Origin: Tepidanaerobacter syntrophicus
GTDB lineage: Bacteria; Bacillota; Thermosediminibacteria; Thermosediminibacterales; Tepidanaerobacteraceae
Length of the DNA: 64,000 nt
Assembly (NCBI RefSeq): GCF_001485475.2
Contig: NZ_DF977003.1
Coordinates: forward strand, 434,001-498,000
Direction: 5' to 3'
The translations under genes and the position numbers were made by a program. Below the pieces are notes generated by a model. The model saw only the letters and a program-made list of their open reading frames with translations, made no database searches and was not told the DNA's origin. Within the stretch, counting starts at the first letter, position 1. Each line of letters begins with the position of its first letter. Shown piece by piece: positions 1-64,000 of the stretch.

Positions 1-1065
1 TACAGGACCTACTTTTTGTATCCCCTGACAAAAATTAATCAATTTGTCCTTACTACCTAACTCAATAGCAGTTACGATATCGGTTCGCTTATCGCTGTAT
101 TTTGGATAAACCTTAAATCCCATATCTTCCATGATTTTAGAGGTAAAAACTGCACTTTTTACAGCTTCTCCTACTACCATTGGTGCGTAAAAAATCCCTT
201 GGGCTATCAGACGATTTGCAAAAATAGATGGACCGCAATTTTTATTAAGTCCGGGAGCCGCCAGTCGATAAAAGCACTGCTTTATAAGCTCACTTTTTCC
301 TACTACATATCCTCCGGTAGGCGCTATTCCGCCGCCAAGATTTTTTATCAGCGAGCCGGCACATAAATCAGCTCCTACTTCTATCGGCTCTCGCGTCTCT
401 ACAAGTTCCCCGTAGCAGTTATCAACAAAGCAAATTATATCGCTTTTCAAATCTTTAATATAAGAGATAAGCTCTTGAATAGTATCTATACTTAAAGATG
501 GCCTTAAACTGTAGCCCCTGGATCGCTGAATCAGTACCATTTTAGTTTTTGATGTTATACAATCTTTAATTGCTTCAAAATCAGGTTTACCGTCTTTTAA
601 GTCTACTTCCCTATACCCTATCCGATAGTCCGCTAAAGAGCCGCAATTTTTTCCATAAACTATACTTCCAAGAGTATCATACGGCGCACCTGTTGCGCTT
701 AAAAGCTCATCATCAGGTCTTAATATCCCTAAAAGGCATAAAGTTATTGCATGGGTGCCGGATATTATTTGAGGTCTTACAAGAGCATCTTCGGCCCTGA
801 AAATGCTTTTAAAAATCTCTTCTATGGCTTCCCTTCCCATATCATTGTATCCATACCCCGTCGAATCTGTAAGGTGATAATCGCTAAGCGAAGACTTGCG
901 CATAGCATCTAAAACCTTTATTTGGTTAAATTCAACCTTTTCTTCAATTGCTGCAAATATCGGAGTAATCTCTTCTTCTATTTTTCTTGTTTTTTCAATA
1001 ATATCAGCATCTATTCCATAATTTTCCATTGCAATTTTATCTGCTTCATTAAATACATGTTTCAC
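1..1065 (-). CDS. Methionine gamma-lyase family (aluminium resistance) protein, 3'-truncated by window edge
   Basis: The minus-strand frame is open from a GTG at 1065 to the window edge, giving 355 residues without a stop; the family is roughly 400-420 residues, so only the C-terminus is missing. It resembles the PLP-dependent 'aluminium resistance / methionine gamma-lyase' family (Cys/Met metabolism fold I). The stretch SLIKNLGGGIAPTGGYVVG holds the likely PLP-binding lysine, and SGTHAIT plus FVDNCYGE fit the cofactor pocket. The GTG follows AAGGGG with 11 nt spacing; an internal ATG at 1029 (MENYG) is the alternative start. It lies directly downstream of hfq, a common position in Firmicutes. 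The substrate is not known to me. Confidence 0.82.
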   Translation of the reverse strand, partial: MKHVFNEADKIAMENYGIDADIIEKTRKIEEEITPIFAAIEEKVEFNQIKVLDAMRKSSLSDYHLTDSTGYGYNDMGREAIEEIFKSIFRAEDALVRPQIISGTHAITLCLLGILRPDDELLSATGAPYDTLGSIVYGKNCGSLADYRIGYREVDLKDGKPDFEAIKDCITSKTKMVLIQRSRGYSLRPSLSIDTIQELISYIKDLKSDIICFVDNCYGELVETREPIEVGADLCAGSLIKNLGGGIAPTGGYVVGKSELIKQCFYRLAAPGLNKNCGPSIFANRLIAQGIFYAPMVVGEAVKSAVFTSKIMEDMGFKVYPKYSDKRTDIVTAIELGSKDKLINFCQGIQKVGPV

Positions 1066-1104
1066 CTTATTATATTCCCCTTTATAAAAAGTATGCAAAA
1101 GAAT

Positions 1105-1140
1105 AAGTATTGCAAACCGCAAGGCAAGATTGCAATACTT
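1105..1140 (-). terminator. Hairpin between hfq and the PLP-enzyme gene
   Basis: Perfect 11-bp inverted repeat (arms 1105-1115 and 1130-1140, AAGTATTGCAA and its complement) with a 14-nt loop. On the minus strand it is followed by only a loose T-rich stretch (ATTCTTTT), so it may be a weak terminator for hfq or a processing/stability hairpin. Confidence 0.45.
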
Positions 1141-1177
1141 ATCCAATAGTTATCTTACTCAACACTCGTTTTTAGAT

Positions 1178-1432
1178 CTAGCTTTCTTTTTCCTGCTCTA
1201 TCAGCTGATTTAGATTAATATTTACCGTTTTTGAAGGTGCTATAGTTGAAACTGCATGTTTATAGACTAATTGTTGCTTATTGTCGGATTCTAACACAAT
1301 TGTAAAATTATCAAAACCTCTTACTACACCCTTTAACTGAAAGCCATTTACTAGATATATGGTTATTGGGATATTGTCCTTTCGAATTTGATTTAGAAAA
1401 TTGTCTTGAAGATTTATTTGAGCTTTTGCCAT
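1178..1432 (-). CDS. hfq: RNA chaperone Hfq
   Basis: 84-residue Sm-like protein that forms a hexameric ring and assists base pairing of small RNAs with mRNAs. The Sm1 region ([22 protein letters not shown]) and the Sm2 signature around residues 54-62 ([11 protein letters not shown], with the KHA variant of the Y/F-KHA motif) are visible. The length is typical for Firmicutes. The ATG is preceded by AAAGGAG with 6-7 nt spacing. It follows miaA by about 50 bp, the classical miaA-hfq order. Confidence 0.95.
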
Positions 1433-1486
1433 TTTCGTTCTCCTTTCGCATCGATTGCAATTATTTTTTTACTTGTATTTAATATT

Positions 1487-2437
1487 CTAGGTATTTCTCG
1501 TTTTTCCTTCAATACTTTCAATTATCTTTGCTGCGATCTTTTCTTTCCCCTGTTCTAATATATCAAGCCAAATAATGTTTTGATCACGTAAAAACCATGT
1601 GTACTGCCGTTTTGCATAGCGCCTTGTATCTCTTGCAATCAAATCTATTGCCTCATCTAAAGTAAGTCTTCCTTCTAAATACTGGATAACCTGACGGTAA
1701 CCTAAACCTTGCATTGATTTTAGATTTTTATCATAACCCATTTCTAAAAGTTTTTCTACTTCATCAATAAAGCCCTTTTCTATCATAGAAACTACTCTTT
1801 TGTTTATTCGCCTATAAAGTTCATCTCTGGGCATTGTAAGGCCGAATATAAGTAAATCATAAGGGCTTTTTCCCATTTTCGTCATTTTTACATAATATGA
1901 AAAGGGCTTTCCGGTAGTTTTGCACACCTCTAATGCCCTTATAATTCGTCTTAAATTGTTAGGATGAATTTTTGCTGCAGCTTCAGGATCAATTTGTACA
2001 AGCTGGTTATATAAATAATCGGCTCCCTTTTCCTCAGCTTCCTTTTTTAGGTGCTCCCTTAGATTTTCGTCTTTTCCAGCAGGTGAAAAAGTATAATCAT
2101 AACACAGAGCGTTTATATAAAAACCTGTACCTCCCACTACTAACGGTATCTTATCGTTCTGGTATATTGATTTTATGCATGATTTTGCCCTTTTTTGAAA
2201 GTCAGCAGCGCTAAATTCTTCATCAGGGTATACGATGTCAATCATATGGTGAGGTACCAATTCTCTTTCTTCTATTGTGGGTTTGGCTGTCCCAATATCC
2301 ATGTAGCGGTATATTTGCATAGAATCAGCAGAAACTATCTCAGAACCAATCTTTTGAGCAATTTCTATAGCAACCTCGCTTTTGCCTACTGCAGTAGGAC
2401 CGACTATAGCTACTAATAAATCTTTTTTATTCTGCAT
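1487..2437 (-). CDS. miaA: tRNA dimethylallyltransferase
   Basis: Transfers a dimethylallyl group from DMAPP to N6 of A37 in tRNAs reading UNN codons; MiaB then thiomethylates that base. The P-loop GPTAVGKS is at residues 13-20, followed by DSMQIYR (substrate Asp), GTAKPT and VGGTGFYINAL. The C-terminal part has RRIIRALEV and the tail RYAKRQYTWFLRD typical of the family. I place the start at ATG 2437 (MQNKKDLL), preceded by AAAAGGAT, giving 316 residues. A longer frame reaches 2488, but those 17 residues overlap miaB and are not family-like. Confidence 0.95.
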   Translation of the reverse strand: MQNKKDLLVAIVGPTAVGKSEVAIEIAQKIGSEIVSADSMQIYRYMDIGTAKPTIEERELVPHHMIDIVYPDEEFSAADFQKRAKSCIKSIYQNDKIPLVVGGTGFYINALCYDYTFSPAGKDENLREHLKKEAEEKGADYLYNQLVQIDPEAAAKIHPNNLRRIIRALEVCKTTGKPFSYYVKMTKMGKSPYDLLIFGLTMPRDELYRRINKRVVSMIEKGFIDEVEKLLEMGYDKNLKSMQGLGYRQVIQYLEGRLTLDEAIDLIARDTRRYAKRQYTWFLRDQNIIWLDILEQGKEKIAAKIIESIEGKTRNT

Positions 2438-2460
2438 AAAATTTACAATCCTTTTAGAAA

Positions 2461-3774
2461 TTAATTTACAGCCTCGCCGATTAAACACCAGGTATGTGAC
2501 TCGGTAATTTTTACATCAGCAAGGTGACCGATTAATTCTTTTGGGCCGACAAAATTTACTAATTTATTTGTTCTCGTCCGGCCGGAGAGTTTTTGAGCAT
2601 CGTTTTTGCTCTCTCCCTCAACTAGAACTTCTTGAACAGTTCCAACTAATTCATTGTTTTTCCGCTTCGTTATGGAATCTTGCAGTTCCATAAGCCTTTT
2701 TAGACGCTCCTTCTTTATTTCATCATCTATCTGATCTTCCATTTGAGCTGCAGGGGTTCCGATTCTTTTTGAATATATAAAAGTAAAAGCAGAATCAAAT
2801 TCTATGGTTTTCACCAGATCTAGTGTATCTAAAAAATCTTCTTCAGTTTCTCCCGGAAAACCTACTATTATATCAGTGGTAATAGAAATATTCGGAATGG
2901 CATCCTTTAATTTATTTACTAATTCTATATAATGTTCTCGTGAATAATGCCTATTCATTTTTTTTAGAATTCGACTGCTTCCCGACTGAACCGGTAAATG
3001 AATATGTTCGCATACTTTTTCGCATTCTTTCATTGCAAGTACTAGTTCATCAGACAGATCTTTTGGATGAGATGTTATAAACCTTATTCGCTCGATACCT
3101 TCTATTTCGTTTATCTTTCTTAAAAGTTCCGGGAAATCAAAAGGCTTATCTAAATTTTTACCATATGAATTTACATTCTGCCCCAAAAGATTAATTTCCA
3201 TAAATCCTTCATCGGCAAGCGTTTTTACTTCCCTTAGAATATCCTCCGGCAGGCGGCTTACTTCTCTTCCTCTTACGTATGGTACTACGCAATAAGTACA
3301 ATAGTTATTGCAGCCATAAGTAATTGGCACCCATGCTTTAATCGAGCTTGTGTGCTTTACTTCAAGGTTCTCAGCAAGATCAGAATTACCGGCCAAAGCA
3401 GCCGTTATTGAATCAATTCGCCTGCATTCCTCTATAAGCTCTGGCAGCTTATTAACATTTTTAATGCTAAAAAGAATATCTACATAAGGAAGCTTTTTTG
3501 AAATATATTCTACCACATGAGGTTGTTGAACCATGCATCCTGAGATTGCAATAGTAAAGTTAGGATTTCGCTGCTTAAAGTATTTAAGTTGGGCAATTCT
3601 GCCATAAACTTTTCTTTCGGCATTTTCTCGAATGCAGCAGGTGTTTAGTACAACAACATCTGTGTCTTTAAGCGTTTCTGACGGCTCATAGCCTGCTTTT
3701 TCTAGCACTCCTGCTATAACTTCACTATCATGTATATTCATTTGACATCCATAAGTAAATATTTTGTACTTCAT
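2461..3774 (-). CDS. miaB: tRNA-2-methylthio-N6-dimethylallyladenosine synthase
   Basis: Radical-SAM methylthiotransferase acting on i6A37 made by MiaA, encoded directly downstream. The N-terminal UPF0004 domain carries three cluster cysteines (YGCQMN, NTCCIREN, SGCMVQQP), and the radical-SAM motif CNNYCTYC is near residue 155. A TRAM domain ends the protein (GRTRTNKLVNF region). The start ATG 3774 has AAGGAAG 8 nt upstream; a GTG three codons earlier (3783) overlaps that site and is less likely. The 437-residue length is normal. miaB, miaA and hfq appear to share a transcript with the upstream uracil-DNA glycosylase gene. Confidence 0.96.
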   Translation of the reverse strand: MKYKIFTYGCQMNIHDSEVIAGVLEKAGYEPSETLKDTDVVVLNTCCIRENAERKVYGRIAQLKYFKQRNPNFTIAISGCMVQQPHVVEYISKKLPYVDILFSIKNVNKLPELIEECRRIDSITAALAGNSDLAENLEVKHTSSIKAWVPITYGCNNYCTYCVVPYVRGREVSRLPEDILREVKTLADEGFMEINLLGQNVNSYGKNLDKPFDFPELLRKINEIEGIERIRFITSHPKDLSDELVLAMKECEKVCEHIHLPVQSGSSRILKKMNRHYSREHYIELVNKLKDAIPNISITTDIIVGFPGETEEDFLDTLDLVKTIEFDSAFTFIYSKRIGTPAAQMEDQIDDEIKKERLKRLMELQDSITKRKNNELVGTVQEVLVEGESKNDAQKLSGRTRTNKLVNFVGPKELIGHLADVKITESHTWCLIGEAVN

Positions 3775-3814
3775 AAATACCACTTCCTTGCTTTACCCTT
3801 ACTGCAAAAATAGT

Positions 3815-4579
3815 TTATGGGTCCGCGTAATTATATTCAGGACAAAGTTCCTTTGCTTTTTCCAAGGCTTTATTAAAGTCGCTCCAGACCAACCATTTAA
3901 CCTGAGTTAAAGCCTTACCGCCTTGCCTTAAAATGTATGCCGGGTGAAAGGTAGGCATAATCCAATAATCCCTTACATTTATCCACTGTCCCCGCTCCTT
4001 CATTATGCTGCTTCCGGGTTTAAAATAGTTAAAAGGCACGGCACCTAGTGCGATTATTACCTTGGGCTTGATTATAGATAATTCCAATTCTAATATATGA
4101 GAACATGCTTTAATCTCCTTTTGCAGCGGAGTCCTGTTTTGAGGAGGGCGACATTTTATTACATTTGTTATATAGACTTTTTCTCTGCTTACATTCAATT
4201 TGTCTAAAATAGTTGTAAGCAGCTTACCTGCTTTTCCTACAAAAGGACGTCCTTCTTTATCTTCATCAAAGCCCGGACCTTCGCCGATTAAAACTAAAGG
4301 GGAATTAAGGGCTCCTTCACCGGGCACTTTTTGAGTATGGGTTTCTAAGGTGCAGAGCATACAATTATTGCACTTATTTGTATACTCTATCAGTCTTTTA
4401 TATAAGTAATCCCTCTCTTTGACAGCTTGGTCATTATCGAGTCTTAATGTGCGAAGAATGTCATCAGTATTAGTTTCATTTAAATTAAATTCCATCTTTA
4501 AATCTAAAAGCAGTTTTACTATTTCCGGAAGCTTTATTTCATCAGCAGCAAGTGTCTTTTTTATTTCATTTTCAAGCAC
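3815..4579 (-). CDS. Family 4 (Fe-S) uracil-DNA glycosylase
   Basis: Removes uracil from DNA, as produced by cytosine deamination. The active-site motif GEGPGFDEDKEGRPFVG is at about residues 99-115, the second motif with catalytic-region His is HPAYILR (H212), and the 4Fe-4S ligands fit C70, C73, C143 and C159. This assigns it to the thermostable family 4 rather than Ung. At 254 residues it is longer than the usual 190-210; the extra lies in an N-terminal helical extension of about 55 residues with no motif I recognise. GTG start preceded by AGAGGG. It is the first gene after the promoter at 4624-4652. Confidence 0.9.
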   Translation of the reverse strand: MLENEIKKTLAADEIKLPEIVKLLLDLKMEFNLNETNTDDILRTLRLDNDQAVKERDYLYKRLIEYTNKCNNCMLCTLETHTQKVPGEGALNSPLVLIGEGPGFDEDKEGRPFVGKAGKLLTTILDKLNVSREKVYITNVIKCRPPQNRTPLQKEIKACSHILELELSIIKPKVIIALGAVPFNYFKPGSSIMKERGQWINVRDYWIMPTFHPAYILRQGGKALTQVKWLVWSDFNKALEKAKELCPEYNYADP

Positions 4580-4615
4580 AGCCTTGTCCCTCTTTGTAAA
4601 CTGATTTTAAATTGC

Positions 4616-4652
4616 TATGGTATATTATACCATATGGCGGTGTTTAAGTGAA
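4616..4652 (-). promoter_or_regulatory. Promoter for udg-miaB-miaA-hfq with palindromic -10 region
   Basis: Minus-strand -10 TATAAT (4629-4624) and -35 TTCACT (4652-4647) separated by exactly 17 nt. The -10 box also carries TG one base upstream (extended -10). It lies inside a 9+1+9 palindrome (4616-4634, TATGGTATA and its complement), which could be an operator or chance symmetry around an AT-rich box. Confidence 0.65.
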
Positions 4653-4689
4653 CCGCTTAAAGATATTCACTAGTTCATATTAAACCACT

Positions 4690-4728
4690 AAAAGCGGCTT
4701 GAAAGTTGGAAAATTCAAAGCCGCTTTT
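4690..4728 (-). terminator. Terminator of the decarboxylase operon
   Basis: Perfect 11-bp stem (4690-4700 and 4718-4728, AAAAGCGGCTT and its complement), 17-nt loop, about 20 bp after the oadA stop. The stem begins in A and ends in T on both strands, so it could also act bidirectionally. Confidence 0.7.
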
Positions 4729-4749
4729 GTTATAAAATAATATGCTACT

Positions 4750-6144
4750 TCATACAGGATATACGTCAAATTTATCTTTTTGAACTAGGTTACTGTCAAT
4801 TTTATATTTTTTGGCTTGACGCTCTTGAAAAAACTTAAGGGCAATTTGCGGGAATAATGCATATGTCAAAACATCTTCTTCTTGCTCCATATAATAGGAA
4901 ATTTCTTTGCGGTATTTATCTAAAGCCGGTTCTAACAAGTCTGCAGGTCGGCACTCAATTACTTCTTCATCTCCTATTATTTTCTTCTTTATTTCTTCTT
5001 TTATTGGTGCCGGCGGTCTGCCGTAAAGCCCTTTTACGTAATTTTTAACTTCATTTATAACTACTTTGTAACGTTCCCCGGTAATAACATTGACAACTGC
5101 TTGCGTGCCAACTATTTGGCTTGTAGGTGTGACTAGCGGAGGATAGCCCAAATCTTCCCTTACACGCGGTACCTCTTTTAGCACTTCAGGAAGTTTATCT
5201 AAAGCATTTTGTTCCTTTAATTGGCTGGTTAAATTAGAAAGCATACCGCCCGGTATTTGATAATTGAGCACCATTGTATCCACCATTGTTATAATGCTGT
5301 CGATTTTATAATGGCTTCTAACTTCTTTAAAATAATCCGAAATACTGGAAATATACTCTAGATCAAGCTTTGTATCGTAGGGTGTGTTTCTCAACACTGC
5401 TATCATGGTTTCCGTTGGGGGTTGGGATGTGCCAAGAGCAAATGGCGATAAAGCCGTATCTATTATATCTACTCCGGCTTCGATAGCCTTGAGATAACTC
5501 ATAGAAGCCATGCCGCTGGTATAATGGCTGTGAAGTTGAATTGGGACACTTACTTCCTTTTTTAGCTTGGAAACCAGCTCATAAGCATCATATGGAGCCA
5601 AAAGGCCTGCCATGTCTTTAATACATATGGAGTCAACGCCTAATTTTTCTAACTCCTTTGCCATGCTTACATAATACTCATTATTGTGAACAGGACTTAT
5701 AGTATAAACAACTGTTCCCTGAGCGTGTGCCCCCACTCGCTTAGTTACCTCAATTGATTTTTCTAAGTTTCGTATATCATTTAATGCGTCAAATATACGA
5801 ATGATATTTATACCATTTTCAACTGATTTTTTTATAAATAACTCTACAACATCATCAGGGTAATGATGATAACCTAAAAGGTTTTGACCTCTAAGAAGCA
5901 TCTGCAGTGGGGTATTCTTGATGGCCTTTCTCAATTTTCGAAGCCTATCCCATGGATCTTCGTTTAAAAAGCGAATACATGTATCAAAGGTAGCTCCGCC
6001 CCACATTTCAAGAGAATAATAACCAACTTTATCAAGCTTTTCAGCTACCGGCAGCATCTCGTCTGTTTTCATTCTAGTTGCTACAAGGGATTGATGAGCA
6101 TCTCTTAAGATGGTGTCGGTTATTCTAACTTGCTTTTGCTGCAA
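4750..6144 (-). CDS. oadA: Oxaloacetate decarboxylase / transcarboxylase 5S-type carboxyltransferase subunit
   Basis: 464-residue biotin-dependent carboxyltransferase that moves CO2 between oxaloacetate/pyruvate and carboxybiotin. The TIM-barrel domain has the family motif RDAHQSLVATR; metal ligands fit D15, K176 (carbamylated lysine, CIKDMAG) and H205/H207 (LHSHYTSG). A PYC/OADA conserved domain follows (residues about 300-460). There is no C-terminal biotin domain, so the separate carrier encoded at 7362-7754 must serve it. TTG start behind AAAGGGG with 7 nt spacing. It is the last gene of the methylmalonyl-CoA operon. The same chain would be called pyruvate carboxylase subunit B or transcarboxylase 5S; sequence alone does not decide the physiological direction. 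Confidence 0.9.
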   Translation of the reverse strand: MQQKQVRITDTILRDAHQSLVATRMKTDEMLPVAEKLDKVGYYSLEMWGGATFDTCIRFLNEDPWDRLRKLRKAIKNTPLQMLLRGQNLLGYHHYPDDVVELFIKKSVENGINIIRIFDALNDIRNLEKSIEVTKRVGAHAQGTVVYTISPVHNNEYYVSMAKELEKLGVDSICIKDMAGLLAPYDAYELVSKLKKEVSVPIQLHSHYTSGMASMSYLKAIEAGVDIIDTALSPFALGTSQPPTETMIAVLRNTPYDTKLDLEYISSISDYFKEVRSHYKIDSIITMVDTMVLNYQIPGGMLSNLTSQLKEQNALDKLPEVLKEVPRVREDLGYPPLVTPTSQIVGTQAVVNVITGERYKVVINEVKNYVKGLYGRPPAPIKEEIKKKIIGDEEVIECRPADLLEPALDKYRKEISYYMEQEEDVLTYALFPQIALKFFQERQAKKYKIDSNLVQKDKFDVYPV

Positions 6145-6213
6145 TTTAATTCCCCTTTACTAACTATATTTAGGTTTTTTACAGGAAAGCCTATAAACCC
6201 TAGGCGGACGATT

Positions 6214-7338
6214 TTATCCACCATATAATGAAAGCAGTATTCCTGCGGCAATTGCAGTTCCTATAACTCCTGCCACATTCGGTCCCATAGCATGCATCAA
6301 AATAAAATTACCGGGTTTTTCTTCTTGAGCCACAACCTGAGATACTCTAGCCGCCATAGGCACAGCTGAAACTCCGGCGGAGCCAATCAAAGGATTTACT
6401 TTTCCACCTGAAAAAATGTACATAAGCTTTCCGAAAAGGATACCCGCTGCAGTTCCTACTGCAAAAGCGGCAAGTCCGAGTAATAATATTTTGATAGTTT
6501 CCCATCTGAGAAAATTTTCGGCGTTTGCTGTAGCGCCTACAGTCACACCTAAAAATATTGTAACAATATTTATAAGTTCATTTTGCGTGGTCTTTGACAA
6601 TCTATCGACTACGCCACACTCTCTAAAAAGATTACCTAACATTAAGCAGCCGATAAGCGCTGCAGCGCTTGGAACCAAAAAGCCGGCAAGTATTGTAACT
6701 ACTATTGGGAACACGATTTTTTCAATTTTAGATACAGGTCTTAACTGTTCCATAGTAACTTCCCGCTCTTTCTTTGTGGTAAGGGCGCGCATAATAGGCG
6801 GCTGGATTATAGGCACGAGAGCCATATAGGAGTAAGCGGATATTGCTACAGCTCCAAGGAGATGAGGAGCAAGCTTACTTGTAAGAAATATAGCTGTAGG
6901 ACCATCTGCTCCACCTATTATTCCTATGGAAGCAGCCTCTTTAAAATTAAAGCCCAAAAGCGCGGCACCTAAAAAGCTCGTAAAAACGCCGAACTGGGCA
7001 GCAGCTCCAAGCAGCAGACTTTGGGGATATGCTATAAGCGGGCCGAAGTCTGTCATAGCACCTACTCCCATAAATATTAGCGGCGGATATATATCAAGTT
7101 CCACCCCTCTATAAATCCAATAAAGAAAGTTGCCTTTTGCCATAAGATTTGCCTGAGGGATATTGGCAAGCAGCATTCCAAAGCTTATCGGCACTAGAAG
7201 AAGCGGCTCATATTTTTTTCCTATGGCGAGATAGAGCAAAAAACATGCTATCCCTATCATTATGGCTTGCTGAAAGGTTAGGTTTGCATAGCCGGTTCCG
7301 GCAAAAAAATTTATTGCTTTATCAAGCACATCCATCAC
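6214..7338 (-). CDS. oadB: Sodium-translocating decarboxylase beta subunit
   Basis: Integral membrane subunit (374 residues, many hydrophobic segments) of Na+-pumping decarboxylases (OadB/MmdB/GcdB). It decarboxylates carboxybiotin and exports Na+. Family landmarks are present: [17 protein letters not shown] with the key Asp (around residue 140), [14 protein letters not shown], and [16 protein letters not shown] followed by [12 protein letters not shown]. Encoded between the biotin carrier and oadA. Whether its partner is MmdA, OadA or both is discussed in the findings. Confidence 0.93.
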
Positions 7339-7361
7339 TCCATTGATGCTAATTTTGTGTT

Positions 7362-7754
7362 TTATTCAAAAGTTGCAAGTAGATCACCGGTATTTACTGA
7401 TGAGCCTTCCACTACGTCAATGGAGACTACTGTACCATCTTCCGGAGCCAGGATTTCATTTTCCATTTTCATGGCTTCAAGCACCATAACTACATCACCT
7501 TTTTTTATCACATCACCGGGTTTTTTCTTAATAGATAGGATGGTGCCTGGCATTGGAGCCACTATTTTTTGTGCGCCTGAGGCTTTTGAAGAAGCGGGCT
7601 TGGCTTTAGGTTTAGCTGTTTCTTGAGATATTTGTGCTGTATTAATAGATTCTTGCTTTTTGTTTCCTAGCTCATCTTGAACATTTTTTACGCCCACTTC
7701 CTCGACTTCAACTTCGTAAGTCTTTCCTTCGACAGTTATCTTATATTTTTTCAT
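7362..7754 (-). CDS. Biotin carboxyl carrier (gamma) subunit
   Basis: 130-residue carrier protein. The C-terminal half is a biotinyl domain with EAMKMEN; K96 is the biotinylated lysine. A Pro/Ala/Lys-rich linker (residues about 45-62) precedes it, and an N-terminal segment ([20 protein letters not shown]) matches that of MmdC/1.3S transcarboxylase carriers. It is the only biotin carrier in the window, so it should shuttle CO2 for both carboxyltransferases. Its start overlaps the end of the delta subunit by 4 nt (translational coupling). Confidence 0.93.
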
Positions 7755-8179
7755 TTGCAGATTTCTCCTTTCTTTATGTCATGGACTATGTGGCTTCTTG
7801 TGTTCTCGATTCGAGAAGTTACAGCCCATACTGGGGATTTTTGATGAATCTGGCGTATTGAATTTACCTTAAGGTTTATGGTGGAAGTTTCCAAATAAGC
7901 AGCAACTGCAGCAGTAATTATTGCGATAAGCTCGGAATCATCTTGCAGATTCTCAGATTGTGTTTTGCCATTAATAACTTCATCGACAAAATTCTCCTCT
8001 TTTACCTCGGCAGATGCTTCTATCTGAGAAATTTTTGCCCTTTTTAAACTTGCTGCAGGGTAAAAAACTATCCTCGAAAGCTGTAAAATAATCGATAATA
8101 CATAGAGCGTAAGTATTACAAGGCCCATGCCGAATAGCGTGGTTTTTAAAGATTCAGTAATTATTTGTAAAGTCGTCAT
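7751..8179 (-). CDS. OadG-family small membrane (delta) subunit
   Basis: 142-residue protein with one N-terminal transmembrane helix (residues about 12-36, GMGLVILTLYVLSIILQ) and a soluble C-terminal tail containing LIAIITAAVAAYLE, which is characteristic of OadG/MmdD subunits that tie the carboxyltransferase to the beta subunit. Preceded by GGAGG and 12 nt from mmdA. The hydrophilic middle is variable. Function is assigned from the hallmark segment and from context. Confidence 0.85.
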   Translation of the reverse strand: MTTLQIITESLKTTLFGMGLVILTLYVLSIILQLSRIVFYPAASLKRAKISQIEASAEVKEENFVDEVINGKTQSENLQDDSELIAIITAAVAAYLETSTINLKVNSIRQIHQKSPVWAVTSRIENTRSHIVHDIKKGEICK

Positions 8180-8191
8180 GGTTATGCCTCC

Positions 8192-9745
8192 TTATACAGG
8201 AATATTGCCGTGTTTTTTGGCCGGCCTTGTCTCAGCTTTTGATATTAGCATTTCTAGAGCTGATATAAGTTTTGTTCTGGTTGCAGCAGGAGCTATTACA
8301 TCATCTACATAACCCCGAGATGCAGCTTGGAATGGATTTGCAAAGTTATTCCTATATTCTTCTATTTTCTGATTCCTTGTTTCAATGGGATCATCAGAGC
8401 TTTCAATTTCTTTTTTAAATATTATATTTGCAGCTCCGTCAGGACCCATTACTGCTATTTCGGCAGTAGGCCATGCAAACACTTGATCTGCTCCAAGATG
8501 TCTGGAACACATAGCTATATACGCACCGCCATAAGCCTTTCTGGTGATAACAGTAAGCTTTGGAACAGAGGCTTCTGAATATGCATATAAAAGTTTTGCC
8601 CCATGCCTTATAATTCCTCCTTGTTCTTGGGCAACGCCAGGAAGATAGCCGGGAGTATCAGTAAAAGTAATGAGGGGTATATTAAATGCATCACAAAAAC
8701 GAATAAACCTCGAAGCTTTATCTGATGCATCTATATCAAGGCATCCAGCAAGATAGCGAGGCTGATTTGCAATAATCCCCACACTGTGGCCTGCAAGCCT
8801 TGCAAAACATGTTACGATGTTTTGAGCATACATCGGCTGAACTTCAAGAAACTCTTGATCATCAACTATATGTCTTATTATATCCTTGATGTCGTAAGGC
8901 TTATTTGGATCTATCGGTATTATATCGTTTAATTCTGGCACCATCCGCGTTGAAGGATCATCTGTTTTCTTATAAGGAGGATCCTCTAGATTGTTGGAAG
9001 GTATGTATGATAGAAGTTTTTTTATTTGTTCAAAGCATTCCTCTTCACTACTGCTTATAAAGTGTGCGACGCCGCTTTTTTGGCTGTGAGCCGCAGCACC
9101 TCCCAATTCTTCATCACTTACTTCTTCTCCTGTTACTGCCTTTATTACCTGGGGGCCCGTTATAAACATTTTGCTTATACCTGAAACCATAAACACAAAG
9201 TCTGTAAGGGCGGGAGAATATACGGCGCCGCCTGCACATGGACCTAATATTACGGAAAGCTGAGGTATAACGCCTGAAGACATAGTGTTTCGGTAAAAGA
9301 TCTCCCCAAATCCCTTTAACGCATCTACACCTTCCTGAATCCTTGCACCTCCGGAATCGTTAAGACCGATAAAGGGTGCCCCTGTCTTTTGAGCCATATC
9401 CATTACTTTGCAAATCTTTGCCGCATGCATTTCTCCAAGGGATCCGCCCATTGTTGTAAAGTCCTGAGCAAATACAAAAACCAATCGTCCGTCAATTGTT
9501 CCGTAGCCTGTGACAACACCTTCTGCAGGAACTTTAGTATTTTGCATGCCGAATTGAATAGAGCGGTGTTCAACAAATGCATCAATTTCGACAAAACTGT
9601 CTTTGTCTAAAAGTTTCTCTATTCTTTCTCTTGCAGTAAGCTTACCGCTTTCATGCTGTTTTTGTATGCGTTTTTCCCCACCACCTGCTTCTATTTCTTT
9701 TCGTTTTTGCTCAAGCGCCTTGATTTTTGCTTCAATGTTTTCCAT
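8192..9745 (-). CDS. mmdA: Methylmalonyl-CoA decarboxylase / carboxyltransferase alpha subunit
   Basis: 517-residue acyl-CoA carboxyltransferase with two crotonase-like halves. It transfers the carboxyl group of (S)-methylmalonyl-CoA to biotin, giving propionyl-CoA (or the reverse). Conserved patches are GGSLGEMHAAK, NDSGGARIQEGVD, GPCAGGAVYSPALTDF, TPGYLPGVAQEQGGIIRHGAK and RKAYGGAYIAM. Flanked by methylmalonyl-CoA epimerase upstream and by carrier and pump subunits downstream, which favours MmdA over propionyl-CoA carboxylase. No biotin carboxylase gene is present in the window. Confidence 0.94.
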   Translation of the reverse strand: MENIEAKIKALEQKRKEIEAGGGEKRIQKQHESGKLTARERIEKLLDKDSFVEIDAFVEHRSIQFGMQNTKVPAEGVVTGYGTIDGRLVFVFAQDFTTMGGSLGEMHAAKICKVMDMAQKTGAPFIGLNDSGGARIQEGVDALKGFGEIFYRNTMSSGVIPQLSVILGPCAGGAVYSPALTDFVFMVSGISKMFITGPQVIKAVTGEEVSDEELGGAAAHSQKSGVAHFISSSEEECFEQIKKLLSYIPSNNLEDPPYKKTDDPSTRMVPELNDIIPIDPNKPYDIKDIIRHIVDDQEFLEVQPMYAQNIVTCFARLAGHSVGIIANQPRYLAGCLDIDASDKASRFIRFCDAFNIPLITFTDTPGYLPGVAQEQGGIIRHGAKLLYAYSEASVPKLTVITRKAYGGAYIAMCSRHLGADQVFAWPTAEIAVMGPDGAANIIFKKEIESSDDPIETRNQKIEEYRNNFANPFQAASRGYVDDVIAPAATRTKLISALEMLISKAETRPAKKHGNIPV

Positions 9746-9764
9746 TGTTGTTTGCTCTGCCTCC

Positions 9765-10163
9765 TTATCGTTCGCATAATTCGATTAAAATGCCATTTGT
9801 GCTTTTAGGATGAATAAATGCAATTTTAGCACCGCCTGCTCCCATTTTTGGTTCTTCATCTATCAGGCGGATACCTTTTTGCTTTAAATCATCTAACTGT
9901 GCTTTTATATCATCAACTTTTAAAGCTATATGTTGAATGCCCTCACCGCGCTTTTCTATAAATTTAGCAATGGGGCCTTCGGCGCCCAATGGCTCCAAAA
10001 GCTCTATACGCGTATCGCCTAATAAAATCCCTACAGTTTTTACTTTCTGTTCCTCAACTGTTTCAATTTCAGAGACTTTAAGGCCTAGAGCTTCTGTGTA
10101 AAATTTTGCTGCATCTTGTATATTGCTTACTGCTATGCCGATATGGTCAATTTTTTCTATCAT
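9765..10163 (-). CDS. mce: Methylmalonyl-CoA epimerase
   Basis: 132-residue VOC-fold protein interconverting (R)- and (S)-methylmalonyl-CoA, linking the mutase (R isomer) to MmdA (S isomer). The metal ligands are expected at the N-terminal H ([11 protein letters not shown]), the mid H ([11 protein letters not shown]) and the final Glu (NGILIELCE); all three are present. It overlaps the meaB 3' end by 17 nt, showing tight operon packing. Confidence 0.95.
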
Positions 10164-11103
10164 TAGAATATTCTCCCTCCATTCTTGATAATATGATATG
10201 AGCTGCCGAATAAGGATCAGTTTCTCTTTTTAATATTTTTTCAGCAAATACCTCAAGTTCCGCAGAAAATCTATTTTTAATTTTATCTATATAAATCTCA
10301 TAGACTAATTCTTGAAGCTCCTGTTTTAAATGGTCTTTACGCCTGCCATAAAGCATGTTTGTGCCCATTAGTATATTATATACTTGGTTTATGGCAAGCT
10401 CAAGCTCCTCTATTCCAAAGGCGGTATGGGCAATAGTCTTTAAAATTGGAGGAACAAAAGAATTTTTAGCATGAGAAAGTTCAAGGTTCATTTTTATTTG
10501 GCTTACAAGGCGGTCTGCCCCATCTAAATCTGCTTTATTTACTACAAATATATCTCCGATTTCCATGATACCCGCTTTTATTACTTGGACTTCATCGCCC
10601 ATTCCCGGCACAAGCACTAATACTACGATATCAGCTAGACTTATTATATCTACTTCTGACTGTCCGACACCCACCGTTTCTACTATTATATAATCCATTC
10701 CGGCAGCATCAAGGATTTTTACTGCGTCAAAACAGGCCTGGGCAAGCCCGCCAAGTCTTCCTCTGGTGCCCATGCTCCTAATATATACCCCTTCATCTTT
10801 TGTAAGTTCCTGCATTCTTATTCTGTCTCCTAGGATTGCGCCTCCCGTAAAAGGACTGGTAGGGTCTACTGCAAGAATCCCAACTGTTTTATTTTTTTCT
10901 CGCAACCTTTTTGCAAGCTGGCATATCAATGTACTTTTACCGGCGCCGGGAGGACCGGTTACTCCTAAAACCAAAGCTTTTCCGGTAAATCTATATATTT
11001 CTTTTAATATATCAAAAGCCTTTTCAGGCTCGCTTTCTATGAGAGTAATTGCTTTTGCAATACTTCGCTTATCTTTTTTTAAAATTCCATCTACTATATC
11101 CAT
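10147..11103 (-). CDS. meaB: Methylmalonyl-CoA mutase-associated GTPase MeaB
   Basis: 318-residue G3E-family P-loop GTPase that guards and reactivates adenosylcobalamin in methylmalonyl-CoA mutase. Walker [10 protein letters not shown] is around residues 51-59, with switch/metal residues in [30 protein letters not shown], and the base motif NKAD. Encoded directly after the B12-binding chain of the mutase, as in many anaerobes. Confidence 0.95.
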
Positions 11104-11124
11104 AAAGTGAGCCTTCTCTATTAT

Positions 11125-11529
11125 CTAATCTTTTTTAACATTATCTTTAATAAACTCTACTATTTTAGAGGTAGGTGTGCCTGGAGTAAATATTTCTTTG
11201 ATGCCTATTTCCTTTAGGTAGGGAATATCTTCTGCAGGTATAACACCACCTGCAATAACCATAATGTCAAGAGCATTCTTTTCTTTTAAAAGCTCCATTA
11301 TGCGAGGGAAAATAACGTTGTGAGCACCGGAAAGGATCGAAAGCCCTATGACATCTACATCTTCTTGGATAGCAGATTCTACTATTTGTTCGGGAGTTTG
11401 CCTAAGGCCTGTATAAATAACCTCCATACCTGCGTCGCGGAGTGCTCGTGCAACAACCTTTGCTCCCCTGTCATGGCCATCAAGACCGGGTTTTGCTACT
11501 AGGACCCGTATGGGTTTTGAACTTGCCAA
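11125..11529 (-). CDS. Methylmalonyl-CoA mutase, cobalamin-binding small chain
   Basis: 134-residue free-standing B12-binding domain with the DxHxxG signature ([13 protein letters not shown]; the His is the lower cobalt ligand), SxL (GLSILSGAH) and GG (VIAGGVIP) motifs. It completes the separate large chain encoded just upstream (11543-13219), as in archaeal and many clostridial two-chain mutases. Separated by 13 nt from it. Confidence 0.94.
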
Positions 11530-11542
11530 AAAATCACCCTCT

Positions 11543-13219
11543 TTATATGTTTATAGAAGCCTTGTATTCGCCAAACACACTGCGCAGTGCGTCACATATC
11601 TCACCTAAAGTGCAGTAGGCTTTAACACATTCTATTATTGGCGGCATTAGGTTTTTGCAAGTCTTAGCGCAGTCTTTTAGGTTATTTAAAGCCTCACTAA
11701 CCTTTGAATTATCCCTTGATGCCTTAAGTTCCCTTAATTTTTCTATTTGAAACCTTGCTACTGCAGGGTCAACTTTTAACAAACCTCGAGGCGGCTCTTC
11801 CTCAATTTGATATTTGTTCACGCCAACTACTATGCGATTTCCTGATTCTATCGCCATTTGATAGTCGTAGGCACTATCCTGTATTTCTTGCTGCATGAAG
11901 CCATTTTCTATAGCTTTTACTGCTCCGCCCATTTTATCGATTTTTTCAATATACTTGTTTGCGCTTTCTTCAATCATATCTGTAAGATTTTCTATATAAT
12001 AAGAACCGGCAAGAGGATCCACAGTTTCAGTAATCCCGCTTTCATGAGCTAATATCTGCTGAGTGCGCAGGGCTATCCTTACAGAATCTTCAGAGGGTAA
12101 CGCAAGGGCTTCATCCCGAGAGTTTGTATGAAGAGATTGAGTGCCGCCAAGAACCGCCGATAAAGCTTGAATAGCTACTCTTACGATATTGTTGTCAGGC
12201 TGCTGAGCCGTCAAAGTAGAACCTGCAGTTTGTGTATGAAATCTGAGCATCATTGAACTGGGGTTCTGGGCATTAAATCTTTCTTTCATTATTTTTGCCC
12301 ACAGTCTCCTTGCGGCTCTAAATTTTGCAACTTCTTCGAACAAATCATTATGGGCATTAAAGAAAAATGAAAGTCTTGGGGCAAAATCATCTATCGCAAG
12401 GCCGGCTTTTATAGCAGCTTCGACATAAGCTATGCCGTCAGAGAGAGTAAACGCTACTTCTTGAACGGCTGTAGCACCTGCCTCTCTGATGTGATAACCG
12501 CTAATACTTATAGTATTCCATTTTGGCATGTAACGCGAGCAAAATTCAAATATGTCCGTTATTAGGCGCATTGAAGGTTCTGGAGGAAAAATATAGGTGC
12601 CTCGAGCTATATATTCCTTTAGTATATCGTTTTGGATAGTTCCTGAAAGCTCCTCTAATGGCACACCCTGATTTTGAGCAAGAACTATGTACATAGCAAG
12701 CAACACGGCAGCAGGAGCATTTATCGTCATTGATGTGCTTACCTTATCTAATGGAATTCCATCAAATAAGAGTTCCATATCTTTTAGGGAGTCAATTGCA
12801 ACACCAACTTTACCTACTTCTCCTTGAGATAGAGGGTGATCTGAATCGTATCCCATTTGAGTGGGCAGATCAAAGGCCACGCTAAGTCCTGTTTGACCCT
12901 GTGAAAGTAAAAATTTATATCTATTATTAGATTCCTCGGCAGTTCCATATCCTGCATACTGTCTCATAGTCCAGAGCCGACCTCTGTACATGGTAGGATA
13001 TATCCCGCGCGTGTAAGGAAATTCCCCTGGAAATCCTAAATCCTCTAAATAATCGAAATCCTGCATATCTAATTCTGTATACAATCTTTTAATCTCTATT
13101 CCGGAATTCGTGTAAAAATTATCACATCTTTCCGGCCTTTTCTCCAAAGCCTTCCTCGTTTTTTCTTCCCATTTCTTTTGGCATTCCAAAAGTTTTTCGA
13201 AGGAGTCTTTGTCTTTCAT
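11543..13219 (-). CDS. Methylmalonyl-CoA mutase, large (catalytic) chain
   Basis: 558-residue TIM-barrel chain that isomerises succinyl-CoA and (R)-methylmalonyl-CoA. Landmarks: [20 protein letters not shown] near residue 75 (substrate-binding Tyr/Arg region), [17 protein letters not shown], and [15 protein letters not shown] with the active-site His. No B12 domain is attached. The start ATG 13219 (MKDKDSF) follows a strong AGGAGGAGG; the frame stays open 22 codons further upstream but that part is Lys-rich and unlike the family. First gene of the unit running to oadA. Confidence 0.95.
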
Positions 13220-13256
13220 AAGATATTCCTCCTCCTTATTTTTATTCTTAAATTTA

Positions 13257-13285
13257 ATAGTATAATACTTTATAAAAAAAGGCAA
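13257..13285 (-). promoter_or_regulatory. Possible promoter for the methylmalonyl-CoA mutase operon
   Basis: Minus-strand TTGCCT (13285-13280) and TACTAT (13262-13257) spaced 17 nt, about 40 nt before the mutase start. Both boxes are 4/6 matches in an AT-rich stretch, so this is only suggestive. It sits right after the hairpin at 13338-13372 that follows gdhA. Confidence 0.4.
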
Positions 13286-13337
13286 TAAACCAAATCATCA
13301 AAACTGCTATATTAACAGTAGCATTTATTTAGCAATT

Positions 13338-13372
13338 AGCACTACCCCTGCTGTATAAACAGAGATAGTGCT
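13338..13372 (-). terminator. Hairpin after gdhA
   Basis: 13-bp stem (13338-13350 and 13360-13372) with a 9-nt loop. Two of the pairs are G-U wobbles only when transcribed on the minus strand (A-C mismatches on the other), which points to a function in minus-strand RNA. No good T run follows, so it may be a weak terminator or an end-processing hairpin. Confidence 0.45.
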
Positions 13373-13388
13373 TGCTTTGCTGTATTGT

Positions 13389-14633
13389 TTATATTAATCC
13401 TCTAAGTCTTATAGTCTCCGAAATTCGATTAATAGCTGCCAAATATGCCGCTTGTCTTAAAGTAACATTTAAACTGCAATGCATATCATAAACATTGTCG
13501 AAGGCCTTAACCATTAATGAATCTAATCTTTGTATAACTTCTTCTTCAGTCCAGTAAAAATTCATCAAGTTTTGAACCCATTCAAAATAGGATACAGTAA
13601 CGCCACCGGCATTGCTTAAGATATCAGGAAATACCAAGATTCCTTTTTCTTCTAAGATTTTATCAGCCTCCGGAGTAGTTGGACCGTTTGCGCCTTCAAC
13701 TATAACTTTAGCTTTTATTTTAGGAGCAACATCTTTGTCTATTGCATTTTCCAGTGCTGATGGAACTAATACATCTACATCAAGTGCCCAGAATTCATCA
13801 AGGCTTATTCTCTTTACTTCCGGATAGTTCTTAACACTTCCGTATTTAGCTTTGTAGTCGAAAAGTTTTTCTACATCAAGACCATTTTCATCATACAGCA
13901 CATAATCCTTACCTGCCACAGCAACTATTTTTGCTCCAAGCTCTTTACAAAAGAGTGCTGTGTAACCGCCTACATTGCCAAAGCCTTGGAGGGCTATTTT
14001 AATTTTAGACATATCTAAGTTGAGCTTCTCGCATGCTTTTTTAATTACCACAGTCACTCCATATCCAGTTGCCTGGGTTCTTCCCAAAGAACCTCCTAAT
14101 GGCACAGGTTTTCCGGTTACTACGCCGGGAACAGTATAACCTTTCAGCTTACTAAATTCATCCATAAACCAAGCCATGATTTGGGGGTTTGTGTTGACGT
14201 CGGGAGCGGGGATATCTTTTTCAGGTCCTATAATTGAACTAATCGCTCTTACGTAGCCTCTTGTTAGCCTTTCCAGTTCTCCCTTTGAAAGCTCGGACGG
14301 ATTACAACACACTCCACCTTTACCTCCGCCGTAAGGGATGCCAACTACGGCGCATTTAAACGCCATCCACATAGAAAGGCTCTTTACTTCATCAAGACAA
14401 ACATCCGGATGATACCTAAATCCGCCTTTTGTAGGCCCCATAAAAGAACAATACTGAGACCTGTAGCCGGTAAATGTTTTTACTGAGCCATCATCCATTT
14501 TTACCGGAATGTGAACTACAAGCACCTTTTCAGGCTCTTTGAGCAGTTCATAATAGGATTTGTCAAGGCCTAGTTTGTCACATGCCAGCTTGATCTCCTT
14601 TTGAACGGATTCAACTAAATTTGTTTCGGGCAT
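13389..14633 (-). CDS. gdhA: Glutamate dehydrogenase
   Basis: 414-residue Glu/Leu/Phe/Val dehydrogenase converting glutamate and NAD(P)+ to 2-oxoglutarate and ammonium. The catalytic lysine region GGGKGGV, substrate-binding K in GPTKGGFRYHP, and nucleotide-binding ALQGFGNVGGYTA (GxGxxG variant) are visible. The start ATG 14633 (MPETN) lies 9 nt after AAAGGGG; six extra codons upstream overlap that site. It closes the kor unit (34 nt after korC), so its product 2-oxoglutarate would feed KorDABC directly. Confidence 0.95.
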   Translation of the reverse strand: MPETNLVESVQKEIKLACDKLGLDKSYYELLKEPEKVLVVHIPVKMDDGSVKTFTGYRSQYCSFMGPTKGGFRYHPDVCLDEVKSLSMWMAFKCAVVGIPYGGGKGGVCCNPSELSKGELERLTRGYVRAISSIIGPEKDIPAPDVNTNPQIMAWFMDEFSKLKGYTVPGVVTGKPVPLGGSLGRTQATGYGVTVVIKKACEKLNLDMSKIKIALQGFGNVGGYTALFCKELGAKIVAVAGKDYVLYDENGLDVEKLFDYKAKYGSVKNYPEVKRISLDEFWALDVDVLVPSALENAIDKDVAPKIKAKVIVEGANGPTTPEADKILEEKGILVFPDILSNAGGVTVSYFEWVQNLMNFYWTEEEVIQRLDSLMVKAFDNVYDMHCSLNVTLRQAAYLAAINRISETIRLRGLI

Positions 14634-14667
14634 AACAAAAACCCCTTTCATGTTTAGATTAAAAAAT

Positions 14668-15201
14668 TTATTTCAATTTTATCAGTTGAAACCCCTCCTG
14701 TAAAGCGGTTTTATTAATTTTTTCTGTGCCTTTTGGCACCCTGTCAAGTACCGCTTTTTCAATTGCTTCCCTTGACACAGCACCTGTAGCTTCTGTCAGG
14801 ACTCCGAGTGCTACAATATTTGCAACGATTATTCTGCCTACTTTTATTTGAGCAGTTTCTAATATAGGAACGCTAAGAACATTTAAAAAATCTTTAGGGG
14901 GTTTCATAGTTGAATCTATTATAAGGAGACCGTTTTCTTTTACATCGTTGACGTATTTTGTCATTGCTTCCTCAGTCAGGGCTAGAAAAACATCAGGATT
15001 TGAAACTTTAGGATAGTAAATCTCTTCATCGCTAATTATTACTTCAGCTTTACTTGCGCCGCCGCGAGCCTCCGGACCATAAGACTGGGTCTGTACTGCG
15101 TTTTTCCCGTCTAATATTGCAGCCTCAGCAAGTATGATTCCGGCTAAGATAAGTCCTTGGCCTCCTGAGCCGCTCAATCGTATCTCTATTGTGTCACTCA
15201 T
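14668..15201 (-). CDS. korC: 2-oxoacid:ferredoxin oxidoreductase gamma subunit
   Basis: 177-residue catalytic gamma domain. Conserved patches: GSGGQGLILAGIILAEAA at the N-terminus and TQSYGPEARGGASKAEVIIS. With KorD, KorA and KorB it oxidatively decarboxylates a 2-oxoacid with CoA, reducing ferredoxin. Start ATG 15201 is preceded by AAGGGGG with 8 nt spacing and overlaps the korB stop by 8 nt; the reading frame upstream of it lies inside korB. Confidence 0.94.
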   Translation of the reverse strand: MSDTIEIRLSGSGGQGLILAGIILAEAAILDGKNAVQTQSYGPEARGGASKAEVIISDEEIYYPKVSNPDVFLALTEEAMTKYVNDVKENGLLIIDSTMKPPKDFLNVLSVPILETAQIKVGRIIVANIVALGVLTEATGAVSREAIEKAVLDRVPKGTEKINKTALQEGFQLIKLK

Positions 15202-16021
15202 TTTTGGTTCCCCCTTGAGCTTTTTCGATGACCTTAGCATATTCCTTGGTATATTCAGGTGCGCTTTCTTCATAAAACTCTCCAATGACGATTTTGCCTG
15301 AAAGCTCCTGACTAGAAAGTTTTGCAGCTGTTTTGACTGTGACAGAAAGATCTCTGATATTTTCCATCATAGCAACAGGAGAACCCATTTTATTTTTGCG
15401 GCCAAAATATGTTGGGCATATAGCTACGGCGTCTATTACCGAAAAGCCATCGTGATTTATTGCCTTTTCTATTAATTTTATTAATTGAGGAACATGATAA
15501 ACAGTTCCTCTTGCTACATAAGTAGCGCCTGCGGCCTCAGCCAGTTTGCATAAATCAAAGCTTCTGTCAATGTTGCCATAGGGAGCTGTGGTAGCATATG
15601 CACCTTTTGGCGTCATTGGAGAATATTGGCCGCTGGTCATTCCATATATATTGTTATTAAAAACTATCGTAGTAATATCTATATTCCTCCTAGCTGCATG
15701 AATAAAGTGGTTGCCGCCTATGGCGGAGCAATCTCCATCACCTGTAAGAACTATAACTTTAAGGTCCGGATTTGCCATTTTAATGCCGGTAGCAAATGCC
15801 AGCGCTCTTCCATGAGTAGTATGAAGCGTATTAAAATTTAAATAACCCGTCGCTCTAGATGAGCAGCCTATACCGGATACGATGCATACTTTGTCTTGGT
15901 TGAGCTTTAGATTATCAATAGCTCTTACAACAGCACCCATTATGATGCCATTGCCACAGCCTGGGCACCATATATGAGGAAGTTTATCTGTTCTGAAATA
16001 CTTTTCTAATTCCTTACGCAT
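15194..16021 (-). CDS. korB: 2-oxoacid:ferredoxin oxidoreductase beta subunit (TPP-binding)
   Basis: 275-residue thiamine-diphosphate subunit. CPGCGNG near residue 20 and the TPP/Mg motif GDGDCSAIGGNH ... NNNIYGMTSGQYSP are diagnostic. The start ATG 16021 overlaps the korA end by 8 nt. The order D-A-B-C is that of 2-oxoglutarate:ferredoxin oxidoreductases; the substrate is inferred from the neighbouring gdhA and mutase genes. Confidence 0.94.
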   Translation of the reverse strand: MRKELEKYFRTDKLPHIWCPGCGNGIIMGAVVRAIDNLKLNQDKVCIVSGIGCSSRATGYLNFNTLHTTHGRALAFATGIKMANPDLKVIVLTGDGDCSAIGGNHFIHAARRNIDITTIVFNNNIYGMTSGQYSPMTPKGAYATTAPYGNIDRSFDLCKLAEAAGATYVARGTVYHVPQLIKLIEKAINHDGFSVIDAVAICPTYFGRKNKMGSPVAMMENIRDLSVTVKTAAKLSSQELSGKIVIGEFYEESAPEYTKEYAKVIEKAQGGTKNE

Positions 16022-17162
16022 CTTTGGCCACTTCCTTAACTTTATCAATTATTTCCCATGGAGTTATTAATTCACCGCTGTATTTGTTAAGACCATCAAC
16101 TTTAAATGCGCCTTCGGCAGTGGCCTTAACTTCTTGTATGAGCTGACCGTAATTCATTTCAGCTACTATTAGGTGCTTTACAGAAGTATTGACAAGTTCT
16201 AAAATAGCCTTACTGGCAAAGGGCCAGATTGTTTTTAATCTCAGCATGCCGACTTTCAAACCCTCTTGCCTTAAGACCTTTATTGCCTGCAATGTTGAAC
16301 GAGCAGTGGAACCAAAAGTGACTATAACTATTTTTGCATCATCTGTATAAACATTTTCATAGTCTATGATATCATCTAGATTATCATATATTTTGCTCAT
16401 TAGTCTTGAAATCAGTTCTTTTGTAACAGCAGGATTCGTAGACGGAAATCCTGAAGCATCATGAATAAGACCAGTTACATGAAAAGGAACTCCCTTACCG
16501 AAATCTACTATTGGAGGAATTTTATCCCCATCATAATCCATATAAGGTTTATACGGAAGAGGTGAACCTTTAAATCTTTTTCTGTTGACTATTTCTACGT
16601 TCTGAATATCATCTAGCTCAACTCTTTCTCTCATGTGAGCTACAACTTCATCCATAAGTAAAATACAAGGCACCCTGTACTTTTCGGAAAGATTAAAAGC
16701 TCTTATTGCCATGTAATAGGTTTCCTTTACAGAATAGGGTGAAATGACTATTATAGGATGGTCTCCGTGAGTTCCCCACCTGGCCTGCATAACATCACCT
16801 TGGGCAGGAGATGTGGGCAAGCCTGTGCTCGGTCCCCCTCGCTGCACATCTACTATAACGCACGGCACCTCAGTAAGAGATGCAAATCCTATATTTTCTT
16901 GCTTTAGAGAAAATCCAGGGCCGCTAGTTGCAGTCATAGATTTTACGCCTGTAAGAGATGCCCCTATTACTGCTCCCATACTTCCAAGTTCATCTTCCAT
17001 TTGAATAAATTTTCCTCCGACTTGAGGCAGCCTTTCTGCACATAATTCAGCAATTTCAGTAGATGGAGTTATGGGATATCCGGCATAAAAGCGCATACCG
17101 GCAGTTATGGCTCCTTCTACACAAGCTTCATTACCTTGCATAAGTATTGCTTTGTTATTCAT
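16014..17162 (-). CDS. korA: 2-oxoacid:ferredoxin oxidoreductase alpha subunit
   Basis: 382-residue alpha chain with pyrimidine-binding domain (GMRFYAGYPITPSTEIAE, EDELGSMGAVIGASLTG, TSGPGFSLKQE) and a transketolase-C-like domain II (IVTFGSTARSTLQAI). Family members KorA and VorB are close; KorA is preferred from gene order and context. Two adjacent ATGs (17165, 17162) and a GTG (17171) are possible; GGAGG is 8 nt before 17162. It overlaps korD slightly. Confidence 0.93.
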   Translation of the reverse strand: MNNKAILMQGNEACVEGAITAGMRFYAGYPITPSTEIAELCAERLPQVGGKFIQMEDELGSMGAVIGASLTGVKSMTATSGPGFSLKQENIGFASLTEVPCVIVDVQRGGPSTGLPTSPAQGDVMQARWGTHGDHPIIVISPYSVKETYYMAIRAFNLSEKYRVPCILLMDEVVAHMRERVELDDIQNVEIVNRKRFKGSPLPYKPYMDYDGDKIPPIVDFGKGVPFHVTGLIHDASGFPSTNPAVTKELISRLMSKIYDNLDDIIDYENVYTDDAKIVIVTFGSTARSTLQAIKVLRQEGLKVGMLRLKTIWPFASKAILELVNTSVKHLIVAEMNYGQLIQEVKATAEGAFKVDGLNKYSGELITPWEIIDKVKEVAKDA

Positions 17163-17373
17163 CATCTTCACCTCCGACTACTATAGCATAATCCGGACAT
17201 CTAAGTTCGCACAACTTGCAATTAGTGCAAGCGCTTAATCTGGCAACTGCCGGCCTGCCGTCTTCAGATGAGACGTAAACCTTTCTAGGACAAAAGGCTA
17301 TACACAAACCGCACTTTTTACAAGCCTTTTCATCAATAATGATTTTTATATGTTTTTCAATCAAGATGATCAT
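17155..17373 (-). CDS. korD: 2-oxoacid:ferredoxin oxidoreductase delta subunit (2x4Fe-4S ferredoxin)
   Basis: 72-residue ferredoxin-like subunit with two CxxCxxCxxxC(P) clusters (CKKCGLCIAFCP and CTNCKLCELRCP) that passes electrons from the TPP site to free ferredoxin. Overlaps the preceding PHP-domain gene by 17 nt and korA by 8 nt, so it is cotranslated. Confidence 0.94.
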   Translation of the reverse strand: MIILIEKHIKIIIDEKACKKCGLCIAFCPRKVYVSSEDGRPAVARLSACTNCKLCELRCPDYAIVVGGEDDE

Positions 17374-18187
17374 CGCTCCTGTCTTTCATTTCCTTTAACT
17401 TATAAAAATACTCTACCGGCACATTGAAACTCCCTAAAAGAAGGGGTGTTTCTCCGTGAGAATCTGAGCCCCCTGTCAAAAGCAGATTATTGTCTTTAGC
17501 CAATTTAGCATACAGCTGGATATCTTCTTTTGTGTGATCTTTATGAATCACCTCTATTCCTTTAATACCATATGAAATTAATTCGCTTACAATATTTTTA
17601 TTTTTTAAGAGGCCTGGGTGCGCCAATATAGGTATACCGTGCTTTTTATATATTAAATCTACGGCGTAAAATGGAGTTATTTTTTCCTTTGGCACATAAG
17701 CAGGAGCATCTTTACTTAAATACTTTTCAAAGGCTTCTTCGATAGAATTTACATATCCCTTATCGCAAAGCACCATTGCTACATGAGGCCGGCCTATGGA
17801 CGCACCTTTTGATTTTGCGAATACTTCATCTTCAAAAATATCAATCCCAAGAGATTGAAGCTTAGAAACAATTTTGTATATCCTTTTTTTGCGACCTTCT
17901 TGTAAATCTGTCAGGAATTCGTTTAAATTTTTATCGCAAAAGTCAATATAATACCCAAGGATATGAACTTCTTCACCAAAATATTCCGTACTAAACTCAA
18001 TTCCCGGCACTACTTCTATACCCTTGTAAGATTTGGCTGCGTCTAGTGCCGGCTGTATTCCCTTGACAGTATCATGGTCTGTAATAGCTACTGCTTTTAG
18101 CTTAAGCTCAAAGGCTTTTTTTACTACTTGCTGTGGCGCAAGCAAGCCATCTGAAAATGTTGTGTGTACATGAAGATCTACATACAT
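17357..18187 (-). CDS. PHP-domain phosphoesterase (RNase AM / nucleoside bisphosphatase-like)
   Basis: 276-residue polymerase-and-histidinol-phosphatase fold protein. Metal-binding motifs: DLHVHTTFSDG at the N-terminus, AITDHDTV, PGIEFSTEYFGEEVHILGY, and C-terminal LAHPG and GSDSHGE. The closest characterised type I know is TrpH/YciV, a 3',5'-nucleotide phosphatase / 5'-end trimming exonuclease. Preceded by AGGGGG. It heads the kor-gdh unit and its 3' end overlaps korD by 17 nt, so it is probably cotranscribed; a functional link to glutamate breakdown is not obvious. Confidence 0.85.
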   Translation of the reverse strand: MYVDLHVHTTFSDGLLAPQQVVKKAFELKLKAVAITDHDTVKGIQPALDAAKSYKGIEVVPGIEFSTEYFGEEVHILGYYIDFCDKNLNEFLTDLQEGRKKRIYKIVSKLQSLGIDIFEDEVFAKSKGASIGRPHVAMVLCDKGYVNSIEEAFEKYLSKDAPAYVPKEKITPFYAVDLIYKKHGIPILAHPGLLKNKNIVSELISYGIKGIEVIHKDHTKEDIQLYAKLAKDNNLLLTGGSDSHGETPLLLGSFNVPVEYFYKLKEMKDRSDDHLD

Positions 18188-18206
18188 GAGTACATTTGCC
18201 CCCTAA

Positions 18207-18245
18207 ACAGAAAACGACATTCAACTGATTAAAGCTGAATGTCGT
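18207..18245 (-). terminator. Intrinsic terminator after spoVS
   Basis: 13-bp stem (18214-18226 and 18233-18245; ACGACATTC core) with a 6-nt loop, one pair being G-U on the minus strand only, followed on that strand by TTTTCTGTTT. It isolates spoVS from the PHP-kor unit that begins about 20 nt later. Confidence 0.85.
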
Positions 18246-18287
18246 AAACTTTTTTAAAAATTGTTACCCGCTTTTTAAACTTGAATT

Positions 18288-18548
18288 TTAACGCGGTTCA
18301 ACGATCAGCTTTATGGCTGTCCTCTCCTGACCGTCAATTTCAATGTCAGTAAAAGCTGGGATACAAATTAAATCAACCCCGCTAGGTGCTACAAATCCTC
18401 TTGCTATAGCTACGGCCTTTACTGCTTGGTTTAAAGCTCCCGCGCCAACCGCTTGAATTTCGGCACCGCCTTTTTCCCTTAAAACACCTGCTAAAGCTCC
18501 TGCTACCGAATTAGGATTGGACTTAGCTGATACCTTTAACACTTCCAT
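18288..18548 (-). CDS. spoVS: Stage V sporulation protein S
   Basis: 86-residue Alba-like protein of the SpoVS family, beginning MEVLKVSAKSNPNSVAGALAG and ending LIVEPR, with the conserved AVGAGALNQAVKAVAIARG. In Bacillus it is needed for progression of sporulation at stage V. It indicates a spore-forming lineage, although SpoVS homologues exist in a few non-sporulating bacteria. Preceded by GGGAGG and by a sigma-H-like promoter (18586-18614). Confidence 0.95.
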   Translation of the reverse strand: MEVLKVSAKSNPNSVAGALAGVLREKGGAEIQAVGAGALNQAVKAVAIARGFVAPSGVDLICIPAFTDIEIDGQERTAIKLIVEPR

Positions 18549-18585
18549 TGTTTAATTCCTCCCTGCATGATTTGCTTTTAATACT

Positions 18586-18614
18586 TTATTCTATATTTTT
18601 ATAAAAAGTCCTTG
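18586..18614 (-). promoter_or_regulatory. Sigma-H-like promoter for spoVS
   Basis: Minus-strand CAAGGACTT (18614-18606), 11-nt spacer, ATAGAATAA (18594-18586). This compares with the Bacillus sigma-H consensus RNAGGAWWW-N11/12-RNNGAATWW: the -10 matches fully and the -35 keeps AGGA. B. subtilis spoVS is a known sigma-H target. The ftsK gene here has the same arrangement (32194-32222). Confidence 0.55.
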
Positions 18615-18655
18615 TTTTTTTTAAAACTTTTGAGGAAATATTTTAATTTAAATAT

Positions 18656-19435
18656 TTATTCCTTAATTCGTTGAATTCTCAAAGCTCGCCCTGTATTTTT
18701 ATCTATATCCGCAACTACGCCATTTATTTCGGAGGGCCCTCCGGCAACTTCAAATCTTACCGGCATTTGTGTAAGAAATTTGTATAATACCTTGTCTTTT
18801 TCCACACCTATGACGGAATTTATAGGACCGGTCATACCTATATCTGTTATATATGCAGTCCCATTTTCCAGGATTCTTTCGTCAGCTGTCTGTACATGTG
18901 TGTGTGTCCCAACAACTAGAGATGCACGGCCATCAAGATACCAGCCCATAGCGATCTTTTCTGAGGTAGCTTCAGCATGAAAATCTACCACTATAATTTT
19001 TGTTTCTTTAGCTATTTCATTAATTATTTTGTCCGCAGTTCTGAAAGGACAATCAAGAGGAGGCATAAATGTTCTACCTGAAATATTCAAAATCCCAATC
19101 TTGCAATTTTGTCCGATTCTAGCTATTTGATAACCTTTGCCCGGACTTGCAGGATAATTAGCAGGTCTGATTATTCTTTCTTCAGAATCTATAAAATTAA
19201 ATACATCCTTATTATCCCATATATGGTTTCCTGTTGTCATAAAATCTATGCCGCTTATAAAGAGATCTTGTGCGACCTTTTCAGTTATTCCGTTGCCGCC
19301 TGCTGCGTTTTCACCGTTTGCTATGGTAAAATCTATCTCGTATTTCCTTTTTAAAAAAGATAATTTTTCATGGATAACTGTCCTTCCGGGCCTGCCCACA
19401 ATATCTCCTATCATTAAAATTCTAAGTGGTTTCAA
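18656..19435 (-). CDS. ymdB: YmdB-family metallophosphoesterase (TIGR00282)
   Basis: 259-residue calcineurin-like phosphoesterase. Motifs: GDIVGRPGR, ANGENAAGGNGIT, TTGNHIWDNKD, VDFHAEATSEK and GTHTHVQTADE. In Bacillus YmdB hydrolyses 2',3'-cyclic nucleotides, influences biofilm/motility choice and is encoded next to rny, as here. TTG start with AGGAG 9 nt upstream. Lies between rny and spoVS in the order conserved in Firmicutes. Confidence 0.93.
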   Translation of the reverse strand: MKPLRILMIGDIVGRPGRTVIHEKLSFLKRKYEIDFTIANGENAAGGNGITEKVAQDLFISGIDFMTTGNHIWDNKDVFNFIDSEERIIRPANYPASPGKGYQIARIGQNCKIGILNISGRTFMPPLDCPFRTADKIINEIAKETKIIVVDFHAEATSEKIAMGWYLDGRASLVVGTHTHVQTADERILENGTAYITDIGMTGPINSVIGVEKDKVLYKFLTQMPVRFEVAGGPSEINGVVADIDKNTGRALRIQRIKE

Positions 19436-19470
19436 TAAGTTCAGCTCCTGGCTTTTTATCTATAAGTTGT

Positions 19471-19495
19471 AAAAAAGTGCGCAAAACGCGCACTT
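19471..19495 (-). terminator. Intrinsic terminator after rny
   Basis: 8-bp GC-rich stem (19475-19482 and 19488-19495, AAGTGCGC and its complement), 5-nt loop, followed on the minus strand by TTTTTT counting stem end. It starts just past the rny stop codon. Confidence 0.85.
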
Positions 19496-19497
19496 AA

Positions 19498-21036
19498 TTA
19501 TTTTGCATATTCTGTAACTCGAGTTTCTCGTATTACATTTACCTTAATCTGACCCGGATATTCTAACTCATCTTCGACTTTTTTAGCAATATTCCGCGCA
19601 ATTTCTAAAACGCCTAAATCATCTACATCTTCAGGCTTAACCATAATTCGAATTTCTCGTCCCGCTTGAATTGCATAAGATTTTTCCACACCTGCAAAAG
19701 AATTCGCTATTTCTTCAAGCTTTTCCAAACGCTTTATATAAGCTTCCAAAGTTTCTCTTCTTGCTCCGGGTCTTGCAGCGGATATAGCGTCTGCCGCTTG
19801 AACTAATATAGCCTCAACAGTTTCCGGCTCCACATCGCTATGATGTGCTGCTATAGCATTTATTACTTCTTTAGATTCTCCGTATTTTTTAGCAAGCTCA
19901 GCTCCAAGCAAGGCGTGAGGACCTTCTGTTTCCTGATCTACGCTTTTTCCTATGTCATGCAAGAGACCTGCGCGCTTTGTAAGTTTTACATCCACGCCTA
20001 ACTCTGCAGCCATAGCGCCGGCAAGATGTGCAACCTCTATAGAGTGATGGAGCACATTTTGACCGTAACTTGTTCTGTAGTATAGTTTTCCAAGGTATTT
20101 TATAAGATCGCTGTGAAGACCGTGAACGCCGGTATCAAATGTGGCCTTTTCGCCCTCTTCACGTATGGTATTTTCCACTTCTTTCTGGGCCTTTTCAACC
20201 ATTTCTTCAATCCTTGCAGGATGGATCCTTCCGTCTAAAATCAGTTTTTCTAAGGCAATTTTGGCTACTTGTCGTCTAATAGGATCAAATCCGGAAAGGA
20301 TAACTGCTTCAGGAGTATCATCAATAATAAGGTCTACACCGGTAAGAGTTTCTAATGCTCTAATATTCCTGCCTTCTCTGCCGATGATTCTCCCCTTCAT
20401 TTCATCACTTGGCAATGCAACTACAGATACCGTTGTTTCTGCAACTTGATCTACTGCACATTTTTGTATGGCATATGAAATAATTTCTTTTGCGCGCTTC
20501 TGCGCCTCTTCCTTTGCCTGAGCTTCAATTTCCTTAATCATTATAGCTGCATCATGACGAACCTCGTCTTTTACCTTATTGAGCAAAAATTCTTTTGCTT
20601 CTTCGGTGGTCATAGATGAAATCCGTTCAAGCTCAGCAATTTGCTTCATATATAATTCATTGACCTTTTCATGAAGCTGATTAATTTCAGCTTGCTTTTT
20701 GACGACTAATTCTTCCTTTTTTTCTATTGATTCCATTTTTTTGTCGAGAGATTCTTCTTTTTGAATTAATCGTCTTTCTGAGCGCTGCAATTCGTTTCTT
20801 CTGTCGCGCAGCTCCCTTTCGGCATCGTTTTTAAGTTTTAATATTTCTTCTTTTGCCTCTACAAGAGCTTCACGTTTAATAGATTCGGCTTTAATTTCTG
20901 CATCTTCCAAGATTTTCTTAGCCGATTCTTCTGCGGACTTTATCTTTGCTTCAGCAATATATTTTCTAATAAAATATCCCAAAGCCAAAGCTACAAATCC
21001 AATAACAAGAGTTGCTAGTACATTTATGCTGCCGAT
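19498..21036 (-). CDS. rny: Ribonuclease Y (apparent AUC start codon)
   Basis: Membrane-anchored endoribonuclease initiating mRNA decay. It has an N-terminal transmembrane helix, long coiled coil (residues about 30-190), KH domain ([15 protein letters not shown]), HD domain ([10 protein letters not shown] ... LLHDIGK) and C-terminal YAK. The standard start codons in frame begin at TTGs (20994, 20988), which would cut the membrane helix in half and have no ribosome site. In the same frame, ATC at 21036 lies 9 nt after AGGAGGTG and gives [19 protein letters not shown] as the helix and a 512-residue protein (Bacillus: 520). I therefore place the start there; AUA three codons later is the alternative, or a base error. 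Confidence 0.9.
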
Positions 21037-21070
21037 ACTTCTTCACCTCCTAGATTGTGAATAAAACAAT

Positions 21071-21092
21071 AAAACCGAGGGAACTCGGCTTT
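21071..21092 (-). terminator. Terminator-like hairpin in the rny leader
   Basis: Stem 21071-21079 with 21084-21092 (AAAGCCGAG pairing with CTCGGTTTT on the minus strand, one G-U), GNNA-size 4-nt loop, then TTTTATTGTTTTATT. It lies 35 nt before the rny start but downstream of the promoter at 21190-21218, so it can end transcripts of the recA/Rad50-like operon and could also attenuate rny. Confidence 0.75.
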
Positions 21093-21189
21093 ATTAATTA
21101 AATAGAGATATAAATGCTCTAATTAATTTACATTCGCGCCTCCCGAATCAATTAAAAACCGAAGTTCATCAAGGTTTTATCACAATTTA

Positions 21190-21218
21190 ATTTTATACTT
21201 TTTTAACACTTGTGTCAA
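21190..21218 (-). promoter_or_regulatory. Strong promoter for rny with about 147-nt leader
   Basis: Perfect -35 TTGACA (21218-21213), 17-nt spacer, -10 TAAAAT (21195-21190). The leader that follows carries AAAACC/GGTTTT pairing, a small hairpin (21132-21148) presenting GGAGGCG in its loop, an AT-rich hairpin (about 21095-21128) and the terminator at 21071-21092. Confidence 0.75.
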
Positions 21219-21244
21219 GAAAACCTGATATGGGCAAAACTGTT

Positions 21245-21928
21245 TCAAAGCTTGTTTTGCTCTTTTTCATCCACTAATGTTACATCGCTGATTCCGTTTT
21301 TCAGCTCAACTTTGTATGCCGCATCCGCAATTTCGCTCAAATAGTTATTATGTGTAACCATGATTATCTGGCGATGAAAAATATCGCTTATTTGCTTTAA
21401 AAATTGTGCTACATTTGCTATATATTCGCTGCTTACATGTTTAGCTGGCTCGTCTAAGATTAATGGTCCGTTTTTATATGCATTAGTGCTTTGTATTACC
21501 GCTATTCTGAGAGCAAGTGATATAACATCAACTACTCCGCCGCCTCGAGCATCTTGAGGTTTTGTTTTAACTTTAAAATTATCGTAATCAGAAATTACAT
21601 AAAATTCAGCATTCGTCTTATTCGCGGCCTCGGAAAGTTCAATCTGGAACTCGATATTTGGGCCAAAAACAAACTGTAGACAGTGAGTGACAAGCATTTC
21701 TATTTGCTGCTTTATTTGTTCTCTGGCATATTCGGATGCCCTTTGAAGTAAAAACTTTACTTGTTCTAAAACATCCATTAATTCTCTTATTTCTTCAAGC
21801 TCATTTTCCTTGGCTGACAAATCATTTTCCAGTTTCTCTTTTATACTCTTTTTAACATTAAACTCTATGAGCAACTGCTGTGTTTCTTTCTCGATATCAT
21901 TTATAGTCCTATCCAAATCTTCAAGCAT
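21245..21928 (-). CDS. C-terminal half of a split SbcC/Rad50-like ATPase
   Basis: 227 residues. An N-terminal coiled coil (about 1-75) leads into the C-terminal lobe of an SMC-type ABC ATPase: signature region ARGGGVVDVISLALRIA (127-143), Walker B PLILDE (155-160), D-loop AKHV and H-loop VTHN (H193). There is no Walker A; that is in the 480-residue protein encoded at 22197. Its start follows the stop of the 80-residue ORF in a TAAAATG arrangement. Together with the Mre11-like nuclease it should form a DNA end-processing complex, by analogy with SbcCD/Mre11-Rad50. Confidence 0.8.
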   Translation of the reverse strand: MLEDLDRTINDIEKETQQLLIEFNVKKSIKEKLENDLSAKENELEEIRELMDVLEQVKFLLQRASEYAREQIKQQIEMLVTHCLQFVFGPNIEFQIELSEAANKTNAEFYVISDYDNFKVKTKPQDARGGGVVDVISLALRIAVIQSTNAYKNGPLILDEPAKHVSSEYIANVAQFLKQISDIFHRQIIMVTHNNYLSEIADAAYKVELKNGISDVTLVDEKEQNKL

Positions 21929-21929
21929 T

Positions 21930-22172
21930 TTATGCCTCCAGGTCTTTCGGCAAAAGCTCCTTTGCTTTTTTTAATAAATCCTCTATCTCTTTGCTTGCCT
22001 TTTCGATTTCTTTATCAAGCTCTTCAGGCTTTACGTTTAGTTTTTCTAACTCATCCAAAATAAGTTGTCTTTGTTTCTGCAGCTCTTCTAAACGCACCTC
22101 TGCTTTGTATCTCATAGCTTTAGCTTTGTCTATTTTTTGTTTTAGTTCGTGAATTTCTTTTTCTGCATCCAT
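21930..22172 (-). CDS. Small coiled-coil protein between the two ATPase halves
   Basis: 80 residues, almost entirely charged heptad-like helix (KEIHELKQKIDKAKAMRY, then KPEEL break and EKASKEIEDLLKKAKELL). Preceded by GAGGTG and translationally coupled to both neighbours. It has no motif of its own. Its position suggests that it supplies a segment of the returning coiled-coil arm or bridges the two halves of the ATPase. The function is inferred only from place and composition. Confidence 0.65.
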   Translation of the reverse strand: MDAEKEIHELKQKIDKAKAMRYKAEVRLEELQKQRQLILDELEKLNVKPEELDKEIEKASKEIEDLLKKAKELLPKDLEA

Positions 22173-22196
22173 ATCTTCACCTCATATAATTTAAAG

Positions 22197-23639
22197 TTAA
22201 TTGAGGATATCCGAAACGATCTTTTTGACAGTCTCCTTATCTATAGGCTGAAGGCACAAAGGACATATAGCAGCTTCTTGCAAAATTTGACTATATTTTT
22301 TTGCCATGATACTTAAAGCCTCATTGGTAGTTTTTAAATACTCATATCCCTTTCCAATAGCATCTTCCACGGATTTTTTTGAAGCCCTTAAACTTTCCAG
22401 TGCTGCAAGCCGAGCCGATTTTTCGGTGATTGTTTCCAAATAGTCCCCTGCTTTTTTTGCAGCCTCATATTTTTCAAGATCTGCTTTTTGAGAAATAATT
22501 TGGTTATTAATAGATTTTAATAGATCCAAAGTTGAAAGGAGCTTCCTTTTTGATTCAACAACTTTTTCTAACTCCGGCAAGATTTCCTCGACTTCGAAAA
22601 TATTTTCGGTTCTCTGCTTTAATCTCATCATGGCATTTAAATCATTTGTGATTTTGGCAAAACTTGTATTAAGTTTTACAAGACTGCTAAGCCTTAAAGC
22701 AAGACTTTGTGTATAAGAATAGATCTCTTCGACATTTGGAAGATTCCTCATATTTTCTATTATATGCAATTCAATTTCTTCATTCTGCCTGTTTTGTGCA
22801 AGTTTTATCGAAAGCTCTTTTAGATAGCGGCACTTTACAGACAGTGCATCTAAAAAAGTAATGTTCTGCTCTACTTTATCTATAAAATCCAACTTCTTGA
22901 TGGTATCCGTATTTTTTTCTATCTCAGAGTCAAGCTCGCCAAGCTCCTGCCTACTTTTCATTAAAATCGAAAATATAGCTCTTGTTTCCTTTAATTTTTT
23001 TAATATATCTTGGAGCGATGATATTCTTATTTGAAGCTCAACAATGTCTTTGTATGATTCCAATTGACTATTTAAGCTCTCTATATCTTTTTGAATTGAT
23101 TCAAAGTTCTGCTTGGCGTTAGTTATATCTTTTAGAACAGTTCTTTGAGCCGCATCGATTATGTGTATCCCTACAAGTCTTCCTAGCGCTTTTGCTCTAT
23201 TGCCGCCGCTTTCTGATATGAGAAAAGGAGGTTCTAACTGTTCAGCAAGATTTACAGCAGATGCCGCATCTTTGTCGATACGTATTTTCGGTATGCCGTG
23301 AGCCCTTGCTATTTCAAGAGGTACGGTATTCCCAAACCCTTCAAAAACTTCTTCTTTTCCATTTTGTATTAATATGTAACGATTCCGCTGTCCTTCCCTT
23401 TCTCGAATTATTACGGAACCGTCATCCATTTCCAGGCTAACTCGACAAAGCTTGCAACCGGCCATTATAAAATCAGTGCCTCTCGGCTCGTTATACAGAA
23501 CCCATTTTAACGCCCGGATTATAGCGCTTTTGCCCTGATCGGTTTGCCCTAATATTACCGTAAGACCTTCATCAAAGTCGATTTTGGTATCTTTATGCGA
23601 TTGAAAATTAATAAGTCTTAAGCTTTTAATCAAGCCCAA
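22197..23639 (-). CDS. N-terminal half of a split SbcC/Rad50-like ATPase
   Basis: 480 residues. It starts with the SMC/Rad50 head (SLRLINFQSHKDTKIDF, Walker A GQTDQGKS at 31-38), includes a region around KIRIDKDAASAVNLAEQLEPPF, continues as a long coiled coil (about 160-450) and ends with CPLC (C459, C462) about 18 residues from the C-terminus. CPxC is the Rad50/SbcC zinc-hook motif, so the polypeptide stops just past the apex of the hook. No Walker B is present. TTG start behind AGAGGTG, coupled to the nuclease gene. Confidence 0.82.
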   Translation of the reverse strand: MGLIKSLRLINFQSHKDTKIDFDEGLTVILGQTDQGKSAIIRALKWVLYNEPRGTDFIMAGCKLCRVSLEMDDGSVIIREREGQRNRYILIQNGKEEVFEGFGNTVPLEIARAHGIPKIRIDKDAASAVNLAEQLEPPFLISESGGNRAKALGRLVGIHIIDAAQRTVLKDITNAKQNFESIQKDIESLNSQLESYKDIVELQIRISSLQDILKKLKETRAIFSILMKSRQELGELDSEIEKNTDTIKKLDFIDKVEQNITFLDALSVKCRYLKELSIKLAQNRQNEEIELHIIENMRNLPNVEEIYSYTQSLALRLSSLVKLNTSFAKITNDLNAMMRLKQRTENIFEVEEILPELEKVVESKRKLLSTLDLLKSINNQIISQKADLEKYEAAKKAGDYLETITEKSARLAALESLRASKKSVEDAIGKGYEYLKTTNEALSIMAKKYSQILQEAAICPLCLQPIDKETVKKIVSDILN

Positions 23640-23640
23640 A

Positions 23641-24636
23641 TCAATTCACCTCTGACATATCCTCATCACCTAATTGCTCTTGGGCGTAGCCGATTCTTTT
23701 GATTGCTTCCAAAACGACTTTTTCGCTTAAATTCTCTTGCTTGGAAATTTGTTCTATTATGCGGTTGATGTCAAAAGTTTCATAACTGCCTGCAGAATGC
23801 ACGCTTTGAATGAAATCAGAGAGCTTTTTCTCTCTGAAGGCAAGGGCTTCGACTTTTGAACGGTCTAAAATTTCTTCCCCCGGCAATGCGCTTTTAAGAG
23901 GAATTTCCTCAACCTTAATCTCGTCTTCTATTGTCAAAATTACAACCTTCGGCTTCCTGGAAAGCTCACTTATGCTATTGTTAATTCTAACAAGACTGCC
24001 GGGATTTATAAAATACTTGCCGTTAATATATTTTGTAGCAAAACCGCTGTGATAATGTCCACTCAAAGTAATATCTGCTTCAGTGCCTAATATTTCGTCT
24101 ATAAGGGTATATGCAATACCTTCTATAAAAGGCTTTTCAAGAAGCATACCGTGAACCATGTGAATTGCCACATCAATTTCAGGGTCTTTTTTTATAATAT
24201 AGCTTCCCTTTTTATCATCAGAATCTATGCCATAAAAGTAGTGGCATCCGGTAAGCTGTATTTTTTTATTTTTTGATTTAAACAAAAGCTTTTCATTTGG
24301 GTTTATAAGTTTTAATGTTCCGGCCTCACTTAAAAGCCCAAGCATTGTCCGACTTAAGGTTACAGGGTTTTGCCCGTATATGTCATGATTTCCCGCTATA
24401 GCATATACAGGCAGCGAATATTTATTAATTAAGAACACAAATTCTCTTGCTAGGGAAGGTGAAATATCCGGCCGATCAAAAATATCTCCTCCGTGTAGGA
24501 TTATATCTGCATTACTTTCTTTGGCGATTTCAAAGACCTCTGTAATTTTTCGGTATAGAGTTTCTAAAAAATTATCTTTTCGATTAGGAGGATTGTTGCC
24601 GCGAATATGTGTATCTGTAAAGTACAAAATCCGCAT
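23641..24636 (-). CDS. SbcD/Mre11-like metallophosphoesterase (DNA nuclease)
   Basis: 331 residues with all phosphoesterase motifs of the Mre11/SbcD family: FTDTHIRG, GGDIFDRPD, AGNHDIYG, HMVHG and GHYHSG. The C-terminal 90 residues are divergent and may be the capping or ATPase-binding region. Start ATG 24636 overlaps the recA stop (TAAAATG). Operon order recA-nuclease-ATPase halves suggests joint SOS expression and a role in double-strand break processing. Confidence 0.85.
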   Translation of the reverse strand: MRILYFTDTHIRGNNPPNRKDNFLETLYRKITEVFEIAKESNADIILHGGDIFDRPDISPSLAREFVFLINKYSLPVYAIAGNHDIYGQNPVTLSRTMLGLLSEAGTLKLINPNEKLLFKSKNKKIQLTGCHYFYGIDSDDKKGSYIIKKDPEIDVAIHMVHGMLLEKPFIEGIAYTLIDEILGTEADITLSGHYHSGFATKYINGKYFINPGSLVRINNSISELSRKPKVVILTIEDEIKVEEIPLKSALPGEEILDRSKVEALAFREKKLSDFIQSVHSAGSYETFDINRIIEQISKQENLSEKVVLEAIKRIGYAQEQLGDEDMSEVN

Positions 24637-24637
24637 T

Positions 24638-25675
24638 TTATGCGCCTTCTTTAGGCTCTGCACCCTTATTTCCTGACTTTTCAGGTCTGACCATGTTGTA
24701 TTTTTGCCTTATTTGCAATTCCACTTCATTTAGTATTTCCGGGTGCTCCTTAAGGTACTGTTTGGCATTTTCTCTTCCTTGCCCAATTTTTTCTTTTCCG
24801 TAAGAATACCATGCACCGCTTTTTTGAATCAGCCCTTCATCTACCGCAAAATCAAGAATACATCCTTCTCTGGATATACCTTCGCCGTATATAATATCAA
24901 ATTCAGCCTGCTTAAATGGAGGCGCCACTTTGTTTTTTACCACTTTTACACGTGTTCTATTGCCTAACATATCCTCGCCTTGTTTTAAAGTTTCTATCCT
25001 CCGTACATCAAGCCGCACTGAAGCATAGAATTTAAGGGCCCTGCCTCCCGGGGTAGTTTCCGGATTTCCAAACATAACTCCTACTTTTTCTCTGAGCTGA
25101 TTAATAAATATAGCCACTGTATTAGATTTGCTGATAGCTCCTGAAAGCTTTCTTAAAGCCTGAGACATAAGGCGAGCCTGAAGACCTACATGAGCATCTC
25201 CCATTTCCCCTTCTATTTCAGCTTTAGGTACAAGAGCTGCCACTGAGTCTATGACGATAACATCTACAGCACCGCTCCTTACAAGTGTCTCTGCTATTTC
25301 AAGCGCCTGCTCTCCTGTATCGGGCTGAGAAATTAGCAGATTATCTGTATCCACTCCTAAATTTTTAGCATAGGTAGGATCCAGGGCGTGCTCCGCATCG
25401 ATAAAAGCCGCTGTGCCGCCTTCTTTTTGCGCCTCAGCGATTATGTGGAGTGCCACCGTAGTTTTACCGGAAGATTCAGGGCCGAATATCTCTATTACCC
25501 TTCCTCTGGGAACTCCGCCTATTCCTAATGCTATATCTAGCGGAAGAGCCCCGGTAGGAATGCTTTCTATATTAAACCGCGATCCTGCCTCTCCTAATTT
25601 CATTATTGAACCTTTGCCAAACTGCCTTTCAATTTGGCTTATAGCAGCCTCTAAAGCCTTATCCTTTTCGGCCAT
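24638..25675 (-). CDS. recA: Recombinase RecA
   Basis: 345-residue RecA. Walker [10 protein letters not shown] (65-73), the loops around [42 protein letters not shown], and a C-terminal domain ending in an acidic/Gly tail are present. It catalyses strand exchange and LexA self-cleavage. Preceded by GGAGG and a LexA-type box with a consensus promoter, and followed directly by the Mre11-like gene. Confidence 0.98.
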
Positions 25676-25688
25676 TTACCAAAACCTC

Positions 25689-25702
25689 CAAACAAATGTT
25701 CT
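25689..25702. promoter_or_regulatory. LexA (SOS) box of recA
   Basis: AGAACATTTGTTTG on the minus strand compared with the Gram-positive LexA consensus CGAACATATGTTCG: both half sites are nearly intact (GAAC and GTTt). It lies at the expected transcription start, immediately downstream of the recA -10 box. Confidence 0.72.
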
Positions 25703-25710
25703 TAGATATA

Positions 25711-25738
25711 ATTATATATTATAAATAAAGCAAGTCAA
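25711..25738 (-). promoter_or_regulatory. recA promoter
   Basis: -35 TTGACT (25738-25733), 16-nt spacer, -10 TATAAT (25716-25711), followed within 10 nt by the LexA box. It would drive recA and the nuclease/ATPase genes to 21245. Confidence 0.75.
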
Positions 25739-25754
25739 CAACTTCATGTTTGCG

Positions 25755-26312
25755 TCAAGAAATCTCGCCAAGAGCAGAACTGAATAAAACTGTGTAGGAT
25801 GCTCCTTTTGGCGATAAATTACTTTCCATTAAAGATATTTCCTGAACCGGGAAAGAAGCGGTAAAATTTAGCTTATTTATAAACTCCGGCTGAATCTTAA
25901 TTGGCGACTTTACACGTCCGATGGTAAGATGTGGCAAAAATGGTTTTTTGTCATAGAAAATACCGGCGGCATCAAGGCCTTTATTTATGTCTTCCCTTAC
26001 GCTTAAAAGTTCAGGCTCATCCTTTATCCCTATCCAAACTACTCTCGGTCTTCTAATATCGGGAAAACATCCTAAGCCTTCAAGCTTTATAGTAAAAGGG
26101 TGATGATTTAGCGTGCCTTCCGCGACTATTTTTTTCACAGCCGGAATTCTTTCAACTGCAACTTCACCTAAGAAAGCAAGGGTTATGTGCAAGTTTTCAG
26201 GATTTACCCATCTTATTTGCTGTAAGTTTTTTCTCAAGTTATTTTCCTCTATAAAATCGCCTATAGCTTTTTTAATCGAAGACTCGATTTCAATCGATAT
26301 AAAACATCGCAT
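25755..26312 (-). CDS. thpR: RNA 2',3'-cyclic phosphodiesterase
   Basis: 185-residue 2H phosphoesterase of the LigT/ThpR family, with two HxTx motifs (NLHITLAFLGE and PHLTIGRVK) forming the active site. It hydrolyses 2',3'-cyclic phosphate ends of RNA. ATG 26312 (MRCF) follows AGGTG by 6 nt; a GTG three codons upstream is inside that site. Lies between cinA and recA, a position occupied by thpR/ligT in several Clostridia. Confidence 0.9.
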   Translation of the reverse strand: MRCFISIEIESSIKKAIGDFIEENNLRKNLQQIRWVNPENLHITLAFLGEVAVERIPAVKKIVAEGTLNHHPFTIKLEGLGCFPDIRRPRVVWIGIKDEPELLSVREDINKGLDAAGIFYDKKPFLPHLTIGRVKSPIKIQPEFINKLNFTASFPVQEISLMESNLSPKGASYTVLFSSALGEIS

Positions 26313-26340
26313 TTTTCTCACCTGCTGCTTTTGATTTTAA

Positions 26341-27597
26341 TTATCTATTACTAGGATTTTCTAGTTTTTGCAGCATCTTTCTTACAAGGTGTAGAGCGCT
26401 GTTTGCAGAGCGTTCTTTTATGTCGATTCTTCTGCCGCTGAAAATATGTCGCTGGGCACATACAGTGCTAGAATCAGCATATCCTATATACACAAGACCT
26501 ACCGGCTTTTCGGCAGTTCCGCCGTCAGGGCCGGCTATACCGGTAACGGAAACTCCTATGTCAGTGCCTGATGAAAGCCTTATTCCTTCAGCCATCTCTT
26601 TTGCTGTTTCCTCACTTACAGCACCATAATTTTCTAAAGTCTCATTTTTGACATTAAGCAATTCATGTTTTGATCGATTACTATAAGAAATTATTCCTCT
26701 ATCGAAGCTTGCTGATATTCCTGGTATATTTGTAAGTTTATGGGCCAAAAGACCCCCGGTGCAGGATTCTGCAATAGAGATCGTCTTATTTAGTTTGATT
26801 AACAGTTTTGCCACAATCTCTTCCACTGAATCATTGTCGAAACCGTAAAAATATTCTCTTGTTCTTTTTATAATCTCTTCTTCTGTCGGACGGATGATTT
26901 TTTGCGCTTCCTCTTTACTGCCAGCTTTTGCAGTAAGCCGAATCGTAACTTCACCAGCCCTACCTACCAGAGGCGCAATAGTAGGTACTGTTTGCGAGTC
27001 TATCAAATCTTTAAGCCGCTCTTCCAAATCTGATTCTCCAATGCCATAAAACTTCAAAATTCTTGAAAATATAGTGGTTGTTGACATCTTGGAAAGATAA
27101 GGTATAACCGTTTCTTTTAACATCGGCTCCATTTCTCTCGGTGGGCCGGGTAACATTACGATTATTTTATCACCATATTTTAACAGCACGCCCGGCGCTG
27201 TTCCATTTTTATTTTCTATAGCAATTGCGCCTTCAGGAATTAATGCCTGTTTATAATTATTATTAGCTATTTGGCGGCCTGTTTTTTTAAAGTAATCCTT
27301 CATCCTGTTAAGGGAGTTTTCATCAAGCTTAAGCGGCAAATTTAAATATTCTGCCACAGTTTCTTTTGTAAGATCATCTTCTGTGGGGCCAAGGCCGCCT
27401 GTCAAGATAATTATATCCGAGCGTTTAAAACTTGTTTGGAATACTTCCTTAAGCCTTTCTTTGTTATCTCCTACACATATATGATAATAAACGTCTATAC
27501 CTATTTCCTGTAATGCTTGAGATATAACTTGAGCATTAGTATTAGGTATTTGCCCTAAAATTAGTTCAGTGCCGACTGCTATTATTTCTGCCTTCAA
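26341..27597 (-). CDS. cinA: CinA family competence/damage-inducible protein
   Basis: 418 residues with two domains: N-terminal MoaB/MogA-like (IIAVGTELILGQIPNTNA, GGLGPTEDDLT, MLPGPPREM) and C-terminal PncC-like nicotinamide-nucleotide amidohydrolase (AESCTGGLLAHKLTNIPG, VSVTGIAGPDGGTAEKPVG). Probably acts in NMN or ADP-ribose salvage. Several starts compete: TTG 27597 is best spaced from TTGGGG, ATG 27603 and GTG 27606 are closer to it. The gene precedes thpR and recA, as is usual. Confidence 0.93.
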   Translation of the reverse strand: MKAEIIAVGTELILGQIPNTNAQVISQALQEIGIDVYYHICVGDNKERLKEVFQTSFKRSDIIILTGGLGPTEDDLTKETVAEYLNLPLKLDENSLNRMKDYFKKTGRQIANNNYKQALIPEGAIAIENKNGTAPGVLLKYGDKIIVMLPGPPREMEPMLKETVIPYLSKMSTTTIFSRILKFYGIGESDLEERLKDLIDSQTVPTIAPLVGRAGEVTIRLTAKAGSKEEAQKIIRPTEEEIIKRTREYFYGFDNDSVEEIVAKLLIKLNKTISIAESCTGGLLAHKLTNIPGISASFDRGIISYSNRSKHELLNVKNETLENYGAVSEETAKEMAEGIRLSSGTDIGVSVTGIAGPDGGTAEKPVGLVYIGYADSSTVCAQRHIFSGRRIDIKERSANSALHLVRKMLQKLENPSNR

Positions 27598-27659
27598 AAG
27601 CATCACCCCAAGATTATAAAATTGAGTGTATATCCAGTAACATTATAGCATTTTAAACA

Positions 27660-29021
27660 TCAATTGTCCCTTAAAACTTCTGACGATTTCTCCAATTTTC
27701 CTGCAAGATCATATTCATAAGCCTCGATGATTCTGACCCGGTAGAATTTGCCAATTTCTATTTCATCTCCATTATTCATAATTTCAATTACACCATCTAC
27801 AAAGGGAGCATCATTTTCGGAACGTCCTATGAATACATCTTTTTCAGGATCGTATCTTTCTATAAGCACATTAAGCACTTTTGTCTTAAATCTTTGATTC
27901 CTCTTCTTTGAGATCATCTTTTGAAGTTCCATAAGTCTTTCATACCTTATTTGTTTTATCCTGGCAGATATTTGAGGTGAAAGTTCCGCTGCCAAAGTTC
28001 CATCCTCTTGAGAATATTTAAATGCTCCAACTTTATCAAATTCATATTTTTTTATAAAATCGAGAAGCTCATTATACTCTTCTTCTGTCTCAGTTGGGAA
28101 ACCTACGATAAAAGTTGTTCTTAACGTTATTTCCGGTATTTGTCTTCTTATATTATCAATCAGGTTCTGTATGAATCTTTTATTTCCAGGCCTTCCCATA
28201 AGTCGCAAAATCCTATCATTTACATGCTGCAAAGGTATGTCGAGATATTTTGCTATTTTGTCACTTCTTTTAATTATTTCCAAGAGTTCATCATTTATAT
28301 TTGTTGGATAGGTATAAAGAATTCTTATGAGATAGTCGCCTTCAATTTTTATTAATTCTTCAAGCAAATGGGGAAGAGATGGTTTTCCATAAATGTCAAT
28401 TCCGTAGTTTGTGGTATTTTGCGCTACAAGGTTTATCTCCTTTGCCCCTCCGGACACAAGCAATTTTACCTCTTTTTTTATAGCTTCGATATCTCGGCTT
28501 TTATATGACCCTCGGATGTTTGGAATCGCACAATATGAGCAGCGATTATCGCATCCTTCGGCTATCTTAACAAATGAAATATAAGGATAAATTTGGATTC
28601 TGCTGTATATATCATAGTCAATAAAACTACAATTATTTGTAAAGTTTATTTTACTTTCTCCCGCTTCAAGTCTTTGGATTACCTCGGATATTTCATTGAA
28701 ATTTCCTGTGCCGACAACTGCATCGATTTCAGGCATTTCATCTAGAAGTTCGTCTTTATATCGTTGAGAAAGGCAGCCGGCAGCTATAAGTAATTTGCAT
28801 TTGCCTTTTTCTTTTAATTGCGCCATTTCTAAAATCGTATCTATGGATTCTTGTTTTGCTTTTTCTATAAAACCGCATGTATTTATTATTATTACTTCAG
28901 CTTCACAGGGATTATTTGTAATTTCATAACCGCTCTTTTTTAATGCGCCAAGCATATACTCTGAATCTACAAGATTTTTGTCGCATCCCAATGAAATAAA
29001 TCCTATTTTTTTAATTTGCAA
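27660..29021 (-). CDS. rimO: Ribosomal protein S12 methylthiotransferase
   Basis: 453-residue radical-SAM methylthiotransferase, paralogous to MiaB. UPF0004 cysteines are at SLGCDKNLVDSE, NTCGFIEKA and AAGCLSQRY; the radical-SAM motif is CDNRCSYC; a C-terminal TRAM domain is present. The GCDKN form and the target-specific N-terminus separate it from MiaB. It modifies the universally conserved aspartate of S12. Confidence 0.96.
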   Translation of the reverse strand: MQIKKIGFISLGCDKNLVDSEYMLGALKKSGYEITNNPCEAEVIIINTCGFIEKAKQESIDTILEMAQLKEKGKCKLLIAAGCLSQRYKDELLDEMPEIDAVVGTGNFNEISEVIQRLEAGESKINFTNNCSFIDYDIYSRIQIYPYISFVKIAEGCDNRCSYCAIPNIRGSYKSRDIEAIKKEVKLLVSGGAKEINLVAQNTTNYGIDIYGKPSLPHLLEELIKIEGDYLIRILYTYPTNINDELLEIIKRSDKIAKYLDIPLQHVNDRILRLMGRPGNKRFIQNLIDNIRRQIPEITLRTTFIVGFPTETEEEYNELLDFIKKYEFDKVGAFKYSQEDGTLAAELSPQISARIKQIRYERLMELQKMISKKRNQRFKTKVLNVLIERYDPEKDVFIGRSENDAPFVDGVIEIMNNGDEIEIGKFYRVRIIEAYEYDLAGKLEKSSEVLRDN

Positions 29022-29072
29022 ATTAATCCTCCTAACAGCGTATAAAGATTAAATAAAACAACAGAAGAACAT

Positions 29073-29984
29073 TTAAGCTCTCCTGTTAAAGATGAAGTTC
29101 CTGGTTTGACCTTTTAATCTGCCAAAATCCTTTCCGTTTATGGTTAAATTGACGACAGGCGGATTTCCTATTTTAATCTTTAGGCTTTGATCCGCTCTCC
29201 ATGTCCTTGTGTCACCGGCATTTAGGATACCCTCGAATTCAGCTGAGCCATCTTTTGATACCGAAATCCAACATCTTCCCTCAGGAATATTTATAGTAAC
29301 TTCAATGTATTCATCCTGGATATCATACACGGTCTGTGTAGGCAAATCTTCTACTAGCTCTATTACTGCCTCTTTCGAATTTTCTACAGGCTCATTGTCA
29401 TTATTTTCATTTTCATTTAAAGGCGGATTATTTGTATTGTTTTCGCTACCATTTTCATTCAAAGGCGTGTTCTGGGAAACCGGAGGTTTAATTTCTTCTT
29501 TGGGCTTAGACTCCTGCAGTCCGCTCATCTTAAAAACAAGCAATGCTCCTATCACAACTATTATTGCTATAATAACTAAGCCTTTTCGGTGCCTGGCCTT
29601 GGGTTCTACATGAATTTTAGGTATCGGAGGTCTTAGTGGAGTCTGTAGCTCTTCTGAGTCAGCGCCGGATTCATCCTCTTTTGCTTTTTCTTCAGCTTCT
29701 TTTCTCTCGGATTCAATTATCGACTTATAGATTTCCAAAATTTCTTTGTCATCTATTCCTATGGAGCGGGCATAGTTTTTCAAAAAACCTTTTATATATA
29801 CCTGTCCACCGGGTATTGCAGAAAAGTCGCCGCTTTCAAGAGCTGCCAAGTATCTTATTTGTATATTCGTGTTCTTTTGAACTTCTTCTAAAGAAATATT
29901 TTTTTGTTCCCGAAGTTTTTTTAGATATTCTCCCAGTTGCTCTGTTGTTTTTATATCATGCTCATTATAACTCAGTTTACTCAC
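29073..29984 (-). CDS. RodZ-like cytoskeletal HTH membrane protein
   Basis: 303 residues. Cytoplasmic HTH domain (LGEYLKKLREQKNISLEEVQ, about 17-85), a charged linker, one transmembrane helix (GLVIIAIIVVIGALLVF, about 134-152), an Asn/Glu-rich linker of roughly 45 residues (NNTNNPPLNENENNDNEP) and a C-terminal DUF4115 beta domain. RodZ couples MreB to the cell wall machinery. The GTG start at 29984 has AAGGGCG very close, so the start is uncertain. Placed between ftsK and rimO as in other Clostridia. Confidence 0.88.
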   Translation of the reverse strand: MSKLSYNEHDIKTTEQLGEYLKKLREQKNISLEEVQKNTNIQIRYLAALESGDFSAIPGGQVYIKGFLKNYARSIGIDDKEILEIYKSIIESERKEAEEKAKEDESGADSEELQTPLRPPIPKIHVEPKARHRKGLVIIAIIVVIGALLVFKMSGLQESKPKEEIKPPVSQNTPLNENGSENNTNNPPLNENENNDNEPVENSKEAVIELVEDLPTQTVYDIQDEYIEVTINIPEGRCWISVSKDGSAEFEGILNAGDTRTWRADQSLKIKIGNPPVVNLTINGKDFGRLKGQTRNFIFNRRA

Positions 29985-30008
29985 CGCCCTTGCATAAAGT
30001 TCTAAAAC

Positions 30009-32171
30009 CTAATCACTTTTGTTAAAATATTGCTGGAAATACTCTTTTGTAATAAGTATTTCTCTAGGCTTTGGGCCGTCATAGCCACTTATAAAGCCGC
30101 GTTCTTCCATTTCGTCAATAAGCCTTGCTGCTCGAGCGTAACCTATCTTTAATCGCCTTTGCAGCATCGAAATAGATGCTTGACCATTTTCAAGGACTAT
30201 CGACACAGCTTCCTCAAATAGCTCATCAGTTTGTGCAAGATTCTTTTTCATTTCCATTTCATTAAAATCTGAAAGATTTTTTTCATAAAGAGGTTCTTTT
30301 TGGTTTTTGATGAAATTTACGAGCTTTTCTACTTCGGCTTCTGAAATAAATGCACCTTGTATGCGAAGCGGTTTGGCGGCTCCTACAGGGAAAAACAGCA
30401 TATCTCCCTTTCCCAGCAGTTTTTCAGCACCTGAAGTATCTAATATCGTCCTGGAATCCACTTGTGACGATACAGCAAACGAAATCCTTGAAGGAATATT
30501 TGCCTTAATGAGGCCTGTTATTATATCAACAGATGGCCTTTGAGTTGCAACAACTAAGTGAATTCCGGCAGCTCGTGCCATTTGGGCAAGCCTGCAGATA
30601 TTGTCTTCGATTTCTCGTGGAGAGATCATCATTAGATCAGCAAGCTCATCTATTATTACTACTATTTGGGGCATAGGTTTTTCAGAGTTTGTTTCATTGT
30701 ATTTTGCTATATCCCGAACGCCTTCCTTAGCAAATGTCTGGTACCTTCGCTCCATTTCCTCAACTATCCAATTTAGGGCAGCAGCAGCTTTTTTAACATC
30801 AGTCACTACAGGAGAAATAAGATGAGCAATACCGTCATAAACTGCTAATTCCACGACTTTTGGGTCTATCATCATAAGTTTGACTTCACTGGGAAGTGCC
30901 TTATACAAAATGCTTGCTATGATTGTATTTATACATACGCTTTTACCTGAACCTGTAGCACCGGCAATAAGAAGATGAGGCATATCGGCTAAATCTGCAA
31001 CTACGGAGTTGCCGCCTACGTCTTTTCCAAGGGCTATTGTTAATTTAGAGGGTGAAGAAGTAAATTCAGCTGACTCTATTACATCCCGCAAAAAAACCGA
31101 ACTTCTTTTCTTATTTGGAACTTCAATTCCAACTGCCGCTTTTCCCGGAATAGGAGCTTCGATTCTAACATCAGAGGCCGCAAGGCTTAAAGCAATATCG
31201 TCAGCTAAGTTTACAATCCTGCTTACTTTTACGCCCGGCGACGGCTGAACTTCAAAGCGTGTAATGGTAGGACCGCAATTTACCTGAACTACTTTTGCAT
31301 CGATGCCGAAGCTTTCTAATGTATTTTCAAGTATTTCCGCATTGCCAAGTAATTCTTTTTCTGTAAAACTACTCTGCTTTGCCGTGCTTTTTGAAAGTAG
31401 TGATACCGGAGGCAGTTTATAATCTTCCTCTTCTTTATCTTCGTTAATTATGATAGGTTCAGATTCTGCAGTAGAAGAGTTTTCTTTTTGTTCTTTTTTT
31501 TGCTTTTTAGGTGCTTTGCTTTCTTCTACTGCTGCTTTATTAAGCGGAACTTCATTTTCCGGCGTAATGTTTGTTATAACTTTTATATTTTTAGCCGCTG
31601 AATTTTTGCCCGACATATCAGACTCACTTTTAGCCTTTCTTTGCGGCCTTATTTTCAAAACTATATCTGACAATGATTTTTCACTCAACAAAATAATTCC
31701 TATTATTGTAGCTGCAACAATAACTATTTGCAGACCGGCAGTGCCGAAGATGTTTATAAGAAGCGATGTAATTACCTCTCCGAATATACCGCCGCCTTTG
31801 CTATTTGCCGCCATATCCGCACTGGCTCGTAATCTATTTAAAAAGTTCATTCCATTAAGCTCACTGTGAGGTCTTAGGTGAAAAAGCGTTACAACTACCG
31901 TAAAAATAATAAAGAGTCCTATTGCCCTAAATTTCGAAGCTGGTTTCTTTTTATAGTAAACAAGATAAATACCGGCAAAAATCACAATCAATGATGCTAA
32001 TAAAGCTCCCTGACCTACAAGGCCCTTCAAATTTTTGCTTATTAAAATTCCCGCAGCACCAACCCCATCTGTATAGAGCGAAAAAATCCCCAGCAATCCA
32101 AGTGAAATCAAAATAATGCCCTTTATTTCCCATTTTATCTTAATCTTAGCCTTTTCACTTGACTTTGCCAT
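30009..32171 (-). CDS. FtsK/SpoIIIE DNA translocase
   Basis: 720 residues. Four transmembrane helices are in the first 160 residues, followed by a Lys/Glu-rich linker and the RecA-like motor (Walker A GATGSGKSVCIN, Walker B VVIIDELADLM, TQRPSVDIITG) and a C-terminal gamma winged helix (SISMLQRRLKIGYARAARL) that reads polar DNA sequences. It pumps chromosomes through the division or sporulation septum. Preceded by GAGGTG and by two candidate promoters, one sigma-H-like. Confidence 0.95.
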   Translation of the reverse strand: MAKSSEKAKIKIKWEIKGIILISLGLLGIFSLYTDGVGAAGILISKNLKGLVGQGALLASLIVIFAGIYLVYYKKKPASKFRAIGLFIIFTVVVTLFHLRPHSELNGMNFLNRLRASADMAANSKGGGIFGEVITSLLINIFGTAGLQIVIVAATIIGIILLSEKSLSDIVLKIRPQRKAKSESDMSGKNSAAKNIKVITNITPENEVPLNKAAVEESKAPKKQKKEQKENSSTAESEPIIINEDKEEEDYKLPPVSLLSKSTAKQSSFTEKELLGNAEILENTLESFGIDAKVVQVNCGPTITRFEVQPSPGVKVSRIVNLADDIALSLAASDVRIEAPIPGKAAVGIEVPNKKRSSVFLRDVIESAEFTSSPSKLTIALGKDVGGNSVVADLADMPHLLIAGATGSGKSVCINTIIASILYKALPSEVKLMMIDPKVVELAVYDGIAHLISPVVTDVKKAAAALNWIVEEMERRYQTFAKEGVRDIAKYNETNSEKPMPQIVVIIDELADLMMISPREIEDNICRLAQMARAAGIHLVVATQRPSVDIITGLIKANIPSRISFAVSSQVDSRTILDTSGAEKLLGKGDMLFFPVGAAKPLRIQGAFISEAEVEKLVNFIKNQKEPLYEKNLSDFNEMEMKKNLAQTDELFEEAVSIVLENGQASISMLQRRLKIGYARAARLIDEMEERGFISGYDGPKPREILITKEYFQQYFNKSD

Positions 32172-32193
32172 TTATTACACCTCAGTAATTCTA

Positions 32194-32222
32194 TTATTCT
32201 TCAAAACTTAGAAAAGTCCTTT
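32194..32222 (-). promoter_or_regulatory. Sigma-H-like promoter for ftsK/spoIIIE
   Basis: Minus-strand AAAGGACTT (32222-32214), 11-nt spacer, GAAGAATAA (32202-32194), about 25 nt before the ftsK start. It shares AAGGACTT, spacing and GAATAA with the spoVS promoter at 18586-18614. Confidence 0.5.
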
Positions 32223-32233
32223 CTTTTAATTAA

Positions 32234-32263
32234 AATATACGCATAATTATGGAAGTATGACAA
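32234..32263 (-). promoter_or_regulatory. Possible sigma-A promoter for ftsK inside the rnj hairpin
   Basis: Minus-strand TTGTCA (32263-32258) and TATATT (32239-32234), 5/6 matches each, spaced 18 nt. The -35 lies in the downstream arm of the palindrome that precedes it, so the hairpin DNA doubles as promoter sequence if this is real. Confidence 0.4.
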
Positions 32264-32289
32264 GGAACTTGTCATACTTCCATAATTAT
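32243..32289 (-). terminator. 22-bp perfect hairpin overlapping the end of rnj
   Basis: Arms 32243-32264 and 32268-32289 are perfectly complementary over 22 bp, with a 3-nt loop. The upstream arm contains the last codons and the stop codon of rnj. Followed by GCGTATATTTTAATT, a poor T run. It may terminate or protect the rnj mRNA 3' end. Confidence 0.6.
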
Positions 32290-33948
32290 AGGCAGTATCA
32301 TAGGCCTTCTGCGGGTTTGTTCAAATAAAAGCTTTCCTAAGTCTTCCCTTACCTGTGATTTTATTGTAGACCATTCACTTATATTTTCTTCATGACATTT
32401 TTTCAGCGATTGTTTAACCTTTTCTCTAGCTTGTTCCATAAGTGTTTCAGATTCTCTGACATAGACAAAACCCCTTGATATTATATCAGGGCCGGAAACA
32501 ACTTCTCCCGTTTCCTTGTCTATAGCGACAACCACGATTAAAATACCGTCTTGAGAAAGCTGTCTTCTATCTCGCAGCACGATGTTACCTACATCACCTA
32601 CGCCTAAACCATCTACAAGCACCTTACCGGCGGTAACTCTTCCGGCAAATCTACAAGAATCTTTTGTAAACTCTAAGATCCTGCCATTTTCGGTTATAAA
32701 TATATTTTCTTGTGGAATACCAACTTCTTCTGCAAGACGGGAATGATGAACCAAATGCCTGTATTCGCCATGTACAGGTATAAAAAACTTCGGCTTTACA
32801 AGATTGATCATCAGTTTTAGCTCTTCCTGACTGGCGTGGCCGGAAACATGGACGCCTGAAATAGGCTCATATATTACATTAGCACCGCTTTTAAATAAGC
32901 GATCTATTGTCCTTGATATAAGCTTTTCATTTCCGGGAATAGCGCTGGCAGAAATAAGAACAGTGTCCCCCGGAATAATTTCAACCTTTTTATGCTCAGA
33001 CATAGCCATCCTTGTCAAAGCAGACATAGGCTCTCCTTGGCTGCCGGTTGTGATGATTACAATCCTTTCCTTTGGAAGGCGGCAAATCTCGTCTAATTCC
33101 ATCATTAAAGACTTGGGGATTGTCAAATAACCCAAATCCAGCGCAATGTTTACGGCGTTTACCATACTTCTTCCTACTACTGCTACTTTTTTATCATTTT
33201 TATATGCGGCATCAAATATTTGCTGAATGCGGTGTATGTTCGATGCAAAAGTAGCTATGATTATTCTGCCCTTGGCACTTCTAAATATATCATCGATTGT
33301 ATGTCCGACAACCTTTTCAGACATTGTATATCCTTCCCGCTCCGCGTTGGTGCTATCGGACAAAAGGGCCAAAACACCTTTTGTGCCTAGTTCGGCGAAT
33401 TTATTAAGATCGGCTTTTTCGCCGTCAACAGGTGTTTGATCCAATTTAAAATCTCCTGTATGGCAAACGATACCTACTGGGGTATGAATGGCAAAAGCAA
33501 CTGAATCCGGTATACTGTGATTTACCCTTATAAAATCTACTGTAAAACTTCCTAGGTTAATACTTGCCGGCGGCTTTACAACGTTCATGGAAATATTTTT
33601 CTTGTTTAGTTTTGTTTCCTTTAGTTTTCCCTCGACCAGCCCTAATGTTAATTTTGTTCCATAAAGCGGAGCATTCAGCTGCTGAAGAATATAAGGCAAA
33701 GCTCCTATATGATCTTCGTGACCGTGGGTTATTAGAATTCCTTTTATATAGTCTTTATTTTCCAGAAGATAAGTTATGTCGGGAATAACAATATCTATTC
33801 CCAGCATTTCCTCTTCGGGAAACATTAGCCCTGCATCTATCAGCAAAATTTCTTTTCCGTACTGAATTATAGTCATATTTTTTCCTATTTCGCCAATTCC
33901 GCCTAAAGGAATTATAAGCAGTTTATTATTTTGTTCATTTTTTGACAA
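32272..33948 (-). CDS. rnj: Ribonuclease J
   Basis: 558-residue metallo-beta-lactamase/beta-CASP ribonuclease. Motifs: GGIGEIGKNMTIIQYG, LITHGHEDHIGALPY (HxHxDH), HTGDFKLDQTP, SDSTNAEREG, TGSQGEPMSAL, SGHASQEEL and PVHGEYRH. It performs 5'-3' exonuclease and endonuclease steps of mRNA decay and rRNA maturation. TTG start 8 nt after GGAGGTG. The RNase J1/J2 distinction cannot be made here; the single copy with all motifs intact is J1-like. Confidence 0.95.
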   Translation of the reverse strand: MSKNEQNNKLLIIPLGGIGEIGKNMTIIQYGKEILLIDAGLMFPEEEMLGIDIVIPDITYLLENKDYIKGILITHGHEDHIGALPYILQQLNAPLYGTKLTLGLVEGKLKETKLNKKNISMNVVKPPASINLGSFTVDFIRVNHSIPDSVAFAIHTPVGIVCHTGDFKLDQTPVDGEKADLNKFAELGTKGVLALLSDSTNAEREGYTMSEKVVGHTIDDIFRSAKGRIIIATFASNIHRIQQIFDAAYKNDKKVAVVGRSMVNAVNIALDLGYLTIPKSLMMELDEICRLPKERIVIITTGSQGEPMSALTRMAMSEHKKVEIIPGDTVLISASAIPGNEKLISRTIDRLFKSGANVIYEPISGVHVSGHASQEELKLMINLVKPKFFIPVHGEYRHLVHHSRLAEEVGIPQENIFITENGRILEFTKDSCRFAGRVTAGKVLVDGLGVGDVGNIVLRDRRQLSQDGILIVVVAIDKETGEVVSGPDIISRGFVYVRESETLMEQAREKVKQSLKKCHEENISEWSTIKSQVREDLGKLLFEQTRRRPMILPIIMEV

Positions 33949-34026
33949 TAACGGAACACCTCCAATGATTCCATGTTTTTGATAAGTTTTAATTGATTTT
34001 TAGCTTCCATGATTTTGTTATAAAGC

Positions 34027-34054
34027 TAGAATTGACCTATAAAGGATAATTCTA
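34027..34054 (-). other. Hairpin between dut and rnj
   Basis: 7-bp arms (34027-34033 and 34048-34054, TAGAATT and its complement) enclosing a further CCT/AGG pairing. In the 144-bp space between dut and rnj; either a weak terminator of dut or part of the rnj leader. I see no convincing promoter boxes in this space. Confidence 0.35.
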
Positions 34055-34092
34055 ATTTCCGCTCGAAAGTTTTTTGATTTAAAGGATAAAAG

Positions 34093-34545
34093 CTAAACGC
34101 CCGTATGGCCGAAGCCGCCCTCGCCCCTGTCTGTTTTAAGCAGATCTTCACTTAGACAAAACTCTGCCCTAATTACACGTCCTATAACGAGTTGAGCTAT
34201 TCTGTCACCTCTCTTTATAGCAAATCTATCTTTGCCATGATTTATTAATATAACCTGTATCTCACCCCTAAAATCACAATCAATTGTGCCGGGGCTGTTG
34301 AGCACTGTAATTCCATGTTTTGCAGCAAGACCGCTTCTGGGTCTGACCTGAGCTTCGAAACCTTGCGGGAGCTCTATCTTTATTCCGCAGGGTATCATCT
34401 TAAATTCGCCGCTATTTAAATAAACGGTTTCTGTAATATTTGCAACAAGGTCCATGCCTGCCGCTCCTTGCGACATATATTCAGGTAACGGCAGATCTTC
34501 GGCTCCGTCCACCTTACAAACAAATACTTTGATTTTATCGTCCAA
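34093..34545 (-). CDS. dut: dUTP diphosphatase
   Basis: 150-residue trimeric dUTPase. Motifs: GAAGMDLVA (1), [21 protein letters not shown] (2-3, slightly variant), [10 protein letters not shown] (4) and the C-terminal arm [11 protein letters not shown] (5). It lowers dUTP and makes dUMP for thymidylate; together with the uracil-DNA glycosylase of this window it limits uracil in DNA. TTG start at 34545, 8 nt after GGGAGG; the frame is open further upstream into alr, but that part is not family-like. Confidence 0.94.
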
Positions 34546-34585
34546 CAATGTTGCCTCCCTGTTTGCAATAAATAGTTGCTGAAAA

Positions 34586-35716
34586 TTATTCTGTAAAAAT
34601 CCTATTTTCTTTATGATAAACACGCGCAACACTAGAAGATATATTTATGCGACGAGCATTAAGCTCTGCAACATCTCCTATAGAAACCTTATCTCTTATG
34701 TCGGTTACGTCTATTATAGAATTCTGCATGCTTATTTTACCTAATATATTGCACTTAACACCCTTTATCGTAACGATTCGGTCCTGCTTTCTTATCCCTA
34801 AAGCAGTAAGTAGATGTTTTAGCAGATATTTTAAAACATCTACTGCATTGCTAGGTTGATGAACTGTAAGACCGAGGCCTTCGTAATATCCAAATGGAAT
34901 AATTGCAATAGTCGTGGTTTTTTTAGTGGTAAACTTATTTCCATAGCCTACGTGGTGGCCTTTTGGAAGTGTCTTGAGAAAAACTATTTTAGAGTATAGC
35001 TGAGAAGGGTTTTTCGTTTTTATCTTACTTGTGGGACACATACCGTACACAAGATTTCCGCTTCTTACCATATCGAGATGCATATCTTTGTAATTCAAAA
35101 GCGCGGTACTGTTGCAAGCATGTTTTAAGGGTATCTCGATACCTTTCTTCTTTAATTCGTTTATTAACGAAGAAAATAGATTGAACTGTTTGCGAGTATT
35201 CCCTTCATTACTTGCGAGAGAAAAATGAGTATAAAGCCCCTCTAAATAAATATTATTAAAACCTGAATAAATTTTTGCCGTAAATTCAACTACATCTTTT
35301 GGTAATATACCAAATCTGCCCATCCCTGTATCGATTTTTAGATGAACACGCGCCTTTTTCCCACATTTTTTTGCTGCCTCATCAACAGCTTTTACAGATT
35401 CTATTGAGCAAATCGTAGATGTCAAATTAAAGTTTACCACATCTTCTGCTTGTTCCGGGAGTATAGTGTTAAAGATGAGCACCGGCGCAATTATTCCTTT
35501 TTTTCGCAGAAAAATACCTTCCTCAACGGAAGATACACCTAGATAATCAGCTCCATTTTCAACAGCGCAAGATGCTACCGGGAATATTCCGTGGCCATAT
35601 GCATCAGCTTTCACAACTGCAAGAAGTTTAACCGGTCCTATATATTCTTTAATAGCCTTGATATTATCGGCTATTATATCCAAATCCACATAAAGCCAAG
35701 AGGTTAAATTTGTCAT
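34586..35716 (-). CDS. alr: Alanine racemase
   Basis: 376-residue PLP fold-III enzyme making D-alanine for peptidoglycan. PLP lysine in [22 protein letters not shown], and [26 protein letters not shown] near the C-terminal active-site Tyr. The region around residues 250-260 reads [10 protein letters not shown] where most Alr proteins have xxGxxVSYG, a mild variant; a broad-specificity racemase cannot be excluded. ATG start with AAAGG. Adjacent to dut, about 115 bp after pnp. Confidence 0.9.
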
Positions 35717-35805
35717 GATATTGCCTTTCTCATATTTGTATTAAATAAAGTATACATGAATTAAGGCTTTATTTCAACTTTTTATTATATGGAGTAAAAA
35801 TTAAG

Positions 35806-35839
35806 AAGGCATAAGCCGCACTTATTCGGATTATGCCTT
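35806..35839 (-). terminator. Terminator overlapping the pnp stop codon
   Basis: 13-bp stem with one mismatch (35806-35818 and 35827-35839), 8-nt loop; the first arm contains the last codons and stop of pnp. Followed on the minus strand by CTTAATTTTTA. Confidence 0.65.
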
Positions 35840-37939
35840 AGAATTCTTTTTGTTTTTTGATTGAATTTCATCGAGGGCATCTTTATGTGAGAGGTTAATT
35901 CTACCCTGTTTATCAATATCGGTTACCTTGACAAGGATTTCATCGCCGACCTTCACAACATCTTCAACACGCTTAACTCTTTCCGAAGACAACTTAGAAA
36001 TATGGATAAGGCCTTCTTTGCCCGGAAGAATCTCGGCAAATGCTCCAAAGTTAGTTGTACGCATGACTTTACCCATATATATTTTACCGACTTCCACATC
36101 TTGAGTTATCTTATTTATAATTTCCAAAGCTTTTACGCCTGCAGACTCATCTGGAGCCGCAATGTACACTTTTCCATCTTCTTCTATATCTATCTTTGTA
36201 TTAGTTTCCGAGATTATCTTATTTATTGTCTTTCCTCCGGGTCCGATAATATCTCTGATTTTTTCCGGATCAATTGTTGTTGTAAATATTCTCGGCGCAT
36301 AAGGCGACAATTCTTTTCTAGGTTCGGGGATAACCGCAAGCATCTTGTCCATGATATATAGTCTGCCTTCTCTTGCTTGCTCTAAAGCAGTTTTTAATAT
36401 ATCTCTGTCTATTCCCTTTATTTTAATGTCCATCTGGATTGCCGTAATACCATTCCTAGTGCCTGCAACCTTAAAATCCATATCTCCATAAAAATCTTCC
36501 ATACCTTGGATATCCGTTAAAATGGTTACTTTATCTTCTTGCTTTATGAGCCCCATAGCTACGCCGGATACAGGAGCTTTTATGGGAACACCGGCATCCA
36601 TTAAAGCTAAGGTAGAACCGCACACGCTTGCCATAGAACTTGAACCGTTTGAACTTAGGACTTCAGAGACTAGCCGTATAGTATATGGAAAGTCTTCTTC
36701 CGGAGGTATCATTGGCTCTAATGCCCTTTCAGCCAATGCTCCGTGCCCAATTTCTCTTCGGCCGGGGCCTCTCATCGGTCTTGTTTCACCAGTGCTGTAA
36801 GGTGGAAAATTGTAATGGTGCATATACCTTTTAGATTCCTCGATACCCAGACCATCTAAAATTTGTACATCTCCTAAAGCACCAAGAGTTGCAACTGTAA
36901 GAACTTGTGTCTGGCCGCGAGTAAATAGTCCTGAACCATGGGTTCTTGGCAAAACTCCAACTTCACACCAAATAGGCCTTATCTCCTTAGCTGTCCTGCC
37001 ATCAGGTCTTATTCCCTCATATGAAATCATTTTTCTGACTTCTTCTTTTGTGATTGTAGTTAAAATCTCAGTTATTTGTTTGTCTGATTCCGGATAAGCT
37101 TCCTGGAAATTAAGAATAGTTTCTTCAGCTATTTTATCTAGACAATCTTCTCGCTCGGTTTTATCGAATATCCGTATGGCCTTTAATATCTTTTCTGTTG
37201 CAAACTCCCTAACGGCTTTTTCCAATTCCTCATTCTCATCATCGGTAACTATCTCCATCTTGGGCTTTCCAACTTCTTTTATTATTTCTTCTTGAAAAGC
37301 TATGATTTTTTTAATTTCTTCATGACCATAGAGTATTGCATTTAGCATTTCATCTTCTGATACCTCATCGGCGCCGGCTTCAACCATCAGTACCGCATCC
37401 TTTGTTCCTGCAACGGAAAGCCTTAATCTGCTTTTTTCGCTTTCCTCCACAGTTGGATTTATAACGTATTCGCCGTTTACTAAGCCCACAGATACCGCAC
37501 CTACAGGTCCGTCAAAGGGTATGTCTGAAATGCAAAGAGCGCAAGATGCACCGTTTATAGCAAGTATATCAGGCATATTATCTTGATCTACAGATAAGAC
37601 GGTTGCTATTACCTGTACATCATTTCTTAAATTCTTCGGAAAAAGTGGCCTCAACGGTCTGTCAATTAGGCGGGCTGAAAGAATTGCTTTTTCGCTGGGC
37701 TTTCCCTCCCGCTTAATGAAACCGCCGGGAATTTTGCCAACAGCATATAACTTTTCTTCATAATCTACGGTAAGTGGTAAAAAATCTACGCCCTCTCTCG
37801 GTTTTTTTGAAGCTGTAGCTGTTACCAAAAGAACTGTATCTTCGTATTTTATCATAACTGAACCATTAGCTTGCTGAGCTACCTTACCTGTTTCTACAAC
37901 CAGTTTACGTCCAGCTACTTCTGTTTTAAATTCTGGCAA
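35831..37939 (-). CDS. pnp: Polyribonucleotide nucleotidyltransferase (PNPase)
   Basis: 702-residue 3'-5' phosphorolytic exoribonuclease. Two RNase PH domains ([20 protein letters not shown]; the second with [19 protein letters not shown]), a linking helical domain, a KH domain ([15 protein letters not shown]) and an S1 domain ([18 protein letters not shown]) are in the normal order. rpsO-pnp is the classical pairing. ATG preceded by GGAGG. Confidence 0.98.
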
Positions 37940-38035
37940 GAAATAATCCTCCTTTATTTAGTTTTTATATTTTTATTTTGCGCTTTATCAGAATTTCTAC
38001 ATTACATTATTGTGCAGAAATAGCTGATAAAATTT

Positions 38036-38054
38036 AAGCGGGGAAACCCCGCTT
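38036..38054 (-). terminator. Terminator between rpsO and pnp
   Basis: 8-bp GC-rich stem (38036-38043 and 38047-38054, AAGCGGGG) with a 3-nt loop, abutting the rpsO stop codon, followed by a modest AAATTTTATC. It probably sets the rpsO:pnp transcript ratio. Confidence 0.75.
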
Positions 38055-38323
38055 TATTTTCGTAATTCCAATTTTTCAATAAGACTTCTGTAACGTTCCG
38101 GGTCATTTTTCTTCAAATAGTTCAATAAAGCGCGCCGCTTGCCTACCATCTTAAGCAACCCTCTACGAGAATGATGATCCTTTTTATGCTCCTTCAGATG
38201 CTCTGTAAGCTCGTTGATTCTTTCTGTAAGCATAGCAACTTGAACTTCCGGGGAACCCGTGTCTGTCTCATGTATCTTATATTCATTTATTATTGACTGT
38301 TTAATCTCTTTAGTTAATGCCAT
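38054..38323 (-). CDS. rpsO: 30S ribosomal protein S15
   Basis: 89 residues, normal length, with the S15 signature ([29 protein letters not shown]) in the second half. A primary 16S rRNA-binding protein. Strong AGGAGGTG before ATG. It is preceded by a promoter and a leader with two hairpins, compatible with known S15 autoregulation. Confidence 0.98.
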
Positions 38324-38366
38324 CTTTTCACCTCCTCATTGCTGCAAAATCCCCAATTGCCAAGTA

Positions 38367-38401
38367 AATCGTCGGAGCCTACGATTAACCGAGCAAGGGT
38401 T
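38367..38401 (-). promoter_or_regulatory. rpsO leader hairpins (candidate S15 autoregulatory RNA)
   Basis: Two adjacent hairpins in the rpsO 5' leader: AACC/GGTT (38387-38401) and AATCGT/ACGATT (38367-38386) with an 8-nt loop. S15 is known to regulate its own leader in several bacteria, with unrelated folds; whether S15 binds here is inference. Confidence 0.4.
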
Positions 38402-38417
38402 CATGTGTCACAAACAA

Positions 38418-38446
38418 ATTTTATCATAGTATCGGAAAAAAGTAAA
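38418..38446 (-). promoter_or_regulatory. rpsO-pnp promoter
   Basis: -35 TTTACT (38446-38441), 17-nt spacer, -10 TAAAAT (38423-38418), about 95 nt before the rpsO start, immediately after the ribF stop. Confidence 0.6.
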
Positions 38447-38447
38447 T

Positions 38448-39398
38448 TTAAATTAATTCCACAGCATTAATTTTAAAAATTTCTTTGGCCTGCAGAATGT
38501 CCTGCTGAATTTGCCTTACAAGATCTTTTACAGTTGCAAACTTGAATTCAGGACGAAGTCTTTCTATAAACATAATCTCTAAATTTTCCCCATATAATTC
38601 TCTGTTAAAGTCGAAAAGATGCACTTCCAGGACTAAGTTACTGCCGTTAAAAGTTGGCTTCACTCCCAAATTAGCGATACCTGTGTGCACATTATTTTCT
38701 CTGCGGGCTAAAACTGCGTAAACTCCCCTTGGAGGCAAAACAATATTTTCTTCGGGTGCAATATTTGCAGTTGGAAAACCGATTTTTTTGCCTATAGAGT
38801 TTCCGGGCTTTACTATACCCTCAATCGTAAAGGGACGCCCTAAAAGCTCTGCAGCCGTTTTTACATCGCCTTTTTCTATAAGTTCTCTAATTAAAGTACT
38901 GCTCACAGTATAACCATTGTAGGTGACTTGAGGGATTATAATTGTATCGATTCCGTTTTTGCCGCATATTTCTTTTAAGGCTTCTGCCGTTCCTCTTCCT
39001 TTATAACCGAACCTATAATTATAGCCTACAACTACAACTTTTGCCCTGCACTTTTTTATCAATATGTCATAAATAAAATCAGTGTAGTCTATCTTTGAAA
39101 ACTCATCGGTAAACGGTGCAAGTACAAAGTGATCAATTCCGTAAGAACGCATTATCTTTTTTTTCTGTTCCAATGTTGTTATAAGCTTGATATTGCTGTT
39201 TGGTGAAAGAACTTTTAAAGGATGAGGTTCAAAAGTAAGGATCAGAGAATCTAAATACTTCTCTTTTGCGGTACAAAGCAATTTTTTGATTAATTCCTGA
39301 TGCCCCTTGTGCACCCCGTCAAAGTTACCTATTCCGCAAACTGTATAATTTGGCAAGTTCATCGATGCTAAGTCGTTATATATTTGCATATGCTTCAC
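38448..39398 (-). CDS. ribF: Bifunctional riboflavin kinase / FAD synthetase
   Basis: 316 residues. N-terminal FAD synthetase (CGIGNFDGVHKGHQ, SLILTFEPHP, VVGYNYRFGYKGRG, VSSTLIRELIEKGD) and C-terminal riboflavin kinase (KIGFPTANI, GVYAVLARR, LEVHLFDFNRELYGE). It makes FMN and FAD. The GTG at 39398 is used here; ATG 39389 is possible, and neither has a strong ribosome site. Last gene of the nusA-infB operon. Confidence 0.95.
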   Translation of the reverse strand: MKHMQIYNDLASMNLPNYTVCGIGNFDGVHKGHQELIKKLLCTAKEKYLDSLILTFEPHPLKVLSPNSNIKLITTLEQKKKIMRSYGIDHFVLAPFTDEFSKIDYTDFIYDILIKKCRAKVVVVGYNYRFGYKGRGTAEALKEICGKNGIDTIIIPQVTYNGYTVSSTLIRELIEKGDVKTAAELLGRPFTIEGIVKPGNSIGKKIGFPTANIAPEENIVLPPRGVYAVLARRENNVHTGIANLGVKPTFNGSNLVLEVHLFDFNRELYGENLEIMFIERLRPEFKFATVKDLVRQIQQDILQAKEIFKINAVELI

Positions 39399-39407
39399 TC
39401 AATCCTG

Positions 39408-40301
39408 CTATAAAGATTTGTATACTTGCAAAACAACCTGCTGTTCTATGGATTTTACAACCGCGATGCCTAAGAATTTTTCAAAATTATAAACACGAAC
39501 AAATTTCCCTTCCTGTTTTGCCAGATGGCTAAAATCTTCATGGATTAATCTGCCTTTTATAAAAAAACTATCATCCGGATATTCTAATATGACAGCCGGC
39601 ATATTGCATAGATACTTATCAACAGGAAGCAGGACTTTTTCAAGGGTACCATTCTTAATATTTTCCTCTATTTGTTCGAGGGTAAAAGCATTTTGTATGT
39701 CAAAAGGCCCTGATCGCGTTCTTCTAAGCTTTAAAAGATGCGCCCCGAAACCTAGTTTTTCTCCTATATCTTCGCAGAGCGTTCTTATATATGTGCCCTT
39801 TGAACATATAACCTCTATTACTGCCGAGATAGAACTTACACTCATAACTTTTATTGAATAAATTCTCACTCTGCGCGGCTCTCTTTCAACTGTGACTCCT
39901 TGTCGGGCAAGTTCATACAATTTCTTGCCCTTATAATGGACAGCTGAGTACATTGGGGGAATTTGTTCAATTTCTCCAATAAATTCTACAAGTATTTTTT
40001 CTAGCTCCTCTCGATTAATTTCAAAAGGATGAGGGTATATGTTTACAACTTCTCCCTCTGCATCTGCTGTGCTCGTAGTAATTCCAAAGCAGATTTCAGC
40101 TATATATTCTTTATCATCTTTTTCAAAAAATTCTATTGCTTTTGTAGCCCGCCCTACAAATACAGGTAATACACCAGTTGCTGCCGGATCCAATGTTCCA
40201 CTGTGTCCTATCTTTTTTATATTCAATAGTTTTCTAAGACGTTTTATTATATCATGGGAAGTCATACCAGAAGGCTTTAATACATTAATTACTCCTTGCA
40301 C
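39408..40301 (-). CDS. truB: tRNA pseudouridine(55) synthase
   Basis: 297 residues. GVINVLKPSGMTSHD, GHSGTLDPAATGVLPVFVG with the catalytic Asp, and SKGTYIRTLCEDIG are diagnostic. It converts U55 of tRNAs to pseudouridine. Overlaps nrnA by 13 nt, indicating cotranslation. Confidence 0.97.
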   Translation of the reverse strand: MQGVINVLKPSGMTSHDIIKRLRKLLNIKKIGHSGTLDPAATGVLPVFVGRATKAIEFFEKDDKEYIAEICFGITTSTADAEGEVVNIYPHPFEINREELEKILVEFIGEIEQIPPMYSAVHYKGKKLYELARQGVTVEREPRRVRIYSIKVMSVSSISAVIEVICSKGTYIRTLCEDIGEKLGFGAHLLKLRRTRSGPFDIQNAFTLEQIEENIKNGTLEKVLLPVDKYLCNMPAVILEYPDDSFFIKGRLIHEDFSHLAKQEGKFVRVYNFEKFLGIAVVKSIEQQVVLQVYKSL

Positions 40302-41275
40302 AAAATCCCTCCGTTATCAGCTAGGGCAGCAGATACCGCATTTAAAACAACGGCACGGGCTTGATTTATAGGAAGTTCTACAATACAGCCTGCAGCTCTC
40401 AAGTGACCGCCACCGTTAAACTTTTCTGCTATTTTGCTCACATCTACCCACTCATTTGATCTTAATCCTACTTTTGTTACAGACTTTTCCTTCTCCCTGA
40501 AAAGCACTGCCACCTCTACGCCGTCGATTTCTCTTGCATAATTAATTATACCTTCGGTTTCTTCTTCCATAGCTTTACTAACTTCTAACATTTCTTGAGT
40601 AATATACATAGCGGCTATCTTATTGTTTTCTAACAGTTCTAATGTATCTAAGGCGAGCTTTAGAAGTTTTATAGAGCTCAAAGTCCTTTTTTCAAAAACT
40701 TGTCTGCTTACATAATCAGGCTTGACGCCAATGTCAACCAAATCTGCTAAAATTCTAAGGCATAAAGGGGTTGTGTTTGAGTACCTTGCAGAACCTGTAT
40801 CTGTAATAATTGAAGTGTATATATTGATTGCAATATCATTGTCTATTTTGATCTTATCTTTAATTAATTGGTAAACAATTTCTCCTGCTGATGAAGCGCT
40901 GCTGTCTACGATGTTCAAATCGCCAAAAAGCGCATTATTTTTGTGGTGATCAATATTTACAATTATATTTCCGTAATCCCTTATATCTTCATTTAAACCA
41001 AGACGATTTATGTCGCTGCTGTCTAGAGAGATTAAAACATCAGATCTTGAGGAAAATTGATTCGAAATTAGTTTATTTCCAGGTAAGAATTTATATTTCT
41101 CGGGTATTTTATCAATTATAACAGGTTCTGCACATTTCCCCATTTTTTTCAAGGCAAGGGTCAAAGAAAGTACAGATCCTATACTGTCTCCATCAGGGTC
41201 CACATGTGATGCGATTGTAAAACTTTTATTTGATTTTAAGATTTCATTGAAACTGCCAAGATTTGCAATGCTCAT
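40289..41275 (-). CDS. nrnA: DHH-family oligoribonuclease / pAp phosphatase
   Basis: 328 residues. DHH motifs: ASHVDPDGDSIGS, SLDSSDINRL, NIDHHKNN, and DHHA1 GGGHLRAAG. In Bacillus NrnA degrades very short RNAs and dephosphorylates pAp. The ATG overlaps the rbfA stop (TGATG). Its position between rbfA and truB is standard in Firmicutes. Confidence 0.94.
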   Translation of the reverse strand: MSIANLGSFNEILKSNKSFTIASHVDPDGDSIGSVLSLTLALKKMGKCAEPVIIDKIPEKYKFLPGNKLISNQFSSRSDVLISLDSSDINRLGLNEDIRDYGNIIVNIDHHKNNALFGDLNIVDSSASSAGEIVYQLIKDKIKIDNDIAINIYTSIITDTGSARYSNTTPLCLRILADLVDIGVKPDYVSRQVFEKRTLSSIKLLKLALDTLELLENNKIAAMYITQEMLEVSKAMEEETEGIINYAREIDGVEVAVLFREKEKSVTKVGLRSNEWVDVSKIAEKFNGGGHLRAAGCIVELPINQARAVVLNAVSAALADNGGILCKE

Positions 41276-41661
41276 CAATCGTCCTCGTCCCCATTTTCCT
41301 TTTCTTCGCCTTGTTCTTGCTGCTTTATTTCTTCCAAAACCTTGCTTATATGAATTCCATATTCAATAGATTCATCCATTTTAAAGGATATATCCGGCAT
41401 ATACTTAATCCTTATTTTGCTTGCAAGCTCTCGCTTTATAAAACCCTTTGCGCTTTGAATAGCGTCAAAGGCGGCCTCCTTTTCGATTTCGTCACAATAA
41501 AAACTCAGAAATATCGTAGCATGACTTAAGTCTTTCGTGACTTTAACTCTCGTTATGGATACCAAGCCCTTTACGCGCGGATCCTTTAAATTAGTGCTGA
41601 TAATTTCACTCATGCCTTTTTTTATTTCTTCTGCAATTCTTTCATTTCTTGAAAACTCCAC
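41275..41661 (-). CDS. rbfA: 30S ribosome-binding factor A
   Basis: 128 residues with the KH-like RbfA fold: SRNERIAEEIKKGMSEII, DPRVKGLVSITRVKVTKDLSHA, and MPDISFKMDES. It assists 16S rRNA 5'-end maturation. The C-terminal 25 residues are Glu-rich and variable. About 25 nt after infB. Confidence 0.95.
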   Translation of the reverse strand: MEFSRNERIAEEIKKGMSEIISTNLKDPRVKGLVSITRVKVTKDLSHATIFLSFYCDEIEKEAAFDAIQSAKGFIKRELASKIRIKYMPDISFKMDESIEYGIHISKVLEEIKQQEQGEEKENGDEDD

Positions 41662-41685
41662 AGGTCTTCACCTCTAAATACCATA

Positions 41686-43704
41686 TTACTCCTTGACTTG
41701 TCTTACTACAAAGGCTTCAAGAATGTCTTGTTCCTTTATATCATTAAATCTTTCAAGAGCTATGCCGCATTCATATCCACTTGCAACCTCGCGAACGTCA
41801 TCTTTAAAACGTTTTAGTGAAGCTATTTTGCCTTCGTGTATGACTATTCCTTGTCGTATTACCCGGATTTGTGAATTTCTCGTGATTTTTCCATCAGTTA
41901 CAAAACAGCCGGCAACAGTGCCTACAGAAGGCACTTTAAATAAAGTGCGAACTTCTGCTCTGCCTTGAACGACTTCTTCATATTCCGGCTCAAGCATTCC
42001 TTCCATTGCTGCTTGTATGTCATCTACCACATCATAAATAATCCTATAGGTCCTAATATCTATTTGTTCTTTTTCCGCCATTTTTTTAGCGTTGGGATCA
42101 GGTCTTACATTAAATCCTATAATAATAGCATTAGACGCTGAGGCAAGCATTACATCGCTTTCAGTGATAGCGCCGACGCCGCCATGGATTATTTTGACTT
42201 GAACTTGATCGTTTGAACATTTTTCCAAAGCTTGTTTAATTGCTTCAACTGAGCCCTGGGTGTCAGCTTTTACAATTAAGTTCAGGTCTTTAACTTCGCC
42301 TTTTTGCATCTTCTCGAACAACTTATCTAAAGAAATTCGCTGAGGCGTATCATATTCCGGTTCTTTTTGCAGATTTTTTCTCTCATCAGAAATAGACTTT
42401 GCTTCTTTTTCGCTGGATACAGCAAGTAAAATATCTCCCGCAGTTGGCACTTCGGATAATCCTAAAACCTCTACAGGTGTTGATGGCCCTGCTGATTTTA
42501 TTCTTTTTCCATGGGAATCAAATAGTGCCCTGACCTTTCCGTAGGCGGTACCCGCAACTATCCCGTCACCCAACTTTAATGTTCCCCGCTGGACTAAAAC
42601 AGTTGCAATAGGTCCACGGCCTTTATCCAGTTTAGCTTCTATTATTACACCCCGTGCCCGACAATTGTAATTGGCTTTTAGTTCCTGCATCTCGGCTACA
42701 AGCAATATCATTTCTAAAAGCTGTTCAATTCCTATTCTGGCTTTTGCGGAAACATTTACAAAAATCGTATCCCCGCCCCATTCTTCAGGAATCAAGCCGT
42801 AATCTGAAAGCTGCTGCTTTATTCTTTCTGGATTTGCGTTAGGTTTATCAATTTTATTTATTGCAACTATAATAGGAATATCAGCTGCTTTTGCATGGTT
42901 TAAAGCCTCTACTGTTTGAGGCATAACCCCGTCATCAGCCGCTACCACTAAAATTGCTATATCTGTAACTTTAGCTCCTCTTGCGCGCATAGCTGTAAAT
43001 GCTTCATGTCCCGGGGTGTCCAAAAATACAATTTTTTTGCCGTTTACCTCTACCTCTGAAGCACCGATATGTTGAGTGATGCCTCCGGCTTCTTGCTGCG
43101 TAACATTTGTCTGCCTTATTGCATCAAGCAAAGAAGTCTTTCCATGATCTACATGGCCCATTACTGTCACAACAGGTGGACGAGGTTTCAGGTCTTTAGG
43201 ATCATCAACTTCTTCAAGCATAAACTCTTCATTATCTTGTTTTTCTTCAACTATATCAACATCAAATTCATTTGCAATTTTTTTCGCAGATTCAAAATCT
43301 ATTTCTGCGTTAATGTTAACCATAAGGCCGTAATTCATCAGCCTTTTAATTATTTTTACAGGTTCTATTCCGAGTAAAGCGCCTAAATCCTTTACACTTA
43401 TTTTGCTCGGTACTGTAATTGTTTTTTGTTTATCCTCTGCTTTTTCATTCTTAGCAGTTAGGACCTTTTTCTCCTCTTTATCAGCCGGCTCTGCTTTTTT
43501 GTCGTCAGAAGCTTGAGCGGCTTTCTTTTTATTGCTTTTACCAGATTCTTCTTCAATCAATTCAGTTACTAGCTTTGCTATATCATCATCAATTGTACTC
43601 ATGTGATTTTTTACAACTACATCCAAATCTTCTAGGGTTTCAATCAGCTTTTTGCTTGAAATTCCTAGTTCTTTTGCTAATTCATATACGCGCAGTTTCG
43701 TCAA
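41686..43704 (-). CDS. infB: Translation initiation factor IF-2
   Basis: 672 residues. Two IF2-N subdomains (start and about 95-145) are separated by a Lys/Glu-rich linker; the G domain has [23 protein letters not shown] and NKID, and domains II-IV follow. It is on the short side for IF-2 because the linker is brief. TTG start 7 nt after GGAGGTG. The order nusA-ylxR-infB lacks the usual L7Ae-like ylxQ. Confidence 0.97.
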
Positions 43705-43764
43705 TATACCCCACCTCCGTTAAAGGATTCTTTAATACTAATAGAGAAAAAAGATTATAATATT

Positions 43765-44031
43765 TCATAAATTCGATAACTCCTCTTTAATCTTCGAAAC
43801 AATTTCTTTAGTCACATTGATGTCTAATGCTTTAGAAAGCTGATTTTCTTTCATAGAGGCCTCTATACACTTATCGTTTTTGCAAACGTAGGCACCTCGG
43901 CCGGACTTTTTGCCCGTAGGATCTATTTCTACATTATTGTCAGGGGTTTTAACTATTCTAATCAATTCATTTTTTGGTTTCATTTCTCTGCATCCGATGC
44001 ACATGCGCATTGGTATCTTCTTACGTTTCAT
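43765..44031 (-). CDS. ylxR: YlxR family RNA-binding protein (RnpM)
   Basis: 88 residues. RMCIGCREMKPKNELIRIVK, GRGAYVCKNDKCIEASMK: the nucleic-acid-binding YlxR fold with conserved CxxC and GRGAY. Recent work in Bacillus links it to RNase P regulation. The ATG at 44031 is 6 nt after GAGGGG; longer frames run into nusA, whose end it overlaps by 11 nt. Confidence 0.93.
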   Translation of the reverse strand: MKRKKIPMRMCIGCREMKPKNELIRIVKTPDNNVEIDPTGKKSGRGAYVCKNDKCIEASMKENQLSKALDINVTKEIVSKIKEELSNL

Positions 44032-45094
44032 CTTCATCCCCTCTCTTATCCTCGGCCGGCTTCGATTTTTCATCATCGCTCTTGATATCTATTTTCCAAC
44101 CGGTAAGTTTTGCTGCAAGCCTGGCATTTTGGCCTTCTTTGCCGATAGCAAGCGACAGCTGATTTTCTGATACGGTAACTCGTGCTGTTTTATTGTGTTC
44201 TTCGATAATTACATTCAAGACTTTAGCAGGACTTAAAGCATTCGAGATAAAAATCGCAGGATCTTTGTCCCACTTGATTATATCAATTTTTTCACCGTGC
44301 AGCTCATCTACAACAGATTGAACTCTAGAACCTTTCGGTCCGACACAAGCGCCTACCGGATCTACGTTCTCGTCTTTTGAATATACAGCTATTTTAGTTC
44401 TTGAACCTGCTTCCCGCGCTATTCCTTTAATTTCCACAATACCTTCGTAGATTTCGGGCACTTCAAGCTCAAACAGCCTTTTTACAAGGCCGGGGTGGGA
44501 GCGAGAAACAGTTATTAGCGGACCTTTTGTAGTTTTCTTAACTTCTAAAATATAGACTTTGATTCTGCTGCCCGGGACATATTCTTCAAAACTTATTTGC
44601 TCTGTTGCCGGAAGAATAGCTTCAATTTTACCAAGATCAATTATAACATTTTTTTTATCAAATCTTTGAATTATGCCTGTGACTATATCCGTTTCTCTGC
44701 CGGCGTACTCCTCAAATATTAAATCCCTTTCAGCTTCCCGTATTCTCTGCATTACAACTTGTTTTGCAGTTTGCGCGGCGATTCTGCCAAATTTTTTCGG
44801 GGTTACCTCTATAGAGACAATATCACCTATTTTTGCAGTAGGGTTAATTTCTCGTGCTTCTTCTATACTGATTTCCAAAAGTTCGTCCTTAACATCGTCT
44901 GTTACTATTTTCTTCGAAAATACTTTAACCTCTCCGGTGTCTCTATCGATATTGACGGCTACATTTTGAGAAGAACCGTAATTTTTTTTGTAAGCTGATA
45001 TAAGAGATGCCTCAAGCGCATCTAGTAATATGTCCTTGGATATTCCTTTTTCTTTTTCGATTTGTACCAAAGCTTCGATAAATTCTGTATTCAT
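44021..45094 (-). CDS. nusA: Transcription termination/antitermination factor NusA
   Basis: 357 residues: N-terminal RNAP-binding domain (1-125), S1 domain (ETDIVTGIIQRFDKKN), two KH domains (VGPKGSRVQSVVDEL, IGKEGQNARLAAKLTGW), and a short acidic tail. There are no C-terminal acidic repeats, as is normal in Firmicutes. Overlaps rimP by 4 nt. It could feed back on the terminator-like hairpin in the operon leader. Confidence 0.97.
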   Translation of the reverse strand: MNTEFIEALVQIEKEKGISKDILLDALEASLISAYKKNYGSSQNVAVNIDRDTGEVKVFSKKIVTDDVKDELLEISIEEAREINPTAKIGDIVSIEVTPKKFGRIAAQTAKQVVMQRIREAERDLIFEEYAGRETDIVTGIIQRFDKKNVIIDLGKIEAILPATEQISFEEYVPGSRIKVYILEVKKTTKGPLITVSRSHPGLVKRLFELEVPEIYEGIVEIKGIAREAGSRTKIAVYSKDENVDPVGACVGPKGSRVQSVVDELHGEKIDIIKWDKDPAIFISNALSPAKVLNVIIEEHNKTARVTVSENQLSLAIGKEGQNARLAAKLTGWKIDIKSDDEKSKPAEDKRGDEDET

Positions 45095-45564
45095 TCTTGC
45101 TCCTCATTCCATTCAAATTTAAGTTTTGCTGCCGATATTTTGTCTTTCGGAATTGAATAAGTTTTCCCATCCTCGATGGTGACGGTATCATTTGAATAAT
45201 TTTTTAGGATCCCTGTAAAATTCTTTTTGCCGTCTATCTTTTCAAAAGTCTTAATTTCTACCATAGAGCCAATATATTTTATAAAATCTTTATCTTTTTT
45301 AAGGGGTCTTTCAACACCTGGAGATGATACCTCTAAAAAATAGCTGTAGGGTATTGGGTCCATTTCGTCCAGCATCTTACTGAGCTCCATGCTTACCAAC
45401 TGACAATCATCAAGAGTTACTCCTCCAGGTTTATCAATATAATACCTTAAATACCAGTTTCCAGATTCCTTTACAAATTCCATATCAACCAACTCAAATC
45501 CCTTACTGTCAGCTACTAAATTTCCAATGTCCAGCAGCTTCTTAAAAATTTTTTCATTCAGCAT
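45091..45564 (-). CDS. rimP: Ribosome maturation factor RimP
   Basis: 157 residues with the two-domain RimP/YlxS fold (GFELVDMEFVKESGNWYLR, YFLEVSSPGVERPL, DKISAAKLKFEW). Needed for 30S assembly. Start ATG 45564 with AGGAGTGG 6 nt upstream; the frame is open for 32 more codons but these cross the leader hairpin. First gene of the nusA-infB operon. Confidence 0.95.
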   Translation of the reverse strand: MLNEKIFKKLLDIGNLVADSKGFELVDMEFVKESGNWYLRYYIDKPGGVTLDDCQLVSMELSKMLDEMDPIPYSYFLEVSSPGVERPLKKDKDFIKYIGSMVEIKTFEKIDGKKNFTGILKNYSNDTVTIEDGKTYSIPKDKISAAKLKFEWNEEQE

Positions 45565-45605
45565 AAAAACCACTCCTAAATCTAAAACGATAAATATAAT
45601 ATTAA

Positions 45606-45627
45606 AGAGTGGGAATTTACCCACTCT
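45606..45627 (-). terminator. Terminator-like hairpin in the rimP-nusA leader
   Basis: 8-bp stem (45606-45613 and 45620-45627, AGAGTGGG with CCCACTCT) with a 6-nt loop, followed by TTTAATATTATATTT. It lies downstream of the promoter at 45667-45695 and upstream of rimP. Its 3' arm can alternatively pair with the rimP ribosome site GGAGTGG (45570-45576). Confidence 0.65.
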
Positions 45628-45660
45628 AAGTTTCTGCCCGTTAAAATGTCTGCTTGTCAC

Positions 45661-45695
45661 GGTATAATTATACCACAGGATATTGATGAATGCAA
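45661..45695 (-). promoter_or_regulatory. Promoter of the rimP-nusA-infB operon
   Basis: Extended -10 TGGTATAAT (box 45672-45667), 17-nt spacer, weak -35 TTGCAT (45695-45690). The -10 sits in the perfect palindrome GGTATAATTATACC (45661-45674). It lies directly after the polC stop. Confidence 0.65.
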
Positions 45696-45696
45696 C

Positions 45697-48600
45697 TTAA
45701 AACAAGCTTATTTGGTCCGTTTCCTGTAAATTAGCCAGCACCCCGTTTTGCCTTAAAATCTGAACAACATTTTTTGTTATTCTCGCCCTTCGCTGAAGAT
45801 CATCTATTGATGTAAATCTTCCTTTCCGCCTTTCTCTTTCTATATTTTGCGCTGCAGTAATTCCTAAGCCTTGCAGTGATTTTAAAGGCGGCAGTATTCC
45901 GGCTTCTGTTATTTTAAATCTCTTTACATCCGACTTATATAGATCTATCTGAGCAAATTGTATACCTCGTGCATACATTTCATTTGCAACTTCTAAAATC
46001 GTAAAGAGGTTTTTCTCTTTTGCTGTTGCTTCCTTTTCGTTTCTCTCAATTTCAGCCATCTTTTCTCTGATTTTCTTAGGACCCTGTAATATAAGTTCAG
46101 CATCAAAATCATCTGCTTTAACGGTAAAATAAGTAGCATAAAATGCCTCGGGGTAATGCACTTTAAAATAGGCTATCCTAAATGCCATTATTACATATGC
46201 AACGGCATGGGCCTTAGGAAAAAGGTACCTTATCTTCTTACAAGAGTCAATAAACCAGCTATTTACATTTTTATTTTCGCTTAAAATTTTTTCATATTCG
46301 GGCTTTAAGCCTCTCCCTTTTCTTACGTCTTCCATAATACTAAAGGCGATTTTTGCATTAACGCCATTATTGATTAAGTAAATCATTATGTCGTCTCTTG
46401 TAGCAATTACATCCTTTAAAGTGGCTATCCGGCTTTTTATTATATTTTGTGCGTTATTGAGCCACACATCCGTGCCGTGGGACAATCCGCTTATTCGCAC
46501 CAATTCAGAAAAAGTTGTCGGCCTGGTATCTTCCAACATTTGTCTTACAAACTTAGTGCCGAATTCCGGTACCCCTAAAGTTCCCACAGTAGTTCCTAAA
46601 ACCTTTGGATCTAGGCCTAGTGACTCTAAGGAAGAAAATATTTTTAAAGTTGCAGGATCATCAAGAGGAATCTTGCGCACATTTACGCCTGTTTCTTCTT
46701 CGAGCATTTTAATTACCGTAGGATCATCATGGCCCAGTAAATCAAGCTTTAAAAGTCTGTCGCTTATAGAATGATATTCAAAGTGAGTTGTAATGACCCC
46801 CGACCCCTTATCGTCTGCAGGATGTTGAATCGGTGTAAATTCAAAAATCTCCTTGTCTTTTGGAACTACTATAATTCCTCCGGGATGTTGGCCGGTTGTT
46901 CTTTTGACGCCTGTAATTCCTTCTGAAAGCCTTGTTAACTCAATATTAGGCAGCTGAACATTTTTTTCTTCCAGATAAGCCCTTACAAAGCCAAAAGCAG
47001 TTTTTTGTGCAACTGTTGAGATCGTGCCTGCCCTAAAAACATGATGTTCGCCGAATAACTCTTCTACATATTTATGCGCCTTTGACTGATACTCTCCGGA
47101 AAAGTTCAAATCTATGTCGGGAATTTTATCGCCTTCAAAGCCCATAAAAACTTCGAAGGGGATGTTAAAACCTTCTTTTCTCATAGGCGTTCCACATTTA
47201 GGACAATTAATATCAGGTAAGTCAGGACCTGTTATGTCATTTTTATCTTCTTCAAAGATCGACAGCTTGCATTTTGGACATATATAGTGAGGGGGCAGGG
47301 GGTTTACCTCAGTAATTTGGCACATGGTCGCAACCAAAGAGGAACCTACAGAACCTCTTGAGCCCACAAGATAACCATCTTCCATAGATTTTTTCACTAA
47401 TTTGTGCGCAATAAGATATATCACAGCATAGCCGTTATTGACTATTGAATCTAATTCATGCTTTAGCCGATCTTCGACAATTTGCGGCAATTCTTCGCCA
47501 TAAATTTGCTTTGCTTGCCGATAAGTCATTTCTATTATTTCTTCTTCAGCGCCATCTATTTTAGGCGGATAAAGACCCTCGGGAAAAGGAACTATATCAT
47601 CTGCAATCTCATTAGCTATAATATTTGGATTTTCAACAACTACTTCGTAGGCTGTTTTCTCCCCTAAGTATTGGCATTCATTTAGCATTTCATCTGTAGT
47701 GCGTAAATACAGTTTTGATTCTTTATCAGCATCTTGAAAACCCTGAGCATTTAAGAGAATTTTTCTAAATATCTCATCTTGCGGATTTAAAAAGTGTACA
47801 TCGCCTGTCATGACAACGGGTTTATTTAATTTTTTCCCAAGATCGCATATTGCTCGGTTTATATTTCCTAATCTTTCTATTCCACTTACATATTCTCCGT
47901 CAATTAAAAACATATTATTTTGGAGAGGCTGAATCTCTAAAAAATCATAGAACTCAGCTATTCTTTCGATTTTAGCAGGATCATCGAAATGAAGCAGAGA
48001 TTGATAAAGTTCACCTGCCTGACATCCACTTCCAATTATTAACCCATCTCGATAACGCTTAAGTAACGATTTTGGTATTCGGGGATGTCTGTAAAAAAAG
48101 TTCAAATGAGACATAGAGACAAGTCGATATAAATTTTTTAAGCCTTCATTGCTTTTTACTTGAATAATTGCATGATATGAGCTTAGGGTTACCGTTCCTT
48201 TTTGCAGCTTATAGATATCATTTATCTTTGAAAGATTATTTATACCGGCTTCATTCACCCGACCCAGCAGTTCTTTTAATATGAGAGCTGCTGTGTTTGC
48301 GTCATCCACTGCTCTATGATGAGAGCCCATCCCTATATTAAGATCCTTTGCGATGGTATCAAGTCTATGGTTTTTTAATTTTGAAAGGATAATCCTGGCA
48401 AGAGCTAGAGTATCCAATACACCGTTCTTAAAAGATAGTCCGAGCCTTTCGGCATCTCTGCGGATAAATCCAGAGTCAAAATCGGCATTATGGGCTACAA
48501 AAACTGCATTACCGAGAAAATCTATAAATTGAGGCAAAACTTTTTCTATAGGCTCTGCAGACTCTAACATTTCGTTGGTAATACCTGTTAAATTTACAAT

Positions 48601-49995
48601 ATTTGGCGGAACCGGATGCTTCGGCTTAACAAATGAACTGAACCTGTCGATGATTTCATTATTAATAACTTTAACTGCTCCGATTTCTATTATTTCGTCT
48701 CCGTCAAAGCAAAGACCGGTTGTTTCGATGTCAGTAACAACAAAAACCGTATCCTTTATCATTTTATCCGGAGGTTGAGCCATAACCGGGTTTTCATCAT
48801 CAAATATATAGGCTTCTACTCCGTAAATCGGCTTTATGCCAAGCTTTTTCGAAACAGAATATACTTCAGGAAAGGACTGAAGTACTCCGTGATCTGTAAA
48901 AGCAACTGCCTTATGTCCCCATTTTTTGACTGTTTTTAATACCGATTCCGGAGAACATAAGGCATCCATAGAACTATACCGTGTATGTAAGTGTAATTCC
49001 ACTCTCTTTTCAGGGCTCGTATCTACTCTTTCAGGTTTATCGTCAATATTAATATCAAGTGGGACTAGTTCATGCTCTTGAGTATATTTGCTAATTTCAA
49101 TCTTGCCTCTTACCTTAACCCACATACCCTCTTTAATGGCCTGCTCTAAAGATTTTTGCTTCTCGGACAGAAAAATCTTTACCGGAATTGAGCCTGTATA
49201 ATCAGTTAATCCAAAGGTAAGAAGAAGTGTCCTATTTCTAAGCTCTCGCTTTTCAATATTAAAGATTTCTCCCATAAAGGTTATATTACTATTTTCAGTA
49301 ATATTTTCGCCTATAGGAATCGGCCTTTCTTCGATTTTTTTACCCAGTAAAATAGATGAATATTGACCTGTTACCCCGTTAGAAACTAAATCAACTGATG
49401 ATTTTTCATAGCCGCTTCTTTCACTATTCTGCCTTAAGATTGATTCGATTATTTCTTTTTCTTCTTCATTTATATCATATGTATCTTTTTTTCTACCATT
49501 AGATGGAATTTCTTTGAAAGAAACCTTTAATGGAATACCGGAATTTGCAAGGTAATGCTCTATCAATGAAGAAACCTTGCGTTCTTTTAAAAATTCAGCA
49601 CCACCGGGTTCTACATAAATATTTATTCGCTTTTCGTCTAATTCCCAATAACTGTCCAATAGCCACATTTGCGCCGCAGGAGCTTTGAGAAAAACGCGCT
49701 CTAACAATTTATCCCATATCTTTGTAATAAGTATTTGGAACTTATTTTGGGAATTAAGTTTAGTAAAACCAAGTTCTATTTTGCCAGTAGCTGGCAAATG
49801 TTTGAATATTAGTTGTTTGAGTTTTGATAATATGCTTTCAGTTAGTTCTGATTCTGCAAGTATAGACAATTTTAGGTCCTTATTTTCCTTAGAAACTGTT
49901 ACATTTTCTAACAATATGTTATCAAGCAGTTTTTTTTCTTCAAAATTAAAAATGTCTAAATCCTGCTCGGTAAATATATTCTTAATTTTAATCAT
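45697..49995 (-). CDS. polC: DNA polymerase III alpha subunit, PolC type
   Basis: 1432 residues, full length. N-terminal domain, OB fold (about 225-320), PHP domain (VELHLHTRYSSMDA, AFTDHG) interrupted by the DEDDh proofreading exonuclease (VVTDIETTGLCFDGDEIIEIGA, about 420-590), zinc site (CPKCKLSIFEEDK ... CPKCGTPM), and the polymerase palm (PDIDLNFSGEYQ). The main replicative polymerase of low-GC Gram-positives. Confidence 0.98.
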   Translation of the reverse strand: MIKIKNIFTEQDLDIFNFEEKKLLDNILLENVTVSKENKDLKLSILAESELTESILSKLKQLIFKHLPATGKIELGFTKLNSQNKFQILITKIWDKLLERVFLKAPAAQMWLLDSYWELDEKRINIYVEPGGAEFLKERKVSSLIEHYLANSGIPLKVSFKEIPSNGRKKDTYDINEEEKEIIESILRQNSERSGYEKSSVDLVSNGVTGQYSSILLGKKIEERPIPIGENITENSNITFMGEIFNIEKRELRNRTLLLTFGLTDYTGSIPVKIFLSEKQKSLEQAIKEGMWVKVRGKIEISKYTQEHELVPLDINIDDKPERVDTSPEKRVELHLHTRYSSMDALCSPESVLKTVKKWGHKAVAFTDHGVLQSFPEVYSVSKKLGIKPIYGVEAYIFDDENPVMAQPPDKMIKDTVFVVTDIETTGLCFDGDEIIEIGAVKVINNEIIDRFSSFVKPKHPVPPNIVNLTGITNEMLESAEPIEKVLPQFIDFLGNAVFVAHNADFDSGFIRRDAERLGLSFKNGVLDTLALARIILSKLKNHRLDTIAKDLNIGMGSHHRAVDDANTAALILKELLGRVNEAGINNLSKINDIYKLQKGTVTLSSYHAIIQVKSNEGLKNLYRLVSMSHLNFFYRHPRIPKSLLKRYRDGLIIGSGCQAGELYQSLLHFDDPAKIERIAEFYDFLEIQPLQNNMFLIDGEYVSGIERLGNINRAICDLGKKLNKPVVMTGDVHFLNPQDEIFRKILLNAQGFQDADKESKLYLRTTDEMLNECQYLGEKTAYEVVVENPNIIANEIADDIVPFPEGLYPPKIDGAEEEIIEMTYRQAKQIYGEELPQIVEDRLKHELDSIVNNGYAVIYLIAHKLVKKSMEDGYLVGSRGSVGSSLVATMCQITEVNPLPPHYICPKCKLSIFEEDKNDITGPDLPDINCPKCGTPMRKEGFNIPFEVFMGFEGDKIPDIDLNFSGEYQSKAHKYVEELFGEHHVFRAGTISTVAQKTAFGFVRAYLEEKNVQLPNIELTRLSEGITGVKRTTGQHPGGIIVVPKDKEIFEFTPIQHPADDKGSGVITTHFEYHSISDRLLKLDLLGHDDPTVIKMLEEETGVNVRKIPLDDPATLKIFSSLESLGLDPKVLGTTVGTLGVPEFGTKFVRQMLEDTRPTTFSELVRISGLSHGTDVWLNNAQNIIKSRIATLKDVIATRDDIMIYLINNGVNAKIAFSIMEDVRKGRGLKPEYEKILSENKNVNSWFIDSCKKIRYLFPKAHAVAYVIMAFRIAYFKVHYPEAFYATYFTVKADDFDAELILQGPKKIREKMAEIERNEKEATAKEKNLFTILEVANEMYARGIQFAQIDLYKSDVKRFKITEAGILPPLKSLQGLGITAAQNIERERRKGRFTSIDDLQRRARITKNVVQILRQNGVLANLQETDQISLF

Positions 49996-50013
49996 GCCAC
50001 GATCCTTCTTATT

Positions 50014-50667
50014 CTATGAAGATGCATTTTCGTTTATTTTAAATTTTACAACACTGGTCATTATGTCAAAGTACATCTTCATTCTCGACAAAAAGCCTAT
50101 TACTAAACCTCTTTTCTCTTCTTTCATAACATGTGTAAGATTTGAAAGATAAACTTGTTTAACATTTATTTTTTCTTTCGCAGCCACTAGAGTTAGCGCC
50201 ATTTCTATGCCATAATCTTGCACATTGTGTTTTTCAAGCTTGCAAAAAAGCGTTCGCTTTACACCTCTCTGGCCAGAAAGAAATGGGGCAATTTTTTGAG
50301 CAAAATCTGTTGCACCTCTGCCAAACTTAAATATGCCTATGGTCATATCGGCCTGGCCATCTGCTACCGGCCAAATAAGCTGAGTTATATGTTCGCGCTT
50401 AAGTCCTATTAAATCTGCGTCAAGCATTAAAATAATGTCAGCATCAGTACTTTTTACTCCTAATAGTACCGCATTTGTTTTTCCTTGATTTTTCTCAAGT
50501 TCGATTACGATAGTTCTATACGCTTTTGCTATTTTTGCAGTATTATCGCTTGAGCCGTCACTTATAACAATAACTTCATCTATTAGCTCATGGGCGCATA
50601 GCGGCTCTAGAACACCGCCTATTGTTTTTTCTTCATTATAAGCGGGTATTACAGCAGCGATCTTCAT
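50014..50667 (-). CDS. Family 2 glycosyltransferase
   Basis: 217 residues, GT-A fold: KIAAVIPAYNEEKTIGG, VIVISDGSSDNTAKIA, NQGKTNAVLLGV and LMLDADLIGLKREHI carry nucleotide-sugar and metal-binding Asp residues. No transmembrane segment is evident. Similar to DPM1/glucosyl-3-phosphoglycerate synthase-type enzymes; the substrate is unknown. Start ATG 50667, 8 nt after AAAGGTGG. It lies between proS and polC, where Clostridia normally have no such gene. Confidence 0.85.
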   Translation of the reverse strand: MKIAAVIPAYNEEKTIGGVLEPLCAHELIDEVIVISDGSSDNTAKIAKAYRTIVIELEKNQGKTNAVLLGVKSTDADIILMLDADLIGLKREHITQLIWPVADGQADMTIGIFKFGRGATDFAQKIAPFLSGQRGVKRTLFCKLEKHNVQDYGIEMALTLVAAKEKINVKQVYLSNLTHVMKEEKRGLVIGFLSRMKMYFDIMTSVVKFKINENASS

Positions 50668-50712
50668 ATATAATACCACCTTTTTAAAGTGTTTGAACCC
50701 GTAAATTAAATC

Positions 50713-52149
50713 CTAATAAGATTTTGCAAAATAAGCAGTTGTGTTAGATTCTTTTCCACATATTATGCACTTACCGGTATTGAGCTCCTCTGAAAACGGA
50801 ATGCATCTTAAGGTTGCTCCTGTCTGCTCCTTTATATGTTTTTCGCAATCAGGGCTGCCGCACCAGTGAGATTTTATAAAGCCGCGTTTGGCTTCTATGA
50901 TTTCTCTAAATTCTTCAAAGTTGTCAGTTTCTCTAATGTTATCGTCCATGAATTTTTTAGCCTGCAAGAACATGTTGTTTTGTATGTCATCCAGTAATTC
51001 TTTTAATCGAGGGAGCAGCTCTGATTCATCAACAAAGTATTTTTCTCCGGTATCTCTTCTTACAAGAACTACCTGATGTTTTTGAATATCTTTAGGCCCT
51101 ATTTCGATGCGCACCGGTACCCCGCGCATTTCCCATTCATTAAATTTCCATCCGGGAGTATATTCATCTCGGCTGTCTATTTCAATTCTTATGTCGTCTT
51201 TCAGTTGAGCTAAAATCTCGTCAGCTTTAGCAAGCACTGTTTCTTTTTGCTTGCCTAAAATAGGTACGAGAATTGCTTGAATAGGAGCTATAACAGGCGG
51301 CAGTTTTAGGCCGCGATCATCGCCGTGAACCATAACAATGGCTCCTATCAGCCTAGTAGTAACACCCCAGGAGGTCTGCCATACATATTTTAGCTGACCA
51401 TCTGTATCTAAATAAGTTATATCATATGCTTTTGCAAAATGCTGTCCAAGATTATGGGAAGTTCCTGCCTGAAGCGCTCTACCGTCTCCCATGAGAGCTT
51501 CAATGGTATAAGTTTTTAATGCCCCTGCAAATTTTTCACTCTCGGATTTTACTCCTTTTATAACCGGCAGGGATAAATCTTTTTCCACAAGATCTTGATA
51601 TATATCAAGTATTCTTAAAGTCTCTTCTTCTGCTTCTGTATCGGTGCGATGAGCTGTATGGCCTTCTTGCCAAAGAAATTCAGCAGTGCGCAAAAATGGT
51701 TTTGTGCTTTTTTCCCAGCGGACCACATTGCACCACTGATTTATAAGTACCGGCAAGTCTCTCCACGACTTTATCCATTTGGAATACATATTGCATATTA
51801 TCGTTTCAGAAGTGGGTCTTACAGCTAAGCGTTCAGCTAATTCTTCATCGCCTCCATGAGTCACCCACGCCACTTCCGGAGCGAAACCTTCCACATGCTC
51901 ACTTTCTTTTTGCAAAAGGGATTCTGGTATAAATAAAGGGAAATAAGCATTTTTATGTCCAGTAGCCTTTAAACGGTCATCTAAAAGCTTTTGTATATTT
52001 TCCCACAAAGCATAACCATAAGGCCTTATAACCATGCAACCTCGGACGGGGGAATAATCTGCCAATTCGGTTTTAAGTATGACATCTACGTACCATTGCG
52101 AAAAATCTTCGGTTTTCGATGTAATCTCTTTTACAAAATCATTTTCCAT
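50713..52149 (-). CDS. proS: Prolyl-tRNA synthetase (archaeal/eukaryotic-like type)
   Basis: 478 residues, type 3 ProRS without the bacterial editing insertion. Class II motifs: PVRGCMVIRPYGYALWE, RPTSETIICNMYSKWIKSWRDLP, WGVTTRLIGAIVMVHGDD. The C-terminal zinc-like domain has CGSPDCEKHIKEQTG and GKCIICGKES, and the protein ends in the conserved Tyr (FAKSY). Charges tRNA(Pro). Thermophilic Clostridia often carry this form. Confidence 0.96.
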   Translation of the reverse strand: MENDFVKEITSKTEDFSQWYVDVILKTELADYSPVRGCMVIRPYGYALWENIQKLLDDRLKATGHKNAYFPLFIPESLLQKESEHVEGFAPEVAWVTHGGDEELAERLAVRPTSETIICNMYSKWIKSWRDLPVLINQWCNVVRWEKSTKPFLRTAEFLWQEGHTAHRTDTEAEEETLRILDIYQDLVEKDLSLPVIKGVKSESEKFAGALKTYTIEALMGDGRALQAGTSHNLGQHFAKAYDITYLDTDGQLKYVWQTSWGVTTRLIGAIVMVHGDDRGLKLPPVIAPIQAILVPILGKQKETVLAKADEILAQLKDDIRIEIDSRDEYTPGWKFNEWEMRGVPVRIEIGPKDIQKHQVVLVRRDTGEKYFVDESELLPRLKELLDDIQNNMFLQAKKFMDDNIRETDNFEEFREIIEAKRGFIKSHWCGSPDCEKHIKEQTGATLRCIPFSEELNTGKCIICGKESNTTAYFAKSY

Positions 52150-52195
52150 AATTATAAAGTATTTCCTCCTTCAATTATCCTACGTTGTATCACAT

Positions 52196-53257
52196 TCATG
52201 AATTAATAATATCATATATTTCATGCATAAGTTCTGAAACTGCATCTTCCTCCGGCACAGTTTTTATTATCTCACCTTTTTTAAATATTGCAACCCTTTT
52301 TTTACCTCCTGCAATCCCTATATCAGCTTCCTTCGCTTCGCCCGGCCCGTTTACTATGCAACCCATAACCGCAACTTTCAGAGGCTGTTTAATAGAAGAT
52401 AATTGTTCCTCTACTTTTTTTGCTATATTAATTAAGTCAATCTCTGTTCTAGCACATGTAGGGCAAGATATTAATGTTACTCCATACTCCTTTAAATTCA
52501 GACTTTTTAATATTTCAATACCGACCCTAACCTCGTCCAAAGGCTCACCGGTCAAAGATACTCGTATAGTATCGCCAATTCCTTCGTATAATAAAACTCC
52601 TAAACCTATTGCAGATTTTACAGTGCCTGCCATAAAAGTTCCTGCCTCTGTAATACCTAAATGAAGAGGATAATCGGTTTTATCGGCTATCATTTCATAA
52701 GCCATGATGCCGGATATAACATCAGAAGATTTTAGTGAAAGAACTATATCGCTAAAATTCATATCTTCAAGAATATTAATATGCCTTAGAGCACTTTCGA
52801 CCATTGCTTCAGCGCTTGGCCTGCCGTATTTTTGAATTAAGTCTTTTTCTACAGAGCCGGAATTAATCCCTATTCTTATCGGAATTTTGTAATCTTTTGC
52901 ATAATCCACAACTTGTTTTATTTTATTCTTACTGCCAATGTTGCCGGGATTTATACGTATTGCATCTGCCCCGTACTTAATAGATTCAATAGCAAGTCTG
53001 TGGTCAAATTGAATATCGGCCACAATAGGTATATGAACTTGACTTTTTATCTTAGAAATCGCAATTGCGCTATCTTCATCTGGAACTGCAACACGGATTA
53101 TATCACAACCGGCATCTTCAAGCTTTAATATTTGAGATACAGTATTTTCTATATCATATGTCTTTGTATTGGTCATAGACTGAACACTTATAGGAGAGTC
53201 ACCGCCAACTGCTGTGTTACCTACTGTAATCTTTCTCGTCTTACGCCTTTTTTTCAT
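52196..53257 (-). CDS. ispG: (E)-4-hydroxy-3-methylbut-2-enyl-diphosphate synthase
   Basis: 353-residue MEP-pathway enzyme (GcpE), using a 4Fe-4S cluster to reduce MEcPP. TIM barrel (ISVQSMTNTKTYD, VPDEDSAIAISKI) and C-terminal cluster domain with SCPTCARTEIDL, MGCIVNGPGEAKEADIGIAGG. ATG 53257 preferred (GGAGG upstream); ATG 53275 adds six residues. The partner gene dxr is missing from its usual nearby place. Confidence 0.95.
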   Translation of the reverse strand: MKKRRKTRKITVGNTAVGGDSPISVQSMTNTKTYDIENTVSQILKLEDAGCDIIRVAVPDEDSAIAISKIKSQVHIPIVADIQFDHRLAIESIKYGADAIRINPGNIGSKNKIKQVVDYAKDYKIPIRIGINSGSVEKDLIQKYGRPSAEAMVESALRHINILEDMNFSDIVLSLKSSDVISGIMAYEMIADKTDYPLHLGITEAGTFMAGTVKSAIGLGVLLYEGIGDTIRVSLTGEPLDEVRVGIEILKSLNLKEYGVTLISCPTCARTEIDLINIAKKVEEQLSSIKQPLKVAVMGCIVNGPGEAKEADIGIAGGKKRVAIFKKGEIIKTVPEEDAVSELMHEIYDIINS

Positions 53258-53320
53258 GCCGTATTTTTCCTCCATAGCCTAATCAAAACTTCCTTTCCTA
53301 TTCCTATGATAATACAAGGT

Positions 53321-54337
53321 TTACTTTATCCACTTGATTAAATCGAGCTTACTAATGTCTTTAAACAAAACTATTATCATAAAAATCATCAAAATTACAA
53401 AACCTATAAAATGTATAAACCCCTCTTTTTCTAAATCTATCGGCCTGCCTCTTAAAATTTCTAATATAATAAATACGCATCTGCCGCCGTCAAGGGCAGG
53501 AATAGGAAAAATATTAAATAGTCCCAGATTTATACTTATGAGAGCCGCAATGTACATAACCTGAAAAATTCCATTCTTCGCAGCTTCTTCTACTATTTGG
53601 AAGATACCAACAGGCCCTACCACGTCAACCGCTGCTTTACCTGTTAACATCTGAGCTAGACCGACTAATATCATTTTAGTTATCCAAAAGGTTTTCTGAA
53701 TTCCAAATTGAAGACTGCGGCTCAAAGAGTGTTTTACAACAACTGTTTTAATCCCTATTATACCTCTTTTTGTGTCGGGATCTTCTTTTGCCGTTACATT
53801 ATATGTTATAAGGGTATTGTTTCTAGAGACTGTTATTTCTACTTGTTCTTTTGGCCTATTGCTTATTCTATCGACTACATCTTCCCATGAATTTACTTTA
53901 ATGCCGTCAACGGCATAAATTACGTCTCCGTCGCGTATCCCGGCTTCTGCAGCAGGCTCGCCGGGAATGACAGTAACCTGCGTTGTTGCAATTCCTGAAG
54001 AAAAACTTATAGCAGAAAGCAAGATAGCGGCAATAAGAAAATTCATTAGGGGGCCTGCCAAAATAACAGCTAATCTTGTAAGTGGCGGCTTATTGTTGAA
54101 AGCGCGGGGGTCGCTGGTAGCAGCATCTTCACCTTCCATTTTAACATAGCCGCCCAAAGGCAATAATCTTATGAAGTAATCAGTCTCTTTACCTTTAATT
54201 TTCAAAATTTGAGGTCCGAATCCCATACTGAATTCGTTGACCTTTATACCTGAAAGCTTTGCAACTATAAAGTGTCCAAATTCATGAAAAAAAATAAGCG
54301 CTCCCAGAACTATTATTGTCGGAATAAGAGTTAACAA
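53321..54337 (-). CDS. rseP: RIP metalloprotease RseP (site-2 protease)
   Basis: 338-residue intramembrane zinc protease. HEFGH zinc motif in the first transmembrane helix, a PDZ domain (about 110-190, ATTQVTVIPGEPAAEAGI), and the third ligand in NIFPIPALDGGR. It cleaves membrane-anchored anti-sigma factors or signal peptides. Start TTG 54337 lies 5 nt after AAGGTGG; a GTG at 54346 overlaps that site. Confidence 0.94.
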   Translation of the reverse strand: MLTLIPTIIVLGALIFFHEFGHFIVAKLSGIKVNEFSMGFGPQILKIKGKETDYFIRLLPLGGYVKMEGEDAATSDPRAFNNKPPLTRLAVILAGPLMNFLIAAILLSAISFSSGIATTQVTVIPGEPAAEAGIRDGDVIYAVDGIKVNSWEDVVDRISNRPKEQVEITVSRNNTLITYNVTAKEDPDTKRGIIGIKTVVVKHSLSRSLQFGIQKTFWITKMILVGLAQMLTGKAAVDVVGPVGIFQIVEEAAKNGIFQVMYIAALISINLGLFNIFPIPALDGGRCVFIILEILRGRPIDLEKEGFIHFIGFVILMIFMIIVLFKDISKLDLIKWIK

Positions 54338-54356
54338 TATTTCCACCTTCTGAAAC

Positions 54357-55436
54357 TTAAACTTTTTTTGTAGACTTATTTAATGGAGGTATTATCCCTG
54401 AATGAATCAATGCTCTTACTACTACTACAACAAGAGGGCCTATAAACAAGCCTATCCAGCCCAAAAATTCTATACCAAAATATATGGAAATTAAAGTTAG
54501 CATAGGGTCAACATTCAGGTTTTGTCCTATAATTTTCGCTTGCAGGACCTGCCTCGTTCCAAGTACCACAATATATAATATAAGCAAGCTTACAGCAAAA
54601 CCTATTTTATTTACTATCACTGAAAAAATTATCCATGGTATAAATATCAAGCTTGGTCCAAATATAGGTACAAGGTCTAATAGCCCACAAATCAATCCTA
54701 AAATCAGCGCATAGTCCACCTTTAAAATGTAAAAACCTGCAATAGTAATTATAGTAGAAATCATGACTAGTATTATCTGCGCTTTTATCAAACGAAAAAA
54801 CGATAAAATAATCTCAATTTGTACAGAACGCACCCTTTCCTGAATTTGCTCAGGAAAAAGATTCTTTATTGATTCAATGATTTTATTTTTGTCTTTGGTA
54901 AGAAAATAAGTAAACAAAAATACAAAAATTATTACGAAGAAAATATTAATAAATAAATTTGGAACAAGCCATATCTTATCAACTAAGAAACTGTAGTACT
55001 CAGATATTTTGTTAGTGATCATTAATAATATTTGATCTACATTAGCCTTTAAATAAGTTATGACTTCATCGGGTATACTTGATGAAAACTTACCTATGGA
55101 TTGTAATATTTTATCAAAGATCGAATTGAAATATTCCCGCTGCATAGGCAGTAAATTTATCAGCCGCGCAAGCTCGAAAACAAAACGTGCAGCCATTACA
55201 AATAAAAGATAGCCTAATCCACAGAATAAAAGAGTAAGAAAGATTATCGTAACTACTCCCCGAGAAAAACCTGTCTTTTTTTCAACAAAACTCACCGGTG
55301 TATCAATTATTATAGCAAAAATTACAGCAATAACTAAAGGAAGTAAGTGCCTGAAAGATAAGATAATCAAAAACGCGCTTATTATTACAGCTAAAATCAG
55401 CATGATTATAGGCGCATACGGACTTTTTGTTTTCAT
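54357..55436 (-). CDS. AI-2E/PerM family membrane protein (YtvI-like)
   Basis: 359 residues with about eight hydrophobic segments: two N-terminal, several between 150 and 340, and a hydrophilic middle (SIGKFSSSIPDEVITYLKAN). The LGLICGLLDLVPIFGPSLIFIPW patch and the final GPLVVVVVRALI are family hallmarks. Family members include transporters and the sporulation membrane protein YtvI; which applies is unclear. ATG overlaps the cdsA stop. It occupies the place normally held by dxr between cdsA and rseP. Confidence 0.82.
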   Translation of the reverse strand: MKTKSPYAPIIMLILAVIISAFLIILSFRHLLPLVIAVIFAIIIDTPVSFVEKKTGFSRGVVTIIFLTLLFCGLGYLLFVMAARFVFELARLINLLPMQREYFNSIFDKILQSIGKFSSSIPDEVITYLKANVDQILLMITNKISEYYSFLVDKIWLVPNLFINIFFVIIFVFLFTYFLTKDKNKIIESIKNLFPEQIQERVRSVQIEIILSFFRLIKAQIILVMISTIITIAGFYILKVDYALILGLICGLLDLVPIFGPSLIFIPWIIFSVIVNKIGFAVSLLILYIVVLGTRQVLQAKIIGQNLNVDPMLTLISIYFGIEFLGWIGLFIGPLVVVVVRALIHSGIIPPLNKSTKKV

Positions 55437-56245
55437 CAAAAACCACCCTTTTGAAGTATGAACAAAATATAAATATATGCTACGGGAAAGGAAAACAGGG
55501 CACTGTCAAGTCTATCAAGCACTCCACCGTGACCGGGAATTATATTGGAAAAATCCTTTAAATTGCAATAGCGCTTAATTAAGGAAGCTGCCAGATCACC
55601 GGCTTGCGAGAAAAGTGAGATCAAAAAGCCCAATGCAATTACGTAAACCATAGCTGCTTCGGGTATAAAATACTTAGCAAAAATGGCACACGCAAGCACA
55701 CTAAATAAAATGCCACCCATACTTCCTTCTAAAGTTTTTTTTGGACTAATAGTAGGGGCTAACAGTCTTTTTCCAAACACAATTCCTATAAAAAATGCAC
55801 CGGTATCACATGCCCAGATTGTAATGAATATCCACCAAGTAAGAATTGTTCCATTCGGAAGATTTCTAACTAAAATAATACACATAAACAAAAAGGATGT
55901 ATATGCAAAAGAAAAAATACTAAAAACAGAATCAGTCAAAGACTTTTTATTATTGTTGAGCAGATTATATAGAAATGTTATAATAATAATCAAAATTATA
56001 GCAAAATACGCCAAAATAAAATCAAAGTCTACCGAAAAATTAGCAAAATAAAGTAATATTGCGGCTACAGCAGCATCTAAAACAAGATTTATGCTGATGC
56101 CTTTTTGTTTAAAGGCATTGCTTAGCTCATAAAGTGCGCATAAGTTTAATATATAGATGCCAAGATAAAATATCCAGTTGCCTGTATTTATTATGTATCC
56201 TAAAAGCAGTATTCCAATAACAGCGCTGATAATTCTTGTAAGCAT
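55436..56245 (-). CDS. cdsA: Phosphatidate cytidylyltransferase
   Basis: 269-residue integral membrane enzyme making CDP-diacylglycerol from phosphatidate and CTP. The CDP-DAG signature SLIKRYCNLKDFSNIIPGHGG...DRLDS is at the C-terminus; seven to eight transmembrane segments precede it, with SPKKTLEGSMGG in between. ATG after GGTGG. Follows uppS by 13 bp. Confidence 0.95.
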   Translation of the reverse strand: MLTRIISAVIGILLLGYIINTGNWIFYLGIYILNLCALYELSNAFKQKGISINLVLDAAVAAILLYFANFSVDFDFILAYFAIILIIIITFLYNLLNNNKKSLTDSVFSIFSFAYTSFLFMCIILVRNLPNGTILTWWIFITIWACDTGAFFIGIVFGKRLLAPTISPKKTLEGSMGGILFSVLACAIFAKYFIPEAAMVYVIALGFLISLFSQAGDLAASLIKRYCNLKDFSNIIPGHGGVLDRLDSALFSFPVAYIYILFILQKGGF

Positions 56246-56258
56246 CAATCCACCCGCT

Positions 56259-57002
56259 TTACTTTTTTAAACCCCCAAATCTTCGTTCTCGCGTTTGGTA
56301 ATCATAAATTGCACAAATCAGATCTTCTTCTTTAAAGTCAGGCCAATATGTTTGGGTAAACCATAATTCCGAGTAAGCAATTTGCCATAATAAAAAGTTG
56401 CTTATTCTCAGTTCTCCACTTGGCCTTATCAGCAAATCCGGATCCGGAAGTCCGTATGTGTATAAATATTGCTCAAACAATTTCTCATCAATCTTATCAA
56501 TGCATAAATCTCCATTTAAAACATCAGTGCATATATTTTTACAGGCAAAGAGGATTTCGCTGCGTCCTCCATAGTTTAAAGCTATATTTAAAATTAGGCC
56601 TGAATTATTTTGAGTTTTTGTCATACTCTTTCTTATCTGATCAGCAATTTTTTCAGGTAGTTCTTCCCAATTTCCGCTTATTACTATTTTAACATTATTT
56701 TTATGGAGGGCATCTACCTCTTTTTTAAAATAATAGAGCAGTAGATTCATTAGTGAGCTTACTTCTTCAATGGGCCTTTTCCAATTCTCTGTAGAAAATG
56801 CAAAAACAGTTAATACTTTAATTTTAAGTTTTGAGCAAGATTCCACAATACTTTTTAGGGTTTCTGCGCCCGCCCAATGGCCAGCTATCCTTGGAAGCCC
56901 GTTTTTTTGCGCCCACCTGCCGTTTCCATCCATAATAATTGCTATATGCTGTGGCATTTTATCGGGTGATAGTTTTTTTATATTATTTAACGTTTCTTTC
57001 AC
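56259..57002 (-). CDS. uppS: Isoprenyl transferase (undecaprenyl-PP synthase)
   Basis: 247-residue cis-prenyltransferase: HIAIIMDGNGRWAQKNGLPR with the catalytic Asp, GHWAGAETLK, LTVFAFSTENWKRP, and C-terminal DLLIRPSGELRISNFLLWQ. Makes the C55 lipid carrier for cell wall synthesis. GTG start 9 nt after GGGGG. A terminator separates it from frr. Confidence 0.95.
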   Translation of the reverse strand: MKETLNNIKKLSPDKMPQHIAIIMDGNGRWAQKNGLPRIAGHWAGAETLKSIVESCSKLKIKVLTVFAFSTENWKRPIEEVSSLMNLLLYYFKKEVDALHKNNVKIVISGNWEELPEKIADQIRKSMTKTQNNSGLILNIALNYGGRSEILFACKNICTDVLNGDLCIDKIDEKLFEQYLYTYGLPDPDLLIRPSGELRISNFLLWQIAYSELWFTQTYWPDFKEEDLICAIYDYQTRERRFGGLKK

Positions 57003-57025
57003 GGATATACGCCCCCAGTTTGTGC

Positions 57026-57054
57026 AAAAAGATCCCCTCTCCGGCGAGGGGATC
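57026..57054 (-). terminator. Intrinsic terminator after frr
   Basis: 9-bp GC-rich stem (57031-57039 and 57046-57054, GATCCCCTC), 6-nt loop, followed on the minus strand by TTTTT. Confidence 0.88.
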
Positions 57055-57058
57055 GCAG

Positions 57059-57087
57059 ATTAAATATTTAGCCTCGGCTGGAATCAA
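57059..57087 (-). promoter_or_regulatory. Possible promoter for uppS-cdsA placed before the frr terminator
   Basis: Minus-strand TTGATT (57087-57082) and TTTAAT (57064-57059) spaced 17 nt, just after the frr stop. Transcripts starting here would have to cross the terminator at 57026-57054. Confidence 0.35.
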
Positions 57088-57090
57088 GTT

Positions 57091-57648
57091 TTACACTTCC
57101 ATTATATCAGTTTCTTTAGCTGCTAGCATCTTGTCTACTTCTTCTATGTATTTATCGGTTAATTTTTGGATTTCTTCCTGAGAACGCTTCAACTCATCTT
57201 CAGAAATTTCTCCACTTTTTTCCATTTTCTTCAAATTTTCATTGTATTCACGGCGAATATTTCTTATAGATACTCTAGCTTCTTCGGCCTTTTTCTTGGC
57301 CAATTTTAAAAGTTCCTGCCTTCTTTCTGAAGTAAGTTCAGGCAAAACAAGCCTTATAACTTTACCATCGTTATTCGGGGTAAGTCGAAGATCTGATTTT
57401 AAAATTGCCTTTTCTATGACTCCAAGCATTTTAATATCCCAAGGTTGTATCACTATCATCTTTGGTTCCGGAACGCTTATTGAAGCGATCTGATTTATCG
57501 GAACCGGCGAACCGTAGTAATCTACATATATCTTGTCTAAAAGTGAAGCCGACGCCCTGCCGGTTCGTATAACGACAAATTCCGATTTTAACTTTGACAG
57601 CACTTCCTTCATTTCTTTTTCCATTTCCGTATATATGCTCTTATCCAA
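57091..57648 (-). CDS. frr: Ribosome recycling factor
   Basis: 185 residues, standard length. Three-helix-bundle segments: [41 protein letters not shown], and the C-terminal helix with [20 protein letters not shown]. Splits post-termination ribosomes together with EF-G. Follows pyrH by 6 bp. Confidence 0.98.
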
Positions 57649-57654
57649 GCAAAA

Positions 57655-58398
<744 letters not shown>

Positions 58399-58427
58399 CT
58401 ATTTAATTGGTAAAATCCTCTTTTTTA

Positions 58428-58461
58428 AAAAAGAGACACTTAAAAAATAGTGTCTCTTTTT
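58428..58461 (-). terminator. Intrinsic terminator after tsf
   Basis: 13-bp stem (58428-58440 and 58449-58461, AAAAAGAGACACT), 8-nt loop, starting about 5 bp after the tsf stop and flanked by A and T runs on both sides. Confidence 0.85.
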
Positions 58462-58466
58462 GCTGT

Positions 58467-59093
58467 TTAACTGCAGCAGCATCCACTCTCGGTGTTTTCC
58501 AGTGTTTCTCCTTTTTCGAATCTTACAAAACGGCTAATAACTATATTCTCACCGAGTAATGCAATTTTTTCCGTTAACAGCTGTGAAATGTTTTTATCAG
58601 GATCTTTAATAAAAGGTTGTTCCAAAAGACAATTTTCTTCGTAAAACTTTTCAAGTTTTCCATCGACAATTTTATCAACTATATTCTCGGGCTTGCCTTC
58701 GTTTAAAGCTTGTGTCCTAAATATTTCTCGTTCTTGATTAATTACATCAGCAGGAACCATATCCCTTGAAAGATATTTAGGATTTGAAGCAGCTACCTGC
58801 ATCGCAATGTCTTTTGCAAACCTTCTAAATTCTTCGTTTCTTGCAACAAAGTCAGTCTCACAGTTAACCTCTACCAAAACTCCAATTCTTCCGTCGCCAT
58901 GGACATATGCTTCTATAACACCTTCGGTGGCTACTCTGCTTTGCTTCTTTGCGGCTTTAGCCAAGCCTCTTTCCCTCAAAATTACTATAGCCTTCTCTAT
59001 ATCTCCGTCTGCTTCGGTTAATGCATTCTTACAGTCCATAATTCCTGCGCCTGTCTTTTCGCGCAGCTCTTTAACCTGTTGTGGAGTAATCAT
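58467..59093 (-). CDS. tsf: Elongation factor Ts
   Basis: 208 residues. N-terminal UBA-like [22 protein letters not shown], core [17 protein letters not shown], and the end [14 protein letters not shown]. The last residues read SGCCCS, a cysteine-rich tail in place of the usual continuation of the C-terminal helix. ATG 59093 is 10 nt after AGGAGG; a GTG three codons earlier is too close to it. Nucleotide-exchange factor for EF-Tu. Confidence 0.95.
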
Positions 59094-59115
59094 AAAGCAC
59101 AAACCTCCTCATTTT

Positions 59116-59151
59116 TGAAATAAAAGGTAAGGGTAGTTAACGCCCTTACCT
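59116..59151 (-). terminator. Terminator between rpsB and tsf
   Basis: 9-bp stem (59125-59133 and 59143-59151, AGGTAAGGG), 9-nt loop, then TTTTATTTC on the minus strand. It probably reduces tsf expression relative to rpsB. Confidence 0.78.
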
Positions 59152-59160
59152 AAAGTGTGT

Positions 59161-59862
59161 TCATTCAGCCGCTAACTGTTCTCCCTGTCTACCCTCGATT
59201 ACAGCATCGGCAATCTTTTCTGTTATCAATTTAACAGCTCTTATAGCATCGTCGTTTCCGGGTATTACATAATCTATCTCGTCTGGATCACAGTTTGTAT
59301 CGACAATTGCGATTAATGGTATTTGCAGTTTTCTCGCTTCCTGAACGGCTATCCGTTCCTTTCTGGGATCAACAACAAAAACTGCTTGGGGGAGTTCTGT
59401 CATATTTTTTATACCGCTTAAGTTCTTCTCTAATCTTTCCTTTTCATGACGTAAATTAATTACTTCTTTTTTTGGAAGAACTTCAAAAACTCCTTCTTCC
59501 TCCATTTTCTCTAGCTCATGGAGCCTATCAATTCTTTTACGGATAGTCTTGAAGTTTGTAAGCATTCCGCCGAGCCAACGCTGATTGACATAGTACATTC
59601 CACATCTTTCGGCTTCTTCTTTAATAGATTCTTGGGCCTGTTTTTTTGTACCCACGAATAAAATGGTGCCGCCCTCTGCGGAAATATTTTTTACAAACTC
59701 ATAGGCCTCCTCCATTTTCTTTACCGTTTTTTGAAGGTCTATGATATATATTCCATTTCTTTCGGTAAAGATGTATTCCTTCATTTTGGGGTTCCATCTT
59801 CTTGTTTGATGCCCAAAATGAACTCCCGCTTCTAATAGTTGTTTCATTGAAATAATTGACAT
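59161..59862 (-). CDS. rpsB: 30S ribosomal protein S2
   Basis: 233 residues. [54 protein letters not shown], and [22 protein letters not shown] are diagnostic. Start ATG 59862 behind GGGAGGTG; the frame is open 15 codons further upstream across the ribosome site and is not used. Confidence 0.98.
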
Positions 59863-59903
59863 TTTTTCACCTCCCGGTTTTATTCCTCTACCGGCTTCAT
59901 TGA

Positions 59904-59933
59904 TCAAAGGAACCTAAAAGGTACCGCCTTTGA
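59904..59933 (-). promoter_or_regulatory. Hairpin in the rpsB leader
   Basis: TCAAAGG pairs with CCTTTGA (59904-59910 and 59927-59933), with an inner ACC/GGT pairing. It lies in the roughly 100-nt leader between promoter and start. It could be an S2 autoregulatory element; S2 leaders are known in other groups but no match was tested. Confidence 0.4.
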
Positions 59934-59967
59934 AAATCCACCGATATGTGTATTTTTACCGTGTGTT

Positions 59968-59996
59968 AGTATACCATAAAAGCTTCATCAGCGCAA
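59968..59996 (-). promoter_or_regulatory. rpsB promoter
   Basis: Extended -10 TGGTATACT (box 59973-59968), 17-nt spacer, weak -35 TTGCGC (59996-59991). Like the udg and rimP promoters it relies on TGGTATA. Confidence 0.6.
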
Positions 59997-60074
59997 GGAC
60001 CTAAAACTAAAATTTTTATGTGATTTTATCTCTTTTCTCCGATTAACTGTAACTTGCAAAATGTTTATTGTAAT

Positions 60075-60096
60075 AAAAAACGCCGTATATTCGGCG
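60075..60096 (-). terminator. Terminator of the chemotaxis/flagellar operon
   Basis: 5-bp GC stem (CGCCG 60081-60085 and CGGCG 60092-60096), 6-nt loop, followed on the minus strand by TTTTTTATT. About 45 bp after the last gene. Confidence 0.8.
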
Positions 60097-60139
60097 AATA
60101 AATATTGGGCAGCATGATTTTACGAAAATTTACCAAGCA

Positions 60140-60436
60140 CTAAATCCTTACATCAAGATGACGATTAAGTTTTTTATTAGCTTCTTTCGTTTCTTCCTTT
60201 TTCTTTTTGCCTTTCGAACTACCTTTTTGGTTACTTCGTTGCTCTTGTCGGAACTCTGCCTTTTCGATCTGGTCTCGTTCAGTGATTTTTTGTCTTTTAG
60301 TTTTAATCTGTTCTTGAAAGCCTGCGGCAAGAATAGCCTTGTTGTCATCAATATTTTCATTTATAACATTTTGTACTTTTGCAATTTCTGTAGCTTTTGG
60401 TACAATCATCTGCATATCTATCGGTTTTATCGCCAT
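60140..60436 (-). CDS. Small Lys/Glu-rich protein at the end of the flagellar operon
   Basis: 98 residues from ATG 60436 (MAIKPIDMQMIVPKATEIAK); three further codons upstream are possible. The N-terminal 20 residues look conserved and structured; the rest is helical and highly charged, ending in a Lys-rich stretch (KGKKKKEETKEANKKL). No domain or membrane segment. I recall similarly sized proteins beginning with KPIDxQ at this position in other clostridial flagellar clusters, but cannot name a function. It starts 10 nt after the DUF342 gene and precedes the terminator. Confidence 0.7.
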   Translation of the reverse strand: MAIKPIDMQMIVPKATEIAKVQNVINENIDDNKAILAAGFQEQIKTKRQKITERDQIEKAEFRQEQRSNQKGSSKGKKKKEETKEANKKLNRHLDVRI

Positions 60437-60445
60437 TATAAACAC

Positions 60446-61897
60446 CTAACCTTCATAAGGTCCAAATTTTATTTGGCCTCCATAATTGTAAAAGGTTACA
60501 TGGTCAATTTTATCTCTAATTTTTAAACTGGCATTGCCAATAATTATATTCACGCCTGCATAGCATACATCAGAAGCAGATATGTTCGCTTTATCTGAAT
60601 ATGAAATTGCAAGGTCGAGATTTTCTTTTTCAATCAAAAGCTCTGATTTTTCTTCAACTAATACATCTTTAGTGCTAAGAAGTTTTTCAAGGAGGGTTTC
60701 TTTTTCGGGTGAAAGCTGATCTGCTTCCTTGAGTTTTTCCAGCACCGGCACAGCCTGTTCAATTTTATGCAAATCTGATTCGATTGCATGAAGCTTATTA
60801 CATATTTCTTGATATTTGAGCTTTAAGGACGGGTTCATGCCTACCTCGAGTTCTGTATAGGTGCACATTGGAGAACCTATTGTTTTGGCAACAATTTTTT
60901 CTCCTGCCCTTGCAACACCCCCTACTATCAGACCCTTTTTCCCTTTTGCCGTTATATTTTTGCCGGCCGAAAGAGAGCTGTGCATAGATGCATCTAAAAT
61001 CTCAATATTTTCCCCAGCTTCAGCAGTTGCATTTTCTATGTATCTTGCTGTAATTGAGCCATTGGCTTTCAAATATCCCTTTCCCTGTCCCTGCACTCCT
61101 CTTTTTATTATAATATTGCCCTCTGATTCGATCTCGGCTGCCTCGACTATTCCGTTTATCTCTATATCTCCTGCAGATTTAATGCTAAAACCGCTTTTTA
61201 CATTCCCAAATACAGTTATGCTCCCTAAAAAATCAATATTTCCCGTTGCAGGCCCTACATCACCTTTTATTTCTAAAACAGGTAAAACACTTATTTTGTT
61301 ACCGCTAATAATAGGCTGGCCGTCTATGTTCGCAAAAAGTTTCTTCTTATCATCTGACATTACTACATTTTTGCCTATAATAATTCTTGCTTCTCTTCCA
61401 TTTTTCGCCTTAACAGGCTTGCCCTTTACAGTTTTGCCCGGCGTCCCTTTTGTTGGTGGAAATATTTCTGCAATCAACTGGCCTTTCTTAACATTGATTA
61501 TGATGTCAAGATTATAATAATCAGCGGTACCATCGGCAAGTATTTTGGGTTTTGCTTCTTGTTTAAGATCAAAATGGTATTTCACATAGCCATCCTTGCC
61601 ATCAACGGGCGCAGTGCCTGACGCTATCTTGATAGGCTTGTTCAAAATTCTTTTTGTAAGTATTTCTTTAATTAAATCATAATTTAGCCCATAAGTTATA
61701 TTTTTTGCATCTAGCTCTTTTAAAACGGTATCAAAGTCAGGCAAATTTTCGGTGCCTCTTGGCGAAATTATACACAGCGTAGCTTCCATTTCATCTTTAC
61801 TTATATCTATTTCTATTTTTGCGTCATTTTCTGTATTATTTTTGCTATCTTCAGAAACGTTTGCTTCTTCTAATTTTTTATTGTCATCAGCCCCCAC
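60446..61897 (-). CDS. DUF342 / FapA family protein
   Basis: 483 residues. The N-terminal part is acidic; the middle is a right-handed beta-helix (GNIDFLGSITVFGNVKSGFSIKSAGDIEINGIVEAAEIES and following, about 210-330), and the C-terminus has a coiled coil (about 350-430) and a closing beta segment. Such proteins are encoded in polar flagellar operons and are thought to help flagellar placement or assembly. GTG start 9 nt after AGGAG. Follows the sigma factor. Confidence 0.85.
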   Translation of the reverse strand: MGADDNKKLEEANVSEDSKNNTENDAKIEIDISKDEMEATLCIISPRGTENLPDFDTVLKELDAKNITYGLNYDLIKEILTKRILNKPIKIASGTAPVDGKDGYVKYHFDLKQEAKPKILADGTADYYNLDIIINVKKGQLIAEIFPPTKGTPGKTVKGKPVKAKNGREARIIIGKNVVMSDDKKKLFANIDGQPIISGNKISVLPVLEIKGDVGPATGNIDFLGSITVFGNVKSGFSIKSAGDIEINGIVEAAEIESEGNIIIKRGVQGQGKGYLKANGSITARYIENATAEAGENIEILDASMHSSLSAGKNITAKGKKGLIVGGVARAGEKIVAKTIGSPMCTYTELEVGMNPSLKLKYQEICNKLHAIESDLHKIEQAVPVLEKLKEADQLSPEKETLLEKLLSTKDVLVEEKSELLIEKENLDLAISYSDKANISASDVCYAGVNIIIGNASLKIRDKIDHVTFYNYGGQIKFGPYEG

Positions 61898-61915
61898 TAT
61901 CCAACACTCCTTTGA

Positions 61916-62659
61916 TTATGAAACTTTTTTTCGACTCAGATGGCCCCGCAATCTAAGTATAGCCTTTGTATGAAGCTGAGATATCCTTCCTTGAGAAAGT
62001 TCCATAACTTCCGCAATCTCTTTAAAATTTAAATCTTCATAGTAATAAAGAGCTATTACTAGCTTTTCTTGCTGCGGAAGTTTGTTAATTGCATTTGCAA
62101 GTATTCTCTTGGCTTCCTCCCTTTCCGCTTGAATATCGGGCCGCTGAAAATGATTTTTTTCTATATCTTCGTCTGAAATTATTAAGTCGTTAAGAGACAG
62201 GGCATAACCGACTTTAGATATCTCATTATAAATTTCGTCAAGTTCCCTTTTGGTTATACCAAGATATTCACATATATCGCTGTCGTCAGCGGAACGCCCT
62301 AAGATTTGTTCTAATTCTGAAAAAGTGTTTTGGATCGTTTTTGCCTTTTTTCTCGTTTCTTGTGGCACTCCATCTATTTTTCTCAATTCATCTATTATTG
62401 AACCTTTTATTCTTGCATATGCGTAAGTTTCAAATTTGACGCCTTTATTTACATCGTATCTTTCAATTGCCTGGATAAGACCGAATATGCCGTAGCTGAT
62501 AAGATCTTCGTATTCCAAATACGGAGGTAAATTTATATTTAACCTGTTTACTATGTGTTTTACTAATGGAAGATACTTTTCAATCAGCTGTTCTTTGATA
62601 TATTTGTCCTTTGTAGCACTGTAATTTTGCCACAGCTTTTCGGTATTTTGAATTTGCAT
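61916..62659 (-). CDS. FliA/WhiG family sigma factor (SigD)
   Basis: 247 residues. Region 2 (EKYLPLVKHIVNRL, YEDLISYGIFGLIQAIERYD, FETYAYARIKGSIIDELRK), region 3, and region 4 HTH (LPQQEKLVIALYYYEDLNFKEIAEVM) are complete. It directs flagellar and chemotaxis genes. Start ATG 62659 behind GGGGTGTAGGA; a longer frame runs through the cheD end and is not used. Confidence 0.95.
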   Translation of the reverse strand: MQIQNTEKLWQNYSATKDKYIKEQLIEKYLPLVKHIVNRLNINLPPYLEYEDLISYGIFGLIQAIERYDVNKGVKFETYAYARIKGSIIDELRKIDGVPQETRKKAKTIQNTFSELEQILGRSADDSDICEYLGITKRELDEIYNEISKVGYALSLNDLIISDEDIEKNHFQRPDIQAEREEAKRILANAINKLPQQEKLVIALYYYEDLNFKEIAEVMELSQGRISQLHTKAILRLRGHLSRKKVS

Positions 62660-62673
62660 TCCTACACCCCAGA

Positions 62674-63162
62674 TTATAAAATCCTTGTACCATGTCCGAT
62701 GGTTCTGACCGCTAGTCTGCCGTCTTCGCAAAAAAACTCTATCGTACGGCCGTAATTACCTTCTACGTCTTCGGCAATTATTCGGATATTGAGTTGGTTT
62801 AATTTATTTCTTACCGCTTCAACATTTCTCTTTCCGATTTGCATAATATTATTTTCAGACTTTATTTGAAACATTTGAGCTCCACCGGCGATTTTGCTTA
62901 CCATGCGATTTTTACTAGCACCTAGCTTCAGCATTTCTTCAATCAGCACATCAATGGCTGTGTCTGCAAATTTTCCCGGATTGTAATCTTTTTTGCCGCT
63001 AAGAGTGCTGTCGGGCAACATTACATGGGCAAGACCTCCAACTTTTGTTAAGTTGTCATACAGCGTTACTCCGACGCAAGAGCCAAGACCCAATGTGATT
63101 AAACTGTAAGGAGACTTTGCAGCTTTATATTCTGCCATTCCTACTCTGATTGATGTGTTCAA
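62674..63162 (-). CDS. cheD: Chemoreceptor glutamine deamidase CheD
   Basis: 162 residues. The catalytic triad fits T23, C29 and H46 (LITLGLGSCVGV, GGLAHVMLPD), the same spacing as Thermotoga CheD. It deamidates receptor glutamines and stimulates CheC phosphatase; the two genes overlap by 38 nt here. TTG start 7 nt after GGAGTG; an internal ATG at residue 9 has its ribosome site too close. Confidence 0.95.
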   Translation of the reverse strand: MNTSIRVGMAEYKAAKSPYSLITLGLGSCVGVTLYDNLTKVGGLAHVMLPDSTLSGKKDYNPGKFADTAIDVLIEEMLKLGASKNRMVSKIAGGAQMFQIKSENNIMQIGKRNVEAVRNKLNQLNIRIIAEDVEGNYGRTIEFFCEDGRLAVRTIGHGTRIL

Positions 63163-63763
63163 CGGTATTCACTCCAATAGCTTTTAAAAGTAACTGTAAC
63201 GACTTGTCGTCCGGGATTAGGAAATAATGTAGCCTGATGCCATCCAAACCTTCCGTAAATTCGGTATCAATTAAAAATGCAGTATCTCCTATATATCCAT
63301 AAAGACTTAGCGGAAAACTTATAATTGCTCCAGCCATATCAAAAGCAAAGCTTGGAACCGAAATTTTTAAAGAGAGCTTTGTAAAATCTGACAAAGCAGT
63401 AACATATGAGCTTCCCACAATATTTCCAAGTTCCAATAAGGCGGATTTTTCCATTTCTGAAAAATCCATACCATTCTCTCGTTTTGCGTTCAGCAAGATT
63501 TCCGTAAGATGGTATGCATCAATTTCAGGAATCACTATTAAAATATTCCCTTCTATATCTCCGCTTATTCTCATAAAAATTCCTGCAACAAGCTTTTCCG
63601 GTCCGCCAACAGATTGAGAAACTTCATCAAAAGGGATAATCTTTATCTGCGGAACTTTTATTGTAATTTTTTTGCAAAGAAGCATAGATAGCGCTGTAGC
63701 TGCATTACCTGCGCCTATATTTCCTATTTCTCGCAATGCATCCATCTCTAAATCAGAATACAT
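63125..63763 (-). CDS. cheC: CheY-P phosphatase CheC
   Basis: 212 residues, longer than Thermotoga-type CheC by a few. Two pseudo-symmetric active sites: EIGNIGAGNAATAL near residue 12 and ELGNIVGSSYVTAL near 110, both keeping Glu and Asn. It dephosphorylates CheY-P. Overlaps cheD; follows cheW by 12 bp. Confidence 0.94.
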   Translation of the reverse strand: MYSDLEMDALREIGNIGAGNAATALSMLLCKKITIKVPQIKIIPFDEVSQSVGGPEKLVAGIFMRISGDIEGNILIVIPEIDAYHLTEILLNAKRENGMDFSEMEKSALLELGNIVGSSYVTALSDFTKLSLKISVPSFAFDMAGAIISFPLSLYGYIGDTAFLIDTEFTEGLDGIRLHYFLIPDDKSLQLLLKAIGVNTVEHINQSRNGRI

Positions 63764-63775
63764 TTTTAACCACCT

Positions 63776-64000
63776 TCACATTTGAGCAAGCTGATTTATT
63801 TCTTGAGGCTTTAGCAATTTAGCAACATTAAGTAGGATTAATAATCTGCCGTCAATTTTACCTACACCGTCAAGATAATTAGCATCAATACCGCCTATAA
63901 TAGGTGGCGCAGGTTCAATATCATCTTGAGAAAGTTGGATTACCTCTGTAGCTGCGTCTACTATCATTCCCACAGTTATATCGTCGATTGAAGCTATTAT
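63776..64000 (-). CDS. cheW: Chemotaxis adaptor CheW, C-terminal part (5'-truncated by window edge)
   Basis: 75 residues of open frame reach the window edge without a start: SIDDITVGMIVDAATEVIQL, PPIIGGIDANYLDGVGKIDG, RLLILLNVAKLL. This is the second half of CheW, which couples receptors to CheA. A GTG at 63973 lies inside the fold and is not the true start. Confidence 0.92.
   Translation of the reverse strand: MIASIDDITVGMIVDAATEVIQLSQDDIEPAPPIIGGIDANYLDGVGKIDGRLLILLNVAKLLKPQEINQLAQM

Follow-up and report, generated by a model that had tools for sequence, protein, structure and literature searches.

The locus described here raises the question of whether Rad50 can exist permanently as several separate chains, or whether a Rad50 gene found in pieces is merely a broken one. 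In the window, by which we mean the whole 64,000-nucleotide stretch of Tepidanaerobacter syntrophicus DNA that was analysed, the ORF listing contains four tightly packed minus-strand ORFs in the order MRE-NH-MID-CH, flanked by recA and rny. MRE denotes the MRE11-like nuclease, NH the Rad50 N-half, MID an 80-aa third chain and CH the Rad50 C-half. The features are as follows.

24638..25675, minus strand: recA, upstream neighbour (ORF; upstream in most full cassettes)
23641..24636, minus strand: MRE, MRE11-like nuclease subunit, 331 aa (Pfam Metallophos, 1.4e-15; top PDB match Mre11 4hd0, 1.6e-9; motifs by eye)
22197..23639, minus strand: NH, 480 aa, TTG start at 23639 (PDB profile matches, AF2, phrog_16465)
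23526..23549, minus strand: Walker A GQTDQGKS, NH residues 31-38 (G31, D34, G36 and K37 invariant in alignment A2)
22320..23024, minus strand: five tandem 47-residue repeats of the NH arm (profile autocorrelation, hhalign)
22254..22265, minus strand: zinc-hook CPLC, NH residues 459-462, 18 residues before the stop (alignment A8)
21930..22172, minus strand: MID, 80 aa, helical (12-locus alignment; dN/dS; present in all 64 full cassettes)
21245..21928, minus strand: CH, 227 aa, a coil of about 60 residues and the ATPase C-lobe (PDB, phrog_15167, 40 invariant columns)
21527..21547, minus strand: ABC signature-like RGGGVVD, CH residues 128-134 (invariant columns)
21449..21463, minus strand: Walker B LILDE, CH residues 156-160, followed by PAKHVS (invariant columns)
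21350..21352, minus strand: H-loop His193 of CH, in THN (invariant)
19498..20988, minus strand: rny (RNase Y), downstream neighbour (ORF; downstream of most cassettes and of most orphan CH genes)

The natural start of MRE is the ATG at 24636, which yields 331 aa and matches the relatives, and not the GTG at 24663 that opens the longest ORF. Neighbouring genes meet as TAA-A-ATG (recA/MRE), TGA-T-TTG (MRE/NH) and, with a GGAGG, TAA-A-ATG (MID/CH). Between NH and MID, which show no stop/start overlap, lie 24 nt with a ribosome site (GAGGTGA) and another two stops in frame. An initial annotation, made from the sequence alone, had reported the ORFs, Walker A, a CPLC motif 18 residues before the NH end, an 80-aa coil and a 227-aa C-half, and all of these were found where it had put them. 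Its claim that each junction is translationally coupled held only in part, since NH/MID lacks the overlap and has a gap with its own ribosome site.

Considering the individual chains, the motifs of Mre11-type metallophosphoesterases (DxH, GD, GNHD/E, H and GHxH) are all present in MRE, where they read DTH, GGD, GNHD, HMVHG and GHYH. Against PDB profiles, NH matched the Rad50 N-lobe (3qkr, 1.8e-12) and its end (profile positions 411-479) matched the Rad50 zinc hooks 1l8d and 6zff; hook residues C459, P460 and C462 are invariant among 56 N-halves (alignment A8). CH matched the Rad50 C-lobe (3qkr_B, 5.9e-10), and the 40 invariant columns of its alignment include R128, GGG, V133 and D134 as well as L158, D159, E160, P161, K163, H164, V165 and S166 around Walker B. 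The feature set of a Rad50 C-lobe (signature, Walker B, H-loop) is present in CH with an atypical signature, which in this family takes the variant form RGGG(V/I)VD, unlike the canonical LSGGE. MID is laid out as a 42-residue helix, a conserved NVKPEEL turn and a 25-residue helix, with L10, P49, L52, I56 and P75 invariant over the 12 loci aligned. These motifs are directly observed, and a complete ATPase site was found in neither NH nor CH alone. The window proteins missed the curated SbcC cut-off (TIGR00618; 20.8 vs 478.5 bits), which only 1 of 14 control genomes passed, and the window protein likewise missed that for SbcD (TIGR00619; 35.4 vs 77.65 bits).

Structure prediction, which the initial annotation had proposed as a check, was applied to an 805-residue construct from one close relative (L076) whose three ORFs share one frame, with two stops read through; this chain is artificial and represents no natural product. 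Its AF2 model (mean pLDDT 73.7; pTM low, at 0.46) matched Rad50 and SMC proteins over both head lobes in Foldseek, where Chaetomium Mre11-Rad50 was the top hit (E 2e-20) and SMC and Rad50 heads came next. When the window NH was modelled alone (pLDDT 80.9; pTM again low, at 0.32), long helices were predicted at residues 160-194, 197-249, 251-346 and 354-456, followed by the hook.

The cassette shares with Mre11-Rad50/SbcCD an Mre11-type phosphoesterase, N- and C-lobes with Walker A, Walker B and H-loop, a CxxC hook, and a nuclease gene that adjoins the ATPase genes. It differs in the three chains of its Rad50, the RGGGVVD signature, the one-sided 47-residue repeats and scores below the curated cut-offs, and the single chain with two equal antiparallel arms is absent, the split arms being unequal and variable. 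Because it lacks the single-chain feature and fails the curated cut-offs despite the homology, we filed the system as a variant of SbcCD/Mre11-Rad50. Mre11/Rad50 fusion proteins, namely Mimivirus R555 and bacterial SbcDC fusions (PMC3175470), are also rearranged genes of the same complex, but fusion is the opposite of splitting. T4 gp46/gp47 is a phage Mre11-Rad50 pair, and gp46 is one chain whereas the split Rad50 is three. We found no account of a naturally split Rad50/SbcC in the open-access literature searched, a search that left out most subscription journals and all preprints.

The initial annotation had suggested searching relatives for the same split, and the split proved to be kept in the genus, the family, the order and other families of the phylum. 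Our locus sample comprised the best 80 of 217 encoded relatives in named genomes plus the window. Among these 81 bacterial loci, 64 carry full MRE-NH-MID-CH in that order, 14 carry CH only and 3 are partial; in every full cassette Rad50 is encoded as three ORFs, and MID is never absent. Hosts include Tepidanaerobacter, Thermosediminibacter, Alkalihalophilus, Shouchella, Tissierella, Peptoniphilus, Orenia, Caloramator and Kroppenstedtia. Within the same genus, family and order, NH relatives keep a frame open over about 480 codons. In a phylum-wide sample of 300 genomes, 48 gave a strong CH match (E below 1e-15), in nearly all of them as a separate short frame, the clear exception being a fused gene (G068). 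Median intergenic gaps across cassettes are -2.5, 3 and 2 nt. In the closest relative pair, dN/dS was 0.10 for MRE, 0.15 for NH, 0.11 for MID and 0.03 for CH, so purifying selection acts on all four genes. The placement of the cassette between recA and rny is kept across classes and is for this reason probably ancestral in them. The split and its conservation are thus shown, and we consider the three-chain Rad50 with high confidence to be a real and old arrangement in many Bacillota and some of their viruses.

Three exceptions deserve separate mention. A few relatives have an NH interrupted by a stop or frameshift (G007 C1:1572349-1573637, with an internal stop; L095, L099, L116 and L131), which could reflect sequencing error or real loss. 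One genome (G094 C1:1478266-1480543) has a second, divergent NH and short CH pair besides its main cassette, conceivably a prophage copy. In G068, a single 700-aa chain (L150, contig C6, reverse strand, 3748-5850) contains an MRE domain and both ATPase lobes, essentially without coiled coil or hook, and is followed by an AddB-like gene; judging from sequence alone, we infer that it is a coil-less Mre11-Rad50 fusion, distinct from a fused parent of the split Rad50. An intact fused gene in close relatives, which the initial annotation had named as a finding that would refute it, was not encountered, this coil-less fusion being the only single-chain relative.

Physical separation of the two halves goes further at 14 loci where CH is an orphan, mostly adjoining rny and with no NH, MID or MRE nearby. 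In 13 of these 14 genomes, of the Acetivibrio type, MRE-NH-MID is present at another locus; the fourteenth is small (1.6 Mb) and gave no strong NH match. In Pseudobacteroides, for example, CH lies near 387620 and NH at 1473931 of one contig, 1.09 Mb apart. This unlinking is directly observed, and since CH occupies a separate locus in the 13 genomes, the halves there can meet only as separate proteins. At L096, L112, L113 and L089 (near 7000-8600), the orphan CH sits directly behind folD, and ahead of rny in three of the four. rny and CH remain together in both arrangements, whereas in these four MRE-NH-MID has moved elsewhere.

Viral versions have a different gene order, NH-MID-CH-MRE with the nuclease last, in Bacillus phage vB_BboS-125 and four viral contigs; from this order we conclude that NH-MID-CH forms a unit and MRE is its partner. 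NH matches phrog_16465 (exonuclease, 4e-67) and CH phrog_15167 (ATPase, 9e-59), so phage databases already list both halves as separate, functionally unexplained families. As in the bacterial cassette, each half in vB_BboS-125 has its own gene and a MID homologue lies between the two, but MRE comes last, a further gene is present and function is unstudied. That gene (L061:5107-5679) has weak AP2 and HNH matches and lies exactly between NH and MID. It is probably a homing endonuclease, and its position may be a clue to the origin of the split. On one viral contig (L145:7565-7993), a 142-aa ORF without Pfam match lies between MID and CH.

The T. syntrophicus genome has neither SbcC nor SbcD above the cut-off. 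Among 101 relatives, canonical SbcD passed the curated cut-off in none of the 32 split genomes and in 31 of the 69 others (p=5e-7), and among the 300 phylum genomes in 1 of 48 and 112 of 252, respectively (p=6e-10), kinship being ignored in both tests. In the lone SbcD-positive genome among the 48 (G120), all that is present of the split system is a divergent C-half of 35% identity. Canonical SbcD was found in one of the 12 named-locus genomes, a set that includes Shouchella clausii and Alkalihalophilus pseudofirmus. At the family level, SbcD genomes also occur in 3 of 23 split families, with 58 families containing SbcD overall, and kinship confounds the exclusion test in part. In the named-locus set, Desulfotomaculum copahuensis (L108) has a canonical SbcD beside its split system. 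The near-exclusion itself is shown and implies functional replacement; that the split system takes the place of SbcCD in these hosts is very probable, although it is inferred from this near-exclusion and not from experiment.

We then consider the arm, for which the initial annotation had pointed out an asymmetry (about 290 residues out against about 155 back). This held, with about 300 outgoing residues in the window and 18 + 80 + about 60 returning, but it had missed that the outgoing arm is a tandem array. The asymmetry arises because the NH arm holds five tandem 47-residue repeats (residues 206-252, 253-299, 300-346, 347-393 and 394-440). The repeats are shown by profile autocorrelation of 0.97 at lag 47 and 0.83 at lag 94, when no lag between 30 and 109 rose above 0.53 in any of 2000 heptad-preserving block shuffles, and by pairwise alignment of the units in register over 45-47 columns (hhalign probability 95.6-97.3%). 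MID and the CH coil, also helical, are not copies of the unit (hhalign probability <10). Across relatives, the distance from motif to hook falls into classes of about 402 (9 proteins), 449 (58), 497 (2) and 592 residues (1), i.e. steps of 47. The longest arm seen, at 592 residues with about three extra units, belongs to D. copahuensis (L108, NH upstream of 7341), for which the NH start and unit count are less certain. The lengths of MID and CH stay constant while relatives' NH arms differ by whole repeats, so the returning chains offer no one-for-one counterpart to the units.

How the arm pairs is a matter of inference. The NH base and the CH coil both have a hydrophobic periodicity of 3.48, against 3.52 in MID and 3.36-3.40 in the repeats, a weak hint that NH base, CH coil and MID might pair together while the repeats pair elsewhere, perhaps with a second NH chain; a window of 47 residues resolves such periods poorly, and the spectrum of the array can only fall on harmonics of 47. 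Because unit starts in NH carry a capping-box pattern, a zigzag-bundle fold of the units was considered; AF2 of NH alone gives near-continuous helices instead, and the matter is not settled. In a bolder reading, which we lean against, the hook arm would be a repeat rod with its length set by unit number (4, 5, 6 or about 8), pairing mainly with the arm of a second NH and less with any returning chain, and MID and CH would form a short detachable basal clasp; as a variant, several MID copies might tile the rod. If this were true, the arm could open, lengthen or reassemble by subunit exchange, which is impossible for a single-chain Rad50.

Collectively, we regard it as highly probable that the cassette encodes a working DNA-end-processing complex of the Mre11-Rad50 (SbcDC) type, its Rad50 being made permanently as three chains, with assembly and activity inferred in the absence of any experiment. 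The three-chain end-processing complex put forward by the initial annotation is accordingly well supported as a gene architecture, while complex formation and nuclease activity remain inferred. In the proposed complex, NH would contribute the ATPase N-lobe, the helical arm and the hook cysteines, and CH the C-lobe together with a short coil closing onto the NH arm at its base, each ATP head being built in trans from NH plus CH. MID would be a third helical subunit, most likely helping to complete the arm. Two heads would engage with ATP over an MRE dimer and thereby gate the nuclease, zinc would be shared between two NH hooks (CPxC tips) as in Rad50, and MRE, by homology to Mre11-Rad50, would trim or cut DNA ends. 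Assembly, stoichiometry, nuclease and ATPase activity, ATP gating, the role of MID and arm geometry are all inferred.

Four other explanations need to be weighed. The cassette could serve anti-phage defence as an SMC-like complex (Lamassu/Wadjet-like), or be a mobile module derived from phages, instead of acting in housekeeping repair: PADLOC LmuB/AriA models weakly match the ATPase lobes, and phage copies are known. Against this speak the stable recA-rny position across Bacillota, the near-exclusion with SbcD, the Mre11-type partner, the match of the NH end to Rad50 hooks and the lack of defence neighbours in the inspected 16-29 kb stretch of the window; a full-length LmuB/JetC-type ATPase with partner genes was not found at the locus, just the weak lobe matches, and we consider this explanation highly improbable. 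Similarly improbable is that NH and CH serve different complexes (e.g. CH with another N-lobe) and share a locus for historical reasons; CH is able to leave the cassette, but 13 of the 14 orphan-CH genomes still hold MRE-NH-MID at another site, and neither lobe alone makes a complete ATPase site. Recoding by stop read-through or ribosomal frameshift could yield a single fused chain, and NH and MID are indeed in frame in the window, as they are at 18 of 70 loci. The remaining loci are spread over the other frames (26/26/18 over the three), so the chains are not joined by any one recoding event; the 24-nt gap of the window holds several in-frame stops, a Shine-Dalgarno sequence precedes each ORF and CH lies elsewhere in 13 genomes, which practically rules recoding out. 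Decay or sequencing error of an ordinary single-chain sbcC, favoured only by the extra NH breaks in a few relatives (G007, L095, L099, L116 and L131), is as good as eliminated by the recurrence of three ORFs in dozens of families, purifying selection, their own ribosome sites, the unlinked CH of 13 genomes and the failure to find a full-length fused parent among the relatives examined, in agreement with the initial annotation, which had argued against random frameshift decay.

It is generally assumed that Rad50 and SMC proteins need one chain that runs out and back for their ATPase lobes to meet. Here each lobe has a protein of its own, in some genomes encoded at a different locus, and one arm is varied in 47-residue steps. 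The split Rad50 is a natural test of the roles of continuous coil, hook and arm length in hook-to-head signalling and tethering, and its separable parts are ready-made for reconstitution. For the many Bacillota that look SbcCD-negative, it is a candidate break-processing nuclease.
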